DNA of 64,000 nucleotides. Origin: Synergistaceae bacterium (GTDB lineage Bacteria > Synergistota > Synergistia > Synergistales > Aminobacteriaceae). Below, one piece after another: positions 1 to 64,000 of this stretch. Each line of letters begins with the position of its first letter. The stretch's first letter is position 1. The notes beneath the pieces were generated by a model. The model did no database searches, was not told where the DNA came from, and worked only from the letters and a program-made list of their open reading frames with translations. Made by a program: the position numbers and the translations under genes. The stretch spans positions 1-64,000 of the forward strand of contig JAFRAH010000013.1 of NCBI GenBank assembly GCA_017405525.1, given 5' to 3'.

Positions 1-35
1 CTTTACCCCCAGTTCGAATCTGGGTGCCGCCTCCA
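1..35 (+). tRNA. tRNA-Cys, 3' part only
   Basis: The window opens inside a tRNA. The T-arm (CCCAG, loop TTCGAAT, CTGGG), the 3' acceptor strand TGCCGCC, a U discriminator and an encoded CCA end at position 35 are visible. The acceptor strand implies a 5' partner GGCGGCA, and with a U73 discriminator this matches bacterial tRNA-Cys as I remember it. The anticodon lies outside the window, so tRNA-Gly (also U73) is not formally excluded. Confidence 0.75.
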
Positions 36-75
36 TAAAATCACTTCACGTTAAACATTCCCCTTCATACAGATC

Positions 76-104
76 ATTCATGAATATTGCAAGGTTGATA
101 TAAT
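76..104 (+). promoter_or_regulatory. Probable promoter of citC with a palindrome at the -35 position
   Basis: A perfect -10 hexamer TATAAT lies at 99-104, about 30 bases before the citC start. No good -35 is visible at the right distance; instead there is a perfect 10-bp palindrome, ATTCATGAAT (76-85). A promoter with a poor -35 and an overlapping palindrome suggests an activator or repressor site, but that is inference. Confidence 0.4.
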
Positions 105-133
105 AGCCCCATCACTTCAAGGGGGCACGTTCA

Positions 134-1180
134 ATGTCAGAATACACAATCTCGAAAGTCTACCCGTCCGACAAGCGGGGGAACTCACAGGCAGAGAGGC
201 TTCTTCTTGCTGAGGGCATAAGGCGCGACAAGAACTTAGACTACACTTGCGGGGTCTACGATGACGACTACAACATCATAGCCACCGGGAGCTGCTTCGG
301 GAACACACTAAGATGCATGGCCGTAAGTCATGAGCACCAGGGCGAGGGTCTCATGAACATGGTAGTCTCACACCTCATACAGTACGAATACGAGCGCGGC
401 ATAAATCACCTGTTCCTGTACACCAAATGCAACTCGGCAAAGTTCTTCGGGGATCTTGGGTTCTACGAGATAGTGAGGATTGCGGATCAGGTCGTCTTCA
501 TGGAGAACAGGAGGACAGGCTTCAAGGACTATCTTGATGAGCTCTCCAAGTCAAGGCGTGAGGGGTTTAGAGTTGCTGCCCTTGTCCTGAATGCCAACCC
601 GTTCACGTTGGGACATCAATACCTCGTGGAGAAGGCTGCCGGGGAAAATGACGTTCTCCATGTCTTCATTGTGAGCGAGGATGCCTCACTTGTACCCTTC
701 AGCGTCAGGAAGAGGCTCGTCGTCGAGGGGACTTCACACCTCCATAACCTCGTGTACCATGACACAGGCCCCTACATCATCAGCAGCGCAACATTCCCCA
801 GCTACTTCCAGAAAGACGACGAGGCAGTAATTCAGAGCCACGCAAATTTAGACCTTGAGGTTTTCGTGAAGATAGCCGGTGCATTGGGGATTAACGCCCG
901 GTATGTCGGTGAGGAGCCCAAGAGCCTAGTTACTGGCATCTACAACCGCATAATGTCCGAGAAGCTCCCTGAACACGGCATAAAGTGCGTCATTGTTCCG
1001 CGAAAGACTGAAGGCGGGGAAGTCATAAGCGCGTCAAACGTCAGGCAGGCCATAAAGGACGGAAGGCTTGAGGACATTCGTGGGCTTGTACCTGAGAGCA
1101 CGTACAATTTCTTTGCGGGCCCGGAGGCTGAAGGGGTAATCAGGAAAATCAAGGGAACTGAGAACGTCATACACTACTAG
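134..1180 (+). CDS. citC: [Citrate (pro-3S)-lyase] ligase
   Basis: This 348-residue protein has the CitC layout: an N-terminal GNAT-like acetyltransferase fold (about residues 1-130), then a nucleotidyltransferase domain beginning with the motif NANPFTLGHQYLV (about 150-165), whose TLGH is the adenylate-binding T/HxGH element. CitC acetylates the prosthetic group of the citrate lyase acyl carrier protein using ATP and acetate. The length is normal for the family. The start is supported by GGGGG eight bases upstream. The usual partners citD, citE, citF, citX and citG are not in the window. The gene is monocistronic here and converges on a gene on the other strand. The family call is firm; the in vivo substrate is inferred. 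Confidence 0.85.
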   Translation: MSEYTISKVYPSDKRGNSQAERLLLAEGIRRDKNLDYTCGVYDDDYNIIATGSCFGNTLRCMAVSHEHQGEGLMNMVVSHLIQYEYERGINHLFLYTKCNSAKFFGDLGFYEIVRIADQVVFMENRRTGFKDYLDELSKSRREGFRVAALVLNANPFTLGHQYLVEKAAGENDVLHVFIVSEDASLVPFSVRKRLVVEGTSHLHNLVYHDTGPYIISSATFPSYFQKDDEAVIQSHANLDLEVFVKIAGALGINARYVGEEPKSLVTGIYNRIMSEKLPEHGIKCVIVPRKTEGGEVISASNVRQAIKDGRLEDIRGLVPESTYNFFAGPEAEGVIRKIKGTENVIHY

Positions 1181-1183
1181 GGG

Positions 1184-1226
1184 AAAAATAGCGGCCTGAG
1201 AGACACAGCAAGCATCTTTCAGGCCG
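1184..1226 (-). terminator. Rho-independent terminator of the PAS-GGDEF-EAL gene
   Basis: CGGCCTGA (1192-1199) pairs with TCAGGCCG (1219-1226), and the stem can be extended by four further pairs around an 11-base loop. On the minus strand the hairpin is followed by TATTTTTC. On the plus strand there is no T tract, so it serves the minus-strand gene ending at 1245. Confidence 0.75.
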
Positions 1227-1244
1227 GGAAAACTTCAAGGCTGT

Positions 1245-2912
1245 CTACCTCACATCACGTGCAGGTGCCGGTCTCCCGAAAAGATAGCCTTGCGCAAGAT
1301 CACAGCCTGCCTTCTTGAGGAACTCTAACTGCTCCTGAGTCTCGACACCTTTCGACAATGCAGGAATGCCTAACTTCCGGGCCATGTCGATAACCGCAGA
1401 GATTATGATATTTGCCCGCTCGTCATCAACCGAACGTATCATCTCCATGTCAATCTTGAGGCCGTCAAGCGTAAAGTCCTTCAGCACCTTCAACGACGAG
1501 TAGCCCGACCCGAACGCGTCCATCCACACCTTGAAGCCGTGCTGCCTCAGTCTCTCGGATTCACGTTTCATTGCGTCCATGTCCACAGCTATTAGGCTCT
1601 CGGTCAGCTCAAACCTCAAAAGGTCATCAGGAATGTTGTTCTTTGCGGCGGCATCCTCAATCACCCTCACAACGTCCGTAAGCTCAAAGTCAAGCCTCGA
1701 AAGGTTCAATGACACAGGCACCAGCTCCTCGCCCTTTTCCTTGCGCCGTCTGAGTTCCTCGCAGACCTTGTTGATGACGAACGTATCGAGCCGGTGAATG
1801 AGCCTCTGCTCCTCTAGGACGTACAGGAAATTAGCGGGAGCAAGCCTGCCGTAAACCGGGTCCTGCCAGCGCGTCAATGCCTCGACTGAAGCCGTCTTCC
1901 CGGTCTTAACGTCAACAACAGGCTGAAAGAATATCTGCAGTCTTCCCTCGTCCATTGCCTCCTGAAATGAGCTGATGATGTATTCCTGCAACTGTACCTT
2001 CTCGTCCATCCTGCCGTCGTAGACTTGAACGTTCGTGCCGTATTCGTGCTTGATACTGTCGCAGGCAATTTTCGCGCAGTCGCAGATTACGCTGATGTCC
2101 ATATCCCCGGACTTTATGGGGTAGACTCCCGCCTTCATCTCGACGACAACGCCCCTCCGAAGGTTGTTCACACGTATGCTCATGCGGTTAATCTTCTCCT
2201 TGAGGTCATCCTGTGCTGTTATGACGACAAAATGATCTTCCCCGAAACGTGCCAATAATCCTTGTGGGAATGTCTCCTGAATTATCCTCGCAATCGACTT
2301 CAGCATTCTGTCGCCGCCGGCAAATCCGTAGGTCTCGTTGTAGGTGTGGAAGTTTCGGATGTTGAAGTATATGCAGTTAGGTTTTCCCCCGCGCCTGAAG
2401 AAGTCCTTTATCACCGCCGGAGCTTGGACACGGAAACCCCGCAAGTTCACCAGCCCGGTGAGCTCGTCAGTAGTTGCTGCTTTGGGTTCGGGGAGCTTTG
2501 CCTGCCCTGAAATTTGCGTGAGGTTCTCCCGAAGGTTCATGTCGTGAAGGTAGACGTAGAAGACCCGCCCAAGTTCCTCATCATCCACGAGATGACCCCA
2601 GTCCTCGATCTTCTTGATGTCCCCGTTCTTCGTGATTATCCTGTAGGTTACGTAGTCATGGCCGCCGGTCGTGGCTATCTGCTTCCTGATTATGTGTTCG
2701 ACTTCCTCTATGTCTTCAGGGTATACGACAGTCGCGAAACTTCCTCCCGTGAACTTCATGAAGTCGCTCACTGAATCGCACTCGAATATCCGGGCTATCT
2801 CCTCGCTGGCAAAGATTATCTCTTCTGCATCATTATCACGGTAGACGATTAACGCTCCAGGCATGTGTGCAGAAATTTTTTCGAGGGTTATCATGTTGTC
2901 CTCGTTGTACAT
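1245..2912 (-). CDS. PAS-GGDEF-EAL protein, both catalytic domains degenerate
   Basis: A 555-residue cytosolic protein with a PAS-like sensor (about 8-125), a GGDEF-like domain (about 145-290) and an EAL domain (about 310-552). The GGDEF signature reads GEDHF (224-228), so cyclase activity is unlikely. The EAL motif is present (E344-A345-L346), but the metal-binding DDFG reads DAFG (D465-A466) and EGVET reads KGVET (K521), so phosphodiesterase activity should also be lost. The protein therefore probably acts as a c-di-GMP or protein-binding scaffold. GGGGGG lies about 11 bases before the ATG. It lies downstream of the two hybrid kinase genes on the same strand, from which it is separated by a TnpB insertion, and may once have been in their operon. 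A closer-to-active paralogue lies at 18109-19407. Confidence 0.85.
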   Translation of the reverse strand: MYNEDNMITLEKISAHMPGALIVYRDNDAEEIIFASEEIARIFECDSVSDFMKFTGGSFATVVYPEDIEEVEHIIRKQIATTGGHDYVTYRIITKNGDIKKIEDWGHLVDDEELGRVFYVYLHDMNLRENLTQISGQAKLPEPKAATTDELTGLVNLRGFRVQAPAVIKDFFRRGGKPNCIYFNIRNFHTYNETYGFAGGDRMLKSIARIIQETFPQGLLARFGEDHFVVITAQDDLKEKINRMSIRVNNLRRGVVVEMKAGVYPIKSGDMDISVICDCAKIACDSIKHEYGTNVQVYDGRMDEKVQLQEYIISSFQEAMDEGRLQIFFQPVVDVKTGKTASVEALTRWQDPVYGRLAPANFLYVLEEQRLIHRLDTFVINKVCEELRRRKEKGEELVPVSLNLSRLDFELTDVVRVIEDAAAKNNIPDDLLRFELTESLIAVDMDAMKRESERLRQHGFKVWMDAFGSGYSSLKVLKDFTLDGLKIDMEMIRSVDDERANIIISAVIDMARKLGIPALSKGVETQEQLEFLKKAGCDLAQGYLFGRPAPARDVR

Positions 2913-4161
2913 ATAGAATTTTTCCCCCCAATGAATGGATTTGATTTTTCGCGGAATACTTTGGCATACTCCCTGCCGCTGTTATGCGTGGGATTCTAGC
3001 ATCAACAACACTGCCAGATTGCTCTGGTCTTACCATGTCTCCGCTAATGGCCGGTCGCGAAGCACGCCGCAGGCTTGCCCCTGCCATAAGTATATTCTTT
3101 GCTGCGTTCCTGTCCCTGTCGTGATGTGTTCCACAATGCGGACATTCCCGCTCCCTGATGCGCAAGTCCTTCACGTTCTCGTTCTTATACCCGCATACAC
3201 TGCATAGCTGACTTGAAGGATAGTACATGTCCACAAAGATTATTTGCGTACCGAGTTCTATTGCTTTATGTTGCAGGATTTCTATAAACTCTGAAAAGCC
3301 TAAGCTGTGAATCTTTCTGCCCCACAAATGCGCCATTGCCTTGATGTTAAGGTCTTCAAGGCAGATTACTGCATACTCTTCACAAAGTCTGCGGGCTAGT
3401 TTGAAGTGAAAATCTTGCCGCTGGTTTGCGAGTTTCCTGTACACACAGGCTAGTTCCAGTCTTGCGCGTTCATGTTTATTACTGCCCTCCTTCTTACGGG
3501 ATATGTTTCGACACTTTGTCCTTATACGCTTTACATTCTGCATGAAGAAATCAGGAGATACTATCTCGTTGCCATCTGAACCTGTGAGAAATCTCTTCAA
3601 CCCGAAATCGAAACCGACGCTTTTACCCGTTCGTGCTTCAACTTGGGCAGGATGAGCATCACAGACAATGTAGATATATATATCACCGACTGCATCACGC
3701 TTCACTGTTACTGTCTTGACTCTGCCATCTATCTTGCGGCTCTGGAAATACCCGTACCACTTCTTGCCCAGACGTATGCGCCCACAAGACTCATCAAGTG
3801 CCCAGCCTGCTTGTTTCAGCGTGAACGATTTGTACTTCTTCACCTTGCGGAATTTCGGCGGAGATGATTTCACCCCACGTTTCAAGTTTGTCCAGAAAAG
3901 ATTGTATGCTCGGTCTATCCTCTGGACTACATCCTGTACTGCCTGCGAACCCAACCTGCGCATATAGGCAAAACGTTTCGTCCGCTTCAGCTTCGTCAGG
4001 TGCTTCATCAAAACATAAGGCTGAATGTATTTCTCGAACAATTTATAGTACCTTCTGTACAGAGCTACACAATGGTTATAGATGAGACCTGCTATATTTA
4101 TCTGCCTCATCAATGCGGTATTATGGTCAGAGTGATATAACTTGAAGCGATATGTCTTCAT
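2836..4161 (-). CDS. tnpB: TnpB (IS200/IS605-type OrfB), RNA-guided nuclease
   Basis: A 441-residue TnpB. The RuvC-like catalytic residues are all present: D185 in GFDFGLKR, E269 in CLEDLNIKAM and D350 in DRDRNAAKNI. The four-cysteine zinc finger (C320, C323, C340, C343) is intact. TnpB proteins are RNA-guided endonucleases that favour retention of their transposon; no TnpA is present, so this is a solo element. The ORF does not stop at the element's right end: about 41 codons (residues 401-441) lie in flanking DNA, and the last 77 bases overlap the start of the next gene. The true functional C-terminus is probably near residue 400. Nuclease activity is inferred from the intact motifs. Confidence 0.9.
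   Translation of the reverse strand: MKTYRFKLYHSDHNTALMRQINIAGLIYNHCVALYRRYYKLFEKYIQPYVLMKHLTKLKRTKRFAYMRRLGSQAVQDVVQRIDRAYNLFWTNLKRGVKSSPPKFRKVKKYKSFTLKQAGWALDESCGRIRLGKKWYGYFQSRKIDGRVKTVTVKRDAVGDIYIYIVCDAHPAQVEARTGKSVGFDFGLKRFLTGSDGNEIVSPDFFMQNVKRIRTKCRNISRKKEGSNKHERARLELACVYRKLANQRQDFHFKLARRLCEEYAVICLEDLNIKAMAHLWGRKIHSLGFSEFIEILQHKAIELGTQIIFVDMYYPSSQLCSVCGYKNENVKDLRIRERECPHCGTHHDRDRNAAKNILMAGASLRRASRPAISGDMVRPEQSGSVVDARIPRITAAGSMPKYSAKNQIHSLGGKILYVQRGQHDNPRKNFCTHAWSVNRLP
2961..3100 (-). ncRNA. Predicted omega RNA scaffold at the 3' end of tnpB
   Basis: TnpB elements encode their guide RNA across the 3' end of tnpB and the right end of the element. Here the terminal hairpin TCCCACGC-ATAACA-GCGGCAGGGA (minus strand, 2993-2970) is the visible structural part. 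The guide would start just past the right end, reading AGTATTCCGCGAAAAAT (minus strand from 2960), i.e. the host sequence in front of the PAS-GGDEF-EAL gene. The 5' limit is a guess. Confidence 0.4.
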
Positions 4162-4208
4162 GATTGATAAATTTATCGGCAGTAATGGCTTTCTTGCTGA
4201 ACAGTAAT
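2961..4208 (-). mobile_element. Solo TnpB element (IS200/IS605 superfamily, no tnpA)
   Basis: The right end is placed near 2961, where on the minus strand a hairpin (2970-2993) is followed by GTATGCCAA, a layout common to right ends of this superfamily. The left end is not exactly defined. It lies between the tnpB start (4161) and the stop codon of the upstream kinase (4209); this gap holds a perfect palindrome GATAAATTTATC (4166-4177) just before the tnpB ATG, and a repeated CAGTAAT. The superfamily makes no target duplication, so the ends cannot be fixed from this copy alone. Confidence 0.6.
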
Positions 4209-6161
4209 TTACGGTTCTTCCCTGACCTTGAGGTTTTCGGGGATATATGAGGCAAGTATCTTCCTCAGTGCATCCGACTTCATTGGCTTGGGAAGGTAGT
4301 CGTTGAAACCGAGACTGATATATTCCTCCCTAAGTCCCGTCCCTGAGTTTGCCGTCAGTGCTATGAAGTTCGCAACCCTTGAGGGCCCGTCAATCTCCCT
4401 TGCCTGCCTCAACGTCTCTATTCCGTCCATCCCCGGCATCTTGTGGTCAAGGAACACCAGATCATAGCGTCCTGACTTCATGAGCTCCAGTGCGTCCTCG
4501 CCTGACTCTGCAGTGTCAACATGAGCCAGCGTATCCTTGAGCATCCCACGAGCTACCACCAAGTTCACGGGCGTATCATCAACAACGAGTATCCTTGCGT
4601 CCGGGCAGGTGAACGGTCTCGTGTCATCATGCGGTGAAACCCCTGAAGCCCTCTCGCGTTCATCCTCAAGGACTGCCTCATATTCCGCGATTGTCCCTTG
4701 GAATCCCTCGTGCGCAAGCTGCTGTGTCAGTTCAACCGTGAAGGTGCTGCCCTCGCCGTAAACACTCTCAGCCCTCACACTCCCCCCCATGAGGTCGAGT
4801 ATAGCCCGCACGAGGTGAAGACCAAGACCTGCACCCTTGATGTTCTGCGTCTCTATGAGGTTTACTCGCCCAAATGTCTGGAAGAGCCGGGGAATGTCCT
4901 CCTCATGCATACCGATACCCGTATCACTGACAGCAATAACCAGCCTCACACGTGAATGTTCCATGAGCTCACCGCCAACCTTCAGGGTTATCGTGCCTTC
5001 ATGGGTATACTTCACGGCGTTATCGGTCAGGTTGACGATCACCTGCCTGATGTGATCCTCATCACCGTAGAGATGTTCAGGAAGCTCACGGTTGACCTCA
5101 AGGATGAAGTTTAGCCCCTTCTCACGGACTGCCTCATATATGCCCTCCTCAATGTCCTTCAGGAGCTGCCAGAGGTGATAGTCAGTCTTGTAGAGCTCCA
5201 TTTTCCCGGACTCTATCTTTGAGATGTCAAGAATGTTGTTGATGATTGAGAGAAGGTGATTGCCTGCCTTCCTGATGTCGAGTGAGGCCTGCCGTATTTC
5301 GGGGTCTCGGCTCTCGTTGAGTATCATTTCGTTCATCCCTAAGATTGCGTTCATGGGGGTGCGAATTTCATGGGAGGTGTTGGCGAGGAAGTCGCTCTTT
5401 GCACGGTTGGCGGCGTTGGTCTGACGCGTTGAAGTCTCTGCAATCTGCCGGGACTCTTCAAGATCCTTCTCGACCGTCAGCATTTGCCTGTAAGCCGGAG
5501 CCTCGTAGTAGAAGAACGTAATGAACAGGACAACAGCAGCAGCGGCATACGTAAAAAGAACCGTCGGGACAAATATATACTGTATGACGTTGGCGGCAAT
5601 GAGGAGGCCAACTATCGAGTTCAGGACTATGTACTGTGATTTTGCCGTGTAGTATTCCCTGTGAGTAACCTGAAGCCACAATGCCATAGCCACAAAATAT
5701 ATACTGTAGACGCTCCGCCATAGGGTGTTGTAGGAGCTCCTGAATAGTGCCCCGTCATTCGCAATCACAAAGACAAACCCGGCAGTCCCAGGTATCATGT
5801 TGAGCAGGAGAACAAGAAAGCTCGAAGCAAGCACTAACCTGTTGAACATGTCGAACTTCTCATTCTCCACGTGAACATAACCCTGAACGTACCGCATAAG
5901 GTGATAGGCGTTGATGTTCATCACGGCATAGTAGAGCGTCCTCATCACGAAGTTGACGGTGTAGATATGACCCCAGCCGTCAATCAGCATTGTGGAGGAG
6001 ACTTCAAGGAGTGCCGCAAGAAACGTAGACAGTGCCAGAAGACGAAACCGCCGGTTAATCTCCGCATTAGTCCCGTACCTGATGAAGAGGAATGCCGACA
6101 AGACAGCAAGGAACGGAATTACTGTAGCCTCAATCCAGACATTGAAATCGTAAATCAGCAT
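4209..6161 (-). CDS. Hybrid sensor histidine kinase, 7TM-like sensor
   Basis: A 650-residue membrane kinase. About seven hydrophobic segments fill residues 10-220, followed by a short coiled coil, HisKA with phospho-acceptor H264 (SHEIRTPMNAILGM), a HATPase domain with N and G boxes (DNAVKYT, DTGIGM, GAGLGLHLV) and a C-terminal receiver with phospho-acceptor D572 in FLDHKMPGMDG. It should autophosphorylate in response to an unknown signal and pass phosphate to its own receiver. It starts one base after the stop of the upstream kinase, so the two are translationally coupled. No HPt domain is present in this protein, so onward relay probably uses the HPt of the kinase at 8210-10654. The ligand is unknown. 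Confidence 0.9.
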   Translation of the reverse strand: MLIYDFNVWIEATVIPFLAVLSAFLFIRYGTNAEINRRFRLLALSTFLAALLEVSSTMLIDGWGHIYTVNFVMRTLYYAVMNINAYHLMRYVQGYVHVENEKFDMFNRLVLASSFLVLLLNMIPGTAGFVFVIANDGALFRSSYNTLWRSVYSIYFVAMALWLQVTHREYYTAKSQYIVLNSIVGLLIAANVIQYIFVPTVLFTYAAAAVVLFITFFYYEAPAYRQMLTVEKDLEESRQIAETSTRQTNAANRAKSDFLANTSHEIRTPMNAILGMNEMILNESRDPEIRQASLDIRKAGNHLLSIINNILDISKIESGKMELYKTDYHLWQLLKDIEEGIYEAVREKGLNFILEVNRELPEHLYGDEDHIRQVIVNLTDNAVKYTHEGTITLKVGGELMEHSRVRLVIAVSDTGIGMHEEDIPRLFQTFGRVNLIETQNIKGAGLGLHLVRAILDLMGGSVRAESVYGEGSTFTVELTQQLAHEGFQGTIAEYEAVLEDERERASGVSPHDDTRPFTCPDARILVVDDTPVNLVVARGMLKDTLAHVDTAESGEDALELMKSGRYDLVFLDHKMPGMDGIETLRQAREIDGPSRVANFIALTANSGTGLREEYISLGFNDYLPKPMKSDALRKILASYIPENLKVREEP

Positions 6162-6162
6162 T

Positions 6163-8091
6163 CTAGCTCATACTCCCTCCGCCCTGAGTGATTTTGCTGG
6201 GGGGAATGTACTTTGCGAGCATCTCCTCAAGTTCCTTGCCATTTACCGGCTTGCTCAGGAAGTCATCAAATCCTGCAGAGAGCAGCTCAGCCCTCACACC
6301 TACGAGAGCGTTTGCCGTGCACACTATGACTTTTGCCTTTGCTCCGGGGGCGTCTGGCATCTCCTTAATGTGTGCGAGTGTCTCTTTTCCGTCCATTCTC
6401 GGCATCATGTAGTCCATCAGGATAACGTCATAGGGATTAGCGGCTACCTTCTTGAGGCATTCCTCCCCTGATTCGGCCTCGTCTATCTTCACGTCGTTTT
6501 CCTTCATGAGTGAGCGGAGCACTATCCTGTTCATGTCGTTGTCGTCAACTATGAGTATCCTTGCGTCAGGGGCTTTGAGGACTTTTCGCTCTGCCTTCTT
6601 CTTGTTGGAGGCTTCAAGCTCGTAGTCCCTGAGTGTCTTAGTCCCGACTATCTTTTGCGGTATGACCACATGGAACGTTGAGCCCATCCCGTAGGTTGAC
6701 GTAACCTCAACGCTCCCGCCCATGAGCTCAATCAGCCTGCCGGTAATCGCGAGGCCGAGACCAGTGCCCTCGATGTTGTGGGTCTCCTTTGCGTCAATCC
6801 TGCTGAACGACTTGAATAGCTTGGGGATGTCCTCCGCGTGAATGCCGATGCCTGTATCTGCCACAGTGATATGAAGGACGATTAGCGAGGGGTCATCTCC
6901 CTTAACGCCCGTCAACGTGAACTTGACGCTGCCCCGCTTTGTGTACTTCACGGCGTTGTTGAGTATGTTGACCATGATCTGATGAACTCGTATCCTGTCG
7001 CCGAAAAGCTCATCAGGCAGTGAGTCATCAATCTGGGTTGTGTACTGAAGCCCTTTCTGTTCTGCACGTATCCTCACCATGTTGTCAACGTCCCTTAAGA
7101 CTCTGGCAAGGTCATAGTTTCTTGTGGCGAGTTCAAGCTGTCCCGACTCAATCTTCGAGAAGTCCAGAATGTCATTGATGATGTGAAGAAGTGTATTTCC
7201 CGCGCTCTGAATGTCCCGTGCGTATTCGTAGATAGGCCCGGCCTCGTACTTCCTGAGTATGACCTCGTCCATTCCCAGAATTGTAGTGAGTGGCGTGCGT
7301 ATTTCGTGGGACATGTTCGCGAGAAACTCACCTTTTGCGGCATCGGCGGCTATTGCTTGGGCGTTGGCCTCGTCGGCTATGGCTTTGGCCTTGCGGAGAC
7401 GCTCAAGGGTGCGCTCAAGGTCTCTGTAGGCCGGTGTCTCAAGAAGGAAGAAGTAATAATACACGTTCACGGATATGATGATGAAGTTCACGGGGATATG
7501 AGGGAAGAACTGAGCCTGTGCAAGCTGAATTGACCAGCTCACCACGAAATTAGCGACGAGAGCCCATAACTGGCCTTTCGTGAAGGATCTGCTGTATATG
7601 TAGAGCTCTACCCACGTCCAAACCGTCCAGAGCCACACGAAACCCATCGACAGGATTCCCTGAAGTGGCCCGGAAATTATCGAGCCGTCCGGGGAAATTC
7701 TGTAGTTTGCCCCGGTGAAGTGCCCCACAAGCTGAAGGTAGAAGAAAATTCCGAGCAATATATTCTGTGTGTAGAGCATCCGTTTTTTTCCGGGGGACGC
7801 TGGCCCGAAACAGGCTATGTAGCGCATGAACATGAAGTAGACTCCGCAGGCTGAACATTGCCACAGGAGAGAGCAGAAATATTTTGCCCCCGCTGGGAAT
7901 GTTGAGCCTTCCGCAAGAACAAGCGACACGATGACTTCAACAATGCTGCTTGCTGTCGTCATGTAGCAGTAACGGAGGAGACCTCTTTTCTCTATGGATG
8001 TTCCTGAATAGATGAGCTGAAGATAAACACATAAGGTTGCGCTCAGAAATATTACAGCAATCTCTGACTCTATGATGTAATGACTCTCCAA
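6163..8091 (-). CDS. Hybrid sensor histidine kinase, 7TM-like sensor
   Basis: A 642-residue paralogue of the downstream kinase with the same order: multi-pass membrane sensor (about 10-220), HisKA with H262 (SHEIRTPLTTILGM), HATPase (NNAVKYT, DTGIGI, GTGLGLAIT) and a receiver with D560 in LMDYMMPRMDG. It is the first gene of a two-gene operon and is transcribed divergently from a third hybrid kinase at 8210. The membrane part resembles the downstream paralogue in topology (both have many aromatic residues and a conserved ETPAYR or EAPAYR just after the last segment), which suggests duplication followed by divergence of ligand specificity. Both sensors end with the same linker type. Confidence 0.9.
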   Translation of the reverse strand: MESHYIIESEIAVIFLSATLCVYLQLIYSGTSIEKRGLLRYCYMTTASSIVEVIVSLVLAEGSTFPAGAKYFCSLLWQCSACGVYFMFMRYIACFGPASPGKKRMLYTQNILLGIFFYLQLVGHFTGANYRISPDGSIISGPLQGILSMGFVWLWTVWTWVELYIYSRSFTKGQLWALVANFVVSWSIQLAQAQFFPHIPVNFIIISVNVYYYFFLLETPAYRDLERTLERLRKAKAIADEANAQAIAADAAKGEFLANMSHEIRTPLTTILGMDEVILRKYEAGPIYEYARDIQSAGNTLLHIINDILDFSKIESGQLELATRNYDLARVLRDVDNMVRIRAEQKGLQYTTQIDDSLPDELFGDRIRVHQIMVNILNNAVKYTKRGSVKFTLTGVKGDDPSLIVLHITVADTGIGIHAEDIPKLFKSFSRIDAKETHNIEGTGLGLAITGRLIELMGGSVEVTSTYGMGSTFHVVIPQKIVGTKTLRDYELEASNKKKAERKVLKAPDARILIVDDNDMNRIVLRSLMKENDVKIDEAESGEECLKKVAANPYDVILMDYMMPRMDGKETLAHIKEMPDAPGAKAKVIVCTANALVGVRAELLSAGFDDFLSKPVNGKELEEMLAKYIPPSKITQGGGSMS

Positions 8092-8181
8092 GTTAGTGAT
8101 AGCTCCTTCGGCAAGATTGAATGAAGATATTATATAACCAGCACTGCAAAAATTTTATTCCTGTCAAGAGCTGTAGCACCT

Positions 8182-8206
8182 GTGAATTAATTGTGATATT
8201 ATTCAC
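8182..8206. promoter_or_regulatory. Inverted repeat just upstream of a hybrid kinase start
   Basis: GTGAAT (8182-8187) and ATTCAC (8201-8206) form perfect arms around a 13-base AT-rich loop, ending three bases before the ATG at 8210. No Shine-Dalgarno sequence is visible there, so the repeat occupies the place of the ribosome site. It could be an operator or a translational hairpin; it may also be chance. Confidence 0.3.
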
Positions 8207-8209
8207 GGC

Positions 8210-10654
8210 ATGGACACTCACACAATCGCACAATATATACTTGACCCCGACCATTCGGGCAGGAATGTTACGGCGTTATCTTTCTGCGCGTTCGGGATAA
8301 TCTCAACGCTGGCCATGACTCTGACCGGCATAATGCGGACGGCAGGAGGGCACTACACTTCAGCGGCAGCATATTTCGTCCTAGCTGTCTTGTCGCTGGC
8401 ACTTCTGGCCTATTCCCTGTACTGTCTCCACAAGGGAACTGCAGGAAGCCTCGCGAAACTCTCCTACCCTGTCGCTGTTGGTGGGTTCATCTTCGGACTT
8501 ACTGCTCTGTTTTTCCTTGACGGCGGAATTTTCGGGGGAGTTCCTGTGTTCTTCATCCTTGCTGTCGTGGCAACTCCCTTCTTCATGGAGACGAAGGACG
8601 CTATAGTGATGGTGTGCCTTGAGGTTGCCGCATACATAACGAACGCGGTATTTGCCCACTACTACCCCGGCTCAATAGATGCCGCCCTGTCAGTTCCGGG
8701 AAACACATTCATTCCCATGCTGATAGTGGCAGTAACTCTCGGTGTCCTCTGCATGATTCAGACCTACGCATACAGGCATCAGCAGGTGAAGCTCGACAGC
8801 GCAATAGCCGAAGCCAATTCAGCGAACGAGGCGAAAAGCTCATTCCTCAACAACATGAGCCACGAGATACGTACTCCCATGAACTCGATCTTAGGCATGA
8901 ATGAGATGATACTGCGTGAGGAAGAGAGGCCGGAAATTCGGGAGTATGCACTGGTCATTCAGAGGAGCGGAAGGGCATTGCTGGGAATAATCAACGATGT
9001 TCTTGACTTCTCGAAACTTCAGGACAAGAAGATGGAGATTATGCCTGTGCGCTATGATTTGAGCTCGCTGATCAATGACCTCGTGAACATTGCCGCAGAA
9101 CAGGCCAAGAAGAAATCACTGACCTTCACCGTGAACGTGGACAAGGAAATACCCCGGATACTTGACGGCGACGAGTACCACATAAGGCAGGTCATGCTGA
9201 ACATCCTGAACAACGCAATCAAATACACCGAACGCGGGGGAATAACCGTAACGATAGCCTACGAGACGATAGACAGCTACAACATAATGCTGAAGTGCTC
9301 CGTAACTGATACGGGCATAGGGATAAAGTCCGAGGATCTGGAGAATATTTTTGTGCCGTTTGAGCATGTCGAGGCATCAAGGAAATTCAGCGCGGACGGT
9401 TCAGGCTTGGGACTCCCGATAGTTCAGAAGCTCCTTCAGCTCATGGGCTCAGAGCTCAAGATAGAGAGTGTTTTCCACAAGGGCTCTACGTTCTCGTTCG
9501 AGGTCAAGCAGACGGTCATAAAGTGGGAGCCAATAGGGGACTATGAGCGTGCATTCTCGATGGCGGCGGCTCATCAGGGCAAGGCATTTACCCAGTCGTT
9601 CCAGGCACCTGACGCAAGGGTGCTGGTCGTTGATGATGCTGACGTGAACTTGCTGGTTTTCGCCAACCTCCTCAAGAAGACGAAGATAAAGATTGATACT
9701 GCCTCAAGCGGTCTTGAGATGCTCCAGATGGTGAGGATGAACCACTACAACATGATATTCCTTGACCACAGGATGCCCGGAATGGACGGTATAGAGGCGT
9801 TCCACAACATGAAGAAGATGACTGACGGCCTCAACTTCAACACACCTGTAGTTGCTCTGACTGCAAACGCTGTACTTGGTGCCCGCCAGCTCTACATAGA
9901 CGAGGGGTTCAACGACTACATCTCGAAACCGGTCGACACAGTGAGGCTCGAACAGGTATTGCTTGAGTATTTGCCGCCTGACCTCGTGATTAAGGGCGAC
10001 GCTATGACTGAAGACGACAAGCCCGCTCCAAGCACCCCCGAAGTTCAGGAAGTCCCGGCAGAAGAGACACAGGAAGAGTCATCACCATACAGGAATATTC
10101 CGGGAATCGACTATGACGCGGCAGTAACGAACTGCGGAACTGAAGATACATTCGTGCAGGCACTGGAGATATTCTACAACTCACTCGACAAGAAGGCAGA
10201 CGAGATAGAAGGCTTTGAGCGCGAAAAGGACATCAAGAACTATACCATCAAAGTCCACGCCCTGAAGAGTGCCGCCCGTCTTGTGGGTGCACTGAAACTC
10301 TCTGAGGACGCAAAATACTTGGAGGCTTGCGGGGATAAGAACGACATTGCGGAGATTGAGGCAAAGACTCCCGCCCTTCTGTCGGATTACAGGAAGTACA
10401 AGCCCGTTCTTGCGCAGGTTTTCGGTGCAAAGGATGAGCCGGATATGTCCCTGCCTGAAATGTCTCCTGATGACCTGCAGGAAATGTATTCGCTGATTAA
10501 GGGGTTTGCCGCTGATTTTGATCTCGACAATATAGACAGGCTCATAGAGGAGACAAAGAACTACCGCATACCTGAGTCAGAACGCGGGAAATTCGAGAAG
10601 GTGAAAGAATGCGTAACAAATGCTGACTGGGGAACTCTTGAAGAATTGCTATAA
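8210..10654 (+). CDS. Hybrid sensor histidine kinase with receiver and HPt domains
   Basis: An 814-residue tripartite kinase. Six or so membrane segments (about 20-185) with short loops form the sensor; then come HisKA with H218 (SHEIRTPMNSILGM), HATPase (NNAIKYT, DTGIGI, GSGLGLPIV), a receiver with D519 (FLDHRMPGMDG), a Pro/Glu-rich linker (about 600-630) and an HPt domain with H683 in KVHALKSAARLVGA. The four-step His-Asp-His relay is thus present in one chain, and the HPt could also serve the two kinases on the other strand. The stand-alone response regulator at 10703 follows 48 bases downstream and is the natural output. Signal and targets are unknown. Confidence 0.92.
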   Translation: MDTHTIAQYILDPDHSGRNVTALSFCAFGIISTLAMTLTGIMRTAGGHYTSAAAYFVLAVLSLALLAYSLYCLHKGTAGSLAKLSYPVAVGGFIFGLTALFFLDGGIFGGVPVFFILAVVATPFFMETKDAIVMVCLEVAAYITNAVFAHYYPGSIDAALSVPGNTFIPMLIVAVTLGVLCMIQTYAYRHQQVKLDSAIAEANSANEAKSSFLNNMSHEIRTPMNSILGMNEMILREEERPEIREYALVIQRSGRALLGIINDVLDFSKLQDKKMEIMPVRYDLSSLINDLVNIAAEQAKKKSLTFTVNVDKEIPRILDGDEYHIRQVMLNILNNAIKYTERGGITVTIAYETIDSYNIMLKCSVTDTGIGIKSEDLENIFVPFEHVEASRKFSADGSGLGLPIVQKLLQLMGSELKIESVFHKGSTFSFEVKQTVIKWEPIGDYERAFSMAAAHQGKAFTQSFQAPDARVLVVDDADVNLLVFANLLKKTKIKIDTASSGLEMLQMVRMNHYNMIFLDHRMPGMDGIEAFHNMKKMTDGLNFNTPVVALTANAVLGARQLYIDEGFNDYISKPVDTVRLEQVLLEYLPPDLVIKGDAMTEDDKPAPSTPEVQEVPAEETQEESSPYRNIPGIDYDAAVTNCGTEDTFVQALEIFYNSLDKKADEIEGFEREKDIKNYTIKVHALKSAARLVGALKLSEDAKYLEACGDKNDIAEIEAKTPALLSDYRKYKPVLAQVFGAKDEPDMSLPEMSPDDLQEMYSLIKGFAADFDLDNIDRLIEETKNYRIPESERGKFEKVKECVTNADWGTLEELL

Positions 10655-10702
10655 TAACGAACGGAAAAAATATCACACACTGAAAGAAGGCATAAAAAGA
10701 GA

Positions 10703-11575
10703 ATGAGCAAAATATTGTTCATCACAGAAAAAGTGAGCTTCATATCTGAGGGCATCATCAATCACCTCAAGGCTCAGGATTTCGAGGTGCTCACGGTAAA
10801 GCCTGACGTTACGGCAATATCCAACTTCCTGAAAGAGGACAACGGCAATGAAGAAGAAACAATTGATCCTGAAGTTGCCGCGCTTTTGAGCCAGCACGAG
10901 GAAAACGCAGAAGGTGGAGAAGGAGCACCAAAGCCTGAAGACGGAAAGAAGGACGACATCCCCCGAATATTCATCCTGTACCTTCAGGGTGAGGACAACC
11001 TGATGATTGACGTTCTGGGCTACATCAAGGACTTGGTCGAGGACAGGGGAATACGCTTTTTCGTTATCGGCACTCAGGAGGAGCTTGATACGATAGTCGG
11101 CAAGAAGGCAGATTACGCTGCAGGGTTGTACACGCGTCCTGTTGACTTGGCCGAGCTCATCAAGAGGCTCCAGAAAGAGGGCGAGGCTGTCGACAAGCTT
11201 AAGGAGTTCAAGAGTATCCTGATAGTTGATGACGATGCTACGGCGTTGCGCTCAATGAAGAGCCTTCTCTCAACCCGCTACAAGATACTAGTCGCGAACT
11301 CAGGAATGAACGCTATAACGATACTGGCAAAGAACAAGGTAGACCTGATATTGCTTGACTTCGAGATGCCCATAGTGAACGGCCCTAAAGTCCTTGAGAT
11401 GATACGCTCTGACCCCAACACGGCGAATATTCCTGTAATGTTCCTGACGGCCAAAGGGGACAAGCGGAGCATCATGGAGGTTCTGAGGTTCAAGCCCGAA
11501 AAGTATTTGCTCAAGACGATGCTGCCTAAGGACATACTTGACAGCATTGATGATTTCTTCAAGTCGAGGCGTTAA
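10703..11575 (+). CDS. Response regulator with two receiver-like domains, no DNA-binding output
   Basis: A 290-residue protein. The N-terminal part (about 1-150) looks like a degenerate receiver interrupted by an acidic insert (about 50-80, EENAEGGEGAPKPEDGKKDD). The C-terminal part is a complete receiver: acidic pair in ILIVDDDATA, phospho-acceptor Asp in LILLDFEMPIVNG, the FLTAKGD Thr region and the LLK lysine. No helix-turn-helix, GGDEF or other effector follows, so the output is probably by protein contact. It lies 48 bases after the HPt-containing kinase and is followed by a terminator, so the two form a unit. Confidence 0.85.
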   Translation: MSKILFITEKVSFISEGIINHLKAQDFEVLTVKPDVTAISNFLKEDNGNEEETIDPEVAALLSQHEENAEGGEGAPKPEDGKKDDIPRIFILYLQGEDNLMIDVLGYIKDLVEDRGIRFFVIGTQEELDTIVGKKADYAAGLYTRPVDLAELIKRLQKEGEAVDKLKEFKSILIVDDDATALRSMKSLLSTRYKILVANSGMNAITILAKNKVDLILLDFEMPIVNGPKVLEMIRSDPNTANIPVMFLTAKGDKRSIMEVLRFKPEKYLLKTMLPKDILDSIDDFFKSRR

Positions 11576-11612
11576 TTCAAGCTCTCATCATAAAACACTC
11601 CTTTCTCAGATG

Positions 11613-11652
11613 AAGCCCTTTCCGCAATGACAACGGAAGGGGCTTTATTGTT
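11613..11652 (+). terminator. Rho-independent terminator after the kinase-regulator unit
   Basis: AAGCCCTTTCCG (11613-11624) pairs with CGGAAGGGGCTT (11634-11645) through twelve pairs including one G-T, with a 9-base loop, followed by TTTATTGTTG. It separates the plus-strand signalling unit from the converging GTPase operon. Confidence 0.85.
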
Positions 11653-11663
11653 GTCCCGTGAAC

Positions 11664-13061
11664 TTAGCGGCTGTTTATTCGTGCCAGAACGTTATCGGTG
11701 TTCTTCCTGAAGCTCTCCATGAGTGAGCTGAACTCCCCGCTGACATAACCCAGAGACTTGGCCATGCCGGCAAGGGAATTGCACAAGTCCTGAAGTCCGC
11801 AGTAGATTTCCTTCACGGCAGAATTCCCCGCATGTTGCCAGAAGTCTTTGCGTGCTCCGTCAACGGCTGTGTACATGTCCTTGACCGCGCTGTTGAAACC
11901 GTCAAGTGCCTCGCAAATATATTCCTCGAAGTCCTCATCATCTAGGTGGGCGAGGGCAAACTCAAGGTCTCCTGATGCTCCTCCCATTGTGCCCATAACA
12001 TCAGTCATTGCCTCACTGAAGGACTCGTCAAGCCAGAAATTCCCGGTGTGCATTAAGTCGTCCAGAGCGCGGGACTTTATGTCTCTCAGCCCGTCAAACA
12101 TGCGGTCCATTGCGGCATCTACTGAATGAGCTGCGGCCTTCGCGTCAATGTTCCTCTTTGGGGGCAGCCTCAGCTCTGAGGGTATGTTGTCGATGATGAG
12201 GTCAAGTACTTCCCTGATGTGCCAGCCCTTTTCGGCGGAATAACACACCGGGCGGATTATGTCCACTCCCGCGGCTTCTCGTACCCTCCGCTGTATCGAG
12301 TCTGCCTTGTCCTCAAGGAATGCTGAAAGCTCAGGGTCAGGTGAGTTCGTGTTTTCGTCCCAGTGATGGCCGCTCATTGCCAGGTCTGCCTGGTTGATGG
12401 CTACGAGTATGCGGCTCTTGTCGATGTTCGGGATGATTACGTTCGTGAGCAGCGTGTAGGTTGTGCCCATGTCCCGATTGCTCCCGTCAACGACAACAAG
12501 AACCAGGTCAATGAGGCCGTATTTCCTGTCGCTCTTGTTGAACGTCTCGTGGAGTTTTGCGGCGATGTTACGGGCGTGTTCCTTGTCCTTCTCGACCCCG
12601 TCGCCAAGTCCCGGAGTATCCCAGAGTCTCAGGACTTCGTTCAGCGTGTGCCCGGAGATGTTCATAGTCTCAGGCTCGTAGCTGTCGCCGACGCGGGCAA
12701 CTTTGCGCTGGAATATGCTGTTGAGGGTGGTAGACTTCCCTGAACCAGTCCCGCCTATTAGCATCACGTCAAGGGGACGGGCACCCATTGCGCTGACTTT
12801 GCGGTCAATGTCATCTTTCCTGTAATTCGACAAACTCATCATTTTCATCACTCCCTTAATCACCGTTGCAGTTATTCCGACAATGCCGAAAATGAGCCCC
12901 AAAGCCGCACCTGTGTTTTCGGACTGGCCAGATGAATGGGCTATGTCTCTTCCCTTATCCATAGCTTTGGAGAGTAACTCCCCTATATCCGCATCATCAT
13001 CGTGCGTTGAACCAGCAGGAGAGCCCGTGCCGTCTTTCCTGCAACCTGCAAGTGAGTCCAT
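11664..13061 (-). CDS. YfjP-like membrane-associated GTPase, longer paralogue
   Basis: A 465-residue P-loop GTPase. After an acidic N-terminus there is a hydrophobic segment (about 52-76) and then the G domain: G1 GGTGSGKS (103-110), G3 DTPGLGDG (148-155) and a G4 that reads NQAD (223-226) instead of NKxD. The Q form recalls the E. coli YfjP/YeeP family, from memory. The C-terminal third (about 310-465) is alpha-helical with no recognised domain. It begins three bases after the stop of the upstream paralogue (13065-14051), with which it shares the ITGATGSGKS/LIGGTGSGKS, PETM and PGLGDG motifs, so they are a duplicated pair and probably work together at the membrane. Function unknown; a dynamin- or GIMAP-like role is conceivable only. 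Confidence 0.8.
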   Translation of the reverse strand: MDSLAGCRKDGTGSPAGSTHDDDADIGELLSKAMDKGRDIAHSSGQSENTGAALGLIFGIVGITATVIKGVMKMMSLSNYRKDDIDRKVSAMGARPLDVMLIGGTGSGKSTTLNSIFQRKVARVGDSYEPETMNISGHTLNEVLRLWDTPGLGDGVEKDKEHARNIAAKLHETFNKSDRKYGLIDLVLVVVDGSNRDMGTTYTLLTNVIIPNIDKSRILVAINQADLAMSGHHWDENTNSPDPELSAFLEDKADSIQRRVREAAGVDIIRPVCYSAEKGWHIREVLDLIIDNIPSELRLPPKRNIDAKAAAHSVDAAMDRMFDGLRDIKSRALDDLMHTGNFWLDESFSEAMTDVMGTMGGASGDLEFALAHLDDEDFEEYICEALDGFNSAVKDMYTAVDGARKDFWQHAGNSAVKEIYCGLQDLCNSLAGMAKSLGYVSGEFSSLMESFRKNTDNVLARINSR

Positions 13062-13064
13062 GAC

Positions 13065-14051
13065 CTACCACCAGCTGAAGATGCTTTTCACTACACCGCC
13101 AATGAAGCCTGCAACACCGCCGACTACCATTCCGACAGTTTCGCCGACAGTCCCGAAGATGCTTCCGATTTCCCCGCCTATGTCCGCGCCTCTCGACACA
13201 GACTCCACCACAGTATCAACGAATGACCGCCGTATCTCCTCGCCATAATTCTTGAGCTCGTCATTGTCCCGCCAGACTTCAGCCTTGCGTGAAGTGTTCT
13301 GGGCTATAATCAGCCTCTTCTTCTTGGGGGTGTGCTGGATGATGAGATATAGCAGCTTGCTCAGGTTGTAGGGTGCCTGCTGTTCGTCGCCGTCCTTGTA
13401 GCCCGCAGAGTAGTACACCGGCATAATGTCAACGCCCGTGCCCTCGCGTATCCTCCGCCTGACTGACTCGGCCTTCTCGTCGAGGAATTTCGTGAGCACA
13501 GAATCAGGCCTGTTGTTTACGCTGTCCCAATGCTTGCCCTTCATGGCCATGTCGCACTGGTTGATTGCTACAAGTATTCGCTTTTCCTTGTTGTCGCCCA
13601 AGTTGGGGATGATTACGGAGTTGATGAGCTCATAGGAGGTGCCCAGGTCCCGCGAGCCCCCGTCAAGGATGACAAGCACCAGGTCAATCAGTGCATTGCC
13701 GTCGGAGTCGCGTTCATTGAGCTTGCTGATGATGTTCTTTGCGTGGCGGGTGTCTGCCTCCTTGCCGTCCCCAAGCCCCGGACTGTCCCACAGTATCATG
13801 TTCTTGAGGGTGTACTTCGTGATGTCCATAGTCTCAGGGTCAACGCCAATCCCTACCTTCGCGACTTCCTGCCTGAACATTGCGTTGATGGTTGAGCTTT
13901 TGCCGCTTCCTGTCGCACCAGTGATCATGATGTTGATGTTCTGTTCCTGGAGCTTGTGAAGGTTCTCAAGAAGGATTACCTTCTGCGCTTCCCCGATGTC
14001 CAGTTCCTGAAACGCCTTGCTGAGTTCCTGGAAAATATCCCTGTCCTCCAA
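13065..14051 (-). CDS. YfjP-like GTPase with C-terminal glycine-zipper membrane segment
   Basis: A 328-residue GTPase with G1 GATGSGKS (45-52), G3 DSPGLGDG (89-96) and G4 NQCD (164-167). The last 38 residues are glycine-rich and hydrophobic (GGVAGFIGGVVKSIFSWW at the end), a likely membrane anchor or inserting helix pair. The start codon is TTG at 14051, chosen because AGGAGG (14061-14066) lies nine bases upstream and no ATG is suitably placed. It is the first gene of a two-gene operon and has its own promoter with a 10-base G:C run in the spacer. The second gene is its paralogue. Biological role unknown. Confidence 0.8.
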   Translation of the reverse strand: MEDRDIFQELSKAFQELDIGEAQKVILLENLHKLQEQNINIMITGATGSGKSSTINAMFRQEVAKVGIGVDPETMDITKYTLKNMILWDSPGLGDGKEADTRHAKNIISKLNERDSDGNALIDLVLVILDGGSRDLGTSYELINSVIIPNLGDNKEKRILVAINQCDMAMKGKHWDSVNNRPDSVLTKFLDEKAESVRRRIREGTGVDIMPVYYSAGYKDGDEQQAPYNLSKLLYLIIQHTPKKKRLIIAQNTSRKAEVWRDNDELKNYGEEIRRSFVDTVVESVSRGADIGGEIGSIFGTVGETVGMVVGGVAGFIGGVVKSIFSWW

Positions 14052-14085
14052 AATTTATTGCCTCCTTGTACTTGACATTTAGGCA

Positions 14086-14117
14086 ATTATACGCTATGGG
14101 GGGGGGGATATTGTCAA
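14086..14117 (-). promoter_or_regulatory. Promoter of the GTPase pair with a poly-C/G spacer tract
   Basis: On the minus strand a perfect -35 TTGACA (14117-14112) and a perfect -10 TATAAT (14091-14086) flank a 20-base spacer. Ten consecutive C residues (G on the plus strand, 14098-14107) fill half of that spacer. Seventeen bases is the usual spacing, so the present length should be weak and losing three residues would restore the optimum. This is the layout of a slippage-controlled promoter. Confidence 0.65.
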
Positions 14118-14127
14118 TCAGCAGGCT

Positions 14128-15015
14128 TCAGGAGTAGCCAAGCCTCTTAAGTGACAGGGGGTTGCGCCGCCAATGAGGGATTACTTTTGCCCAGAGCTCA
14201 AGGTATACAGGAATGCCTGTAACCTCCTCGACTGCCTTGCGTGAGAGCTCTCCAATCCGCTTTATCATCTCACCTTTTGAGCCAATGACTATTTTTTTCT
14301 GGCCTTCTGTCTCAGTAATCAGTGAGGCACGGATATATAGCTTCTTCCTGTCCGGGTATTCCTCCGGGCTCTTGTACTCGTCAATCACGACAGCTACACA
14401 GTGAGGGACTTCATCACGCAGGAGCATTAACACCTTCTCCCTAATGATTTCGGCGGCCATGAACTTTTCGGTTGTGTCCATGAGAATATCAGGGTCATAG
14501 ACTGCCTCACCTTCCGGGATTAGGGGCATCAATGCGGCCATGAGGTCATCAATTCCGTGCCTTGTCTTTGCCGAGAGGGAGACTTTTGCGGTGAAGGGGT
14601 AAAGTTCACTATAGAGCCTCAACGCATGGGAGGGGTCAGATTTGTCGGACTTGCTCACTGCCAGGACAACAGGAACATTCTTCGGGAGCATCCCGGAAAT
14701 CTCCAGATCGTCAGGGTGAAGTTTCCTCGTTCCTGAATCAACAAGCCATAGTATCACGTCCGAGCCGTCGAGCGCATCAAGTATCTCGTCATTCAGGAAG
14801 AGCCCCAGTTTGTCGCGTGAGTCAGGTCTGAACATTCCGGGGGTGTCGGTGAAGATTATCTGTGCGTTATCGTCATTATAGATGCATCTTACGGCGTTAC
14901 GTGTCGTCTGAGGCTTCGGGGAAATGATCAGCGCATGTGTCTTCAAGAGGGCATTGATGAGGGATGACTTGCCCGCGTTGGGTCTGCCTATGATGGTTAC
15001 AGTTCCGCACTTCAT
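14128..15015 (-). CDS. era: GTPase Era, 30S assembly factor
   Basis: A 295-residue Era. The G domain has G1 GRPNAGKSS, G2-region TTRN, G3 DTPG and G4 SKSD, and the C-terminal KH domain carries the glycine loop in VIGSKGEMIKRIG. Era binds the 3' end of 16S rRNA and acts in small-subunit maturation. The length is typical. Its ATG at 15015 lies three bases after the cdd stop, so cdd and era are one transcript, a pairing common in bacteria. The GTPase pair downstream has its own promoter but could also receive read-through from here, since no terminator is visible between them. Confidence 0.95.
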   Translation of the reverse strand: MKCGTVTIIGRPNAGKSSLINALLKTHALIISPKPQTTRNAVRCIYNDDNAQIIFTDTPGMFRPDSRDKLGLFLNDEILDALDGSDVILWLVDSGTRKLHPDDLEISGMLPKNVPVVLAVSKSDKSDPSHALRLYSELYPFTAKVSLSAKTRHGIDDLMAALMPLIPEGEAVYDPDILMDTTEKFMAAEIIREKVLMLLRDEVPHCVAVVIDEYKSPEEYPDRKKLYIRASLITETEGQKKIVIGSKGEMIKRIGELSRKAVEEVTGIPVYLELWAKVIPHWRRNPLSLKRLGYS

Positions 15016-15018
15016 GGG

Positions 15019-15459
15019 CTAATCGGGGTCAAGCGTGAACGAATGGGGCAGCAACTTCCTGAGCTCCCAGACTTTTGCGCCGTCCTTCGAGGCCATGACC
15101 ACGAGAATATCAGGGTTGAACTCCATCAACGTCTGACGGCACGCACCGCACGGGGGGCAGGCTAGGGTCATGTAGTCGTCCCTGTCCTCGTGTGAGCCTG
15201 CTACAGCGATTGCGAGGGGTTTGCGTTTCCCCTGTGAGACCATGATAACGACACCTGAACGTTCGGCACATATAGTGATGCCATATGAGGCGTTCTCGAC
15301 ATTGCAGGACTGTATGACCTCGTCGCCCTCAAAGAGCATTGCCGCCCCGACGTGAAATCGTGAATATGGAGCGTATGACCTTCTTGCGGCTTCACGTGCC
15401 ATCTTCAGGAGGTCATCGGGAGTGATTTTTTGGGATGGCCAGTTTTCTTTTGCTGACAT
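15019..15459 (-). CDS. cdd: Cytidine deaminase
   Basis: A 146-residue homotetramer-type cytidine deaminase. The zinc site is visible: Cys-Ala-Glu in TICAERSG and the paired cysteines in CPPCGACRQ. It converts cytidine and deoxycytidine to uridine forms in pyrimidine salvage. The reading frame continues upstream to 15552, but I take the ATG at 15459 because AAGGTGGG precedes it and because the upstream part runs through the terminator of the preceding gene. It is translationally close to era. Confidence 0.93.
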   Translation of the reverse strand: MSAKENWPSQKITPDDLLKMAREAARRSYAPYSRFHVGAAMLFEGDEVIQSCNVENASYGITICAERSGVVIMVSQGKRKPLAIAVAGSHEDRDDYMTLACPPCGACRQTLMEFNPDILVVMASKDGAKVWELRKLLPHSFTLDPD

Positions 15460-15512
15460 ATTAACCCACCTTGTCAGGAATTTTTTCGGAATAACTTGGG
15501 ATATTGTACAAT

Positions 15513-15542
15513 AAAAAAATTCCCCCGCCAGAAAAGCAGGGG
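15513..15542 (-). terminator. Terminator after the galT/epimerase-like pair
   Basis: On the minus strand CCCCTGC and GCGGGGG form an imperfect stem (one bulged base) around TTTTCTG, followed by seven T residues (the A run at 15513-15519). Confidence 0.75.
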
Positions 15543-15565
15543 ACAGCCTCAAATTTCCGCGTAAG

Positions 15566-16543
15566 TTACGAGAGCTTCAGCCTCACCGAATTTCTCACGC
15601 TCCCGAAAGCCTCAAGGACTGCAAGCCTTCCTTCTCTGCGTTCACGTTCGCGTCCCATGATGTAGCAGGTTGAAGGCTCAAGCCCAAGAACATAGTTGCC
15701 GCTGTTCATGTTCTTCCACTGCGCAAGGATGGGCAATGTGTCGAGCGACCACGTAATCTCGGCCGTGATGCCTAGCTCAGGGTTCTTCAGCCTCACGAAT
15801 GCCTCACTCTCCATCTCGTTGAAGTAGACCTGCTCTTCTTCGCCGTCAATGGGCCCGGAAAACTCACACTGACGGGAAAGCCCTTTTTCCGCGTAAGGAG
15901 TCCTAGGGGTAACCTTGCGTTTCTCCGGGAGCTCAAGGGCTGCCTTCTCGCTGAGCATAGGCCAGCCAAAATTCATGTGGTAGAGCATCATGTACTCAAC
16001 GCGTGAAGGAGTAAGGTTAGTGATCTCGTCCTCAATGAGAATCTCGCTGCCTGCTGCCGGGATCGTGTACCTCCTCTTGACGCTGAATCCGCAGCCTCCC
16101 TGTGCAGTCTCCCGAATTTCGCCGCCAACGTAGATATTTCCGCCCTCAACGTAGCCATAGAGCCCCTTTGCGCTCAGGCCGTGAAAGCGTCCGTGAAGTG
16201 GGTGGAACATTCCACCGTCAGTGTTCTCCGGGCCAACAGACAGAAGCCCGCACGTGAAGAGCATTCCGCCGGGAAAATAGCGGTCGAACTCACCGGGTAT
16301 TGGCCGGAACCTTGCGGGGGAGTCATAGCCGTTCTTGGTCATGTAGCTGATGTTCACGCCCTTGTACCTGAGCCGCCCGATGTCGAGCCCGGTATCAGGC
16401 AGGATGTCGAACTCAAGGCCGCCCGATGTCGTAACCTGATAGAGTGCCGCACCCCTTGCGTTGCCCTCGTCAAGGATTACCCGGCGGACTCCGTAAACCT
16501 GATCTTCATTGCCGACGTACCTGTAGAAATTCTCGCGTTCCAT
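15566..16543 (-). CDS. DUF4432-type aldose 1-epimerase-like protein
   Basis: A 325-residue protein with features of the galactose-mutarotase-like beta-sandwich fold of the DUF4432 type: LPDTGLDIG, GMLFTCGLLSVGPENTDGG, HPLHGRFHG and LEPSTCYIMGR. The histidines in the HPLHGR segment and the glutamate in LEPST are candidate catalytic residues. Its start overlaps the stop of galT by one base (TAATG), so it is made with galT and probably acts on a hexose or hexose derivative in the same route. No biochemical activity is established for most of this subfamily, so the substrate is inferred. Confidence 0.7.
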   Translation of the reverse strand: MERENFYRYVGNEDQVYGVRRVILDEGNARGAALYQVTTSGGLEFDILPDTGLDIGRLRYKGVNISYMTKNGYDSPARFRPIPGEFDRYFPGGMLFTCGLLSVGPENTDGGMFHPLHGRFHGLSAKGLYGYVEGGNIYVGGEIRETAQGGCGFSVKRRYTIPAAGSEILIEDEITNLTPSRVEYMMLYHMNFGWPMLSEKAALELPEKRKVTPRTPYAEKGLSRQCEFSGPIDGEEEQVYFNEMESEAFVRLKNPELGITAEITWSLDTLPILAQWKNMNSGNYVLGLEPSTCYIMGRERERREGRLAVLEAFGSVRNSVRLKLS

Positions 16544-18039
16544 TATGATATTGCCTCCTCTGCAAATTTATCCATTGCCGCCAAGCCTTCAGGAGTGCGC
16601 TTGTAGACCCCGCTGTCAGCCAGAACCTGAGCGAACACATGGCCGACCTCATCACGGAGCATCTTCCTTACTTCCTGTTCACCCTTAAGGCCGCTATGTT
16701 TTGCCCGTAATCCCTCGTACCACACTTCATGTGCCTCAAGGTCAGACGGGAGATTGTCCTTGCCTTCAAGCCACGCTGAACATATACGTTCTAGGGCACT
16801 CTTGAGCCTCGCAGGTAGCACTGCCAAGCCCATAACCTCAATCAGGCCGATATTCTCCTTCTTGATGTGGTGGACTTCAGCATGAGGGTGGAATATTCCT
16901 AGCGGGTGCTCGTTACTTGTCCTGTTGTTGCGTAGGACAAGGTCAAGCTCGTAGTCATTGCCCCGCCGCCTCGCAATGGGTGTGATTGTGTTGTGGGGTT
17001 CGCCGTCAGAATAGGCTAGTATCCCCTGTGATTCGTCAGTCCATTCACGCCACGCGGATAAAATCTTGTCGGCCATGTCAACGAGTTTTCCGGGGTTTCC
17101 TGAACGAAGCCTTATAGCTGACATTGGCCACTTGACACGTCCGGCAGTAATCTCAGGGTCTGAAGTCCTGTATTCCCTCTCGATTGGTGCAAGCTCCATA
17201 GCGAAGACGTAACGCCCTCCCTGATAGTGATCATGTGAGAGTATTGAGCCTCCTACAATGGGCAGGTCAGCATTAGAGCCCACGAAATAGTGAGGGAACT
17301 TTTCCGTGAACGCAAACAAATTCTCGAACGTCTCACGTGAAATGAGCATAGGCACATGGTTTTCGTCAAGCACTATGCAGTGTTCGTTGTAGTAGCTGTA
17401 GGGTGAATACTGGAAGAACCAGCTCCTGCCGTTAAGCTCAACGGGTACAAGCCTGATATTCTGCCTTGCGGGGTGGCCATGATGACCGTAGAAGCCCTCA
17501 TTTTCGCGGCACAATAAGCACTTTGGGTAGCCGGTTGACTTTATGGCGCGGGCTTTGGCGATGTCGCGGGGGTCTTTCTCCGGCTTGCTCATGTTTATGG
17601 TGATGTCTAGTTCTCCGTAGTCGGTTAAGGTCTTCCAGCAGATATTCTTTGCGGTGCGTTCGGAACGTATGTAGTTCGATGACACGCCCAAGTTGTAGAA
17701 GTAGTCAGTGGCCTTCACGGGGGACTCTGCCCTGAGAGCCTCGAACTCAGCGATAACGTCAGAGGGCCGGGGGGTTAATGCTCCCATAAGCTCAGTGTCG
17801 AGAAGGTCGCGCTCTGTCTCTGTGTTCTCGATGAGGTTGTTTTCTGCTGCCCAGTCGAGGATTTTCGCGAGGATTGAGTCGGGGGATGTACCGAATGTCT
17901 CAGTGATTCTCTCAAGCTCGAATGTGTGGATGCCAAGAATGCCGATGAGCGAGTTAGCCGCCCATGTCCTGTCTTCGGGGGTGATGAGCTTGTGGAATAA
18001 TGCAAACTCTATCAGCCTGTTCAATTCATGGTTGACCAT
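16543..18039 (-). CDS. galT: UDP-glucose--hexose-1-phosphate uridylyltransferase (Firmicutes-type GalT)
   Basis: A 498-residue protein of the long GalT2 class. Diagnostic pieces are GHHGHPARQNIRLVP, FFQYSPYSYYNEHCIV, GSNADLPIVGGSILSHDHYQGG and, near the end, FHPHAEVHHIKKENIGLIEVMGLAVLP. The HDH in SHDHYQGG is the equivalent of the HPH active-site region. It exchanges UMP between UDP-glucose and galactose 1-phosphate in the Leloir pathway. galK and galE are not in the window. It is the first gene of a two-gene unit with an aldose epimerase-like protein. Confidence 0.9.
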   Translation of the reverse strand: MVNHELNRLIEFALFHKLITPEDRTWAANSLIGILGIHTFELERITETFGTSPDSILAKILDWAAENNLIENTETERDLLDTELMGALTPRPSDVIAEFEALRAESPVKATDYFYNLGVSSNYIRSERTAKNICWKTLTDYGELDITINMSKPEKDPRDIAKARAIKSTGYPKCLLCRENEGFYGHHGHPARQNIRLVPVELNGRSWFFQYSPYSYYNEHCIVLDENHVPMLISRETFENLFAFTEKFPHYFVGSNADLPIVGGSILSHDHYQGGRYVFAMELAPIEREYRTSDPEITAGRVKWPMSAIRLRSGNPGKLVDMADKILSAWREWTDESQGILAYSDGEPHNTITPIARRRGNDYELDLVLRNNRTSNEHPLGIFHPHAEVHHIKKENIGLIEVMGLAVLPARLKSALERICSAWLEGKDNLPSDLEAHEVWYEGLRAKHSGLKGEQEVRKMLRDEVGHVFAQVLADSGVYKRTPEGLAAMDKFAEEAIS

Positions 18040-18108
18040 TGAGTTAGCTGTGCCTCCTTATGTGAAAAATTTTATGGGGAATTTGTTTTGTCGGTGGTAT
18101 TGTAAATC

Positions 18109-19407
18109 CTAAGAGCTTACTGTTTCAATCCCTCTTTTGAGTGAGAACATCTCATCGAGCTTCATGGGTTTTCCGAAGTAATATCCCTGAGCTTTCCCGA
18201 AACCAATGGAGCGCAAGTACTCCAGCTGTTCCTCAGTCTCCACACCCTCAGCAAGTGCCTGCATCCCCATCAGCCGGGCCATCTCAAGGTTTGAGCTGAT
18301 GATGTATTTTGCCTTCTCGGACTTGTTCACGTCAAAGCCATGAAGAAATTTCATGTCGAACTTTATCGTGTCAAAGTTATAGTCCTTCAGAACGTTCAAT
18401 GACGAATACCCCGACCCGAAATCATCCATCCACACCTGATAGCCCATTGCCCGGAACTTCTCTATCCCCAGATTGAGCACCGTAGTATCTTCCTCGTTGA
18501 TGCTCTCGGTTATCTCTATCCTCATCATTCCGCGGGGAATGTTGTTCATCATCACGGCCATCTCAACCTCACGGATTATGTCGCAGAGCTCAAAGTCGAG
18601 TCGCGACAAGTTCACCGACACCGGGACAATCGGGAGACCTCTTTCAGTCCTTGCCCTGTAGTCCCTGCATACCTTCTTGATGGCGTAAATGTCGAGCTTG
18701 TGGATTTCCCTGTACTGTTCGAGCGTGGGGATGAACTCGCCCGGAGAGATGAAGCCTCGTTCGGGGTCATTCCAGCGTGCCAGTGCCTCAGCCTCGCAGA
18801 TTTTCCCCGTTGAGAGCCTCACTATGGGCTGGTAGAGAACGGTGATGTATTCGTTCATCATTGCGCTGTCGAGGTGGTCAAGTATGTGCTGCTGGAGGGC
18901 TAATTCCCGGCTCATCCCATCGTGGAACATGCACGAGCTCACGGAATGGTTCTTGCGGATTGCGTCGCAGGCCAGCTTTGCACGGTCGCATGAGGCGCGT
19001 ATGTCCTCACCGTCTGATGGGAAATATATTCCTGCCCTGAGCCTCAAGGTTACGTTTTCGTGGAGGGAGTATAGATATTCCTGGACAACGTCAATGTTCA
19101 TCTCGACCGAAGCCCAGTCAGTCAGTATCACGAAGTTGTCGTCAGAGAAGCGGGCAAGAAGGTTGTTGCTGTATTCGTCGTGTGAGAACGTTGAGCCGAG
19201 GATTAGGGCAATCTCCTTCAGTATCTCATCGCCCCGTGTGAAGCCGAATCTCTTGTTGAACATCTTGAAGTTGTCGAGGTTGAACCAGACGACCGCAAGC
19301 CCCTTTTCGCCGGAATGCATGACAGACCCGGCGCGCTCATTGAATGCCCGGCGCGTAAGTAGCCCCGTAAGTCCGTCATGTTCCGGGAAGTTCATTCTGT
19401 CAGTCAA
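18109..19407 (-). CDS. GGDEF-EAL protein, degenerate cyclase and probably active phosphodiesterase
   Basis: A 432-residue protein with a GGDEF-like domain (about 10-155) and an EAL domain (about 175-425). The cyclase signature reads SDDNF, so synthesis of c-di-GMP is unlikely. The EAL side keeps its metal and catalytic elements: EALARW, NLSRLDFE, EITES, WMDDFGSGYSSL, and AEGVET. It should therefore hydrolyse c-di-GMP, unlike the paralogue at 1245-2912. There is no PAS or membrane part. The start is uncertain: TTG at 19407 overlaps the preceding gene by eight bases, and an ATG at 19395 is the alternative; neither has a clear ribosome site, so translation is probably coupled. Confidence 0.85.
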   Translation of the reverse strand: MTDRMNFPEHDGLTGLLTRRAFNERAGSVMHSGEKGLAVVWFNLDNFKMFNKRFGFTRGDEILKEIALILGSTFSHDEYSNNLLARFSDDNFVILTDWASVEMNIDVVQEYLYSLHENVTLRLRAGIYFPSDGEDIRASCDRAKLACDAIRKNHSVSSCMFHDGMSRELALQQHILDHLDSAMMNEYITVLYQPIVRLSTGKICEAEALARWNDPERGFISPGEFIPTLEQYREIHKLDIYAIKKVCRDYRARTERGLPIVPVSVNLSRLDFELCDIIREVEMAVMMNNIPRGMMRIEITESINEEDTTVLNLGIEKFRAMGYQVWMDDFGSGYSSLNVLKDYNFDTIKFDMKFLHGFDVNKSEKAKYIISSNLEMARLMGMQALAEGVETEEQLEYLRSIGFGKAQGYYFGKPMKLDEMFSLKRGIETVSS

Positions 19408-19825
19408 GGAACTCGAAAAGGTTTAACCCAACCTCGTCATTCATCCTGCGTTCTATCCTGCCGTCAGAGACCTCAACGATCATCTCACAGGTTGCGCTGA
19501 CCCTTGCGCTGTTTAGGTGGCCTCCGAACACATGACCCTGTGAATCTCCTGCGCTCATGTGAATGTGGGGGTAGAATTTCCCGTCCTTTGTGGTTACTGT
19601 GCCCCAGAGGCTGACGATTTCGGCGGGGAACTTGAAGTTATTGACATGGTATTTCTTCTCCTCAACGTCAAACAGTCCAACGCTGAAGTCATCCACCGCA
19701 CCTAGTGCCTTGACTTCGGCGAGGGCTATACCTTCCTTCTCACATAGTGCCTTGAGTGAGGCTAATATCTCTTCCCCCCTGTCGATACGGACAAAGTACT
19801 TGCTCCCGAAACGCCTGAACTGCAT
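19400..19825 (-). CDS. PPC (DUF296) domain protein
   Basis: A 141-residue single-domain PPC/DUF296 protein. The conserved centre PHIHMSAGDSQGHVFGGHL contains the metal-binding histidines known for this family. In plants the domain is linked to AT-hooks; bacterial stand-alone versions form trimers of unclear role and are often near regulators. The gene lies between the nucleosidase and the GGDEF-EAL gene, with 12 bases to the former and an overlap with the latter, so the three are probably co-transcribed. The function is not known. Confidence 0.8.
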   Translation of the reverse strand: MQFRRFGSKYFVRIDRGEEILASLKALCEKEGIALAEVKALGAVDDFSVGLFDVEEKKYHVNNFKFPAEIVSLWGTVTTKDGKFYPHIHMSAGDSQGHVFGGHLNSARVSATCEMIVEVSDGRIERRMNDEVGLNLFEFLD

Positions 19826-19837
19826 AATACATTCCTC

Positions 19838-20602
19838 CTAGTCTAGCGGTAAATGTTTCTCAAGAAGATATTTCGCGAACTGGCAGCTGTTGTATGCCGC
19901 AAATTTCTGGTACTGGTCTGATTTCTCCTCGTCAGCATAATCACATATTCCCTTTATGATTATTGGCGTTGGTGAAGGCGAGGAATAATTCACGGCGGCA
20001 TAAGCAACACCATATGCCTCCATGTCAAGACCTATAGTCGAGCTGAAGAGGGAGAGCACCCTCCTGTTCACAAATTCATGGTTAGCGACAACAGAAGTCC
20101 CGCAAGCCATCGGGCCGATGTGAACCTGGAACTCATTATCACTTTTTCCCTGGATGCTCCTGATTATGGACAGTACGGACTCATCAAGGGCAATTGATGC
20201 CGGGCGCGGAAGAAACCCTAAATCCCCGAAGCGTATTTCAGCCTCGTCATGACCCACGAATTTCCCGGTTGAGTAGTCCCACACAACATCAGGCACGAGA
20301 ATATCACCGTATATCTGCCCTATACCCTCGCCAATCCCTGCCGCTATCCCGCACATGATCAGGTAGCGCGGTCGGAAAGCCCCGATTACTTTCGCGCAGA
20401 GAAGAGCCGCCGCTGTCATCCCCATTACTTTCTGCTGAGCCGTTACGAGCCTGCCACGTGAAAACGAAGTCATGTAGTATTCCTGACTGTCTCTAGGAAA
20501 AATGACCTTCTCCCATCCGCTATATAGCCTGTGAACTGCGAGTGTCTCAATCTCAACGGCTGTAACTATGGCCGCCGCTGTCTGATATTTACCGTCCATC
20601 AT
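19838..20602 (-). CDS. Stand-alone nucleoside phosphorylase/MTAN-family protein
   Basis: A protein of about 254 residues with the PNP_UDP_1 fold: MCGIAAGIGE, the core region GPMACGTSVVA, the purine/ribose-binding IGLDMEAYGVAYAA and the late IIKGICDYAD motif. This variant, with DMEAYG and ICDYAD, is closer to nucleosidase domains found alone or fused to regulatory and defence proteins than to housekeeping MTA/SAH nucleosidase. The frame extends to 20650, but a -10-like TATAAT sits at 20654-20649, so I prefer the ATG at 20602 preceded by GAGG. Substrate unknown; purine nucleoside or methylthioadenosine cleavage is possible. Confidence 0.65.
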   Translation of the reverse strand: MMDGKYQTAAAIVTAVEIETLAVHRLYSGWEKVIFPRDSQEYYMTSFSRGRLVTAQQKVMGMTAAALLCAKVIGAFRPRYLIMCGIAAGIGEGIGQIYGDILVPDVVWDYSTGKFVGHDEAEIRFGDLGFLPRPASIALDESVLSIIRSIQGKSDNEFQVHIGPMACGTSVVANHEFVNRRVLSLFSSTIGLDMEAYGVAYAAVNYSSPSPTPIIIKGICDYADEEKSDQYQKFAAYNSCQFAKYLLEKHLPLD

Positions 20603-20658
20603 GGCCGTGCCTCTGTGTTGTCCTCCTGAACTCATGGTGATAGCCGACATTATACAGC

Positions 20659-20692
20659 AAAAAGACGGCCAAGCCCTCAGAGCCTGACCGTC
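20659..20692 (-). terminator. Terminator after nifJ
   Basis: On the minus strand GACGG (20692-20688) pairs with CCGTC (20668-20664), closing a longer hairpin with internal pairing, followed by TTTTT (the A run at 20659-20663). Confidence 0.7.
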
Positions 20693-20727
20693 CCGTAATG
20701 TTTCACGTTATGTTGTGTATTGCCTGC

Positions 20728-23700
20728 CTACTTTGCCGCTACAGGCTGTGCACCCATCTCAGCAAGTGCCTTGTAGGTCATGTAGCGTTCACGAGCCTCT
20801 GCTGCGTTCCTGTCGAACAGCTCATCAGCGATTGCGGGGAAGCCCCTCTTCAGTGATGAGTACCTGACTTCACCGAGCAGGAACTCCTTGTAGTCCTTCA
20901 CGAATGCCGCCTCGTCGCCGAATCCCTTGGGTTCCTTGCTGTCGAGGGTGAACGGGTTCTTGCCTGCCTCTACGTCGGGGTTGTACCTGTAGAGGTGCCA
21001 GTAACCTTTCTCGACCGCCAGCTTTGTGCGCTCCTGGGTCTTGCCCATTCCTGCCCTGATGCCGTGATTGATGCAAGGTGCGTAGGCTATGATGAGCGAC
21101 GGGCCTTTGTGTGCCTCAGCTTCCTTCAGTGCCTTCATGAGCTGGTTCTTGTCCGCTCCCATTCCTACCTGTGCTACGTAGACTGTCCCATAGGTCATGG
21201 CCATACGTCCGAGATCCTTCTTGCGGGTTCTCTTGCCGGATGCCGCGAACTGAGCGATTGCCGCTGTAGGTGTCGACTTTGAGGACTGCCCGCCGGTGTT
21301 GGAGTAGACTTCGGTATCAAGAACGAGGACGTTCACATCTTCGCCGCTGCCAAGAACGTGGTCAAGTCCGCCGTAACCAATGTCATAGCCCCAGCCGTCG
21401 CCGCCGATGATCCAGACTGACTTCTTCACGAGGTAGTCCTTGTACTCACAGAGAGTGCAGAACTCCTTCATTGCCGCCTCGCTGAACTCTGACGCGCCGC
21501 CGCAATCCTCGCAGCAGCAGAACAGCTTATCGAGGCACTCCTCAACTTTCGCCGCCGCCGCAACTGAAGCCTCGCCGTCAAGATGAGCATCAAGCCAGCC
21601 CTGGAGAACTGCCTTAACGTCCGCAGGTACTTCGTCCATCTTGATGAGGTTCTCTGCCGCTGTGGTCAGGTAGTTCACCATTACGTTGAGGGATAACTTC
21701 ATGCCCATTCCGTACTCTGCCGCATCCTCAAAGAGTGAGTTGCCCCATGCAGGACCATGACCGTTTGCGTCTGTCGTGTAGGGCATTGACGGAGCAGAGC
21801 CGCCCCAAATCGACGAGCACCCTGTAGCGTTGGCCACGATCATCCTTGAGCCGAAAAGCTGTGTGATGAGCTTCGCGTAAGGTGTCTCGCCACAGCCTGC
21901 ACATGCACCGGAGAACTCGAACAGCGGCCTCTGGAACTGTGAGCCCTGTACCGTGAACTTGTCGCCAGCGTCTGACTTGTCCGCAACATTCTCGAACGCG
22001 AACGTCCAGCGGTCAATCTCTGCTGTCTGCGTTGCCATGGGCTTCATCTCAAGAGCCTTCACCGGGCAGATGTCCGCGCAGTTCCCGCAGCCCAAGCAGT
22101 CGAGCGTGTCAACCTGCATCTTGTACTTGTAGCCTGCCGCCTTGAGCTTCGGTGCCTTAACGTCAACAGCTCCGAATCCTTCGGGTGCCATTGCCTGCTC
22201 TTCTGCGTTGAGGAGGAAGGGACGTATTGCCGCGTGAGGACAGACCATTGAGCACTGGTTGCACTGGATGCACTTTGCGCCGTTCCATTCGGGGACGTTC
22301 ACAGCAACGCCGCGCTTCTCGTACTTGCTCGTTCCTGCCGGGAAGTGGCCGTCCTCGTAGCCGTCAACAAATGCACTCGACGGAAGAGTGTTGCCCTTCT
22401 GCCCGTTGATCGTGTCGACCTGGTAGCTGATGAATCCGGGTATCTCGCTGGGAAGTCCGGGACGCTTCGTTGCCTTGTCCTCTGCTGTCTTCCATGCCTC
22501 TGGTACTGAAATCTCGATTATTCCCGCAAGCCCTGCATCAACAGCGGCATAGTTCATCTTCACGATGTCCTCGCCCTTTGCGCCGTATGACTTCACGATG
22601 GCTTCCTTCATGTACTTCACTGCGTCATCAATCGGAATAACCTTCGAGAGCTTGAAGAACGCTGACTGCATTATTGTGTTCGTCCTTGAGCCGAGTCCGA
22701 GCTTCTGAGCCTCGTCCACTGCGTTGATGACGAAGAACTTGCAACCCAAGCCTGCAATCTTCCTCTTGAGGCTGGCGGGTAAATGCTCCTCAAGTGCCTC
22801 AAGTGTCGTCCACTGTGTATTGAGCAGGAACGTTCCGCCTTCCTTCATGCCCTGCAGGAGGTCGTACTGGTTGACGTATTCCTGTTTGTGGCACGCTATG
22901 AAGTCTGCGTGGTCGATGAGGTAGGTTGACTTTATGGGTGATTTGCCGAAACGCAAATGCGACATTGTGATACCGCCGGACTTCTTTGAGTCATAGTCGA
23001 AGTAGCCCTGTGCGTACATGTCTGTGTGGTCGCCGATGATCTTGATGGAGTTCTTGTTTGCGCCGACAGTTCCGTCTGAGCCGAGACCCCAGAACTTGCA
23101 GCATACTGTGCCCTCAGCAGCAGCGTTGATGTGCTCGTCAGGGATTAGTGAGCTGTCATTCACGTCGTCGATTATGCCGAGCGTGAAGTCATTGCGTGGC
23201 TCAAAGAGTTTCAGGTTGTCGAAGCATACCTTGAGGTCGCTGGGTGTCGTGTCCTTTGAGCCGAGTCCGTAGCGTCCGCCCACAATCTTGGGTGCCTTCA
23301 CGTAGTCCTTGAAGAGCGCGCATACGTCCTCATAGAGCGGCCCGCCGAGTGCTCCGACTTCCTTCACGCGGTCAAGTACTGCGATTGCCTTGACGGTTCT
23401 CGGAAGTGCCCTGAAGAAATACTTGGGCGAGAACGGACGGTAAAGGTGAACTTCAACAACTCCTACCTTTTCGCCGCGTGCGTTGAGATAGTCCACTGTC
23501 TCCTCGATTGCCTGGCACACTGAGCCCATCGCAACGATTACCCTGTCAGCATCAGGAGCTCCGTAGTAGCTGAACGGATGGTACTCACGTCCGCAGATGC
23601 CCTTGATGTCCTTCATGTATCCTGCGACTATGTCAGGCACTGCATCGTAGAAGGGCTGTGATGCCTCTTTGGCCTGGAAGAATATATCGGGGTTCTGTGC

Positions 23701-24357
23701 TGTTCCCTTAGTGTAGGGTTTCTCCGGGCGCATTGAACGGTCCCTGAACGCGGCGATTGCGTCATAGTCCACGAGCTTGGCGAGGTCTGCATAGTCGAAT
23801 GCGTCAACCTTCTGGATCTCGTGTGAGGTCCTGAAGCCGTCAAAGAAGTTCAGCACTGGCACGCTCGACTTTATGGCTGTAAGGTGAGCCACTGCGGCCA
23901 TGTCGTGAGCCTCCTGGACTGAACCGCCCGCTATCATCGTGAAGCCGGTCATCCTCGTTGACATTACGTCTGAATGATCCCCGAAGATTGAGAGCGCGTG
24001 CATTGCGATTGCCCTTGCCGTTACGTGGAAGACTCCGGGAAGAAGCTCGCCTGCAATCTTGTACATGTTCGGGATCATGAGGAGAAGACCCTGTGATGCC
24101 GTGTAGGTGCTGGCCAATGCTCCCGCTGAAAGTGCACCGTGGCAGGCTCCTGCTGCTCCTGCCTCACTCTGCATCTCGGTTACTTTGACGGTGTGGCCGA
24201 AGATGTTCTTGCGTCCGTGAGCTGCCCACTCGTCAATGTGCTCAGGCATGGGTGAACTTGGCGTAATGGGGTAGATTGTAGCCATCTCGGAGAAAGCATA
24301 AGCTACGTGAGCGACTGCCTCATTTCCGTCCATCGTTTTCCAGTTGCGTTTTGCCAT
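20728..24357 (-). CDS. nifJ: Pyruvate:ferredoxin (flavodoxin) oxidoreductase
   Basis: A 1209-residue one-chain PFOR, normal length being about 1170-1200. Order: pyrimidine-binding domain I (YPITPSSPM near residue 35), transketolase C-like domain, gamma domain, a double 4Fe-4S ferredoxin domain (CIQCNQCSMVCPHAA and CLGCGNCADICPVKA, about 690-770) and the TPP/Mg-binding domain with GGDGWGYDIG and NTGGQSSKST near residue 990-1030. It oxidises pyruvate to acetyl-CoA and CO2 while reducing ferredoxin or flavodoxin, which suits an anaerobe with an Rnf complex and two flavodoxins in the same window. GGAGGG precedes the ATG. The gene is monocistronic, with its own terminator. Confidence 0.97.
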   Translation of the reverse strand: MAKRNWKTMDGNEAVAHVAYAFSEMATIYPITPSSPMPEHIDEWAAHGRKNIFGHTVKVTEMQSEAGAAGACHGALSAGALASTYTASQGLLLMIPNMYKIAGELLPGVFHVTARAIAMHALSIFGDHSDVMSTRMTGFTMIAGGSVQEAHDMAAVAHLTAIKSSVPVLNFFDGFRTSHEIQKVDAFDYADLAKLVDYDAIAAFRDRSMRPEKPYTKGTAQNPDIFFQAKEASQPFYDAVPDIVAGYMKDIKGICGREYHPFSYYGAPDADRVIVAMGSVCQAIEETVDYLNARGEKVGVVEVHLYRPFSPKYFFRALPRTVKAIAVLDRVKEVGALGGPLYEDVCALFKDYVKAPKIVGGRYGLGSKDTTPSDLKVCFDNLKLFEPRNDFTLGIIDDVNDSSLIPDEHINAAAEGTVCCKFWGLGSDGTVGANKNSIKIIGDHTDMYAQGYFDYDSKKSGGITMSHLRFGKSPIKSTYLIDHADFIACHKQEYVNQYDLLQGMKEGGTFLLNTQWTTLEALEEHLPASLKRKIAGLGCKFFVINAVDEAQKLGLGSRTNTIMQSAFFKLSKVIPIDDAVKYMKEAIVKSYGAKGEDIVKMNYAAVDAGLAGIIEISVPEAWKTAEDKATKRPGLPSEIPGFISYQVDTINGQKGNTLPSSAFVDGYEDGHFPAGTSKYEKRGVAVNVPEWNGAKCIQCNQCSMVCPHAAIRPFLLNAEEQAMAPEGFGAVDVKAPKLKAAGYKYKMQVDTLDCLGCGNCADICPVKALEMKPMATQTAEIDRWTFAFENVADKSDAGDKFTVQGSQFQRPLFEFSGACAGCGETPYAKLITQLFGSRMIVANATGCSSIWGGSAPSMPYTTDANGHGPAWGNSLFEDAAEYGMGMKLSLNVMVNYLTTAAENLIKMDEVPADVKAVLQGWLDAHLDGEASVAAAAKVEECLDKLFCCCEDCGGASEFSEAAMKEFCTLCEYKDYLVKKSVWIIGGDGWGYDIGYGGLDHVLGSGEDVNVLVLDTEVYSNTGGQSSKSTPTAAIAQFAASGKRTRKKDLGRMAMTYGTVYVAQVGMGADKNQLMKALKEAEAHKGPSLIIAYAPCINHGIRAGMGKTQERTKLAVEKGYWHLYRYNPDVEAGKNPFTLDSKEPKGFGDEAAFVKDYKEFLLGEVRYSSLKRGFPAIADELFDRNAAEARERYMTYKALAEMGAQPVAAK

Positions 24358-24522
24358 GAAAATAAAACCCTCCCTCTGGAATTTGGTACATATAGAGTTG
24401 TAATTGAGAAATAATATGCGTTGCTGAGTATTCTACTACAAACGAAAGAATAATAAAATAAAGCACTAAGCGTAAAATTTTGATAGCGCACAAAATTTTC
24501 TCACAGGAGGACAAATTCATTC

Positions 24523-26172
24523 ATGTCAAAAATTTTCAGGGCAGGAAGGTTAGTTATAGTTCTGATTTTCCTGCTTTCGTTTATTTTGCCAGCCCAAGCC
24601 TTCGAGGTCGTCAACAATAATCCGGAAGGCAACGGTTCGCTTGCTTGGGCAATCCAGCAGGCCAACCAGGGAGGCGACAGCACCATCAACATAGCTTCAT
24701 CCGTGAAGTCCATCACCTTAACCCGTGAGCTCACGATTGAGGCAAACGTTACCATCAACGGCAACGGCGTTACTGTCTCAGGGACATACTCACAGCGTCT
24801 CTTCAGGATAACGTCAGGGCAGGCAGCCTTCAACCGCATAACGTTCACGAGGGGCAGGACATCATCAGGCAACGGCGGGGCAGTTGAGGTTGACGGGACG
24901 AACGCATCAGCACGCTTCACTAACTGCACGTTCTACGGCAACGAGGCTTCAGGCTTTGGGGGTGCTGTCTGCGTAACGAGGGGAGGAGCTGACCCAAGAA
25001 CTGCCTTCACTCACTGCACGGTAACCGGGAACATGGCCAGGAATGGCGGGGGTCTTGCTGTGATTGATGGTGATATGGCTCTGTTCTCGTCTGTCGTAAC
25101 CGGGAACACCTCAAGCTCTGACATCTACAGGGAGGAATCATCAGGGACATTGTCGGGACGCTATAACGTTGCCGGGAAATTCGCGAACTATGAGCCGGAC
25201 AATACGAACTCAAAGGACATAACAGCCTCCCGTGTTCTCGTTGCTGACTCTCAGGGGCTGCCAGTTCTTGAGAGCGTGGACATGATTCAGGTTGTCAGGC
25301 TCACGGGAAAATCACCGGCAATAGACTTTGTGCCATTGAACGCCGGAAATACCCTCAGCACTGACCAGCTCGGAACGTCAAGACCTCAGCTCGCTGCCAA
25401 TGATGCAGGGGCATATGAGGCAAGACCTGTCCCCGTAACCAGTGCTGAAGTTTTCGGGGCAATATATATTCAGGCAGGGAGCACAGACGTTTTCAGCGTT
25501 GACGTAAACCCGAAAGATGCCACCCTGAACATAAGGGATTACCCGCCCGCCGGGATAACATGGAGTTCAAGCCAGCCCTCAATAATCAGCATAGACAGTT
25601 CAGGACGTGCAAGGGCTGTAGGAATTGGGGACGCAAGGATAACGGCACAGGTTCACGGCTGGGACGCTTCAGGTGAGAAGACAGAGAAGGTCGCACAGTC
25701 TCTCAGGGTCTACACCGGGGAAGAGGCGAGAATGCCCATAAGAGCCTACATAGCCAGCATTGACGCTGTCGTGATGAAGTCCGAAACCTCAAGGAGCATC
25801 AGGCCGTCCGTAACTCTCAGGATCAACAGCATCGACATAGAGGGAGCAAGGGCAGGCGTGAACTACACACTGACTGCTGATGTCTCTTCGGGCTCTGACG
25901 TTCTGGAGGGTCTCAGTGTGTCGGGCGATACAATAATTCTCATGGCCGGGAACAGGACAGGTTCATGTGATGTTCAGGCGGTGGCGGCACCAATCCCTGA
26001 AGGTCAGGCAAGCTCAGTACACTTCAGCGTGAAGGTAACTAGCTCGGACGATGGCGGCGGCGGCAGTAACGATATAGGGCGTTCAAGCGGCGGCGGAGGC
26101 TGTGCGTCAGGTGCGGCCATGCTTGGGGCAATAATGGCGGTAGTTCTTTCCGCAAAAAAACGGAAGGGGTAA
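24523..26172 (+). CDS. Secreted beta-helix protein with Synerg-CTERM-like anchor
   Basis: A 549-residue exported protein. Residues 1-26 are a signal peptide ending in PAQA. Then comes a right-handed beta-helix-like part (about 30-220) with repeats of the form TNCTFYGNEASGFGGAV and THCTVTGNMARNGGGL, and Ig/BIG2-like sequence (about 320-390, GITWSSSQPSIISIDSSGRA). The C-terminus has GGGGS and SSGGGGCASG, then a hydrophobic helix and KKRKG, the layout of the Synerg-CTERM sorting signal. It is probably displayed at the cell surface after processing at the Cys region. A strong AGGAGG lies upstream. It is transcribed divergently from nifJ. The binding target is unknown. Confidence 0.85.
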   Translation: MSKIFRAGRLVIVLIFLLSFILPAQAFEVVNNNPEGNGSLAWAIQQANQGGDSTINIASSVKSITLTRELTIEANVTINGNGVTVSGTYSQRLFRITSGQAAFNRITFTRGRTSSGNGGAVEVDGTNASARFTNCTFYGNEASGFGGAVCVTRGGADPRTAFTHCTVTGNMARNGGGLAVIDGDMALFSSVVTGNTSSSDIYREESSGTLSGRYNVAGKFANYEPDNTNSKDITASRVLVADSQGLPVLESVDMIQVVRLTGKSPAIDFVPLNAGNTLSTDQLGTSRPQLAANDAGAYEARPVPVTSAEVFGAIYIQAGSTDVFSVDVNPKDATLNIRDYPPAGITWSSSQPSIISIDSSGRARAVGIGDARITAQVHGWDASGEKTEKVAQSLRVYTGEEARMPIRAYIASIDAVVMKSETSRSIRPSVTLRINSIDIEGARAGVNYTLTADVSSGSDVLEGLSVSGDTIILMAGNRTGSCDVQAVAAPIPEGQASSVHFSVKVTSSDDGGGGSNDIGRSSGGGGCASGAAMLGAIMAVVLSAKKRKG

Positions 26173-26179
26173 AACATAA

Positions 26180-27676
26180 ATGCTGAATGAAATTATGGAT
26201 GAGTATCTTTCCTCGAAACCTGATGAAAGATGCTGCTGGTTCAACCACGAATGGATTAACCGCCGGGATTTACTCACTCTCGCGGACAAGTGCACGGATA
26301 TTCTGAGGGCTTCCGGGTTCTCGGCAGGTCAGAGGCTCGCGGTATTGATGCCAAACTCACCGATGACCTTGGCACTGATGCTCTCGGTGTGGAGGCTTGG
26401 GGGAGTCTTCTGCCCGCTGAACGAGAAGACCGGGGAAATCTCATTGCTCCGAACTCTTGACCTCCTGAAACCTTTTGCGGTTGTCCTGTCTGACGGCGTA
26501 AAGGGAGAACTTGAGGGTGCGCTCAAATCTGCATCATGGCCGTGTGTGAGGTTTGGCAGTCGTGAGTTTTCCGGGAGCGAGTCATTCACAGGGAAGACCC
26601 AGCCCGCTGACGACTACGACAAGACGCTGGCGGTGATATTCTCGACTTCAGGGACAACAGGAGACCCGAAGGCTGTACCGTTGACGCACTCGAACATACT
26701 CGACAACTGCAGGGCCTGCCTTGAGCATGTTCCGGGACTCACACCTGAGAGGTGCCTGCTGAACGTCCTGCCGAACTTCCACGCTTTCGGGTTTACGATT
26801 GGCGGCTTCCTCCCGTTCGTACTGGGAGCAACTCAGGTAATCGTAGCCAGCTTCATGCCACCGTCAAACACACTGAAGGCCATTGATGAGGCCAAGCCTG
26901 ACGTGCTGCTCCTAGTGCCGACAATGCTGGGGTTTGCGGCCTCAATGCTCGAACGTCAGGGAAGGACTCTGACGGGCATAAGGCTTCTCATTGCCGGGGG
27001 CGACAGGTACAACCCCAAGATGGACGACAGGATTACGGCGGCTTTCGGTGTGCCGCTGATTGAGGGCTACGGTATCACTGAGTGCTCGCCAGTCCTTGCG
27101 GTCAACCCGTCGCCACAAGTCCGCAAGCTCGGTACTGTTGGGCCAGCATTGCCGCGCTTTGAGTTACAGCTGAGGTCAGAGGCCGGGGAGATACTGCCAA
27201 TTCCGGGCGAAGGGGTATTGTGGTGCAAAGGGCCCTCCGTAACTTCAGGGTACTATCACGCTGAGGCAATCAACAAGGAACGCTTCATTGACGGATGGTT
27301 CAACACGGGCGACTACGTGAAGATTGACGAGGACGGCTACATCAGGATACTCGACCGCGTTACTGACATCATCATTGTGGGGGGCTTCAACGTTTACCCG
27401 CAGGAAGTGGAGGCCATACTGTCAGAGCATCCCGCCGTGAGCATGGCCGTAGTTGTCGGAATGCCCAATGACATTAGCGGTGAAGTTCCGAAGGCATACG
27501 TCATAAAGACACAGGGCGGTGAAGTCAGCGAGGGTGATCTGGTGAAGTTCTGCAAGGAAAGGTTATCGCACTACAAAGTCCCCCGGAGCATTGAGTTTGT
27601 TGACAGCCTCCCGGTCTCAGCAACAGGTAAGATACTTAGGCGCGTCCTGCGTCAGAAAGAGAGAGAGAAAAACTAA
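26180..27676 (+). CDS. AMP-dependent acyl-CoA synthetase/ligase, copy 1
   Basis: A 498-residue adenylate-forming enzyme. The ATP loop FSTSGTTGDPKAVPLTHSN (about 155-173), the A5 motif GYGITECSP, the A7-A8 region TGDYVKIDEDGYIRILDR and the hinge followed by VGGFNVYPQEVE are present, and the catalytic A10 lysine is in ATGKILRRVL near the end. It activates a carboxylic acid, probably a fatty or aryl acid, as an acyl-AMP and then usually transfers to CoA. Its stop overlaps the start of a paralogue (TAATG), so both are made together. Substrate specificity cannot be read from the sequence. Confidence 0.85.
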   Translation: MLNEIMDEYLSSKPDERCCWFNHEWINRRDLLTLADKCTDILRASGFSAGQRLAVLMPNSPMTLALMLSVWRLGGVFCPLNEKTGEISLLRTLDLLKPFAVVLSDGVKGELEGALKSASWPCVRFGSREFSGSESFTGKTQPADDYDKTLAVIFSTSGTTGDPKAVPLTHSNILDNCRACLEHVPGLTPERCLLNVLPNFHAFGFTIGGFLPFVLGATQVIVASFMPPSNTLKAIDEAKPDVLLLVPTMLGFAASMLERQGRTLTGIRLLIAGGDRYNPKMDDRITAAFGVPLIEGYGITECSPVLAVNPSPQVRKLGTVGPALPRFELQLRSEAGEILPIPGEGVLWCKGPSVTSGYYHAEAINKERFIDGWFNTGDYVKIDEDGYIRILDRVTDIIIVGGFNVYPQEVEAILSEHPAVSMAVVVGMPNDISGEVPKAYVIKTQGGEVSEGDLVKFCKERLSHYKVPRSIEFVDSLPVSATGKILRRVLRQKEREKN

Positions 27677-29166
27677 TGGAACGCCTCGAAAATATCATCA
27701 TCCCTAACCTTGAAGCCAATCCTGAAGCCCCCTGCTACTGGTGGGACGGAAAATGGTCTACCCGCCGTGATATGCTCTCACTCGTGAACAACTGCGTGAA
27801 TGTCCTGCGACAGTCCGGGTTCTCACGAGGCCAGAGGCTCGTAGTTATGCTCAGGAACTCCCCGCTGATTCCTGCGCTCTCATTGGCCGTCTGGAAGCTC
27901 GGAGGGATATTCTGCCCCCTCAACGAAAAGGCAGGCCTCGAATCCCTCACAGGTACTCTAGAGCTCATCAAGCCCTTTGCTGTGATAGCTGAACATCCAA
28001 TCCCTGAGCTTGCGGAGAAATGGCCGTTCCTCACGTGTTCACTCGACAGCGTCAGCCTCCCAGCGTTCACGGGGAAAACCCAGCCCCCCGAACCTGAAGA
28101 CCTCGCGATAATTTTCGCCACGTCAGGAACTACCGGCCTCCCGAAGGCAGTCCCCCTCACGCACAACAACCTAGCCTCGAACTGCAAGGCCGTCTGTGAG
28201 ATGATACCCTCGCTCTCAGGAAGTGATACATTCCTGACAGTCCTGCCTAATTTTCACTCATTCGGCTACACCGTAACAATCATCATGCCCCTCACGATTG
28301 GCGCAAAGATAGCAGTAGCTCCCTCGTTCCTTCCTCCTGCCGCAACAATAAGGGCAATCACTGAGGCAAAGGTTGATGTTATGTTCGTTGTTCCGGCGAT
28401 AATATCGTTCCTTCTGATGTCGGTCGAGAAAGGGAAGATGCCCCCCGAAGCTCTGGCACGCATCCGTGTAATCTGCACTGGAGGCGACAAGCTCAACCCC
28501 AACTGCCACAAGCAGGCCATGAAGTTACTGGGGCGCGACATAATGGAGGGCTACGGACTGACTGAGACATCACCCGTCATCACCGTGAACCATGACTGCG
28601 AGACACAAAAAACCGGCAGCATAGGCCCGGTGATCCCCGGCTATGAGTACAAGCTCAAGACCCGCGAAGGCCAGGACACGGACGACAAAGAAGGCGTTTT
28701 GTGGGTCAAAGGCCCGTCAGTTACTCCCGGCTATCTTCATGCCCCGGAGATTACGGCAGAGAGGTTTGACGCTGAAGGGTTCTTCAACACCGGCGACTAC
28801 GTGAAACTTGAGACACATGACGGCGAGGAGTACGTGTACATACTCGACAGGGTAACGGACATAATCATTGTGGGAGGGTTCAACGTTTACCCGCAGGAGG
28901 TCGAGAAGATTTTAGCGGAACACCCGGCAGTTCATCAGGCTGTAGTTGTAGGGATGCCCCACGACATAAACGGGCAAATTCCGAAGGCGTATGTCATCCT
29001 TGAGGAGGGTGCAGAGGCCAATGACCGCGACATAATACGTTACGCCAAAGAACACCTTGCGCACTTCAAGGTTCCCCGGAGCGTTGAGTTCGTGAGTGAG
29101 TTCCCGCTCTCAGGTACGGGCAAGATTCTGCGGAGGGTCTTGCGGGACAGGGCAGCAGGGAAGTAG
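27676..29166 (+). CDS. AMP-dependent acyl-CoA synthetase/ligase, copy 2
   Basis: A 496-residue paralogue of the preceding gene, colinear along its whole length (shared RRDMLSLVNNC/RRDLLTLADKC, GGIFCPLNEKAG/GGVFCPLNEKTG, VPLTHNN/VPLTHSN, ILDRVTDIIIVGGFNVYPQEVE identical). The ATP loop FATSGTTGLPKAVPLTHNN, GYGLTETSP and the A10 lysine in GTGKILRRVL are intact, so it should be active. The one-base overlap with copy 1 and the terminator directly after it define a two-gene operon. The two copies differ most in the middle acyl-binding region, which suggests different substrates or a heteromeric pair. Confidence 0.85.
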   Translation: MERLENIIIPNLEANPEAPCYWWDGKWSTRRDMLSLVNNCVNVLRQSGFSRGQRLVVMLRNSPLIPALSLAVWKLGGIFCPLNEKAGLESLTGTLELIKPFAVIAEHPIPELAEKWPFLTCSLDSVSLPAFTGKTQPPEPEDLAIIFATSGTTGLPKAVPLTHNNLASNCKAVCEMIPSLSGSDTFLTVLPNFHSFGYTVTIIMPLTIGAKIAVAPSFLPPAATIRAITEAKVDVMFVVPAIISFLLMSVEKGKMPPEALARIRVICTGGDKLNPNCHKQAMKLLGRDIMEGYGLTETSPVITVNHDCETQKTGSIGPVIPGYEYKLKTREGQDTDDKEGVLWVKGPSVTPGYLHAPEITAERFDAEGFFNTGDYVKLETHDGEEYVYILDRVTDIIIVGGFNVYPQEVEKILAEHPAVHQAVVVGMPHDINGQIPKAYVILEEGAEANDRDIIRYAKEHLAHFKVPRSVEFVSEFPLSGTGKILRRVLRDRAAGK

Positions 29167-29171
29167 ACATT

Positions 29172-29206
29172 ATGCCTCCTCTGAGATATGGGGGGGCATT
29201 TTTTTT
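29172..29206 (+). terminator. Terminator after the ligase pair
   Basis: ATGCCTCC (29172-29179) pairs with GGGGGCAT (29192-29199), with one G-T, and is followed by eight T residues. The reading frame of gyrB begins inside this hairpin, which argues against an early gyrB start. Confidence 0.8.
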
Positions 29207-29260
29207 GCGGCCATGCTCTGAACAAGACACCGCTAAAATTCCCAGAGCTCCCCATTCTGC

Positions 29261-29266
29261 TATAAT
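29261..29266 (+). promoter_or_regulatory. -10 box of the gyrB promoter
   Basis: A perfect TATAAT lies 44 bases before the chosen gyrB ATG (29310) and after the upstream terminator. The -35 region is weak. Confidence 0.45.
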
Positions 29267-29309
29267 CACCCGTGAAATTCCAGACGAAGGAGCAAGACAT
29301 AAACCACAC

Positions 29310-31229
29310 ATGGAAATCAATCATACATCAACACCATCACAAGAATACGGAGCAGATAGCATCAAAGTCCTCGAAGGTCTCGAAGCAGTCCGAAAACGCC
29401 CCGGAATGTACATCGGCGACACTTCAGCGCGGGGACTTCACCACCTCGTCTATGAGGTCGTGGACAATTCAGTAGATGAGGCAATGGCCGGGTTCTGCGA
29501 CAAGATAGACATCACCATACACAGGGACGAGAGCATCACCGTTCAGGACAACGGCCGGGGAATCCCCACAGACCCCCACCCCTACAACGGCAGGCCAACG
29601 AGCGAGGTCGTCCTCACTGTCCTTCATGCGGGCGGGAAATTCGGCGAGGGTGCCTACAAGGTCTCAGGAGGACTTCACGGCGTGGGTGTCTCGGTCGTCA
29701 ATGCACTGTCTGAATGGCTCGTGGTTACCATTGCGCGCGACGGCATCGAGAAAACCCAGAGGTTCGAGCGCGGAATACCTGTTACCGATTTGAGCGAGGG
29801 GGTAAAAGCTGACTGGCAGGGTACAAGGATAGACTACCTTCCTGACAGCGAGATATTCGAGGAAGTTCACCACTCACTTGACACCCTGAAGAGCCGCTTC
29901 AAGGAGCTGGCATTCCTGATCCCCGGCCTCAAAATCTCAGTCCTTGACGAACGCACGAACGAATCCCGCGAATACTTCTTCAAGGGAGGAATTGGAGCAT
30001 TCGTGAAGTACATTGACCGCGACAGAATGCCATTATTCCCTGAGCCTGTGGTGATCTCAGGAACTAGGGACAACATAGCCATAGACGTTGGCTTTGAGTA
30101 CAACGACGGCTACCAGGAACACACCTACACCTACGCAAACTTAATCCACACCATCGAGGGCGGCACTCACCTTGTAGGATTGAGGACGGCATTAACCCGT
30201 GCGATTAACGAGGCAGCAAGGGCGGGCAGAGTTCTCAGGGACAAGGAGGAAAACCTTTCAGGCGATGACCTCAAGGAAGGCTTGACCTGCATAATCTCCG
30301 TCAGACTTAGCGAGCCTCAGTTCGAGGGTCAGACCAAGACCAAGCTCGGAAACAGTGAGGTACGCGGTGCAGTTGACTCGTTCGTGTACGAGGGTCTGAT
30401 CTCGGTGTTCGAGGAGAGGCCGGAGATAGTGAGACCGATTGCGGAGAAGGCCATTCGTGCACGCCGTGCGAGGGAAGCCGCAAAGAAAGCCCGTGAGCTC
30501 GTCCGAAAGGGTGCAATGTCAGGAATGAGCCTGCCGGGGAAACTTGCTGACTGTTCCTCGAAGAAGGCAGAGAATACTGAGCTCTACATAGTCGAGGGAG
30601 ACTCAGCAGGAGGCTCGGCAAAACAGGGACGTGATAGGAAGTTCCAGGCTATCCTTCCGTTGCGGGGAAAAATCCTCAACGTCGAGAAGGCTCACATGGA
30701 CAGGATGCTGGCCAACCGAGAAATCCAGACCATCATAACGGCTTTGGGTTGCGGAATAGGCAACGAGTTCGACGCAAGCAAGTTACGTTACCACAAGATC
30801 ATCATCATGACAGATGCCGACGTTGACGGTGCACACATAAGCACGCTGCTCCTGACGTTCTTTTACCGCCACATGCCCGAACTTCTCTCACAGGGATATT
30901 TATACCTTGCACAGCCCCCGCTCTACCGTGTCCAGTACGGCAAGGAAGTGAAGTACTGCTACACCGACCGTGAATTACGCCAGGCAGTGGACAACGCATC
31001 AGACCCCTCAAAGGTGAGCGTCCAGAGGTACAAGGGACTAGGTGAGATGAACCCTGAACAGCTATGGGATACAACAATGAGCCCGGCAAACAGGATACTC
31101 AAGAAGGTAGAGCTTGATGACAATTTCCTTGCTGATGAATACTTTGATATTCTCATGGGCGACAAGGTAGAGCCACGAAGGCAGTTCATAATCGCCAATG
31201 CCCACGAGGTGAAAAATCTTGACGTTTAG
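29310..31229 (+). CDS. gyrB: DNA gyrase subunit B
   Basis: A 639-residue type IIA topoisomerase ATPase subunit. GHKL motifs ([33 protein letters not shown]) occupy the first 200 residues, followed by the transducer. The TOPRIM domain has IVEGDSAGG and the metal-binding [10 protein letters not shown]. The C-terminal tail is GYKGLGEMN-type ([14 protein letters not shown]). With GyrA it supercoils DNA using ATP. The frame is open from 29172, but that region is the terminator of the upstream operon and a promoter; [11 protein letters not shown] at 29310 gives the usual GyrB length. gyrA is not adjacent. ParE is the alternative, less likely by the tail sequence. Confidence 0.93.
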
Positions 31230-31311
31230 GGCAAAATGTGCTTAAGGCGGTAATGTGCCATGCCGATAATTCAACCAGCAAGAGAAAAAACAGTTCAGGG
31301 GGAAAAAATAA

Positions 31312-31866
31312 ATGGCAGCAACGAATAACGCCCAGTTCACATATCAGGCAACAAGGATTTCAACAGCAACAAAGGAGCAGCTCCTTCTCATCACCTACGA
31401 CATAGGCATAAAGGCCTGCAGGACAGCCGAGAACGCAATGGTCTCAAAGGAAGGCAAGACACCTGACTATGACCTCGCCAACAGGGAAGTAATCCGCGCG
31501 CAGGAAGTCATCAGGGAGCTCATGGTAACGCTGAACAAGGAACGCGGCGGTGAAATGGCCGACAAGCTCATGCAGCTCTATGAGTACATGTACCAGCTCC
31601 TACTTGACGCGAACATGAAGAAGGAGCCCGAAAACGTAAGGACCGTGCGGGGGATGCTTGAGGAGTTGAAGCAGACGTGGGAGAACGCGTTAATGCAGCT
31701 GCTCCAGAAGTACCAGGAAGAGCATCCGGAAGACAAGGACCTCCAGAATGCAATGGCAGAGATTGAGGGGAAGAAACCGGAGGCAAAGGCAGCACCCTCG
31801 CCGTCATACACAGCCCCTTCAGCCGCTAAAAATGCAAAGGCCGGAACATTCACTCTCGCAGGATAA
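31312..31866 (+). CDS. fliS: Flagellar export chaperone FliS
   Basis: A 184-residue FliS: the first 125 residues form the four-helix chaperone (ISTATKEQLLLITYDIGIKACRTAE, LMQLYEYMYQLLLDANMKK, GMLEELKQTWENAL). It binds newly made flagellin and prevents premature assembly. The tail (about 140-184) is Pro/Ala/Ser-rich and longer than in most FliS proteins. GGGGG lies upstream. The next gene, a FlgN-like chaperone, starts inside it. Neither flagellin nor fliD is close, so this two-gene unit stands apart from the main flagellar genes. Confidence 0.88.
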   Translation: MAATNNAQFTYQATRISTATKEQLLLITYDIGIKACRTAENAMVSKEGKTPDYDLANREVIRAQEVIRELMVTLNKERGGEMADKLMQLYEYMYQLLLDANMKKEPENVRTVRGMLEELKQTWENALMQLLQKYQEEHPEDKDLQNAMAEIEGKKPEAKAAPSPSYTAPSAAKNAKAGTFTLAG

Positions 31867-32326
31867 GGCACTTCAGCAGGCCAAAGACCTGATACAGCGG
31901 GAAATAAAGTACTGCAGGACGTTAAGGGCAATGATCTCACGGGAACTTGAGGCCATTGTCCTTAATGGCGATATGGACGAGCTCGCAGGGATACTCGAAC
32001 AGAAGGACGAGGTCATCTCACAGCTACAGCTCCTTGCTGACGGATGGCGCGACGTTCTCGAAGACTCAGGGATACCCAACCCCAATAACAGCCCTGACGG
32101 TTTCGGAATGAGATTGTTGGAGCTCTACCCTGATGATACGGAGCTGCCTGCACTGATTGAGGAGAGCCGGGAAGTTGCACAGAGCATAATCACTGCCGAG
32201 GACAACGCAATATCCGAGCTCGAAAAGCACAGTGCCGGGATACGTTCCCAGATGCTTACGCGGGCAAACGCTAAGAATGCCGCCGCAAGCTATGCAAAAA
32301 TGGGAGGAGGGTCATATTTCTACTAG
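31832..32326 (+). CDS. FlgN/FliT-like flagellar chaperone
   Basis: A protein of about 164 residues, almost entirely alpha-helical (ALQQAKDLIQREIKYCRTLRAMISRELEAIV, then ILEQKDEVISQL, and a C-terminal helix with AKNAAASYAKMGGG). Residue pattern and position after fliS fit the FlgN family, which escorts hook-filament junction proteins. The frame is open from 31748, but the ATG at 31832 removes an Arg/Gln-rich stretch that is only a shadow of fliS. The overlap with fliS is 35 bases. No strong ribosome site is visible, so coupling to fliS is likely. FliT is the alternative name. Confidence 0.65.
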   Translation: MQRPEHSLSQDKALQQAKDLIQREIKYCRTLRAMISRELEAIVLNGDMDELAGILEQKDEVISQLQLLADGWRDVLEDSGIPNPNNSPDGFGMRLLELYPDDTELPALIEESREVAQSIITAEDNAISELEKHSAGIRSQMLTRANAKNAAASYAKMGGGSYFY

Positions 32327-32329
32327 GCC

Positions 32330-33385
32330 ATGAGGAAGATTGCGATAATACTAGTCATTCTGTTATTTCCCCTGAGTATTTCATTTGCCGCAGAGCCTGA
32401 CCCTGACCTTGCCAAAGAACGAGAGATAGGCCGCCGTGCAATGAGCCAGATTGAAGAGAGATGGCCGCTCACTTCAGACCCTGCAATAACGTCAAAACTT
32501 GAGGTGATACTTCGGAGGTTAGAGCCTCACATGTCCCGCAGGATTGACTGGGAAGTCCGCCTGGTGAAGACGGAAGCACTGAATGCCTTTTGCCTTCCTG
32601 GAGGGTTCATATTCTTCACTACGGGGATAATTGAGGCACTAAAGACAGACTCAGAGCTTGCCGCTGTAATGGCACACGAGATGATTCACGCTGACCGAAA
32701 ACATGGCCTTAAGATGTCTGCAGAGAGCAACAAGGTAACACTTGGGGCACTTGCTGTGATGCTGCTTTCTGGTGGAGCTGCCGCACCGATAGTTCTCGCA
32801 CAGGTTGCGCAGGTCGCAATAACGAGCGCGTACACAATGGAGCTTGAGGCTGAGGCTGACAGGCTGGGACTTGATGCGATGATTTCGGCAGGGTATCCGG
32901 CTACTGGGATGATTACGCTGTTTGAGCACTTCATGGCCGAAGAGTACAAGCAGCCTATAGTGGAGTATGGTATCTACATGAACCACCCTGACACGCCCAA
33001 GAGACTTGCCGCCGCAGTGAAGATACTTCATGACAGGAAGATACCCATAGAGCGCAAGTATCCTCTGGGTCTCCTGAGAACGGACATAAAGGAGGGCACT
33101 AATGACATCTCATTGACGGTTGACGGTGTTCCTGCTGTTTCTGGGAAGAAGAACGCTGAGACACGGGCAGTGATTGCCGGGATTCGCAGGGAGCTGGACA
33201 AGTACCTGCAGCTTGAGCTTGCACCGTATGAGATTCATGTTGAGCGTGGAGGGCTGTATATCGGGAATCACTTCATTGCCGGGAATGTTTCGGGAATAAC
33301 CAAGCCTGAAGAGATACGGGCTAACCTGATGAAAGCAATAAACGCAGGAAGGGCGAAATATCCCACGTCAAAGTTCTTCAAGTAG
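32330..33385 (+). CDS. Secreted M48-family zinc metalloprotease
   Basis: A 351-residue exported protease. Residues 1-20 are a signal peptide (LLFPLSISFA). The zinc site HEMIH (AHEMIHADRKHG) and the third ligand region ELEAEADRLGLDAM are intact, and SAGYP follows as in BepA/LoiP-like peptidases. These enzymes act in the periplasm on misassembled outer-membrane proteins, which suits a didermic Synergistota. The C-terminal 100 residues show no known domain. The start lies three bases after the FlgN-like gene, so it may be co-transcribed with the flagellar chaperones. A terminator follows. Confidence 0.88.
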   Translation: MRKIAIILVILLFPLSISFAAEPDPDLAKEREIGRRAMSQIEERWPLTSDPAITSKLEVILRRLEPHMSRRIDWEVRLVKTEALNAFCLPGGFIFFTTGIIEALKTDSELAAVMAHEMIHADRKHGLKMSAESNKVTLGALAVMLLSGGAAAPIVLAQVAQVAITSAYTMELEAEADRLGLDAMISAGYPATGMITLFEHFMAEEYKQPIVEYGIYMNHPDTPKRLAAAVKILHDRKIPIERKYPLGLLRTDIKEGTNDISLTVDGVPAVSGKKNAETRAVIAGIRRELDKYLQLELAPYEIHVERGGLYIGNHFIAGNVSGITKPEEIRANLMKAINAGRAKYPTSKFFK

Positions 33386-33393
33386 ACATTATG

Positions 33394-33428
33394 CCCCGCA
33401 TCTTGGAGTTCAGGGTGCGGGGATTTTT
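33394..33428 (+). terminator. Terminator after the M48 protease gene
   Basis: CCCCGCATC (33394-33402) pairs with GGTGCGGGG (33414-33422) through nine pairs with one G-T, followed by ATTTTT. Confidence 0.85.
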
Positions 33429-33437
33429 GTGAGCCTT

Positions 33438-34289
33438 TTACTGGTACACTCCCAAGTCAAAAACATAAAAATACTCGAAACCTTTAGCAAACAGCATAGC
33501 AAATAATGCACCGCCACTCATGGAAGTTATAAGTCCTGCACACTCACAGAGAAGAAGTTTAGCAGTAAGGTACTCAAGGCCACTCAGATACTTGTCATTA
33601 TTGCGGTGAAGTGAGTATTCAGTGATTGCTTTGCGCCCCTTGCTGTCAAAACCTATATATTCTTGCTCAGGCACTATCAATATTTCACAGAAAGCCGCCT
33701 CAAATTCAGCGAGAATAGCTTTATCTTCAGTGGCAAGATAGACTGCATCAAATCCTGAGTTGCTTATTGCTTCTCTTACCTTTGAGATGACCTGTGCTGT
33801 ACTAGGCTGGACAGGGTGATTTATGACATTGTATGTGGTGTAGTCGGTTCCGCGTACTGACACACCAAGAACACGCTTGTTCATGAATTTCAGTTTCCCG
33901 CGTTCAACCCTGTCAATGAGAGCGCGTGAAAAATGTATGTACTTCCTGCATATTCCCTGCCAATAAGCAAGTTCACCGCCGTAATTGAGATAAAACCCTA
34001 TCGATGAGTTCGGCTTTGAGAACGGTGAAGGCAAGTGCTGCCTGCTGTCAGAATTATCCATAGCCGAAGCGTCCTCAAGAGCAACACCTCCTGGCTGTTC
34101 AAAATAATATTCCCATGCGTTCACACGTCCTATTTCATCCTTATAGATATACGTATTCAGAGAATTTTTCATGTCAACAACGGGAATCATGTTCTTTCTG
34201 TCAGCATAAGCTATCATTTGCAAGGCACGCACAAAATAAGCAACAAAGCCTACGTTTGGTGAATATACTGGACGTGCAATATAAATCAT
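33438..34289 (-). CDS. Glycosyltransferase-like protein (fucosyltransferase-type), start unresolved, possibly phase variable
   Basis: From the first ATG the product is 283 residues. VLGVSVRGTDYT resembles the GDP-sugar-binding RxxD region of O-/alpha-1,6-fucosyltransferase-like families, and YLATEDKAIL, SLHRNNDKYLSGLEYL and AGLITSMSGGALFAML fit that fold; sugar and acceptor are unknown. The ATG at 34289 has no proper ribosome site. In the same frame the reading frame continues upstream through a basic, coding-like stretch (RRIFLSLTRNRTRR before the ATG) to 34505 but contains no ATG, GTG or TTG. It ends at a TGA within the edge of a pentanucleotide repeat (34484-34507). Removing one repeat unit would join it to an ATG at 34522 and give about 359 residues. 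The gene is AT-richer than its neighbours, a sign of transfer. Confidence 0.55.
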   Translation of the reverse strand: MIYIARPVYSPNVGFVAYFVRALQMIAYADRKNMIPVVDMKNSLNTYIYKDEIGRVNAWEYYFEQPGGVALEDASAMDNSDSRQHLPSPFSKPNSSIGFYLNYGGELAYWQGICRKYIHFSRALIDRVERGKLKFMNKRVLGVSVRGTDYTTYNVINHPVQPSTAQVISKVREAISNSGFDAVYLATEDKAILAEFEAAFCEILIVPEQEYIGFDSKGRKAITEYSLHRNNDKYLSGLEYLTAKLLLCECAGLITSMSGGALFAMLFAKGFEYFYVFDLGVYQ

Positions 34290-34483
34290 CCTTCTGGTTC
34301 TGTTTCGTGTGAGGGATAAAAATATTCTGCGCTCAAATTTCCAAAGAGAAACGCGGGCAAATCTGAGACATGACGACAGCCATTTAATGCGGTCAATTTT
34401 CTTCAGTTTTTTTCTTAGTGAGTGAATGAAATTGCTGGAGAGCTTGCGGGAAAAATCACATAGGGATTTTAGGACAGAATTAC

Positions 34484-34507
34484 GGTCTGGTCTGGTCTGG
34501 TCTGGTC
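34484..34507. repeat. Pentanucleotide tandem repeat (GGTCT, 4.8 copies)
   Basis: GGTCT is repeated four times and followed by GGTC without a single mismatch. On the minus strand the unit is GACCA. It sits between a consensus-like promoter or start region and the in-frame extension of the glycosyltransferase gene. Any change by one unit moves the reading frame. Confidence 0.9.
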
Positions 34508-34508
34508 A

Positions 34509-34537
34509 AGTGTAGCGGCCATGATGGATTGTGTCAA
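34509..34537 (-). promoter_or_regulatory. Promoter-like element upstream of the glycosyltransferase repeat
   Basis: On the minus strand TTGACA (34537-34532) is followed after exactly 17 bases by TACACT (34514-34509). This is close to the sigma-70 consensus and would start transcription inside the pentanucleotide repeat. An ATG at 34522 lies within the spacer, so a use as promoter and as coding start exclude each other for the same transcript. A second -10-like TATAAT lies upstream at 34569-34564. Confidence 0.5.
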
Positions 34538-34577
34538 GTCCTTTCTTTCGGGATTTTCACGAAATTATAGCACACAC

Positions 34578-34609
34578 AAAAAATCCCCCCTGCCCTGAAG
34601 CAAGAGGGA
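34578..34609 (-). terminator. Terminator after the flavodoxin/alcohol dehydrogenase pair
   Basis: On the minus strand TCCCTC (34609-34604) pairs with GGGGGA (34589-34584), with one T-G pair, and is followed by six T residues. Confidence 0.6.
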
Positions 34610-34623
34610 CGACTGAACACTTC

Positions 34624-35103
34624 CTACACTCCTAGACTTTCAGCCCACTTCTTCAGCTCCTCAACCGAAGCACTCCTGCGGAACACCCTGCCCTCCTGTA
34701 TCCTTGCACCCGGCGCGCTAGGCTTGAGTCCCGCAACAGCATTCCCGAAGCCTGAGCCTCCTGACGTGGCGAAAAGTATTATCTCCTTTCCCGTGAAGTC
34801 ATACGCCTCAAGGAACGTGTTGATGATTGTCGGGGCAACATACCACCAAATCGGGAACCCCAAGAACACCACATCATGGCCGGAAATATTCGCGCTCTTG
34901 TCGGCGAGTTCAGGGCGTGAAGACTTGTCCTTCATCTCAACGCTCGAACGTGAACTTGAGTTCTGCCAGTTAAGGTCGGCACTCGTGTACGGAACAGCCG
35001 GGCGTATCTCGTAAAGGTCAGCACCCGTTGCTTCGGCGAGTTTTTTTGCGACAGAGCCGGTTACACCGCTGGCCGAGAAGTACGCTACAAGTTTGCGGCT
35101 CAT
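34624..35103 (-). CDS. Flavodoxin-like NAD(P)H oxidoreductase
   Basis: A 159-residue flavodoxin-fold protein of the Flavodoxin_4 type. The FMN phosphate loop is YFSASGVTGSVA near the N-terminus; GFPIWWYVAPTIINTFLEAYDFTGK and FATSGGSGFGNA are the two isoalloxazine-contacting regions. The first Met of the next gene product in the same transcript overlaps: the alcohol dehydrogenase stop and this start share one base (TAATG). The pair suggests reduction of an aldehyde or quinone-like compound coupled to NAD(P)H. A second flavodoxin of the same class lies at 56156. Confidence 0.85.
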   Translation of the reverse strand: MSRKLVAYFSASGVTGSVAKKLAEATGADLYEIRPAVPYTSADLNWQNSSSRSSVEMKDKSSRPELADKSANISGHDVVFLGFPIWWYVAPTIINTFLEAYDFTGKEIILFATSGGSGFGNAVAGLKPSAPGARIQEGRVFRRSASVEELKKWAESLGV

Positions 35104-36269
35104 TACATGCTCTCCTTGAAGACAGCGATAACCTCATCACGCGTCAACTTCCTGTAGCCCCCCTCAAGAATGAACGTAGCATCAGCAAGACCCTCGAACA
35201 TGTCGGGAGTTACACCGAGCTCCTTCAAGCTGAGGACTGCCCCGATCTCCTTCATCCATGCCTCAAGAGCCTTCAAGCCCTCATCCGCAAGCTGAGCGTC
35301 ATTCTTTCCTTCGGGGTTGATGCCCCAGACGTTCACCGCAAAACGTGAAAACTTCTTCAGCCCGTCGTTCATGATGAGCCTGTAATACGCGAGAGAGACT
35401 GTCGAGAGTGTCATTCCGTGCGTCGCGTTGGTGTATGCCCCGACTGCCTGACCGAGCATGTGAACCATCCAGTCCTGAGTTTTTGCGCGGCCTATTAGCG
35501 TGTTCAGTGCCCATGTTGCAGTCCACATGATATTGCTCCGTGCCTCGTAGTCGGTGGGGTTCTTCACGGCGATTCTTGAACTGTGTATCAGGGACTTCAT
35601 GAGACCTTCAGCTAGGTAATCGCTTGTGTTGTCGTCAGTGCCGGAGAAATACTGCTCCATTATGTGGCTCATTATGTCGAAGAAACCCGCAACCATCTGA
35701 TACTGCGGGACGGTGAACGTGTATTCGGGGTTGAGTATCGAGAACTTGGGGAACACGTTATCGCCGAAGACATGGCCGATCTTGAGCTTCTGTGCATGGT
35801 TGGTGATGACACTTCCGCCGTTCATCTCGCTGCCGGTGCCAACCATAGTGAGGACACAACCAACGGGGATAATCCTGCATTCGGGCTCCTCCATCTTGAG
35901 GAAGTATTTTTCCCACGGGTCGCCGTCATAGTATGCCGAGACTGATACTGCCTTGCTGTAATCACAGACTGAGCCGCCGCCGACTGCAAGTATCAGGTCA
36001 ACGTTGTTCTCACGCGCCAGCTTTGCACCCTCAAGGAGCTTCTCTATCGTGGGGTTGGACATTACGCCGGGAAGGTCTATGATGTTCTTGCCGGATGACT
36101 TGAGTATCTTCACGATTGAGTCATAGAGGCCGCTCTTCTTGACGCTTCCGCCGCCGTAGGTGAGCATGACGTTCGGGCCGTATTTCGGTAGCTCCTGCTT
36201 GAGACCGTCGAGGGCATTCTTCCCGAAGTATAAGCGCGTCGGGTTGCAGTACATAAATTCGCCTAACAT
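35103..36269 (-). CDS. Iron-containing (NADPH-type) alcohol dehydrogenase
   Basis: A 388-residue group III alcohol dehydrogenase, similar to YqhD/butanol dehydrogenases. The nucleotide site has GGGSVKKSG and AVGGGSVCDYSKA; metal ligands are in FDIMSHIMEQYFSG and in TNATHGMTLS. It reduces aldehydes to alcohols in fermentation or detoxification. The open frame begins at 36320, but I choose the ATG at 36269 (MLGEFMYCNPTRLYFGK), which is preceded by AAGGAG and matches the family N-terminus. It is the first gene of a two-gene unit with the flavodoxin. Confidence 0.9.
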   Translation of the reverse strand: MLGEFMYCNPTRLYFGKNALDGLKQELPKYGPNVMLTYGGGSVKKSGLYDSIVKILKSSGKNIIDLPGVMSNPTIEKLLEGAKLARENNVDLILAVGGGSVCDYSKAVSVSAYYDGDPWEKYFLKMEEPECRIIPVGCVLTMVGTGSEMNGGSVITNHAQKLKIGHVFGDNVFPKFSILNPEYTFTVPQYQMVAGFFDIMSHIMEQYFSGTDDNTSDYLAEGLMKSLIHSSRIAVKNPTDYEARSNIMWTATWALNTLIGRAKTQDWMVHMLGQAVGAYTNATHGMTLSTVSLAYYRLIMNDGLKKFSRFAVNVWGINPEGKNDAQLADEGLKALEAWMKEIGAVLSLKELGVTPDMFEGLADATFILEGGYRKLTRDEVIAVFKESM

Positions 36270-36340
36270 TGTAGAAATTTCTCCTTTGTGATTGGGATGA
36301 TGGGAATGATAAACATTCAACCTTGCTTCAGGTCAAACAC

Positions 36341-36574
36341 TCAGCACCAAGCAGCTATACCCTTCTCAGGAAATCTGCCCTGCTTCTGGTAGTCCTCAAT
36401 CCGCATCCATGCCTGCCTTGCGTATGAAGATGAGCAGCCGGGACAAGGCAGGTCATGTATTCGTTCGCCGGTCTTGCGGTTCAACGACACAATACCGTAT
36501 TCCTCGCCGCCTTCAGGATAGTAGCGGTAACTCACAATCTCATCTGTCAGTAATTCCAGTTCAAGGTATTCCAT
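36341..36574 (-). CDS. Small conserved protein with CPGC motif
   Basis: A 77-residue protein I do not recognise. It has an acidic N-terminal half (TDEIVSYRYYPEGGEEYG) and a single CPGC motif (about 44-47), with a further Cys as the last residue, so it may bind a metal. It starts three bases after the stop of csaA, so translation is coupled. The size, position and clean frame support a real gene. Roles in redox or metal handling are only suggestions. Confidence 0.6.
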   Translation of the reverse strand: MEYLELELLTDEIVSYRYYPEGGEEYGIVSLNRKTGERIHDLPCPGCSSSYARQAWMRIEDYQKQGRFPEKGIAAWC

Positions 36575-36577
36575 GAT

Positions 36578-36913
36578 TCAGCACAGCTTATCCCCGTTAC
36601 GTACTTCCTCCGGCTTGTCGGGAACGGCTAACACTATTCCTCCCTCGCTGTCAGTCCCAAGCACCAAGACCTCGCTGAAGAAGTCCGCAATCTGACGGGG
36701 CGGGAAGTTCACCACACCAAGGATCTTTTTGCCGACAAGTTCACCGGGCGTGTAGTAGTCCGTGATCTGTGCGCTTGAGTTCTTGATGCCTATCTCGTCC
36801 CCAAAGTCTATCACGAGCTTGTAGGCGGGCTTCCGTGCTTTCGGGAATGCCTTTGCCTCTATGATCGTCCCTGACCTGATGTCGAGCTTCGCGAAATCGT
36901 CATATACTGCCAT
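36578..36913 (-). CDS. csaA: CsaA-type tRNA-binding domain protein
   Basis: A 111-residue CsaA: DDFAKLDIRSGTIIEAKAFP, YKLVIDFGDEIGIKNSSAQIT and VNFPPRQIADFFSEVLVLG are the defining segments of this OB-fold tRNA-binding domain. CsaA has been described as a secretion-related chaperone that also binds tRNA. A GTG at 36922 is in frame, but the ATG at 36913 is better placed behind GAGGGGG. The gene is followed by the small CPGC protein and preceded, 18 bases upstream, by a symporter gene on the same strand. Confidence 0.9.
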   Translation of the reverse strand: MAVYDDFAKLDIRSGTIIEAKAFPKARKPAYKLVIDFGDEIGIKNSSAQITDYYTPGELVGKKILGVVNFPPRQIADFFSEVLVLGTDSEGGIVLAVPDKPEEVRNGDKLC

Positions 36914-36931
36914 TCGTTGCACCCCCTCTCA

Positions 36932-38587
36932 TCATGCGTTTGCGTTGAAGACCTCAAGGTCAAGCACTCCCATTCTCGATGAGGCCACAAGCGATGTTGA
37001 TATTGCGCTCACGTTGTTGAAGGGAGTCCGAAGGAGATTCAGAACAGCGTCAACACCCATAATCATGCCGACAGCCTCAGACGGAACACCAAGCTGCGCA
37101 GTAAGTACAGCAACACATATCAGCCCCATCCCCGGAATCCCCGGTGCACTCACAGAAAGTATCACCGATGACACAATCACCCCGGCAATCCCGGCGAAGT
37201 CTAGGTGAATCCCGTACATCTCCGCAAGCATCAATGACGCGAGAGATACATACATTGCCACACCGTCAAGGCTTATTGTCGCACCCAATGGCACGGAGAA
37301 CGAGTAAAGACGGCGTGGGATTCCCAGTTTCCCGCAGTACTCCAAGTTCAACGGAATGCAACCGGCTGTTGATGAGGTCAGCGAAAAAATCATAACGGGA
37401 GAATATTTCCTGATGAACGTGAAAGGACTAACCCTCCCAACGAGAGCAACATACACCATGTCGAGGCACAGAACCAGCATAAGCCCCACAACAGACGCAG
37501 CACAGAACCCTCCGAGCGACAGGAGATTTTGTGCTCCCGCGTCAGAAGTGAGGACAGTCGACAATATCGCGCAGAAGGCAGTAACAGGAATCAGGGCAAC
37601 CAATGCTTTCGTGAAGGCCATGAACATTTTGTTGCAGGCCTCGAAGAAGTCCAGCAGTATCTTCCCGGACTCTCCTATTGCCCCAATTGACCCGCCCAGC
37701 GCAAAAGCCAAGAATATCACCTGTATCATGTTCATGTTCAGGAATGGAGCGAGTATGTTTGACGGTATGATGCTCGTGATGAAGTCCCCCTGCTGGAAGG
37801 ACGATGCAGGAAGTACAGCCCCCGCCGGGCTCGTGAGGGCATAAATCCCAGCTCCCGGACGGAAGAGCATGAACACTCCCGCACCTATAGACGACGAAAG
37901 GAACGTAATCACCAGGAACAATGAGACGACCAGCCCCCCTGTTTTGCCGAGTTCGGACAAGCTCCCGAACTGTGCCAGGCACGTGATTATCGAGAAGAAT
38001 ACCAGGGGAGTTACGGCACTCTTCAGGGCGTTCATGTACATTGTGTTGAAGCGTTCGAGGAAGATGCTGTTGACGGACATGCAGAGCTCCGCAGGGGCAA
38101 ATGACTTCATGAGGACTCCTATCACTACAGCCGCGAACAATGCCGCAACCGTAATGTACATCCTCTCCAGCGTGGACTTCACCGCAACCGCCGTAATCGT
38201 ATTCCGTCCGTTCTTGTGGGAGTAGGCTAGCCTGTCCTCGAACGAGCGCATGACTATGTTCTGTATTACCTCCTGAGTGTCGGGCATGCCATCGTCTGCA
38301 AGGACTGTTTCGACTCCGAGCGTCTCTGCAAAGTTGAACTTCTCGCCGGGTACACTGAGCTTTATTCTGACAGTCCCGAATATACGCATGACCTTCACGA
38401 AAATTGCTCTCACCTTCGAGAAGTCAGCATACTCCATGAGACGGAGCAATGACTCTTCGGCCATGAGGGAGGATTTCAGCTCGTCTTTGTGTTTGAGGCG
38501 ATAGGATTTCAGGCGTTCGTTGATGTATTCGAGCGCGGAATTTACGGCGGCTTGTGTGTCTTGCGGGTCAACGGGAAATTTCTTCAT
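36932..38587 (-). CDS. Dicarboxylate/amino acid:cation symporter with an N-terminal cytosolic domain
   Basis: A 551-residue DAACS transporter. The carrier starts only at about residue 150, with membrane segments from VAALFAAVVIGVLM; family motifs include LKSAVTPLVFFSI, the SSTAGCIPLNLEYC hairpin and MGVDAVLNLLRTPFNNVSA, whose D, R/T and N bind Na+ and substrate. It should import glutamate, aspartate or a dicarboxylate. The first ~145 residues are soluble; MAEESLLRLMEYAD and IFGTVRIKLSVPGEKFNF loosely recall the first part of a GHKL ATPase domain, without a complete ATP site. Such an extension is absent from GltP-type carriers. CsaA follows 18 bases downstream. Confidence 0.85.
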   Translation of the reverse strand: MKKFPVDPQDTQAAVNSALEYINERLKSYRLKHKDELKSSLMAEESLLRLMEYADFSKVRAIFVKVMRIFGTVRIKLSVPGEKFNFAETLGVETVLADDGMPDTQEVIQNIVMRSFEDRLAYSHKNGRNTITAVAVKSTLERMYITVAALFAAVVIGVLMKSFAPAELCMSVNSIFLERFNTMYMNALKSAVTPLVFFSIITCLAQFGSLSELGKTGGLVVSLFLVITFLSSSIGAGVFMLFRPGAGIYALTSPAGAVLPASSFQQGDFITSIIPSNILAPFLNMNMIQVIFLAFALGGSIGAIGESGKILLDFFEACNKMFMAFTKALVALIPVTAFCAILSTVLTSDAGAQNLLSLGGFCAASVVGLMLVLCLDMVYVALVGRVSPFTFIRKYSPVMIFSLTSSTAGCIPLNLEYCGKLGIPRRLYSFSVPLGATISLDGVAMYVSLASLMLAEMYGIHLDFAGIAGVIVSSVILSVSAPGIPGMGLICVAVLTAQLGVPSEAVGMIMGVDAVLNLLRTPFNNVSAISTSLVASSRMGVLDLEVFNANA

Positions 38588-38635
38588 TGTCGGAGCCTCT
38601 CTTGTGTTGGGATTTACGGGAATGATAGCACAGTC

Positions 38636-39970
38636 TCAGGAGATTGAGGCTCTCCTCTTCTGCCACACGAAATAGTACCCCGTCATAATCCCCGCACATA
38701 ATATCCACCCTGCAGGATACCCGAAGCCCACAGCCCAGACGTTGCCGGGAATCAGCCTCGTTATGACGAAAAGGTACACCTGCCTGAAGAACACATGAGT
38801 GCATAGGGTGATTATCATCGGCATTCTTGAGTTCCCATCACCCCGCAAATACCCCGAAAGTATCTGGTTGAAGCAGCATATCACGGCAATGGGCGTGCAC
38901 ATTCGGATGAACATTGCCCCGTACTCTATGACGCTCTCATCACGGCTGAAGAATGACGACAGCCCCGGAGCATTCACGCACAACATGAAGGCCACACATG
39001 ACGAGATCCCCAGCATCATGAACAGAGCCGTCCACGTCCCGGAGATTGCCCTGTCATTCCGCCCTGCCCCCAGGTTCTGACCCGTGAAGACAGTTACGGC
39101 CTGACCCATGCTCTGAATCGGCAGCATCATGTACTGGTCTAACCTGATGTAGACCCCCCACCCTGCAATGCACGCAGTCCCGAAAACGTTGATGTACCCT
39201 TGGACAAAGACATTCGAGAACGCAACAACCGCCATCTGTACACCGAAAGGAAGCCCAATCCTGAGAATGCTCCCGGAAAGCTCCCAGTTCACGCGCAAAT
39301 CACTAAATGCTCCCGTTGACTTGGCGACCGAACGCATAACCAGCAGTGCAGAAAGTGCCTGAGCTGTTATCGTGGCAATGGCAACCCCGGCTATTCCCCA
39401 GTGAACTATGTTGACGAACGCCAAATCAAGAATTATGTTGAGGACGCTGCAGACTATCAGGAACATTAGCGGCCTCTTTGTGTCGCCCATTGCCCGGAGG
39501 ATTGCACCGCCTATGTTGTAGAACAGGAGCCCGGATATTCCCCCGAAATATATTGTCAGGTAAGTGTCTGCCTCCTCAAGAACGTCAGGAGGGGTTGAGA
39601 TTTTCACGAGAAGCCAGCGCGATGACATTACACCTATGAGCGTCAAGATGACACATGCCGAAAGAGTGAGGATTATTGTGGTGCTTACGGCCTCCCTGAG
39701 TTTGCCCCGGTCATTTGCACCGAAGCACCTGCTGATTACGACACCTGCACCTGTTGCAGTCCCGTTGAAGAAGCGCACGAGCATTCCGCAGATGTGAGTT
39801 GTGGCACTTATGGCGGCAAGTGCTGAAGTCCCAACGAAACGCCCGACTATAACGCTGTCAGTCGTGTAGTAGAGCAACTGAAGCAAGTTCTCCAGCAGCA
39901 ACGGCCATGTGAAGGCTAGAAGTACCGGCCATATTTTCCCGTGAGTCATGTTGAGTTCGAAACGCCGCAA
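38636..39970 (-). CDS. MATE-family multidrug/cation efflux transporter
   Basis: A 444-residue, twelve-segment MATE protein. N-terminal LLYYTTDSVIVGRFVGTSALAAI and the second-half equivalent around GWGVYIRLDQYMMLPIQSMGQAVTVF are typical for the DinF/NorM group. It expels organic cations or drugs using a Na+ or H+ gradient. The start is TTG at 39970, behind GGGGGTGG; the first ATG (39949) has no ribosome site. The gene is on its own, with no visible terminator. Confidence 0.9.
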   Translation of the reverse strand: MRRFELNMTHGKIWPVLLAFTWPLLLENLLQLLYYTTDSVIVGRFVGTSALAAISATTHICGMLVRFFNGTATGAGVVISRCFGANDRGKLREAVSTTIILTLSACVILTLIGVMSSRWLLVKISTPPDVLEEADTYLTIYFGGISGLLFYNIGGAILRAMGDTKRPLMFLIVCSVLNIILDLAFVNIVHWGIAGVAIATITAQALSALLVMRSVAKSTGAFSDLRVNWELSGSILRIGLPFGVQMAVVAFSNVFVQGYINVFGTACIAGWGVYIRLDQYMMLPIQSMGQAVTVFTGQNLGAGRNDRAISGTWTALFMMLGISSCVAFMLCVNAPGLSSFFSRDESVIEYGAMFIRMCTPIAVICCFNQILSGYLRGDGNSRMPMIITLCTHVFFRQVYLFVITRLIPGNVWAVGFGYPAGWILCAGIMTGYYFVWQKRRASIS

Positions 39971-40004
39971 AATCTTTCCACCCCCTGCGATATTCTATCA
40001 GGGC

Positions 40005-40038
40005 AAAAAAAAATACCCCCCGCAAAAATCACGGGAGG
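40005..40038 (-). terminator. Terminator after the serpin gene
   Basis: On the minus strand CCTCCCG (40038-40032) pairs with CGGGGGG (40022-40016) and is followed by T tracts (A run at 40005-40013). Confidence 0.8.
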
Positions 40039-40057
40039 CAGTAAATTTCTTGACGCT

Positions 40058-41215
40058 CTACCTGAACGACTGGTAGCCCATGAAGAGAATAGTATTTCCG
40101 TCCATGATGAGATACATGAACGGGTGGTCAGCGTGGAACTCAGCCTTTGGGTGCTCAACAGGCATTGCTGAGGTTGCCAGCATCATGACTGCCGTAGCCG
40201 CCGCCGCTTCAGTGCCTTCCTCGTCAGTGTTCACGAATGCCTGATGTATCACAGCGTCAACCTTCAGGGCCTCATCGCCGGTAATTCCTGAGAAGTCAGC
40301 AGAATCCGTGAAGGCCAGCTTTACGCCCATTGCCCCGAAAAGTTCCTTGAGCTCGTAGCGTTTCTCGGTCTTGAACTTCGGGAGCCACAGGTCAACGTCA
40401 TATGTGGACATGGCATCGAGCCAGTGCCTGAACGTTTCAGCGTCAATATACTTCAGCGCATCGGGGTTCTCCATTGGCGGAAGGACTACAACCATCGACA
40501 GCCCCCAGTCCTCATAGGGCAGGCGGACTATCTTTATGCCGTCAAATTCAGCGTAGCCGAAATCGTCGCGCTGCCTCATCATTGGGACTTCGGTGGAGTT
40601 CTCGCTGTCCTGCCAGAATTTCTCAGGTCTCGTTGAACTCTTGCTGAATTTTTTATCCCACTGGGAATGAAAATATACAGCGTTCGTTATTGCCATTCTA
40701 GTTTCAGGGTCAAGCGTCTGGAGGAGGTCATTTATCTTTCCGTTGGTCTTGCCGCTTATCCAGGCGTTGATTTCTTTTCGTGATGCCTCAGTTTCTCCCT
40801 TGAAGTCGAGTTTTTTCACTGTGCTCCCGTAAAAGAGCCTCAATGTTTCGGTGTATTTCTTGCGGAGCTTGAGGTCTTCTTTGAGCCATATCCTGTTTGC
40901 CGACGAGACAGAGCCGCCTTTACTGAGTTTGCTGATGAGCTCCCCTAATGATGTGTGAATGTCCCTGCTGATGCCGAGTGCCTGCTCAATCTCTGAGGCC
41001 GTAGAACCTTCAGCCCCTGCATAGGCCATCCCGAAAGCTGAGATTATGCTGTATGGTGAGAAGAAAAAGCTACCCTGCCAATCACCGGCTATGATCTTCC
41101 CGGCATTGAACGCAAAGTTGTTGATGGCCTGTGATGCCTCTGACGCAAAACATGATGACGTGAACGAGAATATCACCGTCAGGATTATTGCAGCCTTCAA
41201 GAATTTGTACGTCAT
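40058..41215 (-). CDS. Secreted serpin (serine/cysteine protease inhibitor)
   Basis: A 385-residue serpin with a signal peptide (MTYKFLKAAIILTVIFSF, cleavage near CFA). The hinge EEGTEAAAATA is of the inhibitory type, with small residues P12-P9, and the shutter and breach regions (FFFSPYSIISAFGMAYAGAEGST, ITNAVYFHSQWDKKF, DHPFMYLIMDGNTILFMG) are intact. Aligning to alpha-1-antitrypsin puts the scissile bond near LATS, so a protease of elastase type is a plausible target. The open frame starts at 41257, but AAGGAGG precedes the ATG at 41215. Secreted bacterial serpins can act against host or competitor proteases; here the partner is unknown. Confidence 0.92.
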   Translation of the reverse strand: MTYKFLKAAIILTVIFSFTSSCFASEASQAINNFAFNAGKIIAGDWQGSFFFSPYSIISAFGMAYAGAEGSTASEIEQALGISRDIHTSLGELISKLSKGGSVSSANRIWLKEDLKLRKKYTETLRLFYGSTVKKLDFKGETEASRKEINAWISGKTNGKINDLLQTLDPETRMAITNAVYFHSQWDKKFSKSSTRPEKFWQDSENSTEVPMMRQRDDFGYAEFDGIKIVRLPYEDWGLSMVVVLPPMENPDALKYIDAETFRHWLDAMSTYDVDLWLPKFKTEKRYELKELFGAMGVKLAFTDSADFSGITGDEALKVDAVIHQAFVNTDEEGTEAAAATAVMMLATSAMPVEHPKAEFHADHPFMYLIMDGNTILFMGYQSFR

Positions 41216-41304
41216 GGTTTCTGTTCCTCCTTGAGAAAAATTTACGGCCTCACTCACCGCAAGACCGCAATTATTATCGTTACTCTGTGTGAATATATTG
41301 TGTG

Positions 41305-42795
41305 TCAGATTACGCTCTTGAACGCCGCTTCTGCACCGTCATTGCGTATCTTCTTGAGCCCATTCACTACTGCCGCCTCAAATCCGGGTATCTCCGTCAG
41401 GTCCTGACCCCACATGTCCTTGTTCGTCATGACTGAGTGAACCAGCTCATCAGGTGAGTCGTTCCTGTGCCCGTAGTAGAACTCAAGAACCCAACGGTCA
41501 TCGCTGACGGTGTAGGTGTTCTTGCCCCTGCTGCAGATTAGCCCCTTGTCCGTGAGTTCCTGTATGCTGCTTGAGTAGAAGGCGATATATGCGGCAAGGC
41601 TCATCGTGAGGCAGGGAGGCAGTGAATGTTTTTCCTCCACGTATTCGAGAAGGCTGGGCATGTTACGGGCGCGCCACTTTGACGTTGAGTTTAGGGATAT
41701 GCTCATGAGCTCATGATTCACGAAGGGGTTGTTGAACCTGTCCTGTACTGCCTCGGCAAACTCGTTCAAGTCCTTCTTGTCGAGCGGAAGGGTTGGGATG
41801 ATCTCATCATAGAGCATCTTGTTCATGAAGCCGCGTATCGTGTCGTTATGCATACAGTCGCGGACAATGTCGAACCCCGCAAGATATGCCCCCGGAACAA
41901 ACCCGGTATGTGCCCCGTTGAGGATACGTACTTTGCGTTTCTTGTACGGTGTAACGTCCGGCACGACATGTACAGGAAGACCGGCCTTCTTGAACGGCAG
42001 CCTGTCCTCAAGTTCCGCCGGGCCCTCGATTACCCACACACCGAAGACCTCGCCGACATCAAGCAGATTGTCCTCGTAACCATTGGCCTTGTTGAGCTCC
42101 GCAAGTTCTGCCGCGTCCCTAATGCGTCCGGGAACTATCCTGTCGACCAATGTGGAGCAGAATATGTTTTTCCCGTTGACCCAGTCCTTGAACGCCGCAT
42201 CAAGTCCCCACTGAGCTATGTACTTGTTGACGCATGAGAGAAGCTCTTTGCCGTTGTTGTCGATAAGCTCACAGCTGAGTATCACTAGGCCGTCAAGCCC
42301 TGCCTTCCAGCGTTCCCAGAGAACACGCGTGAGTTTGGCCGGGAAACTTGCGGGGGGTGTCTGGTCGAACTTGCTGCCTTCCTCGTAGACTATGCCTGCC
42401 TCTGTGGTGTTGCTGACGACTATAGAGAGATCCGGGCTTTTCGCGAGGGTTAAGACTGCCTGCCATCCGTCGGGAGCATAGGGGTTGATTGCGCGGGAAC
42501 ATGAGGAGATTACGCGCTTGTTGTCGATTTTCCGGCCTTTCTCCGAGCCGCGGAGGTAGAGCGTGTAGAGTCCTTCCTGCTGATTGATGAGGTCGGTTAA
42601 GCCTGAAGCTATGGGCTGAACGAGTACAGCTTTTCCGTTGAAGCCTGCTTTCTCGTTCGCAACGTCAAAGAAGTAGTCAACGAATGCACGAAGGAAATTG
42701 CCTTCACCGAACTGCATGATCTTTTCGGGGGCGTTTCGGAGAACGTAGCCGGTGTAGCCTGATTTGGCGAGTACGTCATAATTCAGGAGTGCCAT
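41305..42795 (-). CDS. uxaB: Tagaturonate reductase (altronate oxidoreductase), mannitol dehydrogenase family
   Basis: A 496-residue long-chain mannitol dehydrogenase-family protein. IMQFGEGNFLRAFVDYF is the N-terminal signature, followed by the SNTTEAGI segment and the catalytic part around VRILNGAHTGFVPGAYLAG and NHELMSISLNSTSKWRARNMPSLLEY, whose K-x-R pattern is typical. The best fit is UxaB, which reduces tagaturonate to altronate in galacturonate breakdown; mannonate oxidoreductase UxuB is the alternative. No uxaA or uxaC is adjacent, so the gene stands alone. It is preceded by its own promoter region. Confidence 0.8.
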   Translation of the reverse strand: MALLNYDVLAKSGYTGYVLRNAPEKIMQFGEGNFLRAFVDYFFDVANEKAGFNGKAVLVQPIASGLTDLINQQEGLYTLYLRGSEKGRKIDNKRVISSCSRAINPYAPDGWQAVLTLAKSPDLSIVVSNTTEAGIVYEEGSKFDQTPPASFPAKLTRVLWERWKAGLDGLVILSCELIDNNGKELLSCVNKYIAQWGLDAAFKDWVNGKNIFCSTLVDRIVPGRIRDAAELAELNKANGYEDNLLDVGEVFGVWVIEGPAELEDRLPFKKAGLPVHVVPDVTPYKKRKVRILNGAHTGFVPGAYLAGFDIVRDCMHNDTIRGFMNKMLYDEIIPTLPLDKKDLNEFAEAVQDRFNNPFVNHELMSISLNSTSKWRARNMPSLLEYVEEKHSLPPCLTMSLAAYIAFYSSSIQELTDKGLICSRGKNTYTVSDDRWVLEFYYGHRNDSPDELVHSVMTNKDMWGQDLTEIPGFEAAVVNGLKKIRNDGAEAAFKSVI

Positions 42796-42855
42796 GATAA
42801 TATTTCCCCTTTCGTGAATTTTTTGGGATGAGGATATTTTACACTAGGAGACGGC

Positions 42856-42889
42856 AAAAAAAATAACCCTCCCCATTCACTGAGGAGGG
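42856..42889 (-). terminator. Terminator after the alanine symporter gene
   Basis: On the minus strand CCCTCC (42889-42884) pairs with GGAGGG (42872-42867) and is followed by TTATTTTTTTT (A run at 42856-42863). Confidence 0.8.
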
Positions 42890-42905
42890 CAGAATGTTTC
42901 ACTCA

Positions 42906-44552
42906 CTACATGGCCGCCGCCGCAATCCCAAGTATCACAGCAAGGAAGCCCAGCAATGTCTGCCGCCTGTACGCAGTAAGAAGCCCAAGCACTATAGCCA
43001 GCGACGCGAAGACCTGAGTATACGCGAAGAACGCAGTCATACCCATAGCCACAGCGATAACTCCCATCACTATATACTGGACTTTGGCGATGACTACCTT
43101 CTGAACCGGCGATAATACCCTGTCGCTAGGTGTCCCGAACCTCTCGTCATAGTCCGTAACGATTCTCTTCAGAGTTACTGACAGGATGAGAAGCCCTATA
43201 AGGTTGGGAAGTGCCATAAGTCCGTTCAGCGTGTCGGAGATGTCCCAGATGTTATTGAGGAACTGGTTGCCCTCTGCCCCGATGAACTGTGCTCCTGCTG
43301 CTCCGATGAGTATCATGGCAATCCAGAGAACCTTCATGATGGGCTTGCACCAGAGACCGAAAAGGTACGTTACTGCCGTCTCAGCATACCAGTACCAGCC
43401 GAGAATTGTCGTGAACGCAAAGAGCAATAAGCCCACCGAAAGCACGTATTTTCCGGGAGTTCCGAGAGCGTTCTCAAAGGCCTTCAGTGTGAGCTGTGCA
43501 CCCGTAAGGTCAGGCGAGCCCGTGAGCGTCCCGGTAACCATTACGACGAGTGCCGTCATCATGCAGATCACGATCGTATCCATGAAGACCTCAAAGATTC
43601 CGTAGAACCCCTGCTGTACGGGATGTTCAACGTTAGCCGTAGCGTGAACCATAGGTGCCGAACCCATGCCTGCCTCGTTGCTGAAGACACCGCGCGCTAT
43701 TCCACGCTGGACTGCCTCCTTCACTCCCCAGCCTGCCAGTGCTCCGGGAAGTGTCTCCATTGGGTTGTTGAAGGCAAGATGTACAGCGTTCGAGACTGCC
43801 TCAGGAATTGCTGATGCGTTGGTTACGAGGACAAAGACTGAACCGGCAATGTAGAATATCGCCATGAACGGAACTATGTATGTCGTTACGGTTGAGAGGC
43901 TCTTAAGGCCGCCGATAATGACGAGCGCAACAAGCACTGCCATAACGATGCCGCTGTAGAGGTGATCCACTCCCCAGCCCATGCTCATGGCCTCAGCCGC
44001 TGAGTTAGCCTGAGTTGCCGCACCAATCCCGAACGACGCAAGGAACGCAAAGAGTGCGAACAGTACCGCAAGAATCTTCCCGATGAAGCCCCAGCCCTGA
44101 CCGAGTGCCTCACCTGTTCCCTTTTCGAGAATGTACATTGTTCCCCCGCGCCAGTCCCCATGAGCGTCCTTCTGCCTGTAGTGAACCGCAAGGACAACTT
44201 CAGCGAACTTCGTGCACATCCCGAAGACTGCCGAGATGAGCATCCAGATCATTGCGCCGGGCCCGCCCAAGTGAAGAGCAGTAGCCACGCCCGCAACGTT
44301 GCCTGTCCCGACTGTGGCCGCCATTGCCGTAGCCATTGCCGCGAATGAGGATATTGACTTGTCCGCGTCTGACTTCTTCCTGAAGCTGAAGACCTCACTC
44401 ATTGCGTCAAAGAAGTAACGGAACTGAGGGATGCCCAGAAGAAGCGTAAGGTATACGCCAGTACCTACGAGCAATATTAAAACGGGTGCGCCCCAGACAA
44501 AGCTGTTGACTATCCCGTTGTAATACATGATCGTGTCCATTATGCCTTTCAT
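42906..44552 (-). CDS. Alanine or glycine:cation symporter (AGCS family)
   Basis: A 548-residue, about eleven-segment carrier of the AGCS family. The signature AMAATVGTGNVAGVATAL lies around residue 75-95, and CTKFAEVVLAVHYR and GIARGVFSNEAGMGSAPMVHA follow as in AlsT/DagA/YaaJ. It brings in alanine or glycine with Na+ (or H+), in line with amino-acid fermentation. The C-terminal hydrophobic segments (from KVVIAKVQYIVMGVI) extend the family length of about 450-480 by some 60 residues. It is monocistronic with its own terminator. Confidence 0.9.
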   Translation of the reverse strand: MKGIMDTIMYYNGIVNSFVWGAPVLILLVGTGVYLTLLLGIPQFRYFFDAMSEVFSFRKKSDADKSISSFAAMATAMAATVGTGNVAGVATALHLGGPGAMIWMLISAVFGMCTKFAEVVLAVHYRQKDAHGDWRGGTMYILEKGTGEALGQGWGFIGKILAVLFALFAFLASFGIGAATQANSAAEAMSMGWGVDHLYSGIVMAVLVALVIIGGLKSLSTVTTYIVPFMAIFYIAGSVFVLVTNASAIPEAVSNAVHLAFNNPMETLPGALAGWGVKEAVQRGIARGVFSNEAGMGSAPMVHATANVEHPVQQGFYGIFEVFMDTIVICMMTALVVMVTGTLTGSPDLTGAQLTLKAFENALGTPGKYVLSVGLLLFAFTTILGWYWYAETAVTYLFGLWCKPIMKVLWIAMILIGAAGAQFIGAEGNQFLNNIWDISDTLNGLMALPNLIGLLILSVTLKRIVTDYDERFGTPSDRVLSPVQKVVIAKVQYIVMGVIAVAMGMTAFFAYTQVFASLAIVLGLLTAYRRQTLLGFLAVILGIAAAAM

Positions 44553-44648
44553 GATGGAAATTGCACGCTCCTAATGCGAATTAACTCGCAAAAATTTTCT
44601 GTGCAATTATACTATAAGCCTGCAAACATTTTAGGGAGGACTTGGTGA

Positions 44649-45197
44649 GTGATGAACATGATGATAGCGTCAGACATACACGGCTCAAATAGCTACTGCC
44701 TCGAAATGATGGAGGCGTTCGAACGTGAGAAGGCTGAAACGTTATTGCTGTTGGGAGATCTCCTGCATCATGGCCCGCGCATAAAGCACCCAGGCACGTA
44801 TGACCACAAGGACACAGCAGCATTGCTCAACGGGATAAAGGAACGTATCTTGTGCGTACGAGGGAACTGCGACACTGAGGAAGACCAGAAGAAACTAGAC
44901 TTCCCCATCATGGACGACTACCGATTGCTTTACGTGAACGGCAGGACAATCTTCGCGACACATGGACACATCTTCAACACTAGAAACCTTCCAGCCCTGC
45001 CATCAGGATACATATTGCTGCACGGACACACTCACATTCCGGCGTGGAAGACCCTGCGAGGTGGCAACATATACGTGAACCCCGGCTCAGTCTCAATGCC
45101 ACGAGGGGACTCAAAGAACAGCTACATGATGTTGACGGATGAAGGCATGTTCTGGAAGTACCTTGACGGGAGTATCTACCACACTGAGAGGCTGTGA
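44649..45197 (+). CDS. yfcE: YfcE/MJ0936-type metallophosphodiesterase
   Basis: A 182-residue calcineurin-like phosphoesterase of the YfcE type. Metal ligands: ASDIHGS, LLGDLLHHGPR, VRGNCD, THGHIF and LHGHTHIP, in order and all present; VNPGSVSMPRG is the closing motif. These enzymes cleave phosphodiester bonds with Mn2+; the physiological substrate is not known. The frame starts with GTG (44649) followed directly by ATG (44652), both behind GGGAGG. It is a single gene, with a membrane protein gene on the opposite strand downstream. Confidence 0.92.
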   Translation: MMNMMIASDIHGSNSYCLEMMEAFEREKAETLLLLGDLLHHGPRIKHPGTYDHKDTAALLNGIKERILCVRGNCDTEEDQKKLDFPIMDDYRLLYVNGRTIFATHGHIFNTRNLPALPSGYILLHGHTHIPAWKTLRGGNIYVNPGSVSMPRGDSKNSYMMLTDEGMFWKYLDGSIYHTERL

Positions 45198-45249
45198 GCT
45201 AGTCCCCCTCACGTTCAGACCAGCAGAGGGGGACATGAAGTTTTTACTG

Positions 45250-45597
45250 TTACTCGTCTTTCTTGGCCTTCCAGAATTTTTTGGCAAGCCCGGTCATGAG
45301 CAAGAATATGGCTATGAAGTATACGTACCCGGTAACAGCATTCCACAATCCCAGCTCTTCCAGAAATGAAGGAACAGCCATAACAAGACCTCCGCCAATC
45401 ATGAATATCCAGAAGAGTTCAACGAAGATTGCCTTGAAGCTGAAGTAGAACACTGAAAATATTCGGTGATAAATTTTGTGGACAGCTACAGCCATGAGGA
45501 GCATATCTATTGCGGCTATGAACCCCAAGAACTGACCTCCTGCTACGGAAAAGAAATCGCCTTTTTTGGCTGCCAGTGCCGGAACAGCAAAGAGCAT
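45250..45597 (-). CDS. Small membrane protein
   Basis: A 115-residue protein with a hydrophobic N-terminus (MLFAVPALAA) resembling a signal peptide, three further hydrophobic segments (about 20-38, 48-75 and 85-105) and a Lys-rich C-terminus (KKFWKAKKDE), indicating an integral inner-membrane protein with its tail in the cytosol. I recognise no family. The frame is open a little upstream (RCCFLGIL), but no start codon is there. Its 5' end overlaps the first codons of an RHH gene on the plus strand. No operon partner is clear. Confidence 0.55.
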   Translation of the reverse strand: MLFAVPALAAKKGDFFSVAGGQFLGFIAAIDMLLMAVAVHKIYHRIFSVFYFSFKAIFVELFWIFMIGGGLVMAVPSFLEELGLWNAVTGYVYFIAIFLLMTGLAKKFWKAKKDE

Positions 45598-45784
45598 AAG
45601 GATACCCAGAAAACAGCACCTTAAAGGCGAAGACGGCTATAAAACTTTCTCTGTCAGGATAAAGTGCGAAATAGCCGATGCATTGGAAATACTTGCGGAG
45701 AAAAGCAACCGTTCGCGAAATGAACTAGTCAGCTTCATTCTTGAGTACGCCATCAATAATTCCGAGATTACTGACCAGCACTAA
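45566..45784 (+). CDS. Ribbon-helix-helix (CopG/Arc-type) protein, start uncertain
   Basis: Up to 72 residues. GYKTFSVRIKCEIADALEILAEKSNRSRNELVSFILEYAIN is a clear RHH fold: the TFSVRI beta strand, then two helices with NRSRNEL between them. Such proteins are small transcription factors or antitoxins. No toxin gene follows. The only in-frame start codon is TTG at 45566, with no ribosome site; the expected position, just before RIPRKQHLKG, carries ATA. The gene may have lost its start, may use a rare codon, or the 5' end may have been rearranged with the membrane protein gene that overlaps it. Confidence 0.5.
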   Translation: MAASAGTAKSIRIPRKQHLKGEDGYKTFSVRIKCEIADALEILAEKSNRSRNELVSFILEYAINNSEITDQH

Positions 45785-45789
45785 GCCAC

Positions 45790-45819
45790 AAAAATACCCT
45801 CCCGAACTTCACGAGAGGG
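45790..45819 (-). terminator. Terminator after the SSS transporter gene
   Basis: On the minus strand CCCTCTCG (45819-45812) pairs with CGGGAGGG (45804-45797) and is followed by TATTTTTG. Confidence 0.8.
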
Positions 45820-45826
45820 CATAACC

Positions 45827-47296
45827 TCAAGCTCTCACAGACCCAATCACACAGCACATCACCGATACCCCCATTCCGACAACTAGAGGCTCAACAGGGA
45901 ACTTCAGGATTACGTCTAGGATCGCCACCGCCGGAGAAAGTATCACCGACGCAAGTACGAATGACGGCCTCACTCTCCCCCTGAAGCACAAGGCACACAA
46001 CAGCGGCATGAATACCACTGATGCCCTGAGTGTCATTGAGAGGAAGCCCAAGTCATTTATGGCCTGAGCGTCAAGAATGCGGGAGGTTATCGCGGCAACT
46101 GTGAGGGTTATTGCGATGATGAGACGGGAGAAGAAGAGCTTATGACTCTTCACGAACGAGAACGCCGAAAATATATCTTCCGTGAGAATTGCCGACACCC
46201 CCAGCAAAAGCCCGGAACTACCACTGACTACAGTAACGAGCAACGTACCGAGAATTATTCCCGCGAAAACAGGAGATACATGGTTGATGACGAACGAGGG
46301 GAATACCTGGATCGTCCCGGCAATCACCGGCAGTTCAGGTACAGGAAGCCCCGCAGAAATCAGCGCGTTCACTTCGGCGGCGGTGATGTAGTTCGCACGC
46401 ATGAAGAGGCCGATGAATATTCCCATCACTCCCACAGGCGGCACAAGAAGGAAGCTCCACATAAGGCTGGATTTTGCCTCACGCTCGCCCCTCGCGCTCA
46501 AGATGAACTGCATGTAGGTCTGTGTCGAGAGAACCCCCAAGATGAGCGACAGGCACGAACCAAGATCCTTTAGCGTCCCCCTTGCTGTCATGCTGAGGTA
46601 GCGCGCCGAAAAATCTTCATGTGTGAGTACCCTGCCTATTTCCCCGACTGATGAGCCAAGCAAGAAACTTTCAGTGTTCCCGAAGAGCCAGGAGATTCCC
46701 CCAGACTTCACGAGAGCTATAACCATGCAGGCAGTACATGACCCGTAAAGCAGGATGACCTTCACGATTCCCGCAAGACCTGCCCCCCAAGTTCCGCCCA
46801 TGATGATGTACATGCACATTAGCGCGATGGTGAGCACTGAGGCCATGAACGGACTGACTGAGGGATATAGTGCCGTGATGAAGCCGATACATGCCGTAAC
46901 CTGAGCAAGTATGCTGATGAATGTCCCGGTGGTGCAGAGTATTCCGCCCGCCTTCTCCGTCAATGCCCCGTATTCTCGCGAGAGTATCTGGAACTGCGTG
47001 GTGCAGCCCGAACGCCTGAGCTTGTCCGAGTAAACGAGTCCGAGAATGAGGCAGCCCAGTCCCGTCCCAAGTGTGAACCAGCACGCAGAAATCCCGAAGC
47101 TGAATGCCAGCTGAGCCGTCCCTAGCGTGCACTGTGAGCCGAGCAGTGTACCGACTAGTGCCCCGGTCGTGAGGAATGAGGATGCCTTGCCGCCGCCTGT
47201 GAGGAAGTCTGAGGTGCTCTGAACTTTACGGCCTGCCAGAATGCCCGCACATGATATGATGATTACTACGAGTATTATTCCTGCTTCCGTAATCAT
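45827..47296 (-). CDS. Sodium:solute symporter family transporter
   Basis: A 489-residue, about thirteen-segment SSS-family carrier. FLTGGGKASSFLTTGALVGTLLGSQCTLGTAQLAFSFG is cut in the family pattern of an N-terminal GGR.. motif followed by the Na+-binding helix, and SSGLLLGVSAILTEDIF matches the conserved segment in the second half. The substrate is not clear; it could be an amino acid, sugar or organic acid. The ATG at 47296 is two bases after the stop of the AIPR gene (47298-49058), so both are co-transcribed; a longer frame to 47332 overlaps that gene and has no ribosome site. A terminator follows. Confidence 0.85.
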   Translation of the reverse strand: MITEAGIILVVIIISCAGILAGRKVQSTSDFLTGGGKASSFLTTGALVGTLLGSQCTLGTAQLAFSFGISACWFTLGTGLGCLILGLVYSDKLRRSGCTTQFQILSREYGALTEKAGGILCTTGTFISILAQVTACIGFITALYPSVSPFMASVLTIALMCMYIIMGGTWGAGLAGIVKVILLYGSCTACMVIALVKSGGISWLFGNTESFLLGSSVGEIGRVLTHEDFSARYLSMTARGTLKDLGSCLSLILGVLSTQTYMQFILSARGEREAKSSLMWSFLLVPPVGVMGIFIGLFMRANYITAAEVNALISAGLPVPELPVIAGTIQVFPSFVINHVSPVFAGIILGTLLVTVVSGSSGLLLGVSAILTEDIFSAFSFVKSHKLFFSRLIIAITLTVAAITSRILDAQAINDLGFLSMTLRASVVFMPLLCALCFRGRVRPSFVLASVILSPAVAILDVILKFPVEPLVVGMGVSVMCCVIGSVRA

Positions 47297-47297
47297 G

Positions 47298-49058
47298 TCA
47301 GTCTGCCGTCCATCTTGGCGAGAAATCATCACGGGACATCTTCAGGTGTGTGCTGAGGCTGTCTAACACTTGCCTGCTGACGGGGTTTAGTCTCGACATC
47401 ATGAGGTACTGCTTTACTGCCGCGCGAATGTCCTTCAGTGATGCTTTGGCCTTTATCCAGTTCGGGGGAGTGAACACCCTGTTGTTCTGTGTGGCCTCCG
47501 AAATCGCAAGCTCAAAGGCCATGTTGAAGCACTGCCCGGCAATCTCTATCACCGTCCCGGAAAGTCCGGCATCCTCCATCAGCCTCAATGCAACCGAAGG
47601 ATCAGGTACAGCATCGGGCATGTTGTTTACCTCGCAGAATATCACCGACACCGCAAAGAAATGATGATATGCCGCATATGCCTTCATGGCCAGAAGTGCA
47701 TCATTGAGACCAAGAGGGTTTGAGTTTTCGGGCCTCCAGTTCTCATAGACTGCCCTGTATATCTCGCTGAGTGCCTGTATATTCTCCGGGCTGTATTCAC
47801 GGTGAAAGAGCTGCTCAAAATATTTGTCGAATATCTTGCTCTCACTGTATGAGATTGTAGGACGCTGTGAATGCCACGCCATTAACTGCTTGCCCAGTGA
47901 AGTGAGCTCCACAGTATGGGCTGTGTTGTAGCGTGCAGTGTTCACTTTCTCCCCTCGTTTCGTGATGAAGTAACCGTCAGTGAAATGATGCTCGTATGAT
48001 TTCTTCATAGCTAGAACGTATTTATCGTTGCTCCGTAAATCCCTAGCCTTCACCGCGCTCTGTGAGTTCGTTGACGTGCTGATTATGTCTGCCCTCTCAT
48101 TGTCCGTAATCTCGTAGAACCTGAACATGATATATCCTTTACCGGCATTCTTCACGGCCTCACTGCTGCTGTATATCGTGGTGAGGGACTGGCAGCCGTT
48201 CACTACGTTCAAATCTTTGACGGTGATTATGTCCCCGTTGATTTCGAGTGATGAGCATATGGCCGTTATTCCGTTGTGGAGGAAGAAGAATTCCCCCGGC
48301 TTGTTCCTGAGTGTCCGGGCAATGTCCTTGTTCACCTTGTTGCCTGAACCCAAAGACTGCCTTACGTTCTTCCTGAACAATGAACCGTCCCTGATGCCGG
48401 GAATACTCAGGCACTCCCTCAATGGCACTGCGGCAATGACTGCCCTCGTCCCGTCTATGTTGATGTCCATGTACCTCCCTGCGTCGAGCCTGAAGCTGTG
48501 GCTGATGTACGGCCTGTTAGCGTTGAGTGCCTCGTTGTACCTTGCCTCAAGGGTATCACTGTCGACAAGTGAGAGTGTTGCGCTGAGGGTGCTGCTTTCC
48601 GAGAGTTCCGAGCTGAACCTCTCAAGGTCTGACCTTGCGGCATCAGTGAGCTCTGAGGCAGTGATCAGCTCAAAGCATACATCATAGCCGTCATCGAGTG
48701 CTGAAGATATTTCGCTGACCTTAGCCCTGAGCTTATCGTTAGCGTTCTCCTGAAGGTGATTGAGATCCTTTATCTGTATCCATGATGAGAGAACTTCCCT
48801 TAATGGCTCTGAGTTAATCCTGCCTTCTGAATAAAACTTTCCCTGAATGATATACACTGTCTCTTCTTCATGGCTGACATATACCGCGTCAATCTGTTTG
48901 TCGCCTGCTCCGTCAGTGATGCATTCCTTAGCCTCCACAGTATCGAGGCCGTGAATGTTCCTGAGATACCACGCAATGAATCTCTGTCCGTCATTCGGGT
49001 AATTGTCCGTGTAATATTCTTGGGCAATGTCATTCTTCACCCTGTCGTAAATGCTCAT
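47298..49058 (-). CDS. AIPR-family protein, phage resistance candidate
   Basis: A 586-residue protein. The AIPR (abortive infection phage resistance) core is clear: EFFFLHNGITAICSSLEI (257-274) and VKDLNVVNGCQSLTTIY (280-296). The N-terminal part resembles a PD-(D/E)xK nuclease, with D57 in KQIDAVYV and Q72-x-K74 in IIQGKFYSEG. Family members are linked to abortive infection or restriction-like defence. The frame begins at 49250, but AGGAGG before the ATG at 49058 fixes the start. It is the first gene in a unit with an SSS transporter and is divergent from an M20 amidohydrolase, with overlapping -10 boxes. Defence in this organism is inferred. Confidence 0.85.
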   Translation of the reverse strand: MSIYDRVKNDIAQEYYTDNYPNDGQRFIAWYLRNIHGLDTVEAKECITDGAGDKQIDAVYVSHEEETVYIIQGKFYSEGRINSEPLREVLSSWIQIKDLNHLQENANDKLRAKVSEISSALDDGYDVCFELITASELTDAARSDLERFSSELSESSTLSATLSLVDSDTLEARYNEALNANRPYISHSFRLDAGRYMDINIDGTRAVIAAVPLRECLSIPGIRDGSLFRKNVRQSLGSGNKVNKDIARTLRNKPGEFFFLHNGITAICSSLEINGDIITVKDLNVVNGCQSLTTIYSSSEAVKNAGKGYIMFRFYEITDNERADIISTSTNSQSAVKARDLRSNDKYVLAMKKSYEHHFTDGYFITKRGEKVNTARYNTAHTVELTSLGKQLMAWHSQRPTISYSESKIFDKYFEQLFHREYSPENIQALSEIYRAVYENWRPENSNPLGLNDALLAMKAYAAYHHFFAVSVIFCEVNNMPDAVPDPSVALRLMEDAGLSGTVIEIAGQCFNMAFELAISEATQNNRVFTPPNWIKAKASLKDIRAAVKQYLMMSRLNPVSRQVLDSLSTHLKMSRDDFSPRWTAD

Positions 49059-49089
49059 AAAGAGCCCTCCTGAAAAATGGGATGGGAAT

Positions 49090-49097
49090 ATTATAAT
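49090..49097. promoter_or_regulatory. Overlapping divergent -10 boxes of the AIPR and M20 genes
   Basis: ATTATAAT (49090-49097) reads TATAAT on both strands: minus 49095-49090 towards the AIPR gene, plus 49092-49097 towards the amidohydrolase. Both fit the chosen starts (49058 and 49130). Because the boxes overlap, polymerase can occupy only one at a time. The -35 regions are weak on both sides. Confidence 0.5.
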
Positions 49098-49129
49098 TGC
49101 GACAACAAGAAAGGCAGGCAGATATTCAC

Positions 49130-50407
49130 ATGGACTACGAGGAACTGGAACGCGAACTAATCCACTTACGCCGGGACTTCCACGCTTACCCCGAATCAGC
49201 ATGGCTTGAGTTCCGTACGTGCTCGCTGATCTCACGGAGGCTTGAGGCACTGGGCTACAACGTCAAGTCAGGGCTTGAGGTCATCGACACAGCTTCAGTG
49301 ATGGGGAGGCCGTCAGAGGAGGTCATAGCGCGGAACATCCAGCGGGCATTGTCTCAGGGAGCAGACCCCGGACAACTCACGAGGCTTCAGGGATATACCG
49401 GCCTCACTGCTGAGCTCGACACAGGAAGACCCGGCCCGGTTGTTGCTCTCAGGTTCGACATGGACTGCGTGGAAGTTCAGGAGGACACATCAAGCTCACA
49501 CCGTCCCGAACGTGAAGGCTTCTCCAGCGTCAACACTGGGCTGTGTCATTCATGCGGCCATGATGCTCACGTCTCCATAGGCTTGGGTGTCGCTGAGGCT
49601 CTCATGTCCGAACGTGAAAGGCTCAGGGGAAAAGTCAGGCTCATCTTCCAGCCCGGTGAAGAAGGTTGCAGGGGAGCTTATGCCATGATGATGAAGGGAG
49701 TTGTTGATGATGCTGACTACTTCATGGCAATGCATATAGGAATGGGAGTGCCTTCGGGAGTTTTCGTGCTTAATGCTGCGGGATGGTTAGCGACCGCCAA
49801 GATTGACGCGGAATTTTCGGGAGTGCCTGCCCATGCCTCAGCCTCGCCGGAGAAGGGACGTAACGCACTACTTGCCGCCTGTACCGCAACGCTGGGTCTT
49901 CACTCGATAGCTCCACACTCAGGAGGGAATATGCGCATCAATGTCGGGACGCTCAACGCAGGAACTGGCCGCAACGTCATAGCTGACCACGCGGCAATGA
50001 GGATAGAGACCCGCGGGGAAACTCAGGAGGTCGCAGAGTATGCATATTCGCGGGCTGTTGAGGTGCTGAAGGGTTCGGCCATGATGTACGGTGTTGACGT
50101 GGACATCTCTAAGGCAGGGGAGGGCACAACGTCAGAAGGCAGCCCTGAACTCGTGAGGGTAGCAGGTGAGGCAGTGAGGGAACTGGGGATATTCGGTAGG
50201 GTTGAGGAGAGTTCACACGCCGGGGCAAGCGAAGATGCTACGTGGTTCATGAGGCGGGTACAGTCTCACGGTGGGCAGGCAGTGTATTTCGGTCTTGGTA
50301 GCGACATTACAGCCCCGCACCATAACGGGAGGTTTGACGTTGACGAGGCTGTAATGATTGACGGGGTGAGGGCACTTGCAGCTATAACTGAGCGGCTGAT
50401 GTCCTAG
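49130..50407 (+). CDS. M20 amidohydrolase, AbgA-like
   Basis: A 425-residue M20D metallopeptidase-like hydrolase. The first metal site is in [14 protein letters not shown], and the catalytic Glu in [11 protein letters not shown]; a long insert between about 50 and 105 ([23 protein letters not shown] onward) is the feature that links it to p-aminobenzoyl-glutamate hydrolase subunit A and separates it from the YxeP-like enzyme at 53265. It probably cleaves an amide such as p-aminobenzoyl-glutamate. A TTG at 49097 is in frame, but it lies in the -10 box, so the ATG at 49130 is chosen. The stop codon shares CTAG with the stop of the converging gene. Confidence 0.85.
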
Positions 50408-51762
50408 TTCCTCAGACTGTGGATAGGTGCAGGTATTCTTCCTCCCCTCTCAATGAACTCGCCACTTCCTGCACTGTTCACCCTCATAACCGGGGCACTC
50501 CCAAGCAATCCGCCAAACTCCACATTATCGCCCACGTTCTTGCCCGGAGCAGGAATTATTCGCACGGCTGTAGTCTTGTTGTTGATGACACCTATAGCCG
50601 CCTCGTCCGCAATTATCGCTGAGATAGTATCACTGCTCGTGTCTCCGGGTATCGCTATCATGTCCAGACCTACGGAGCATACGCACGTCATGGCCTCCAG
50701 CTTCTCCAGGCTGAGAGCCCCGGACTTCACCGCCGAAATCATCCCCTCGTCCTCACTCACTGGTATGAACGCTCCCGATAACCCCCCGACATGGCCGGAA
50801 GCCATAACGCCGCCCTTCTTCACCGCATCGTTCAGCAACGCAAGCGCGGCAGTAGTACCGTGAGTCCCGCAGACCTCCAGCCCCATAGCCTCAAGGATAC
50901 GTGCAACTGAGTCGCCCTGTGCTGGTGTTGGTGCAAGCGACAGGTCCACAATCCCGAAAGGAACGCCCAACCTCTCAGACGCAGCATTAGCCACGACCTG
51001 ACCCATTCGCGTAATGCGGAAGGCAGTCCTCTTCACCGTCTCGGCAAGAACGTCAAAGCTCGCTCCCCTAACGTCCTGGAGTGCACGCCAGACTACTCCG
51101 GGCCCTGACACCCCCACGTTCACGACACATTCAGGCTCTCCAGAACCGTGAAACGCCCCGGCCATGAACGGGTTATCCTCGACAGCGTTCGCGAAGACTA
51201 CGAGCTTTGCACAGCCCAAGCCGTCCCGGTCTGCAGTGAGCTCCGCAGTGTCCTTGATGATTCGCCCCATCATTGCCACAGCGTCCATGTTGATACCTGC
51301 CTTAGTCGTGGCTACGTTGACGGATGAGCACACAAGCTCAGTCGTGGATAACGTCTCAGGTATCGAGGCTATGAGCTTGCGGTCGCCCTCAGTGAAGCCC
51401 TTGTGAACGAGAGCAGAGAAGCCACCGATGAAGTTCACTCCGCATTCTTTGGCCGCACTGTCCAGGGCATGGCCGATTACCGCGTAGTCATCACCTGAGC
51501 ACGAGGCCGCTACCTGGGCAATTGGTGTAACTGATATTCTCTTGTTGATGATTGGGATTCCGTATTCCCGCTCAATCACCTCGCCTGTCTCAACGAGATG
51601 AGCCGCCTTAGTACATACCTTGTCGTGAATCTTCCGGGCACATGTCCTGATGTCCGGGTCTGCACAGTCATAGAGTGATATTCCGAGCGTTATTGTCCTG
51701 ATGTCCAGGTGCTGATGGTCTATCATGTTGACCGTCTGCATTATGTCGCTGATGTTGAGCAT
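50404..51762 (-). CDS. UPF0210/DUF711 (PFL-like) protein
   Basis: A 452-residue protein of the PFL-like DUF711 family. [22 protein letters not shown]-type sequence near the start, [16 protein letters not shown] and the C-terminal [28 protein letters not shown] are typical. No glycyl radical motif is present despite the name. The gene is always seen next to an ACT domain protein (UPF0237), as it is here, ten bases downstream of it. The role is unknown; a regulated enzyme or sensor of an amino acid has been suggested by the association only. The stop overlaps the converging amidohydrolase stop by four bases. Confidence 0.85.
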
Positions 51763-51771
51763 TTTTGCCCC

Positions 51772-52041
51772 CTATACCCTGTGCATGGCCTCGAAGATGT
51801 CTGCCCTCTGAATGTGTATGCTGAGGTTGTCCCGTTCACCGCTGGCTATCAGTGCGGCGCGTATGTCGTCAAATGAACGTGATGATGTTGACGTGTCTAC
51901 AAGAAGTGTCATCGTGAATATTCCTTCCATTACTGTCTGGTTAAGGTCGAGAATGTTCACGCCCATATCAGCAAGCAATGAGCATACTCCTGCAATAATC
52001 CCTACCCTGTCTTGAGCCGTTACTGTCATTATTGCCTTCAT
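51772..52041 (-). CDS. ACT domain protein (UPF0237)
   Basis: An 89-residue single ACT domain: AIMTVTAQDRVGIIAGVCSLLADMGVNILDLNQTVMEGIFTM is the full beta-alpha-beta half with the ligand-contacting Gly. ACT domains bind amino acids or other small ligands. It heads a two-gene unit with the DUF711 protein, an arrangement widespread in bacteria. The protein is likely to be the regulatory partner of the downstream gene product. Ligand unknown. Confidence 0.88.
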   Translation of the reverse strand: MKAIMTVTAQDRVGIIAGVCSLLADMGVNILDLNQTVMEGIFTMTLLVDTSTSSRSFDDIRAALIASGERDNLSIHIQRADIFEAMHRV

Positions 52042-52087
52042 GAATATTTCTCCTTAGTGTGTAAGTGCTGAAAGTATAGCACCCGTT

Positions 52088-53197
52088 CTAGTCTGAATAG
52101 TCCGAGTCAGCCTGTACGGTTATCGAGTAGTCCGGGTAAAGCTCCCGTGCTCTTGCCTGAACGTTGCGGTAGACTTCCTCCTTGTCTTTGGCCGCAAAGT
52201 CTATCACGATGTCAAAGCGTATAACCTTCTCCTGAGTGTCGCAATAGAACCCGTGAATCTGAAGCACGTAGTCCTGAGACATTACCGCCCTCGTTATCTC
52301 GCTGCGTATCTCCATGACCTCATTATCCGTTGAGTTGTGGGAGTATACACCGACTGCGGCAAGTATGATGTGATGCCTCTGTGCTACCCTGTGCATTATC
52401 TCGCGGCTCACTGTGTCGATCTTGTCGGCTGTCCATTCGTCAGGCACCTCAATATGCACTGACCCCATGAGCATATCAGGCCCGTAGTTCGTGAGTATCA
52501 GGTCATATGCTCCGAATACCCCTTCAGTCTCGCAGATAGTCTCCTTTATGGCTCTGGTGAGTTCACTTTCAGCACGCTCGCCGAGTATCTTGCTTGTTGT
52601 CTCACGGAACATGTCAATTCCTGCCTTGATGATTACGGTTGAGATGAATGCACCTAACCATGCCTCAAGGTTCACCCCCGACAGAATGAACACGAAAGCC
52701 CCCAGCAATGTAGCCGACGATATAGCCGCATCCATTAGCGCGTCCTTCCCTGAGTCAGTGAGTGCGTCAGATGAGAGCCTCCTCCCCTGAGAGCTGACGT
52801 AACGCCCAAGAAGAATCTTGACGGCAATACCTGACGCTACAACAATGAGTGTTGCGGGTGAGTATTCGGGTACTAATGGGTTGAGTATCTTTCGGGCTGA
52901 CTCGATTAGTGCCGTTATTCCTGCGTAGAGTATGATTGCCGAGATCACTGCCGCACTGAGATATTCGACCCGGCCATGTCCATAGGGATGGAACTTGTCG
53001 GCAGGTTTTGAGGCTAGCTTTGTCCCGGCTATCGTTATGACTGACGAGAGGACATCACTGGCATTGTTGAGCGAGTCTATCATTATTGCCACCGAACTCG
53101 ACAACAAACCAACCGTGAACTTGAAGCCCGCAAGAATTACGTTAGCTATGATGCCTATGATGCTTACCCGGATAATATCCTTTTCCCTTGATGCCAT
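52088..53197 (-). CDS. Cation diffusion facilitator family transporter
   Basis: A 369-residue CDF exporter with six membrane segments. Metal-binding site residues are in DSLNNASDVLSS and HPYGHGRVEYLSA (segments 2-3) and in DSGKDALMDAA (segment 5). The cytosolic C-terminal domain (about 215-369) holds HIEVPDEWTADKIDTVSREIMHR, and a further 80 residues extend it beyond the usual 300, perhaps as a second ferredoxin-like metal domain. It should export Zn2+, Fe2+ or Mn2+. It is divergent from the M20-AbgT operon. Confidence 0.9.
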   Translation of the reverse strand: MASREKDIIRVSIIGIIANVILAGFKFTVGLLSSSVAIMIDSLNNASDVLSSVITIAGTKLASKPADKFHPYGHGRVEYLSAAVISAIILYAGITALIESARKILNPLVPEYSPATLIVVASGIAVKILLGRYVSSQGRRLSSDALTDSGKDALMDAAISSATLLGAFVFILSGVNLEAWLGAFISTVIIKAGIDMFRETTSKILGERAESELTRAIKETICETEGVFGAYDLILTNYGPDMLMGSVHIEVPDEWTADKIDTVSREIMHRVAQRHHIILAAVGVYSHNSTDNEVMEIRSEITRAVMSQDYVLQIHGFYCDTQEKVIRFDIVIDFAAKDKEEVYRNVQARARELYPDYSITVQADSDYSD

Positions 53198-53264
53198 TTG
53201 AGAGAGCCCCCCTTGTCGTTAAATACCCGAAAAGTATATCATTCATGGATGAGGTGATTTAGTT

Positions 53265-54443
53265 ATGTATGCAGAGAAGTATATAGAGCAAGTAATCTCA
53301 TGGAGGCGGGACATTCACGCACACCCTGAACTTTCACAGCATGAGGAACGTACCGCCGGACTAGTCGCTAATGTCCTTGAGGGACTCGGCCTTGAGGTTA
53401 CGCGCAACGTAGGAGGCTTTGGGGTCGTGGGACTCTTGCGGGGGAATGAGCCGGGAAAAACTGTCGGGCTACGTGCAGACATGGACGCTCTGCCGCTGAA
53501 CGAGGAGACAGGTCTGCCTTATGCCTCAGAGATTCCGGGAGTGATGCACGCCTGCGGTCATGACACACACACGGCAATGTTACTTGGTGCTGCCTCTGCA
53601 CTCTCAGGGATGAGGGACAAGCTCAGGGGCAGCGTGAAGTTCATCTTCCAGCCCGCCGAAGAACTCAACCCTACAGGAGGAGCTCCGGGAATGATTCGCG
53701 ATGGTGTCCTTGAGAGTCCGAACGTTGATGGGTTGTTCGCACTCCATGTGTGGCCGCTCTACGAGACCGGGAAAATCGTAACACGACCTGGCTCACTCAT
53801 GGCCGCGTCAGACAGGATATACCTGACAGTTCACGGGAAGACTGCACACGGCTCGAGGCCGGACCAGGGAAATGATGCCATTGTTGCGGCGGCTCAGGTC
53901 ATCACCGGGCTTCAGTCCATCATCTCGCGCTCAGTCTCACCATTGGACTCGGCAGTGCTCACAATAGGCACGATACACGGAGGCTACAGGTACAACGTAA
54001 TTCCTGACTGCGTGAAACTCGAAGGGACAGTGAGGACGCTCAACCCTGACGTTCAGGAGAGGATGCCTGAGCTCATCACGAGGACTTCACGGGGAATTTC
54101 TGAGGCTCTTGGCTGCTCGTGTGAGGTCGAATACGTGAAGGGTTATCCCCCGATGATGAACGATGCCGGGCTTGTTGCTCTTGCGTGTGAGACAGTGAGG
54201 AAGCTCTGGGGTAATGATGCCCTGATTGTCGCGGAACAGCCGGAACTTGGTGCTGAGGATTTCGCGTTCTTTGCGCGTGAACGTCCTGCGGTGATGGCGT
54301 GGCTTGGGTGCCGTCCCTCAAACGTTGACGTGAAGGATGCTGCCATGCTCCACAATACGAAGTTCTGCCCTGATGAGGGGTGCTTCAGTTTCGGGATAGA
54401 TTATCTCGTCCAGTCGGCACTTGATTTTCTCGGTACGGTATAA
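53265..54443 (+). CDS. M20D amidohydrolase (YxeP/HipO-like)
   Basis: A 392-residue amidohydrolase. DMDALPLNEETGLPYAS, HACGHDTHTAMLLGAA and FQPAEELNPTGGAPGMI carry the two-metal ligands and the catalytic Glu; HGKTAHGSRPDQGNDAI belongs to the dimerisation domain. The enzymes cleave N-acyl amino acids, hippurate or indole-amino-acid conjugates. GAGGTGA lies at the right distance. The AbgT transporter gene starts 38 bases after its stop, so uptake of the conjugate and cleavage are probably one pathway. Confidence 0.9.
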   Translation: MYAEKYIEQVISWRRDIHAHPELSQHEERTAGLVANVLEGLGLEVTRNVGGFGVVGLLRGNEPGKTVGLRADMDALPLNEETGLPYASEIPGVMHACGHDTHTAMLLGAASALSGMRDKLRGSVKFIFQPAEELNPTGGAPGMIRDGVLESPNVDGLFALHVWPLYETGKIVTRPGSLMAASDRIYLTVHGKTAHGSRPDQGNDAIVAAAQVITGLQSIISRSVSPLDSAVLTIGTIHGGYRYNVIPDCVKLEGTVRTLNPDVQERMPELITRTSRGISEALGCSCEVEYVKGYPPMMNDAGLVALACETVRKLWGNDALIVAEQPELGAEDFAFFARERPAVMAWLGCRPSNVDVKDAAMLHNTKFCPDEGCFSFGIDYLVQSALDFLGTV

Positions 54444-54480
54444 TTTGCGTGAAAATTTTGACACAGGAGGTAATAATTTC

Positions 54481-56064
54481 ATGGGCAGCAATGAAAAACC
54501 TGAAGCATTGATGCAGAAACGCTCAGTCTTCGAGAAATTCATACGCGCAATTGAAGTTATAGGCAACAAGTTTCCTCATCCTTTCTGGCTGTTTGTTGTC
54601 CTCTCGCTAATACTCTTCGGCCTCTCGTACTGGCTGCAGGGTACTGAGGTCAGCTACATGGTCAGCAAGTCCGGGAAGATCTCACAGCAGACCGTCTCAG
54701 TCGTAAACCTCGTATCGTATGATGCACTCCGCACGTTCTTTGCCGGGTTCGTGAAGACCTACGTGAACTTTGCACCGCTTGGCCTCATCCTGACCATGAT
54801 GCTGGGCATCGGCCTAGTTGAGCAGACAGGAATGATCTCGGCACTCATGCGCAAGACCATTCTCGGTGCTCCCCGAATGCTCGTTACGGCAGTGGTCGCC
54901 ATCGTGGGCATCAACGCAAACCTTGCCTCGGACGCTGGAATAATCTTCACCCCCGTGATTGCCGGGGCGGTCTTCAAGGCACTGGGACGCAACCCATGGA
55001 TAGGAGTTGCCGCAGGTTACGCCGCAGGTGCAGGAGGCTTCACGGCAAACCTCTTCATTGCCGGGACTGACGCGCTCCTCTCAGGCATCACTACCTCAGC
55101 GATCGAGGGAGTCCCCTACATTCCCGAAGGCACGCCGACACATCCGCTCATTAACTGGTACTTCATGATTGCCGGGACGTTCGTGCTTACGTTCCTGACG
55201 GTCTACGTTACTGAACGCTACATCGTGAAGATGCTCGGCGACAATGACACAGGCCATGACGAGGAAGAGCTCCGCAAGCACGCCGTAACTCCCGAAGAGA
55301 ACAGGGGCTTGTTCTGCGCGTTGATTGCACTGGTAGCTTACGTTGCGCTGATTGTCTGGATGACTTACCCGGCTGGCTCATTGTTCCGTAACCCGGCAGA
55401 CGGCAATATACTTCCTCGTTCGCCATTGCTGAGCAGTGTCATGCCGTTACTGTTCGGACTGTTCTTTGTGGTCGGCATAGCTTACGGCATCGGTGCAGGG
55501 GTAATCAAGAAGGGTGAGGACGTTCCTAAGCTCATGCAGAAGGGCTTAGTTGGGAGCACCGGCTTCATGGTAGTGGTTCTTCCGGCCTCAATGTTCGTTG
55601 AGCTCTTCAGGATGAGCCATTTCGACACGATACTTTCAGTTACTGGTGCTGAGTTCCTCAAGAGCATGAACCTCGGAGGCATTCCGTTACTTGTCCTGTT
55701 TATCGTTCTTGTTACGTTCCTCAACATGTTCATGATAAGCGGCTCGGCAAAATGGTTAATCCTTGCGCCGATATTCGTTCCGATGTTTGCAGGTGTAGGA
55801 TTTTCCCCGGCACTCACTCAGGTAGCCTACAGGATAGGGGACAGCACGACAAACATAATTTCGCCGCTGTCGTATTATCTGCCGGTCATGATTGGATTGC
55901 TTGAACAGTACAAACCCGATGACAATACTGAAGTCGGAATAGGTACAGTAATATCTATGGCGATGCCTTACTCACTGTTCTACCTTGCGGGGTTCACGGT
56001 GCTTCTTGTGGCGTGGTACTTGCTGGGTCTTCCTTTAGGGCCCGGAGTTTACGCGGGGTTATAG
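54481..56064 (+). CDS. AbgT-family transporter
   Basis: A 527-residue AbgT carrier. HPFWLFVVLSLILFGLSYW begins the first membrane segment; FVKTYVNFAPLGLILTMMLGIGLVEQTGMI, INANLASDAGIIFTPVIAGAVF and the late GSAKWLILAPIFVPMFAGVGFSP are diagnostic. The family moves p-aminobenzoyl-glutamate or, in some members, exports sulfonamides. It follows an M20 hydrolase at 53265, so import of an amide conjugate is the likely role here. The frame is open from 54421, but AGGAGGT fixes the ATG at 54481. Confidence 0.92.
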   Translation: MGSNEKPEALMQKRSVFEKFIRAIEVIGNKFPHPFWLFVVLSLILFGLSYWLQGTEVSYMVSKSGKISQQTVSVVNLVSYDALRTFFAGFVKTYVNFAPLGLILTMMLGIGLVEQTGMISALMRKTILGAPRMLVTAVVAIVGINANLASDAGIIFTPVIAGAVFKALGRNPWIGVAAGYAAGAGGFTANLFIAGTDALLSGITTSAIEGVPYIPEGTPTHPLINWYFMIAGTFVLTFLTVYVTERYIVKMLGDNDTGHDEEELRKHAVTPEENRGLFCALIALVAYVALIVWMTYPAGSLFRNPADGNILPRSPLLSSVMPLLFGLFFVVGIAYGIGAGVIKKGEDVPKLMQKGLVGSTGFMVVVLPASMFVELFRMSHFDTILSVTGAEFLKSMNLGGIPLLVLFIVLVTFLNMFMISGSAKWLILAPIFVPMFAGVGFSPALTQVAYRIGDSTTNIISPLSYYLPVMIGLLEQYKPDDNTEVGIGTVISMAMPYSLFYLAGFTVLLVAWYLLGLPLGPGVYAGL

Positions 56065-56077
56065 GCGTTAAAGTTCG

Positions 56078-56112
56078 TCCCTCCTCTTGAGCTTAAGGGG
56101 AGGGATTTTTTT
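56078..56112 (+). terminator. Terminator after the M20-AbgT operon
   Basis: TCCCTCCTCTT (56078-56088) pairs with AAGGGGAGGGA (56095-56105) through eleven pairs including one T-G, with a 6-base loop, followed by seven T residues. Confidence 0.88.
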
Positions 56113-56155
56113 CTGCCGGTGTATAATCTCAAAGCAAAAACGGAGATGATACTTC

Positions 56156-56611
56156 ATGCAGGATACTTTAATCGCTTACTTCTCCAAGTCAGGACGGACG
56201 AGGAAAATCGCAGAACAGATAGCCAACGAGATAAACGCCCCCCTTCACGAGATACTCACAGAAAAGACATACCCCCGCACCTACTTCATGACCATTCTCG
56301 AATCACGGAGGGAGTTCAAGCGCAACGAAAAGCCCAAACTCGCAAGTCCCAAGATTGAGGAGCTCGATTCATTCCGCAGAATAATACTCGGCTTCCCTAT
56401 ATGGTTCTGGACGTGCCCTATGGCTGTGGTCTCGTGGCTTGAAGAATACGACTTCACCGGCAAGGAGATATACCCTTTCTGTACGAGCGGGTCAAGTTCA
56501 TGCGACAAGGCAACGGCAAAAATTCGTGAGCTCTGTCCCGGCTCAACTGTCCATGACGGCATCAAGGCCAACACGATAGACGGCGCAAGAATCCGGGAAT
56601 GGCTGAAGTGA
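56156..56611 (+). CDS. Flavodoxin-like protein
   Basis: A 151-residue Flavodoxin_4 protein. The FMN loop is YFSKSGRTRKIAEQIA; GFPIWFWTCPMAVVSWLEEYDFTGK and FCTSGSSSCDKA are the flavin-contacting parts. It is about as long as the one at 34624 and shares YDFTGKEI with it, so they are paralogues. The stop overlaps the start of a DUF362 iron-sulfur protein (TGATG), so it is the likely redox partner of that protein. Confidence 0.85.
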   Translation: MQDTLIAYFSKSGRTRKIAEQIANEINAPLHEILTEKTYPRTYFMTILESRREFKRNEKPKLASPKIEELDSFRRIILGFPIWFWTCPMAVVSWLEEYDFTGKEIYPFCTSGSSSCDKATAKIRELCPGSTVHDGIKANTIDGARIREWLK

Positions 56612-57738
56612 TGGGTAGAATATTCTTCATCAGGCAGGAGAGTTACGACCAGGCCGCAATCAATGAGGCAGTAAGGCGGGCATTTGACCATTTCGGCGGT
56701 GTCAGCAGCTTCATCGGCAAGGGGGAGCGCGTCCTCCTGAAGGTCAACCTAGTATCCGGCCATGAAGTGAATCGCAGGGTAACGACAGACCCGGCTATAG
56801 TCCGTGCGGTTGCCGGGCTAGTGCTTGAGACAGGAGCTACACCGTTCATTGCTGACAGTCCGGGAATTGATGGCTTCAAGTCTGCGGCAGAGAAGGCTGG
56901 CTTCATGGACATAGCGCGTGAACTGGGTATAGAGTGCAAGGAGCTGACAGACCCCGTTGACTTGCCTGCACGTGAAGGGGCTGACTTCCGGCGCATTCAG
57001 GTGAGCAGGTATGTTCTTGAGGCCGATAAAGTAATCAGCCTTCCCAAGCTCAAGACACACGGGCAGATGTATTTGACGATGGGTGTGAAAAATCTCTTTG
57101 GCTGTATTCCCGGAAGGCTCAAAGCCGGGTGGCACTATAACGTTGGGCTTAACCGGGAAAAATTCGCGTCCTTGCTGCTTGATATATATCTGGGAGTCCG
57201 GCCATGCTTCACGATTCTTGACGGCGTTACCGGAATGCATGGGGACGGCCCTACTTCAGGCGACCCGTATGACTTCGGGATTATCGGCGCATGTGTTGAT
57301 GCCTTGACGATGGACTTTCACCTCTGCCGGATGCTGGGCGGGAGGCTTGAGGATTACCCGCTGTACATGGCCGCAAAAAGAAGGGGGCTCCCTCAGTGTG
57401 AGCTTGATGATTCTGACGTTGAAGGGGATATTACGGCCTCGCATGTATTCCCCGGCGTAAAGCTCCCCAAGACCCGGAGCATGAGGCTTCTCCCGCACCT
57501 ACCGTTCATTGACCGAATGATGACCTCAAGGCCGGTACACATTCCCGAACTCTGCATAGGCTGCGGACGTTGTGCGGCTGTCTGTGCGGCGGGGGCATTG
57601 AGGCACGAGAACAAGCACCTGTATTTTGACTACGGAAAGTGTATTCGCTGCTACTGCTGTCATGAGATGTGCCCGGTCAAGGCGATAAAGTTCAAGGAGA
57701 GCGGGCTTTTGAGGCTGGTGAATTTCTTTACGCGCTGA
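56611..57738 (+). CDS. DUF362 protein with C-terminal double 4Fe-4S ferredoxin
   Basis: A 375-residue protein. The DUF362 part (about 1-290) has VLLKVNLVSGHEVNRRVTTDP, SLPKLKTHGQMYLTMGVKNLFGCIPG and LDGVTGMHGDGPTSGDP; two cluster motifs follow: CIGCGRCAAVCAAGA and CIRCYCCHEMCPVKA, both complete. DUF362 proteins are common in anaerobes and have no settled function; a reductase or cluster-transfer role is guessed from the ferredoxin. I use the ATG at 56611 (TGATG overlap) rather than 56599. The 3' end overlaps the converging gene by eleven bases. Confidence 0.85.
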   Translation: MGRIFFIRQESYDQAAINEAVRRAFDHFGGVSSFIGKGERVLLKVNLVSGHEVNRRVTTDPAIVRAVAGLVLETGATPFIADSPGIDGFKSAAEKAGFMDIARELGIECKELTDPVDLPAREGADFRRIQVSRYVLEADKVISLPKLKTHGQMYLTMGVKNLFGCIPGRLKAGWHYNVGLNREKFASLLLDIYLGVRPCFTILDGVTGMHGDGPTSGDPYDFGIIGACVDALTMDFHLCRMLGGRLEDYPLYMAAKRRGLPQCELDDSDVEGDITASHVFPGVKLPKTRSMRLLPHLPFIDRMMTSRPVHIPELCIGCGRCAAVCAAGALRHENKHLYFDYGKCIRCYCCHEMCPVKAIKFKESGLLRLVNFFTR

Positions 57739-58699
57739 AAGATACCCTGTAATGTATTGGCGACTTCCTTCGTCTCTCAGGTATCCTGGAAATATAGCCG
57801 GGTATGTATTCTTCGTTCCTCCAGACATGAGCCGCATGTTCCTTGATGCCTGAGAAATACGTCGGGAAGAGCCGGGCATAACCTGCGGGCTTTCCGAGTG
57901 CTTTGGTCATTGCCTGAACGTATGAGCTCCTTCCTAAGATGACAGCCTCATTGAACGTGGCTATCTGAGGATTTACTGTTGAGGCGACGAACTCCGCAAG
58001 CCTTGAGGCCTCTGGAGGGTAAAATCCAGACATGAACTGCGGCAATTTGGGCACACCTACGTTTTCGCGCAAGGATAGTAACTCGCTGAATGGGACATCA
58101 TAATACGGCAGAGTTATTCCGTCGGCTGTTATGGCTCTGCATGTGTCCGACAGCCCGGAGTCATCATCAAGCATCTTGGTATATATTTCCGACATGTCAT
58201 ACAGCATTGACGCGGAGTTATTGCCTTTGTACATAAACTCAAGGTTTCGCTTTATCTGGTTCTCGTGATAAATGTGCAAGTTGGTAACCAGAACTGATAA
58301 CGTGTGATCTATTATCTTCTCATATTCCGGCAACAATTCTTCCTTGTCAGGCAGGCACTCTAATACAAAATTATAGACATATTCAAGATATAACAGCTTG
58401 TCAATTGCAATAGTATCATCACCATTATTGACGTAATCTGCGGATATAAACATTGGCTTGTAAATCGGAAACCATGACCAAAAATATTCATACACATAAG
58501 ACAATCCTAGCTTGCTGTTGAACTCAGGGTGTGCCTCGTCGCAAAAAGCCTCCCAGTTTTCAGGGTCGCAATAATCCTCTTTCACGTCCATGAATGTACA
58601 GTGCACCTTAACGAGGTCAAAATATGGCAAAAGTACCTTAAGTGTCTTCAAGAAGTCCTTGCTTTCGTCCCAAACCAGCGATATTTTAGAGATGCTCAT
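57728..58699 (-). CDS. Protein of unknown function, 323 residues
   Basis: I do not recognise this protein. It is soluble, without signal peptide or membrane segments, rich in Tyr, Phe and acidic residues, and mostly helical by eye in the centre (about 75-185). Features to note: YEYFWSWFPIYKPMFISADY (about 68-87), a short HIYHENQIKRNLEFMYKG segment and the C-terminal PRRRKSP-like basic tail. The first half of the gene is clearly AT-richer than its neighbours, which hints at transfer. It is alone on its strand between an overlapping convergent gene and the fbaB terminator; AGGAGG-like GGAGGG precedes the ATG. Confidence 0.6.
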   Translation of the reverse strand: MSISKISLVWDESKDFLKTLKVLLPYFDLVKVHCTFMDVKEDYCDPENWEAFCDEAHPEFNSKLGLSYVYEYFWSWFPIYKPMFISADYVNNGDDTIAIDKLLYLEYVYNFVLECLPDKEELLPEYEKIIDHTLSVLVTNLHIYHENQIKRNLEFMYKGNNSASMLYDMSEIYTKMLDDDSGLSDTCRAITADGITLPYYDVPFSELLSLRENVGVPKLPQFMSGFYPPEASRLAEFVASTVNPQIATFNEAVILGRSSYVQAMTKALGKPAGYARLFPTYFSGIKEHAAHVWRNEEYIPGYISRIPERRRKSPIHYRVSFSA

Positions 58700-58722
58700 T
58701 TTTTACCCTCCTGTTAGTATGC

Positions 58723-58749
58723 AAAAACCCCCCGCGTTTCCACGGGAGG
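58723..58749 (-). terminator. Terminator after fbaB
   Basis: On the minus strand CCTCCCG (58749-58743) pairs with CGGGGGG (58734-58728) around TGGAAACG, followed by TTTTT. Confidence 0.85.
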
Positions 58750-58767
58750 CTTTATTGTGTTCTGTTC

Positions 58768-59844
58768 TTATGCTACTGTGATTTCCTTGCAGAGGTAGAC
58801 ATCCTGCACTGCATTGATGATCTGGACTCCCTCACTCATGGGACGCTGGAATGCCTTTCGCCCAAGAATGAGACCCATTCCTCCGGCTCTCTTGTTGACG
58901 ACAGCAGTCCTCACTGCCTCGCTGAGGTCGCTAGCCCCTCCTGAAGCCCCGCCCGAATTGATGAGCCCTGCACGTCCCATGTAGCAGTTAGCCACCTGAT
59001 AGCGTGCTAGGTCTATGGGGTGCTCGGTCGTCAGCTTGTCGTACATTTCCTTTGAGGTCTTCCCGTAACCCTTGCCCATCGCAGGATAGCCGCCGTTGTT
59101 TTCGGGCAACTTCTGCTTGATGATGTCAGCCTCGATAGTTACGCCGAGATGATTTGCCTGACCCGTAAGGTCTGCGCTCGCGTGGTAGTCCGTAACCTTG
59201 TCGCCGTTCTTGACCTTGAAGGCTGAATTTCTCAGGTAGCACCACAGGATAGTAGCCATTCCCATTTGATGAGCCTCATGGAACGCACGGGAGATCTCCT
59301 GTATCTGACGCGTCGACTCAGGGCTGCCGAAGTATATCGTTGCACCGACTGCCACAGCCCCCAGCTCATAGGCCTGCCTCACTGACGCAAACAGCACCTG
59401 GTCGTACTGGTTGGGGTAGGTCAGAAGCTCGTTGTGGTTGAGCTTGAGGACGAACGGTATCTTGTGGGCGTATTTACGTGCGGTTGCTCCGAGTACTCCG
59501 AGTGTCGTTGCTACGGCGTTGCACCCGGCCTCTATTGCCAGCTTTATGATGTTCTCAGGGTCAAAGTATATTGGGTTGGGCCCGAATGATGCTCCGGCTG
59601 AATGCTCGATGCCCTGGTCAACCGGGAGTATCGAGATATAGCCAGTATCAGCAAGCCGGCCATGACTGAACAGTGTCTGCATTGCCCGCATTACGGGTAT
59701 TGGCCTGTCTGTCATGCTCACGACGCGGTCAACGAAATCCGGGCCGGGAAGTGAGAGCATGTCCTTGCTGATTGTCGTGCATTCGTGGGTCAAAAGTGAT
59801 TCTGCCTCTGAGCCTAAGAGTGCTTCAATTTTTCCGTACTGCAT
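58768..59844 (-). CDS. fbaB: Class I fructose-bisphosphate aldolase (DhnA/FbaB type)
   Basis: A 358-residue archaeal-type class I aldolase. [18 protein letters not shown] holds the phosphate-contacting start, [12 protein letters not shown] the conserved lysine strand and [12 protein letters not shown] the following strand; the phosphate loop is in [12 protein letters not shown]. It splits fructose 1,6-bisphosphate through a Schiff-base lysine in glycolysis or gluconeogenesis. The gene is monocistronic with its own terminator. Confidence 0.9.
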
Positions 59845-59871
59845 TGAGGTTTTGCCTCCTTAAGATTGGCG

Positions 59872-60375
59872 TTACCTGCACATTATACAACCTTCAAGGA
59901 TTGCAAGAACTCCGCAGGCTATGAGCACTCCCGAAAGTATCATCATGACCGACACCGACGCAACCAGCGGCGAGGCCATGACCAGCACCGCAAGGAAGAT
60001 TGACGCGAGCCCTCCGAGCAGCATCATCCACCAGCCCGGAACTTTCGCGCCGCCAAGCCAGAATGATATGCACGTCCTCGTTATTCCCGAAGAGAACAGC
60101 CACAACGCCATCACTATCGGAATGACGAATGCAGTTATTCCCGGCTGTGCAACCATGATTATCCCGGTGATGATGTCGAGAATGCCCATGACGATAAAGC
60201 GTTTCAGCCCCAAGAAGTACCACCCCGAAAAGTGGTTTATCCCCGACACCGTAAGGCCAATCCCTATAATCACACCTGCTGACATTATCGCCTCAAGAGG
60301 GTATCTCATCGACAGAACGCCAAGAACTATGAGTATTGCCCCGCTAAGGCACAAGTGAAGTCGCAAGCTCCTCAT
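59872..60375 (-). CDS. HdeD-like DUF308 membrane protein
   Basis: A 167-residue protein with six hydrophobic segments in pairs, typical of DUF308/HdeD: LCLSGAILIVLGVLSMRYP, GISGI-like repeats and FSSGITRTCISFWLGG. HdeD is linked to acid stress in E. coli; its molecular role is not known. The start overlaps the stop of the HAD gene by four bases, so it is the last gene in an operon that begins with the RecO-like gene. Confidence 0.8.
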   Translation of the reverse strand: MRSLRLHLCLSGAILIVLGVLSMRYPLEAIMSAGVIIGIGLTVSGINHFSGWYFLGLKRFIVMGILDIITGIIMVAQPGITAFVIPIVMALWLFSSGITRTCISFWLGGAKVPGWWMMLLGGLASIFLAVLVMASPLVASVSVMMILSGVLIACGVLAILEGCIMCR

Positions 60376-60986
60376 GATTTGTTCGCCTCCTCAAGTAACG
60401 CGTTCAAGTCCCGTTGAGTCTGCTGAAGTGTCCCGAACTGTATCGCGTTGAACCCAAAATCACGGGCAGCTATAACGTTGCGCTCCAGGTCGTCAATGAA
60501 TACACATTCCGGCGGGTTGAGGCTGTATTTCTCCGCGAGTGCCGCATAAATTCGAGGGTCGGGCTTGATGAGTTTCACATCACAGGAGAATATCCCCCCG
60601 TCAAGCAACGGAAGGAAGTCAAGCACCTCCGGGTTCTGCTCCATGACGTAGTGAGAGTAGTTCGACAAGTAGAGCAGCCTGTAGCCGCGTGCTTTCAGAT
60701 CTTCTAGCCAGCCGGGAGTAGCGGGTCTCTTCCTGAGAGTTTGGCCGACGTTCGCGAAGACCTTGTGGAGTTCGTGTTCATGGCCGGGGTCATAGTCGAT
60801 TATCGAGGCAAATACCTTCTCCGGGGGGTCTCCTGCATCGAGCCTGTCCCAGCGACCGCTGCCCCAGACTGCAATATCAAGCTCAGCGATAAGCTCCTCA
60901 CGTCCGGGAAACATCCTGTGAATGAAACCGTCCCAGTCAAAGTCAATCAGGACATTACCGACATCGAATATTACGGTGTCAATCAT
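60372..60986 (-). CDS. HAD-superfamily phosphatase, YihX-like
   Basis: A 204-residue HAD hydrolase. The four motifs are present: DVGNVLIDFDWDG (nucleophile region; the first Asp sits in VIFDVGN), LSNYSH, KLIKPDPRIYAAL and FIDDLERNVIAARDFG. The cap is of the helical C1 type, as in YihX, an alpha-glucose-1-phosphatase; specificity is broad in the family. It overlaps both neighbours by four bases, so it is tightly coupled to the nicotinamidase-like gene. It could serve nucleotide or cofactor dephosphorylation in that context, which is inference. Confidence 0.85.
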   Translation of the reverse strand: MIDTVIFDVGNVLIDFDWDGFIHRMFPGREELIAELDIAVWGSGRWDRLDAGDPPEKVFASIIDYDPGHEHELHKVFANVGQTLRKRPATPGWLEDLKARGYRLLYLSNYSHYVMEQNPEVLDFLPLLDGGIFSCDVKLIKPDPRIYAALAEKYSLNPPECVFIDDLERNVIAARDFGFNAIQFGTLQQTQRDLNALLEEANKS

Positions 60987-61540
60987 ATAATCTTTACTCC
61001 CATGCCTGAAAGCTCAGCTATATTCTTGCGGTGATTATCTTCGTCAACCCAGCCAAGCATATCTTCAGGAACTCCAACTTCACGGCCTGACTTCAAGAAT
61101 GCAAGGACGCTCTCACGGACGCAGAACTCGCTTGCAATTCCGCAGACAATGAGACCGCCGCCTATCTCATCACATAGCTTCTTGCCTGCCTTGTTCCTTG
61201 CCTCGAATGCCGAATACTCTTCCACTCTGTCATTTTCGCCCTTATAGTAGACCGTCTCATCATTGGGACGCTGTGAGGGGTTCTTCACGTCGTGGGTGAA
61301 TGCCTCGTGAATCTCTGCACCGTGAGTCCCTGCCTGGCAGTGTACCGGCCATGTCCCGCCGTTGGGTATGTAGCTGCAGTGCTTGGGACTGTGGTTGTCG
61401 GCTGAGTAGTAGATTTTCGCGTCAGGGTTGGCGTTGATGAACTTGATGATCTCCTTCACGGCCTCCTCTGAATGACCGCAAGCTAATGTTCCGTCGATAA
61501 AGTCATACTGGCAGTCGACAACAAGAATTTCTTTCGCCAT
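60983..61540 (-). CDS. Nicotinamidase-like cysteine hydrolase
   Basis: A 185-residue isochorismatase-fold hydrolase. The catalytic triad is visible: Asp in VVDCQYDFIDG, Lys in VYYKGEN and Cys in GIASEFCVRESV. The metal-site residues in SADNHSPKHCSY (D-x-H..H) favour nicotinamidase (PncA) over isochorismatase. It would turn nicotinamide into nicotinate. CobT, 21 bases upstream on the same strand, uses nicotinate mononucleotide, so the two share a metabolite. PncA is likely; another amidase is possible. Confidence 0.75.
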   Translation of the reverse strand: MAKEILVVDCQYDFIDGTLACGHSEEAVKEIIKFINANPDAKIYYSADNHSPKHCSYIPNGGTWPVHCQAGTHGAEIHEAFTHDVKNPSQRPNDETVYYKGENDRVEEYSAFEARNKAGKKLCDEIGGGLIVCGIASEFCVRESVLAFLKSGREVGVPEDMLGWVDEDNHRKNIAELSGMGVKII

Positions 61541-61561
61541 TAGTGAACAGCTCCTTAGTGT

Positions 61562-62590
61562 TTATAGTTCGTGGATTTTTCCCATCGTGTTAATTATAGC
61601 GAGTGCGTCATCAATTATCTGCATCATCAGCGCGCAACCAGTACCCTCACCAAGTCGCATGGACATCTTCAGGGGAGCTTTGAGCCTCATGAACTCAGCG
61701 GCCTTAACGTAGGCAGGCTCAGCGGACTCGTGGGAGGCTACCATGTATTCACGCGTCAAGGGCTCAAGGAGATACGCCATCAATGCCCCGGCAATGGAGA
61801 TTACCCCGTCAATTATGACCGGCACATGATATATTGCCCCGCCCAAGAACACCCCGGCCATCGCGGCAATGTCGAGGCCGCCGACACAGGATATTATGTT
61901 CACGGGGTCAGTGAGGTCAGCGGCGTGGAAGTCGAGAGCCTGAAGGATTACGTTCTTCTTCCGCATGAACGAGTCATCATCCAGTCCTGCACCTCGTCCC
62001 ACCAGCTCACTATCACGAGACCCAAGTCCGGCCATGATGCACGCACAAGACGGTGAAGTGTTCGCCATTCCTGCCTCACCCGTGCCGATCAGCCCGAAGC
62101 CCTCAGACTTCAGCTCCCTCACTGTGTCAATCCCGAACGCTATAACGTCCTCGGACATTGAGCGCGACATTGCCCGGCCATGAAGGAAGTTAGCCGTACC
62201 GTCAGGAAGGAACTTGCGGGTTATGATGTTCCTGTGCGGTGGAAGTCCCTTAACGCCCAAGTCATAGAGCCTGAGTTCAGCCCCTGCCTGACGTGCGAGG
62301 ACGTTAATCCCCCCGTTCTGCCTGAGTGCATAGGTCTCCATGAGCTTGCGGGTGAAGTCTTGAGGTGATGAGCAGACACCTTCAGAGTATATCCCGTGAT
62401 CCGATCCGAAGAGGCAGATGACCTTCCGGTGTATCTCGTTGAGGGGGTTGCCGGTTATTCCTGCGAGCTGTACTGTGAGGCGTTCGAGTTCTCCGAGTGA
62501 TCCGGCGGGCTTGATGAGGCTGTCCTGTATGTACTGGGCTTCCGTCATGGCCTGAGCGTCAAGGGGAGTGATGAGGCTGATTCGTTTCAT
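61562..62590 (-). CDS. cobT: Nicotinate-nucleotide--dimethylbenzimidazole phosphoribosyltransferase
   Basis: A 342-residue CobT. Recognisable are the N-terminal DSLIKPAGSLGELERLTVQLAGITG, FGSDHGIYSEGVCSSPQDFT, GTGEAGMANTSPSC and the C-terminal MRLGEGTGCALMMQ, which contains the catalytic glutamate. It makes alpha-ribazole phosphate for the lower ligand of cobalamin. No other cobalamin gene is in the window and I see no cobalamin riboswitch upstream. It lies between the RecO-like gene (three bases) and the nicotinamidase-like gene. Confidence 0.9.
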   Translation of the reverse strand: MKRISLITPLDAQAMTEAQYIQDSLIKPAGSLGELERLTVQLAGITGNPLNEIHRKVICLFGSDHGIYSEGVCSSPQDFTRKLMETYALRQNGGINVLARQAGAELRLYDLGVKGLPPHRNIITRKFLPDGTANFLHGRAMSRSMSEDVIAFGIDTVRELKSEGFGLIGTGEAGMANTSPSCACIMAGLGSRDSELVGRGAGLDDDSFMRKKNVILQALDFHAADLTDPVNIISCVGGLDIAAMAGVFLGGAIYHVPVIIDGVISIAGALMAYLLEPLTREYMVASHESAEPAYVKAAEFMRLKAPLKMSMRLGEGTGCALMMQIIDDALAIINTMGKIHEL

Positions 62591-62593
62591 GGG

Positions 62594-63223
62594 TTATGTC
62601 TCGTTGAGGAACTTGACCGCTAACTTTGCGGCAATGATGAATGCGTTTTCCCGGATGGTTGAGCTTGTCGGCTGTGTGAAGAGGTCGATTACTCCCTTTG
62701 TGTCGAGGATTGAGACCTGAGAGAGCAATAATATCTCGTCATGGTTGAAGTTCTTTGAGGCGTGGAAGTCCACGAGTTCGGGAGCAAGCCCCCAGAGTTC
62801 GAGCCACTTCCAGAGAAACCGCCACGCAGGGACATAATACGGCACTGAAGGGGTAGCCAGGAGCTTCATGTTCCAGTAGAGATTGCTGAGGAGGTCATCA
62901 TCGGGCTGTTCCTGTGGCAGGTACTTGGTGAGGAGCTCTGTCCACTTGAGGGCGGTCTTGATGGTCTCGCGGCTTCGTCTGATGCTGAGCATGTCATCAC
63001 GAACGTCAATATCAGCGACAAAGTAATTCCTGCTCTTTGACTTGCGTTGAAGGTCATAGTTTGCCCACAAGAAAGGCTCTGAGTCCCCCATGAAGTTCTT
63101 TGACGTGAGGCTGACTATTCCCTCACCCTTGAGGAAGAGCTTTACCCACAGGTTCTTTTCGCCTGAAAGTTCACGTGAGAGGGTTACTCCTTTTACTGTG
63201 ATGAAGTCCTCCCCGTTGAACAT
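62594..63223 (-). CDS. RecO-like DNA repair protein
   Basis: A 209-residue protein. The first 80 residues resemble the RecO OB-fold (VKGVTLSRELSGEKNLWVKLFLKGEGIVSLTSKN), and the helical part (WNMKLLATPSVPYYVPAWRFLWKWLELWGLAPEL) the RecO C-terminal helices. It is shorter than usual RecO (about 240) and no zinc cysteines are seen. RecO anneals strands and loads RecA with RecR. The gene starts the operon, and AGGAGGG lies upstream. The call is tentative, and a divergent member is likely. Confidence 0.55.
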   Translation of the reverse strand: MFNGEDFITVKGVTLSRELSGEKNLWVKLFLKGEGIVSLTSKNFMGDSEPFLWANYDLQRKSKSRNYFVADIDVRDDMLSIRRSRETIKTALKWTELLTKYLPQEQPDDDLLSNLYWNMKLLATPSVPYYVPAWRFLWKWLELWGLAPELVDFHASKNFNHDEILLLSQVSILDTKGVIDLFTQPTSSTIRENAFIIAAKLAVKFLNET

Positions 63224-63326
63224 GAACAGCCCTCCTTGTGATGTGATGGGGGAATTATAGCATCAGTGAAAAAGATTTCAGCCTGTGAGAAATATTTACG
63301 CTTAAAAAAATTTGGGACGGTTAAGA

Positions 63327-63332
63327 TATAAT
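63327..63332 (+). promoter_or_regulatory. -10 box upstream of rnfC
   Basis: A perfect TATAAT lies 58 bases before the rnfC ATG, in an AT-rich divergent spacer between the RecO-like gene and rnfC. No good -35 is visible at the expected distance. Confidence 0.4.
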
Positions 63333-63390
63333 ACAAGCATTCAAAATTTTTCAGCAACAATATAAACTTTGAGGGGAGTGTTTATTCACT

Positions 63391-64000
63391 ATGAACCTGC
63401 CAACGTTTTTAGGGGGAGTCCATCCTCCTGAAGGCAAAGCTCTCACGGAAAACAAGGCCATCGAAACCTTCAGGCCGGAAGATTCGCGTGAGTTCGTTTT
63501 CCCTATGGCACTTCACATCGGCGCACCAAGTACACCCATCGTGAAGAAGGGTGATTCTGTTCTTGCAGGACAGAAGATAGCCGAGTCCAGTGCTTTCGTC
63601 TCAGTCCCGAAGTACTCGTCAGTCTCAGGAACAGTGAAGGCTGTTGAGCAGCGCATGGCTTACACCGGCGGAATGGAGCTCAGCGTTGTCATCGAGAGCG
63701 ACGGAAAATATACCCCTGCTCCGTCTCTTCATGACCTTCTGGGACACAAGCCCGCGCCGTCCGAATACGTGAACTTGATCCATGAGGCAGGAATTGTCGG
63801 ACTTGGTGGAGCATGTTTCCCTACACACGTAAAGCTCTCGCCACCCAAGGACAAGCACATTGACCACATAATCCTGAACGCCTCAGAATGTGAACCGTTC
63901 CTGAACTGCGACAACAGGCTGATGATTGAGAGCCCTGACGAGATACTCAGGGGGCTTGAGTATGTCCTTGAGATTTTCCCGGAGGCTGAAGGGGTTATTG
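63391..64000 (+). CDS. rnfC: RnfC subunit of the Rnf ion-translocating oxidoreductase, 5' part
   Basis: The gene runs off the end of the window; 203 codons are visible. MNLPTFLGGVHPPEGKALTEN and the barrel-sandwich segment PMALHIGAPSTPIVKKGDSVLAGQKI are typical of RnfC, followed by GIVGLGGACFPTHVKLSPP and ILNASECEPFLNCDNRLMIE, part of the NADH/FMN-binding Nqo1-like domain. Rnf couples ferredoxin oxidation with NAD+ reduction and exports Na+ or H+. GAGGGGAG lies eleven bases upstream of the ATG. The iron-sulfur motifs and the other subunits should lie beyond the edge. Confidence 0.92.
   Translation, partial: MNLPTFLGGVHPPEGKALTENKAIETFRPEDSREFVFPMALHIGAPSTPIVKKGDSVLAGQKIAESSAFVSVPKYSSVSGTVKAVEQRMAYTGGMELSVVIESDGKYTPAPSLHDLLGHKPAPSEYVNLIHEAGIVGLGGACFPTHVKLSPPKDKHIDHIILNASECEPFLNCDNRLMIESPDEILRGLEYVLEIFPEAEGVI

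Follow-up and report, generated by a model that had tools for sequence, protein, structure and literature searches.

Each member of the opa gene family of Neisseria carries a (CTCTT)n array near its start codon and is turned on or off by reading frame. In Haemophilus influenzae, units of 5 and 7 bp are known mediators of switching, among them (TCAGC)n in the hmg LPS locus, and a four-unit pentanucleotide array, (GACGA)n in hsdM, has been reported as a fast switcher (PMC2651432). The Campylobacter phasome, as catalogued using PhasomeIt, consists mostly of poly-G/C tracts inside genes, with no longer units (PMC6321876). A search of the open-access literature for such phase variation or tandem repeats in Synergistetes, Synergistota and Fretibacterium found no description.

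The locus considered here belongs to the genome (2.17 Mb, 43 contigs) of a member of a Synergistaceae genus, and lies on the minus strand of the window, that is, the whole 64-kb stretch of DNA that was analysed. It is best explained as a translational phase-variation (contingency) locus acting via a simple sequence repeat, a reading to which a probability of about 0.85 is given. The proposal of the first-pass annotation, that slippage switches the protein on and off and that the present state is off, is favoured by the recurrent order of start, array, and gene, the unit lengths, and the out-of-frame genes that nevertheless remain open. It gains further support from the roughly one third of genes that lie in frame, the coding-type substitutions after the array, and a four-unit difference between the loci L213 and L216. 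The features of the locus, in the direction of transcription, are as follows.

34572 to 34564, minus strand: extended -10 box TGCTATAAT of the upstream promoter P1 (from the sequence; putative as a promoter in use)
34544 to 34539, minus strand: Shine-Dalgarno-like AAAGGA (from the sequence)
34537 to 34532, minus strand: -35-like hexamer TTGACA of the promoter-like element P2 (from the sequence)
34522 to 34520, minus strand: probable start codon ATG within the P2 spacer, of the 14-nt type among 99 modules
34514 to 34509, minus strand: -10-like hexamer TACACT of P2 (from the sequence)
34507 to 34484, minus strand: tandem array (GACCA)4.8 (from the sequence)
34471 to 34469, minus strand: TAA that closes the ATG 34522 frame at the assembled copy number, OFF (from reading the frames)
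34481 to 33438, minus strand: body of the transferase ORF 3' of the array, 347 codons and a stop codon, with a GT23-like fold from residue 62 (about 34298)
34289 to 34287, minus strand: earliest ATG of the transferase frame, missing in array-bearing relatives and probably not where translation starts

When the sequence was re-read, the GGTCT repeat proved to be exactly as described, with 4.8 copies and zero mismatches at 34484-34507. Since it is the only array of at least four copies of a 4- to 9-mer in the 64-kb window, and since no array with 5- to 8-nt units arose in 40 first-order Markov simulations of the window, it is not regarded as a chance match. Its unit of 5 bp, not divisible by three, stands between the start codon and the gene body. 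The frame assignments made earlier were likewise borne out: the ATG at 34522 lies in another frame than the transferase, reads MAATLDQTRPDQTVILS, and meets the TAA at 34471-34469; the transferase frame runs uninterrupted from 34505 to the stop at 33438, with no ATG, GTG, or TTG before the ATG at 34289; and the third frame stops immediately after the array. The frames after the array thus run for 347, 4, and 0 codons, giving the full protein in one and an early stop in the other two. ATG 34522 lies 15 + 24 + 2 = 41 nt ahead of the point where the 347-codon frame begins, which agrees with the copy-number arithmetic first put forward, as the loss of 5 nt or the gain of 10 nt makes this distance divisible by three, the loss of one unit giving 359 aa. 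The description of the codons as coding-like did not survive when judged by the codon usage of this single gene, in which the sense frame is beaten by one antisense frame. The transferase frame is the top scorer of the three sense frames, all frames score far below typical local genes, and codon usage over the 64 codons 3' of the array is poor.

According to the proposed mechanism, an mRNA from P1 would bear the ribosome site together with ATG 34522 as start codon, and ribosomes would pass through (GACCA)n into the GT23-like fucosyltransferase, with slipped-strand mispairing altering n. At the n assembled, translation would proceed in the wrong frame and end after 17 codons (OFF), while one unit fewer or two more would yield the 359-aa protein (ON), and cells of a population would presumably switch between the two states. 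The promoter noted previously, TTGACA (34537-34532), 17 nt, and TACACT (34514-34509), is present and overlaps the ATG; besides this P2, a further promoter -10, TGCTATAAT, is found upstream of the Shine-Dalgarno-like AAAGGA, from which a transcript start near 34557 would be expected. The remark that the ATG has a poor ribosome site needs correcting: an SD-like AAAGGA does exist (34544-34539), with a spacing to the ATG of 16 nt, which is long and speaks against translational switching here. Two other ways of starting translation were considered and rejected, namely a start at TTG 34509, just 5' of the array, which shares the frame of the gene at only some loci and lacks a normally spaced ribosome site, and the translation of P2 transcripts, from which the start codon would be missing.

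A DNA search with the locus hit further places within the host genome, which matched its promoter-repeat stretch and not the gene, and these places, once read, revealed that the same cassette also stands before other genes. Reading of the stretches around the matches confirmed 13 cassettes in the host genome, one of them with a decayed array. A cassette model built from sequence only, with matches counted at E <= 0.01, gave 221 matches (summed over the table) in 35 of the 43 genomes of the genus, and also hit 5 of 40 genomes from outside the genus but within the family. The cassette is present in at least 13 copies in the host genome and probably in more than 200 in the genus, and this genus-wide set looks like a collection of on/off switches distributed genome-wide.

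The order within the cassette is an extended -10 (TGnTATAAT), a Shine-Dalgarno sequence, and TTGACA-16..19-TATAAT with the start codon in the spacer, followed by the array. Among 99 modules, 47 have TGNTANAAT no more than 60 nt upstream of TTGACA (0/99 in a control stretch), and 94 have an SD-like core immediately 5' of TTGACA (10/99 in the control stretch). The distance from ATG or GTG to the end of the -10 is 20 nt in 46 modules and 14 nt in 25, two spacings that keep the same frame, and the array begins exactly 1 nt past the -10 in 67. The TTGACA of P2 is near-invariant across cassettes; the regular expression by which the modules were collected demanded most of this hexamer, and GACCA arrays found by the array alone provide independent confirmation. 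Arrays of GACCA are present in 17 of the 43 genus genomes. In none of the modules does the array fall in the -35/-10 spacer or ahead of the promoter, as a transcriptional switch would have it; it lies 3' of both the P2 -10 and P1 in 99/99. Past the array, a weakly conserved piece of about TATTGTC...AAATTCC occupies the first 20-25 nt at many loci (34483-34460 in the window). It precedes unrelated genes, as if the copied cassette ended slightly past the array.

A near-consensus sigma-70 promoter P2 over the start codon (34509-34537 in the window) occurs at the same place in nearly all cassettes. Cassettes lacking a visible upstream -10 are mostly situated close behind an upstream gene (e.g. L122, L136, L150) or a terminator-like hairpin; such a hairpin lies directly upstream of the cassettes L011, L123, L130, L202, and L255, where P2 is the sole visible promoter. 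Transcripts from P2 would begin inside the array, devoid of a start codon, which tells against the translational reading, and the possible roles of P2 include raising the mutability of the array, serving downstream genes, or none. It may be suggested, as a speculation that is more probably wrong than right, that a copied 5' cassette created the genus-wide phase-variable set, with P2 holding the array where transcription starts and so providing a built-in hypermutable start site that accepts any unit.

The units of 99 arrays measure 5 (72 arrays), 7 (24), 4 (2), or 8 nt (1), never a multiple of three, and comprise 29 distinct cyclic units, all of them free of stop codons whichever frame is read (P 0.004 to 0.04, two shuffles). 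The cassettes L248 and L250 of G053, a genome from another genus of the family, bear AAGC/AGCA tetranucleotides in 14.0 and 16.5 copies, and L148 (like the array of L147) has the unit GGTCT/TGGTC on its coding strand, which is the usual GACCA in reverse complement. A start could be recognised in 50 fused genes, of which 15 lie in frame and 13 and 22 in the two remaining frames, a split that is not clearly unlike chance and does not separate translation through the array from a model in which the array acts in an untranslated leader. The ORFs of all 35 out-of-frame genes are still open, which argues that the OFF state is temporary.

Copy number was also compared between relatives, as had been proposed. 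The window gene has 4.8 units, and its orthologues in two other species have 5.0 and 8.0. L213 and L216, which come from two species and whose flanks agree to 99% and 95%, have eight GTCAA units and four, respectively, one of the four being altered; copy number is hence unequal between close relatives, at the between-species level. Fifteen arrays coincide exactly with contig ends (L109, L113, L118, L122, L123, L140, L189, L194, L199, L202, L207, L211, L217, L222, and L265), far above chance placing, which could reflect mixed array lengths or ordinary assembly breaks caused by repeats.

No Pfam family scored above cut-off on the window enzyme. An AlphaFold2 model built on 24 sequences (mean pLDDT 85) matches human FUT8 with Z 18.5 and rmsd 3.2 over 243 aligned residues, and NodZ with Z 17.3 and rmsd 2.9 over 223, in both cases from model residue 62; residues 2-59 form a single predicted helix of moderate confidence. 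The GT23 fold is accordingly recognised in the model, and the enzyme shares it with NodZ and FUT8 (Z 17-18.5), whereas identity across the aligned residues is only 14-22%. The RGTD motif is kept among the relatives of the enzyme and the conserved family positions are retained in the window protein, which from its predicted fold would be a fucosyltransferase. Its nearest named relatives come from assemblies of uncultured Synergistales, Synergistaceae, and Fretibacterium, several of them ruminant-derived.

Differences at codon positions, the paralogue L009, the conservation of start codon and SD, and the overlaps of leader frames with downstream genes all argue strongly, though indirectly, that the stretch containing the array is translated. 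Among fused genes, up to 142 codons separate the array from the first possible start codon. In this pre-start stretch, differences at codon positions 1/2/3 amount to 0.42/0.31/0.57 (41 related gene pairs, 939 codon comparisons), figures to be taken as indicative because the pairs overlap and the alignment was protein-guided. L009 (2752 onward, G000:C12:95225) has a point-mutated -35 and a decayed array. From the same ATG, the frame there continues across what remains of the array to encode a 317-aa protein, and the gene looks locked on.

The strongest rival holds that the window gene is transcribed from P2 within the array and translated from ATG 34289, array length tuning transcription or mRNA stability. 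The near-consensus quality and constant placing of P2 would suit this model, as would the position of ATG 34289 at residue 65, only just past the beginning of the fold at residue 62, so that almost the entire catalytic domain would be retained. The model is nonetheless considered improbable: array-bearing relatives lack an ATG at the 34289 position, many loci go on for tens of codons past the array before a usable start codon appears, the substitution pattern of the pre-start stretch is of the coding type, and SD and start codon are conserved upstream of the array. Nor does it predict unit lengths that are never divisible by three. Moreover, array-less homologues from Lachnospiraceae (L034, L037, L066) begin about 40-60 residues ahead of the shared domain, from which the missing start is expected around the array position; pairwise likeness of the N-terminal segments within the enzyme family is clear in some pairs only.

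That the gene is simply broken, with a permanent frameshift and the array as a relic, would account for the assembled frame being off, yet the ORF body stays open for 347 codons, as do 34 other out-of-frame loci, the family positions are conserved in the window protein, and the cassette recurs in 35/43 genomes, making this explanation very unlikely. Least likely of all is an assembly error concealing a real array of other length and a gene that is constantly on, for although the genome is a draft of 43 contigs and short arrays elsewhere coincide with contig ends, the 24-bp array is shorter than one read and out-of-frame arrays occur at 35/50 loci in many independent assemblies.

Cassettes of a second class have their array within a short leader ORF extending to the start of the next gene (L014, L015, L120, L136, L138, L153, L186, L188, L213, L216, L219, L246, L248, L258, and L261), with ATGA-type overlaps. 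One leader frame ends -6 to +16 nt from the start of the next gene at 16 of 23 loci (7.3 expected), and overlaps of 1 or 4 nt were counted at 11 loci (4.4 expected, P 0.0004). At these loci, the leader frame may decide whether ribosomes reach the start of the next gene, by translational coupling. The first-pass alternative of a switch acting on the 5' leader fits such loci, where the array is in a short leader ORF, but not the window locus. The genes next to L120, L136, and L138 encode a GMGNQMF motif reminiscent of GT11 fucosyltransferases. In L014, L015, and L188, a terminator-like hairpin is also present between array and gene and would suit attenuation.

Behind the cassettes lie, among others, genes for GT61, GT2, and GT4 glycosyltransferases, acyltransferase 3, polysaccharide pyruvyl transferase, and UDP-sugar dehydrogenase, together with several methyltransferases, PIG-L and polysaccharide deacetylases, a sulfatase-family protein, an NTP transferase, DUF4422, DUF1919, and DUF2142 proteins, and a List_Bact repeat protein. 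These genes mostly serve surface glycan synthesis, and with the cassette copied before many of them, the cell surface would probably be varied combinatorially.

If translational switching holds true, a single standard cassette lets these uncultured gut bacteria vary many of their surface-glycan genes, with a greater uniformity than is seen at the separate loci of other known systems. The occurrence of 29 units at one fixed place renders testable the origin and upkeep of short repeats in contingency loci, and whether or not transcription start sites promote repeats. The Neisseria opa system comprises one gene family and one unit, whereas the Synergistaceae cassette precedes unrelated genes and accommodates at least 29 units. 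The simple sequence repeat loci of H. influenzae likewise have 5-bp arrays in coding regions, a frame set by copy number, few units (1-4), and surface glycan or restriction functions; they differ in being separate loci of another phylum with no shared start cassette, and in including 7-bp arrays that affect promoters, upstream of hmw1A and hmw2A (PMC2651432). Campylobacter resembles the present genus in the many phase-variable surface-glycan genes per genome, but its phasome has no common 5' cassette (PMC6321876).
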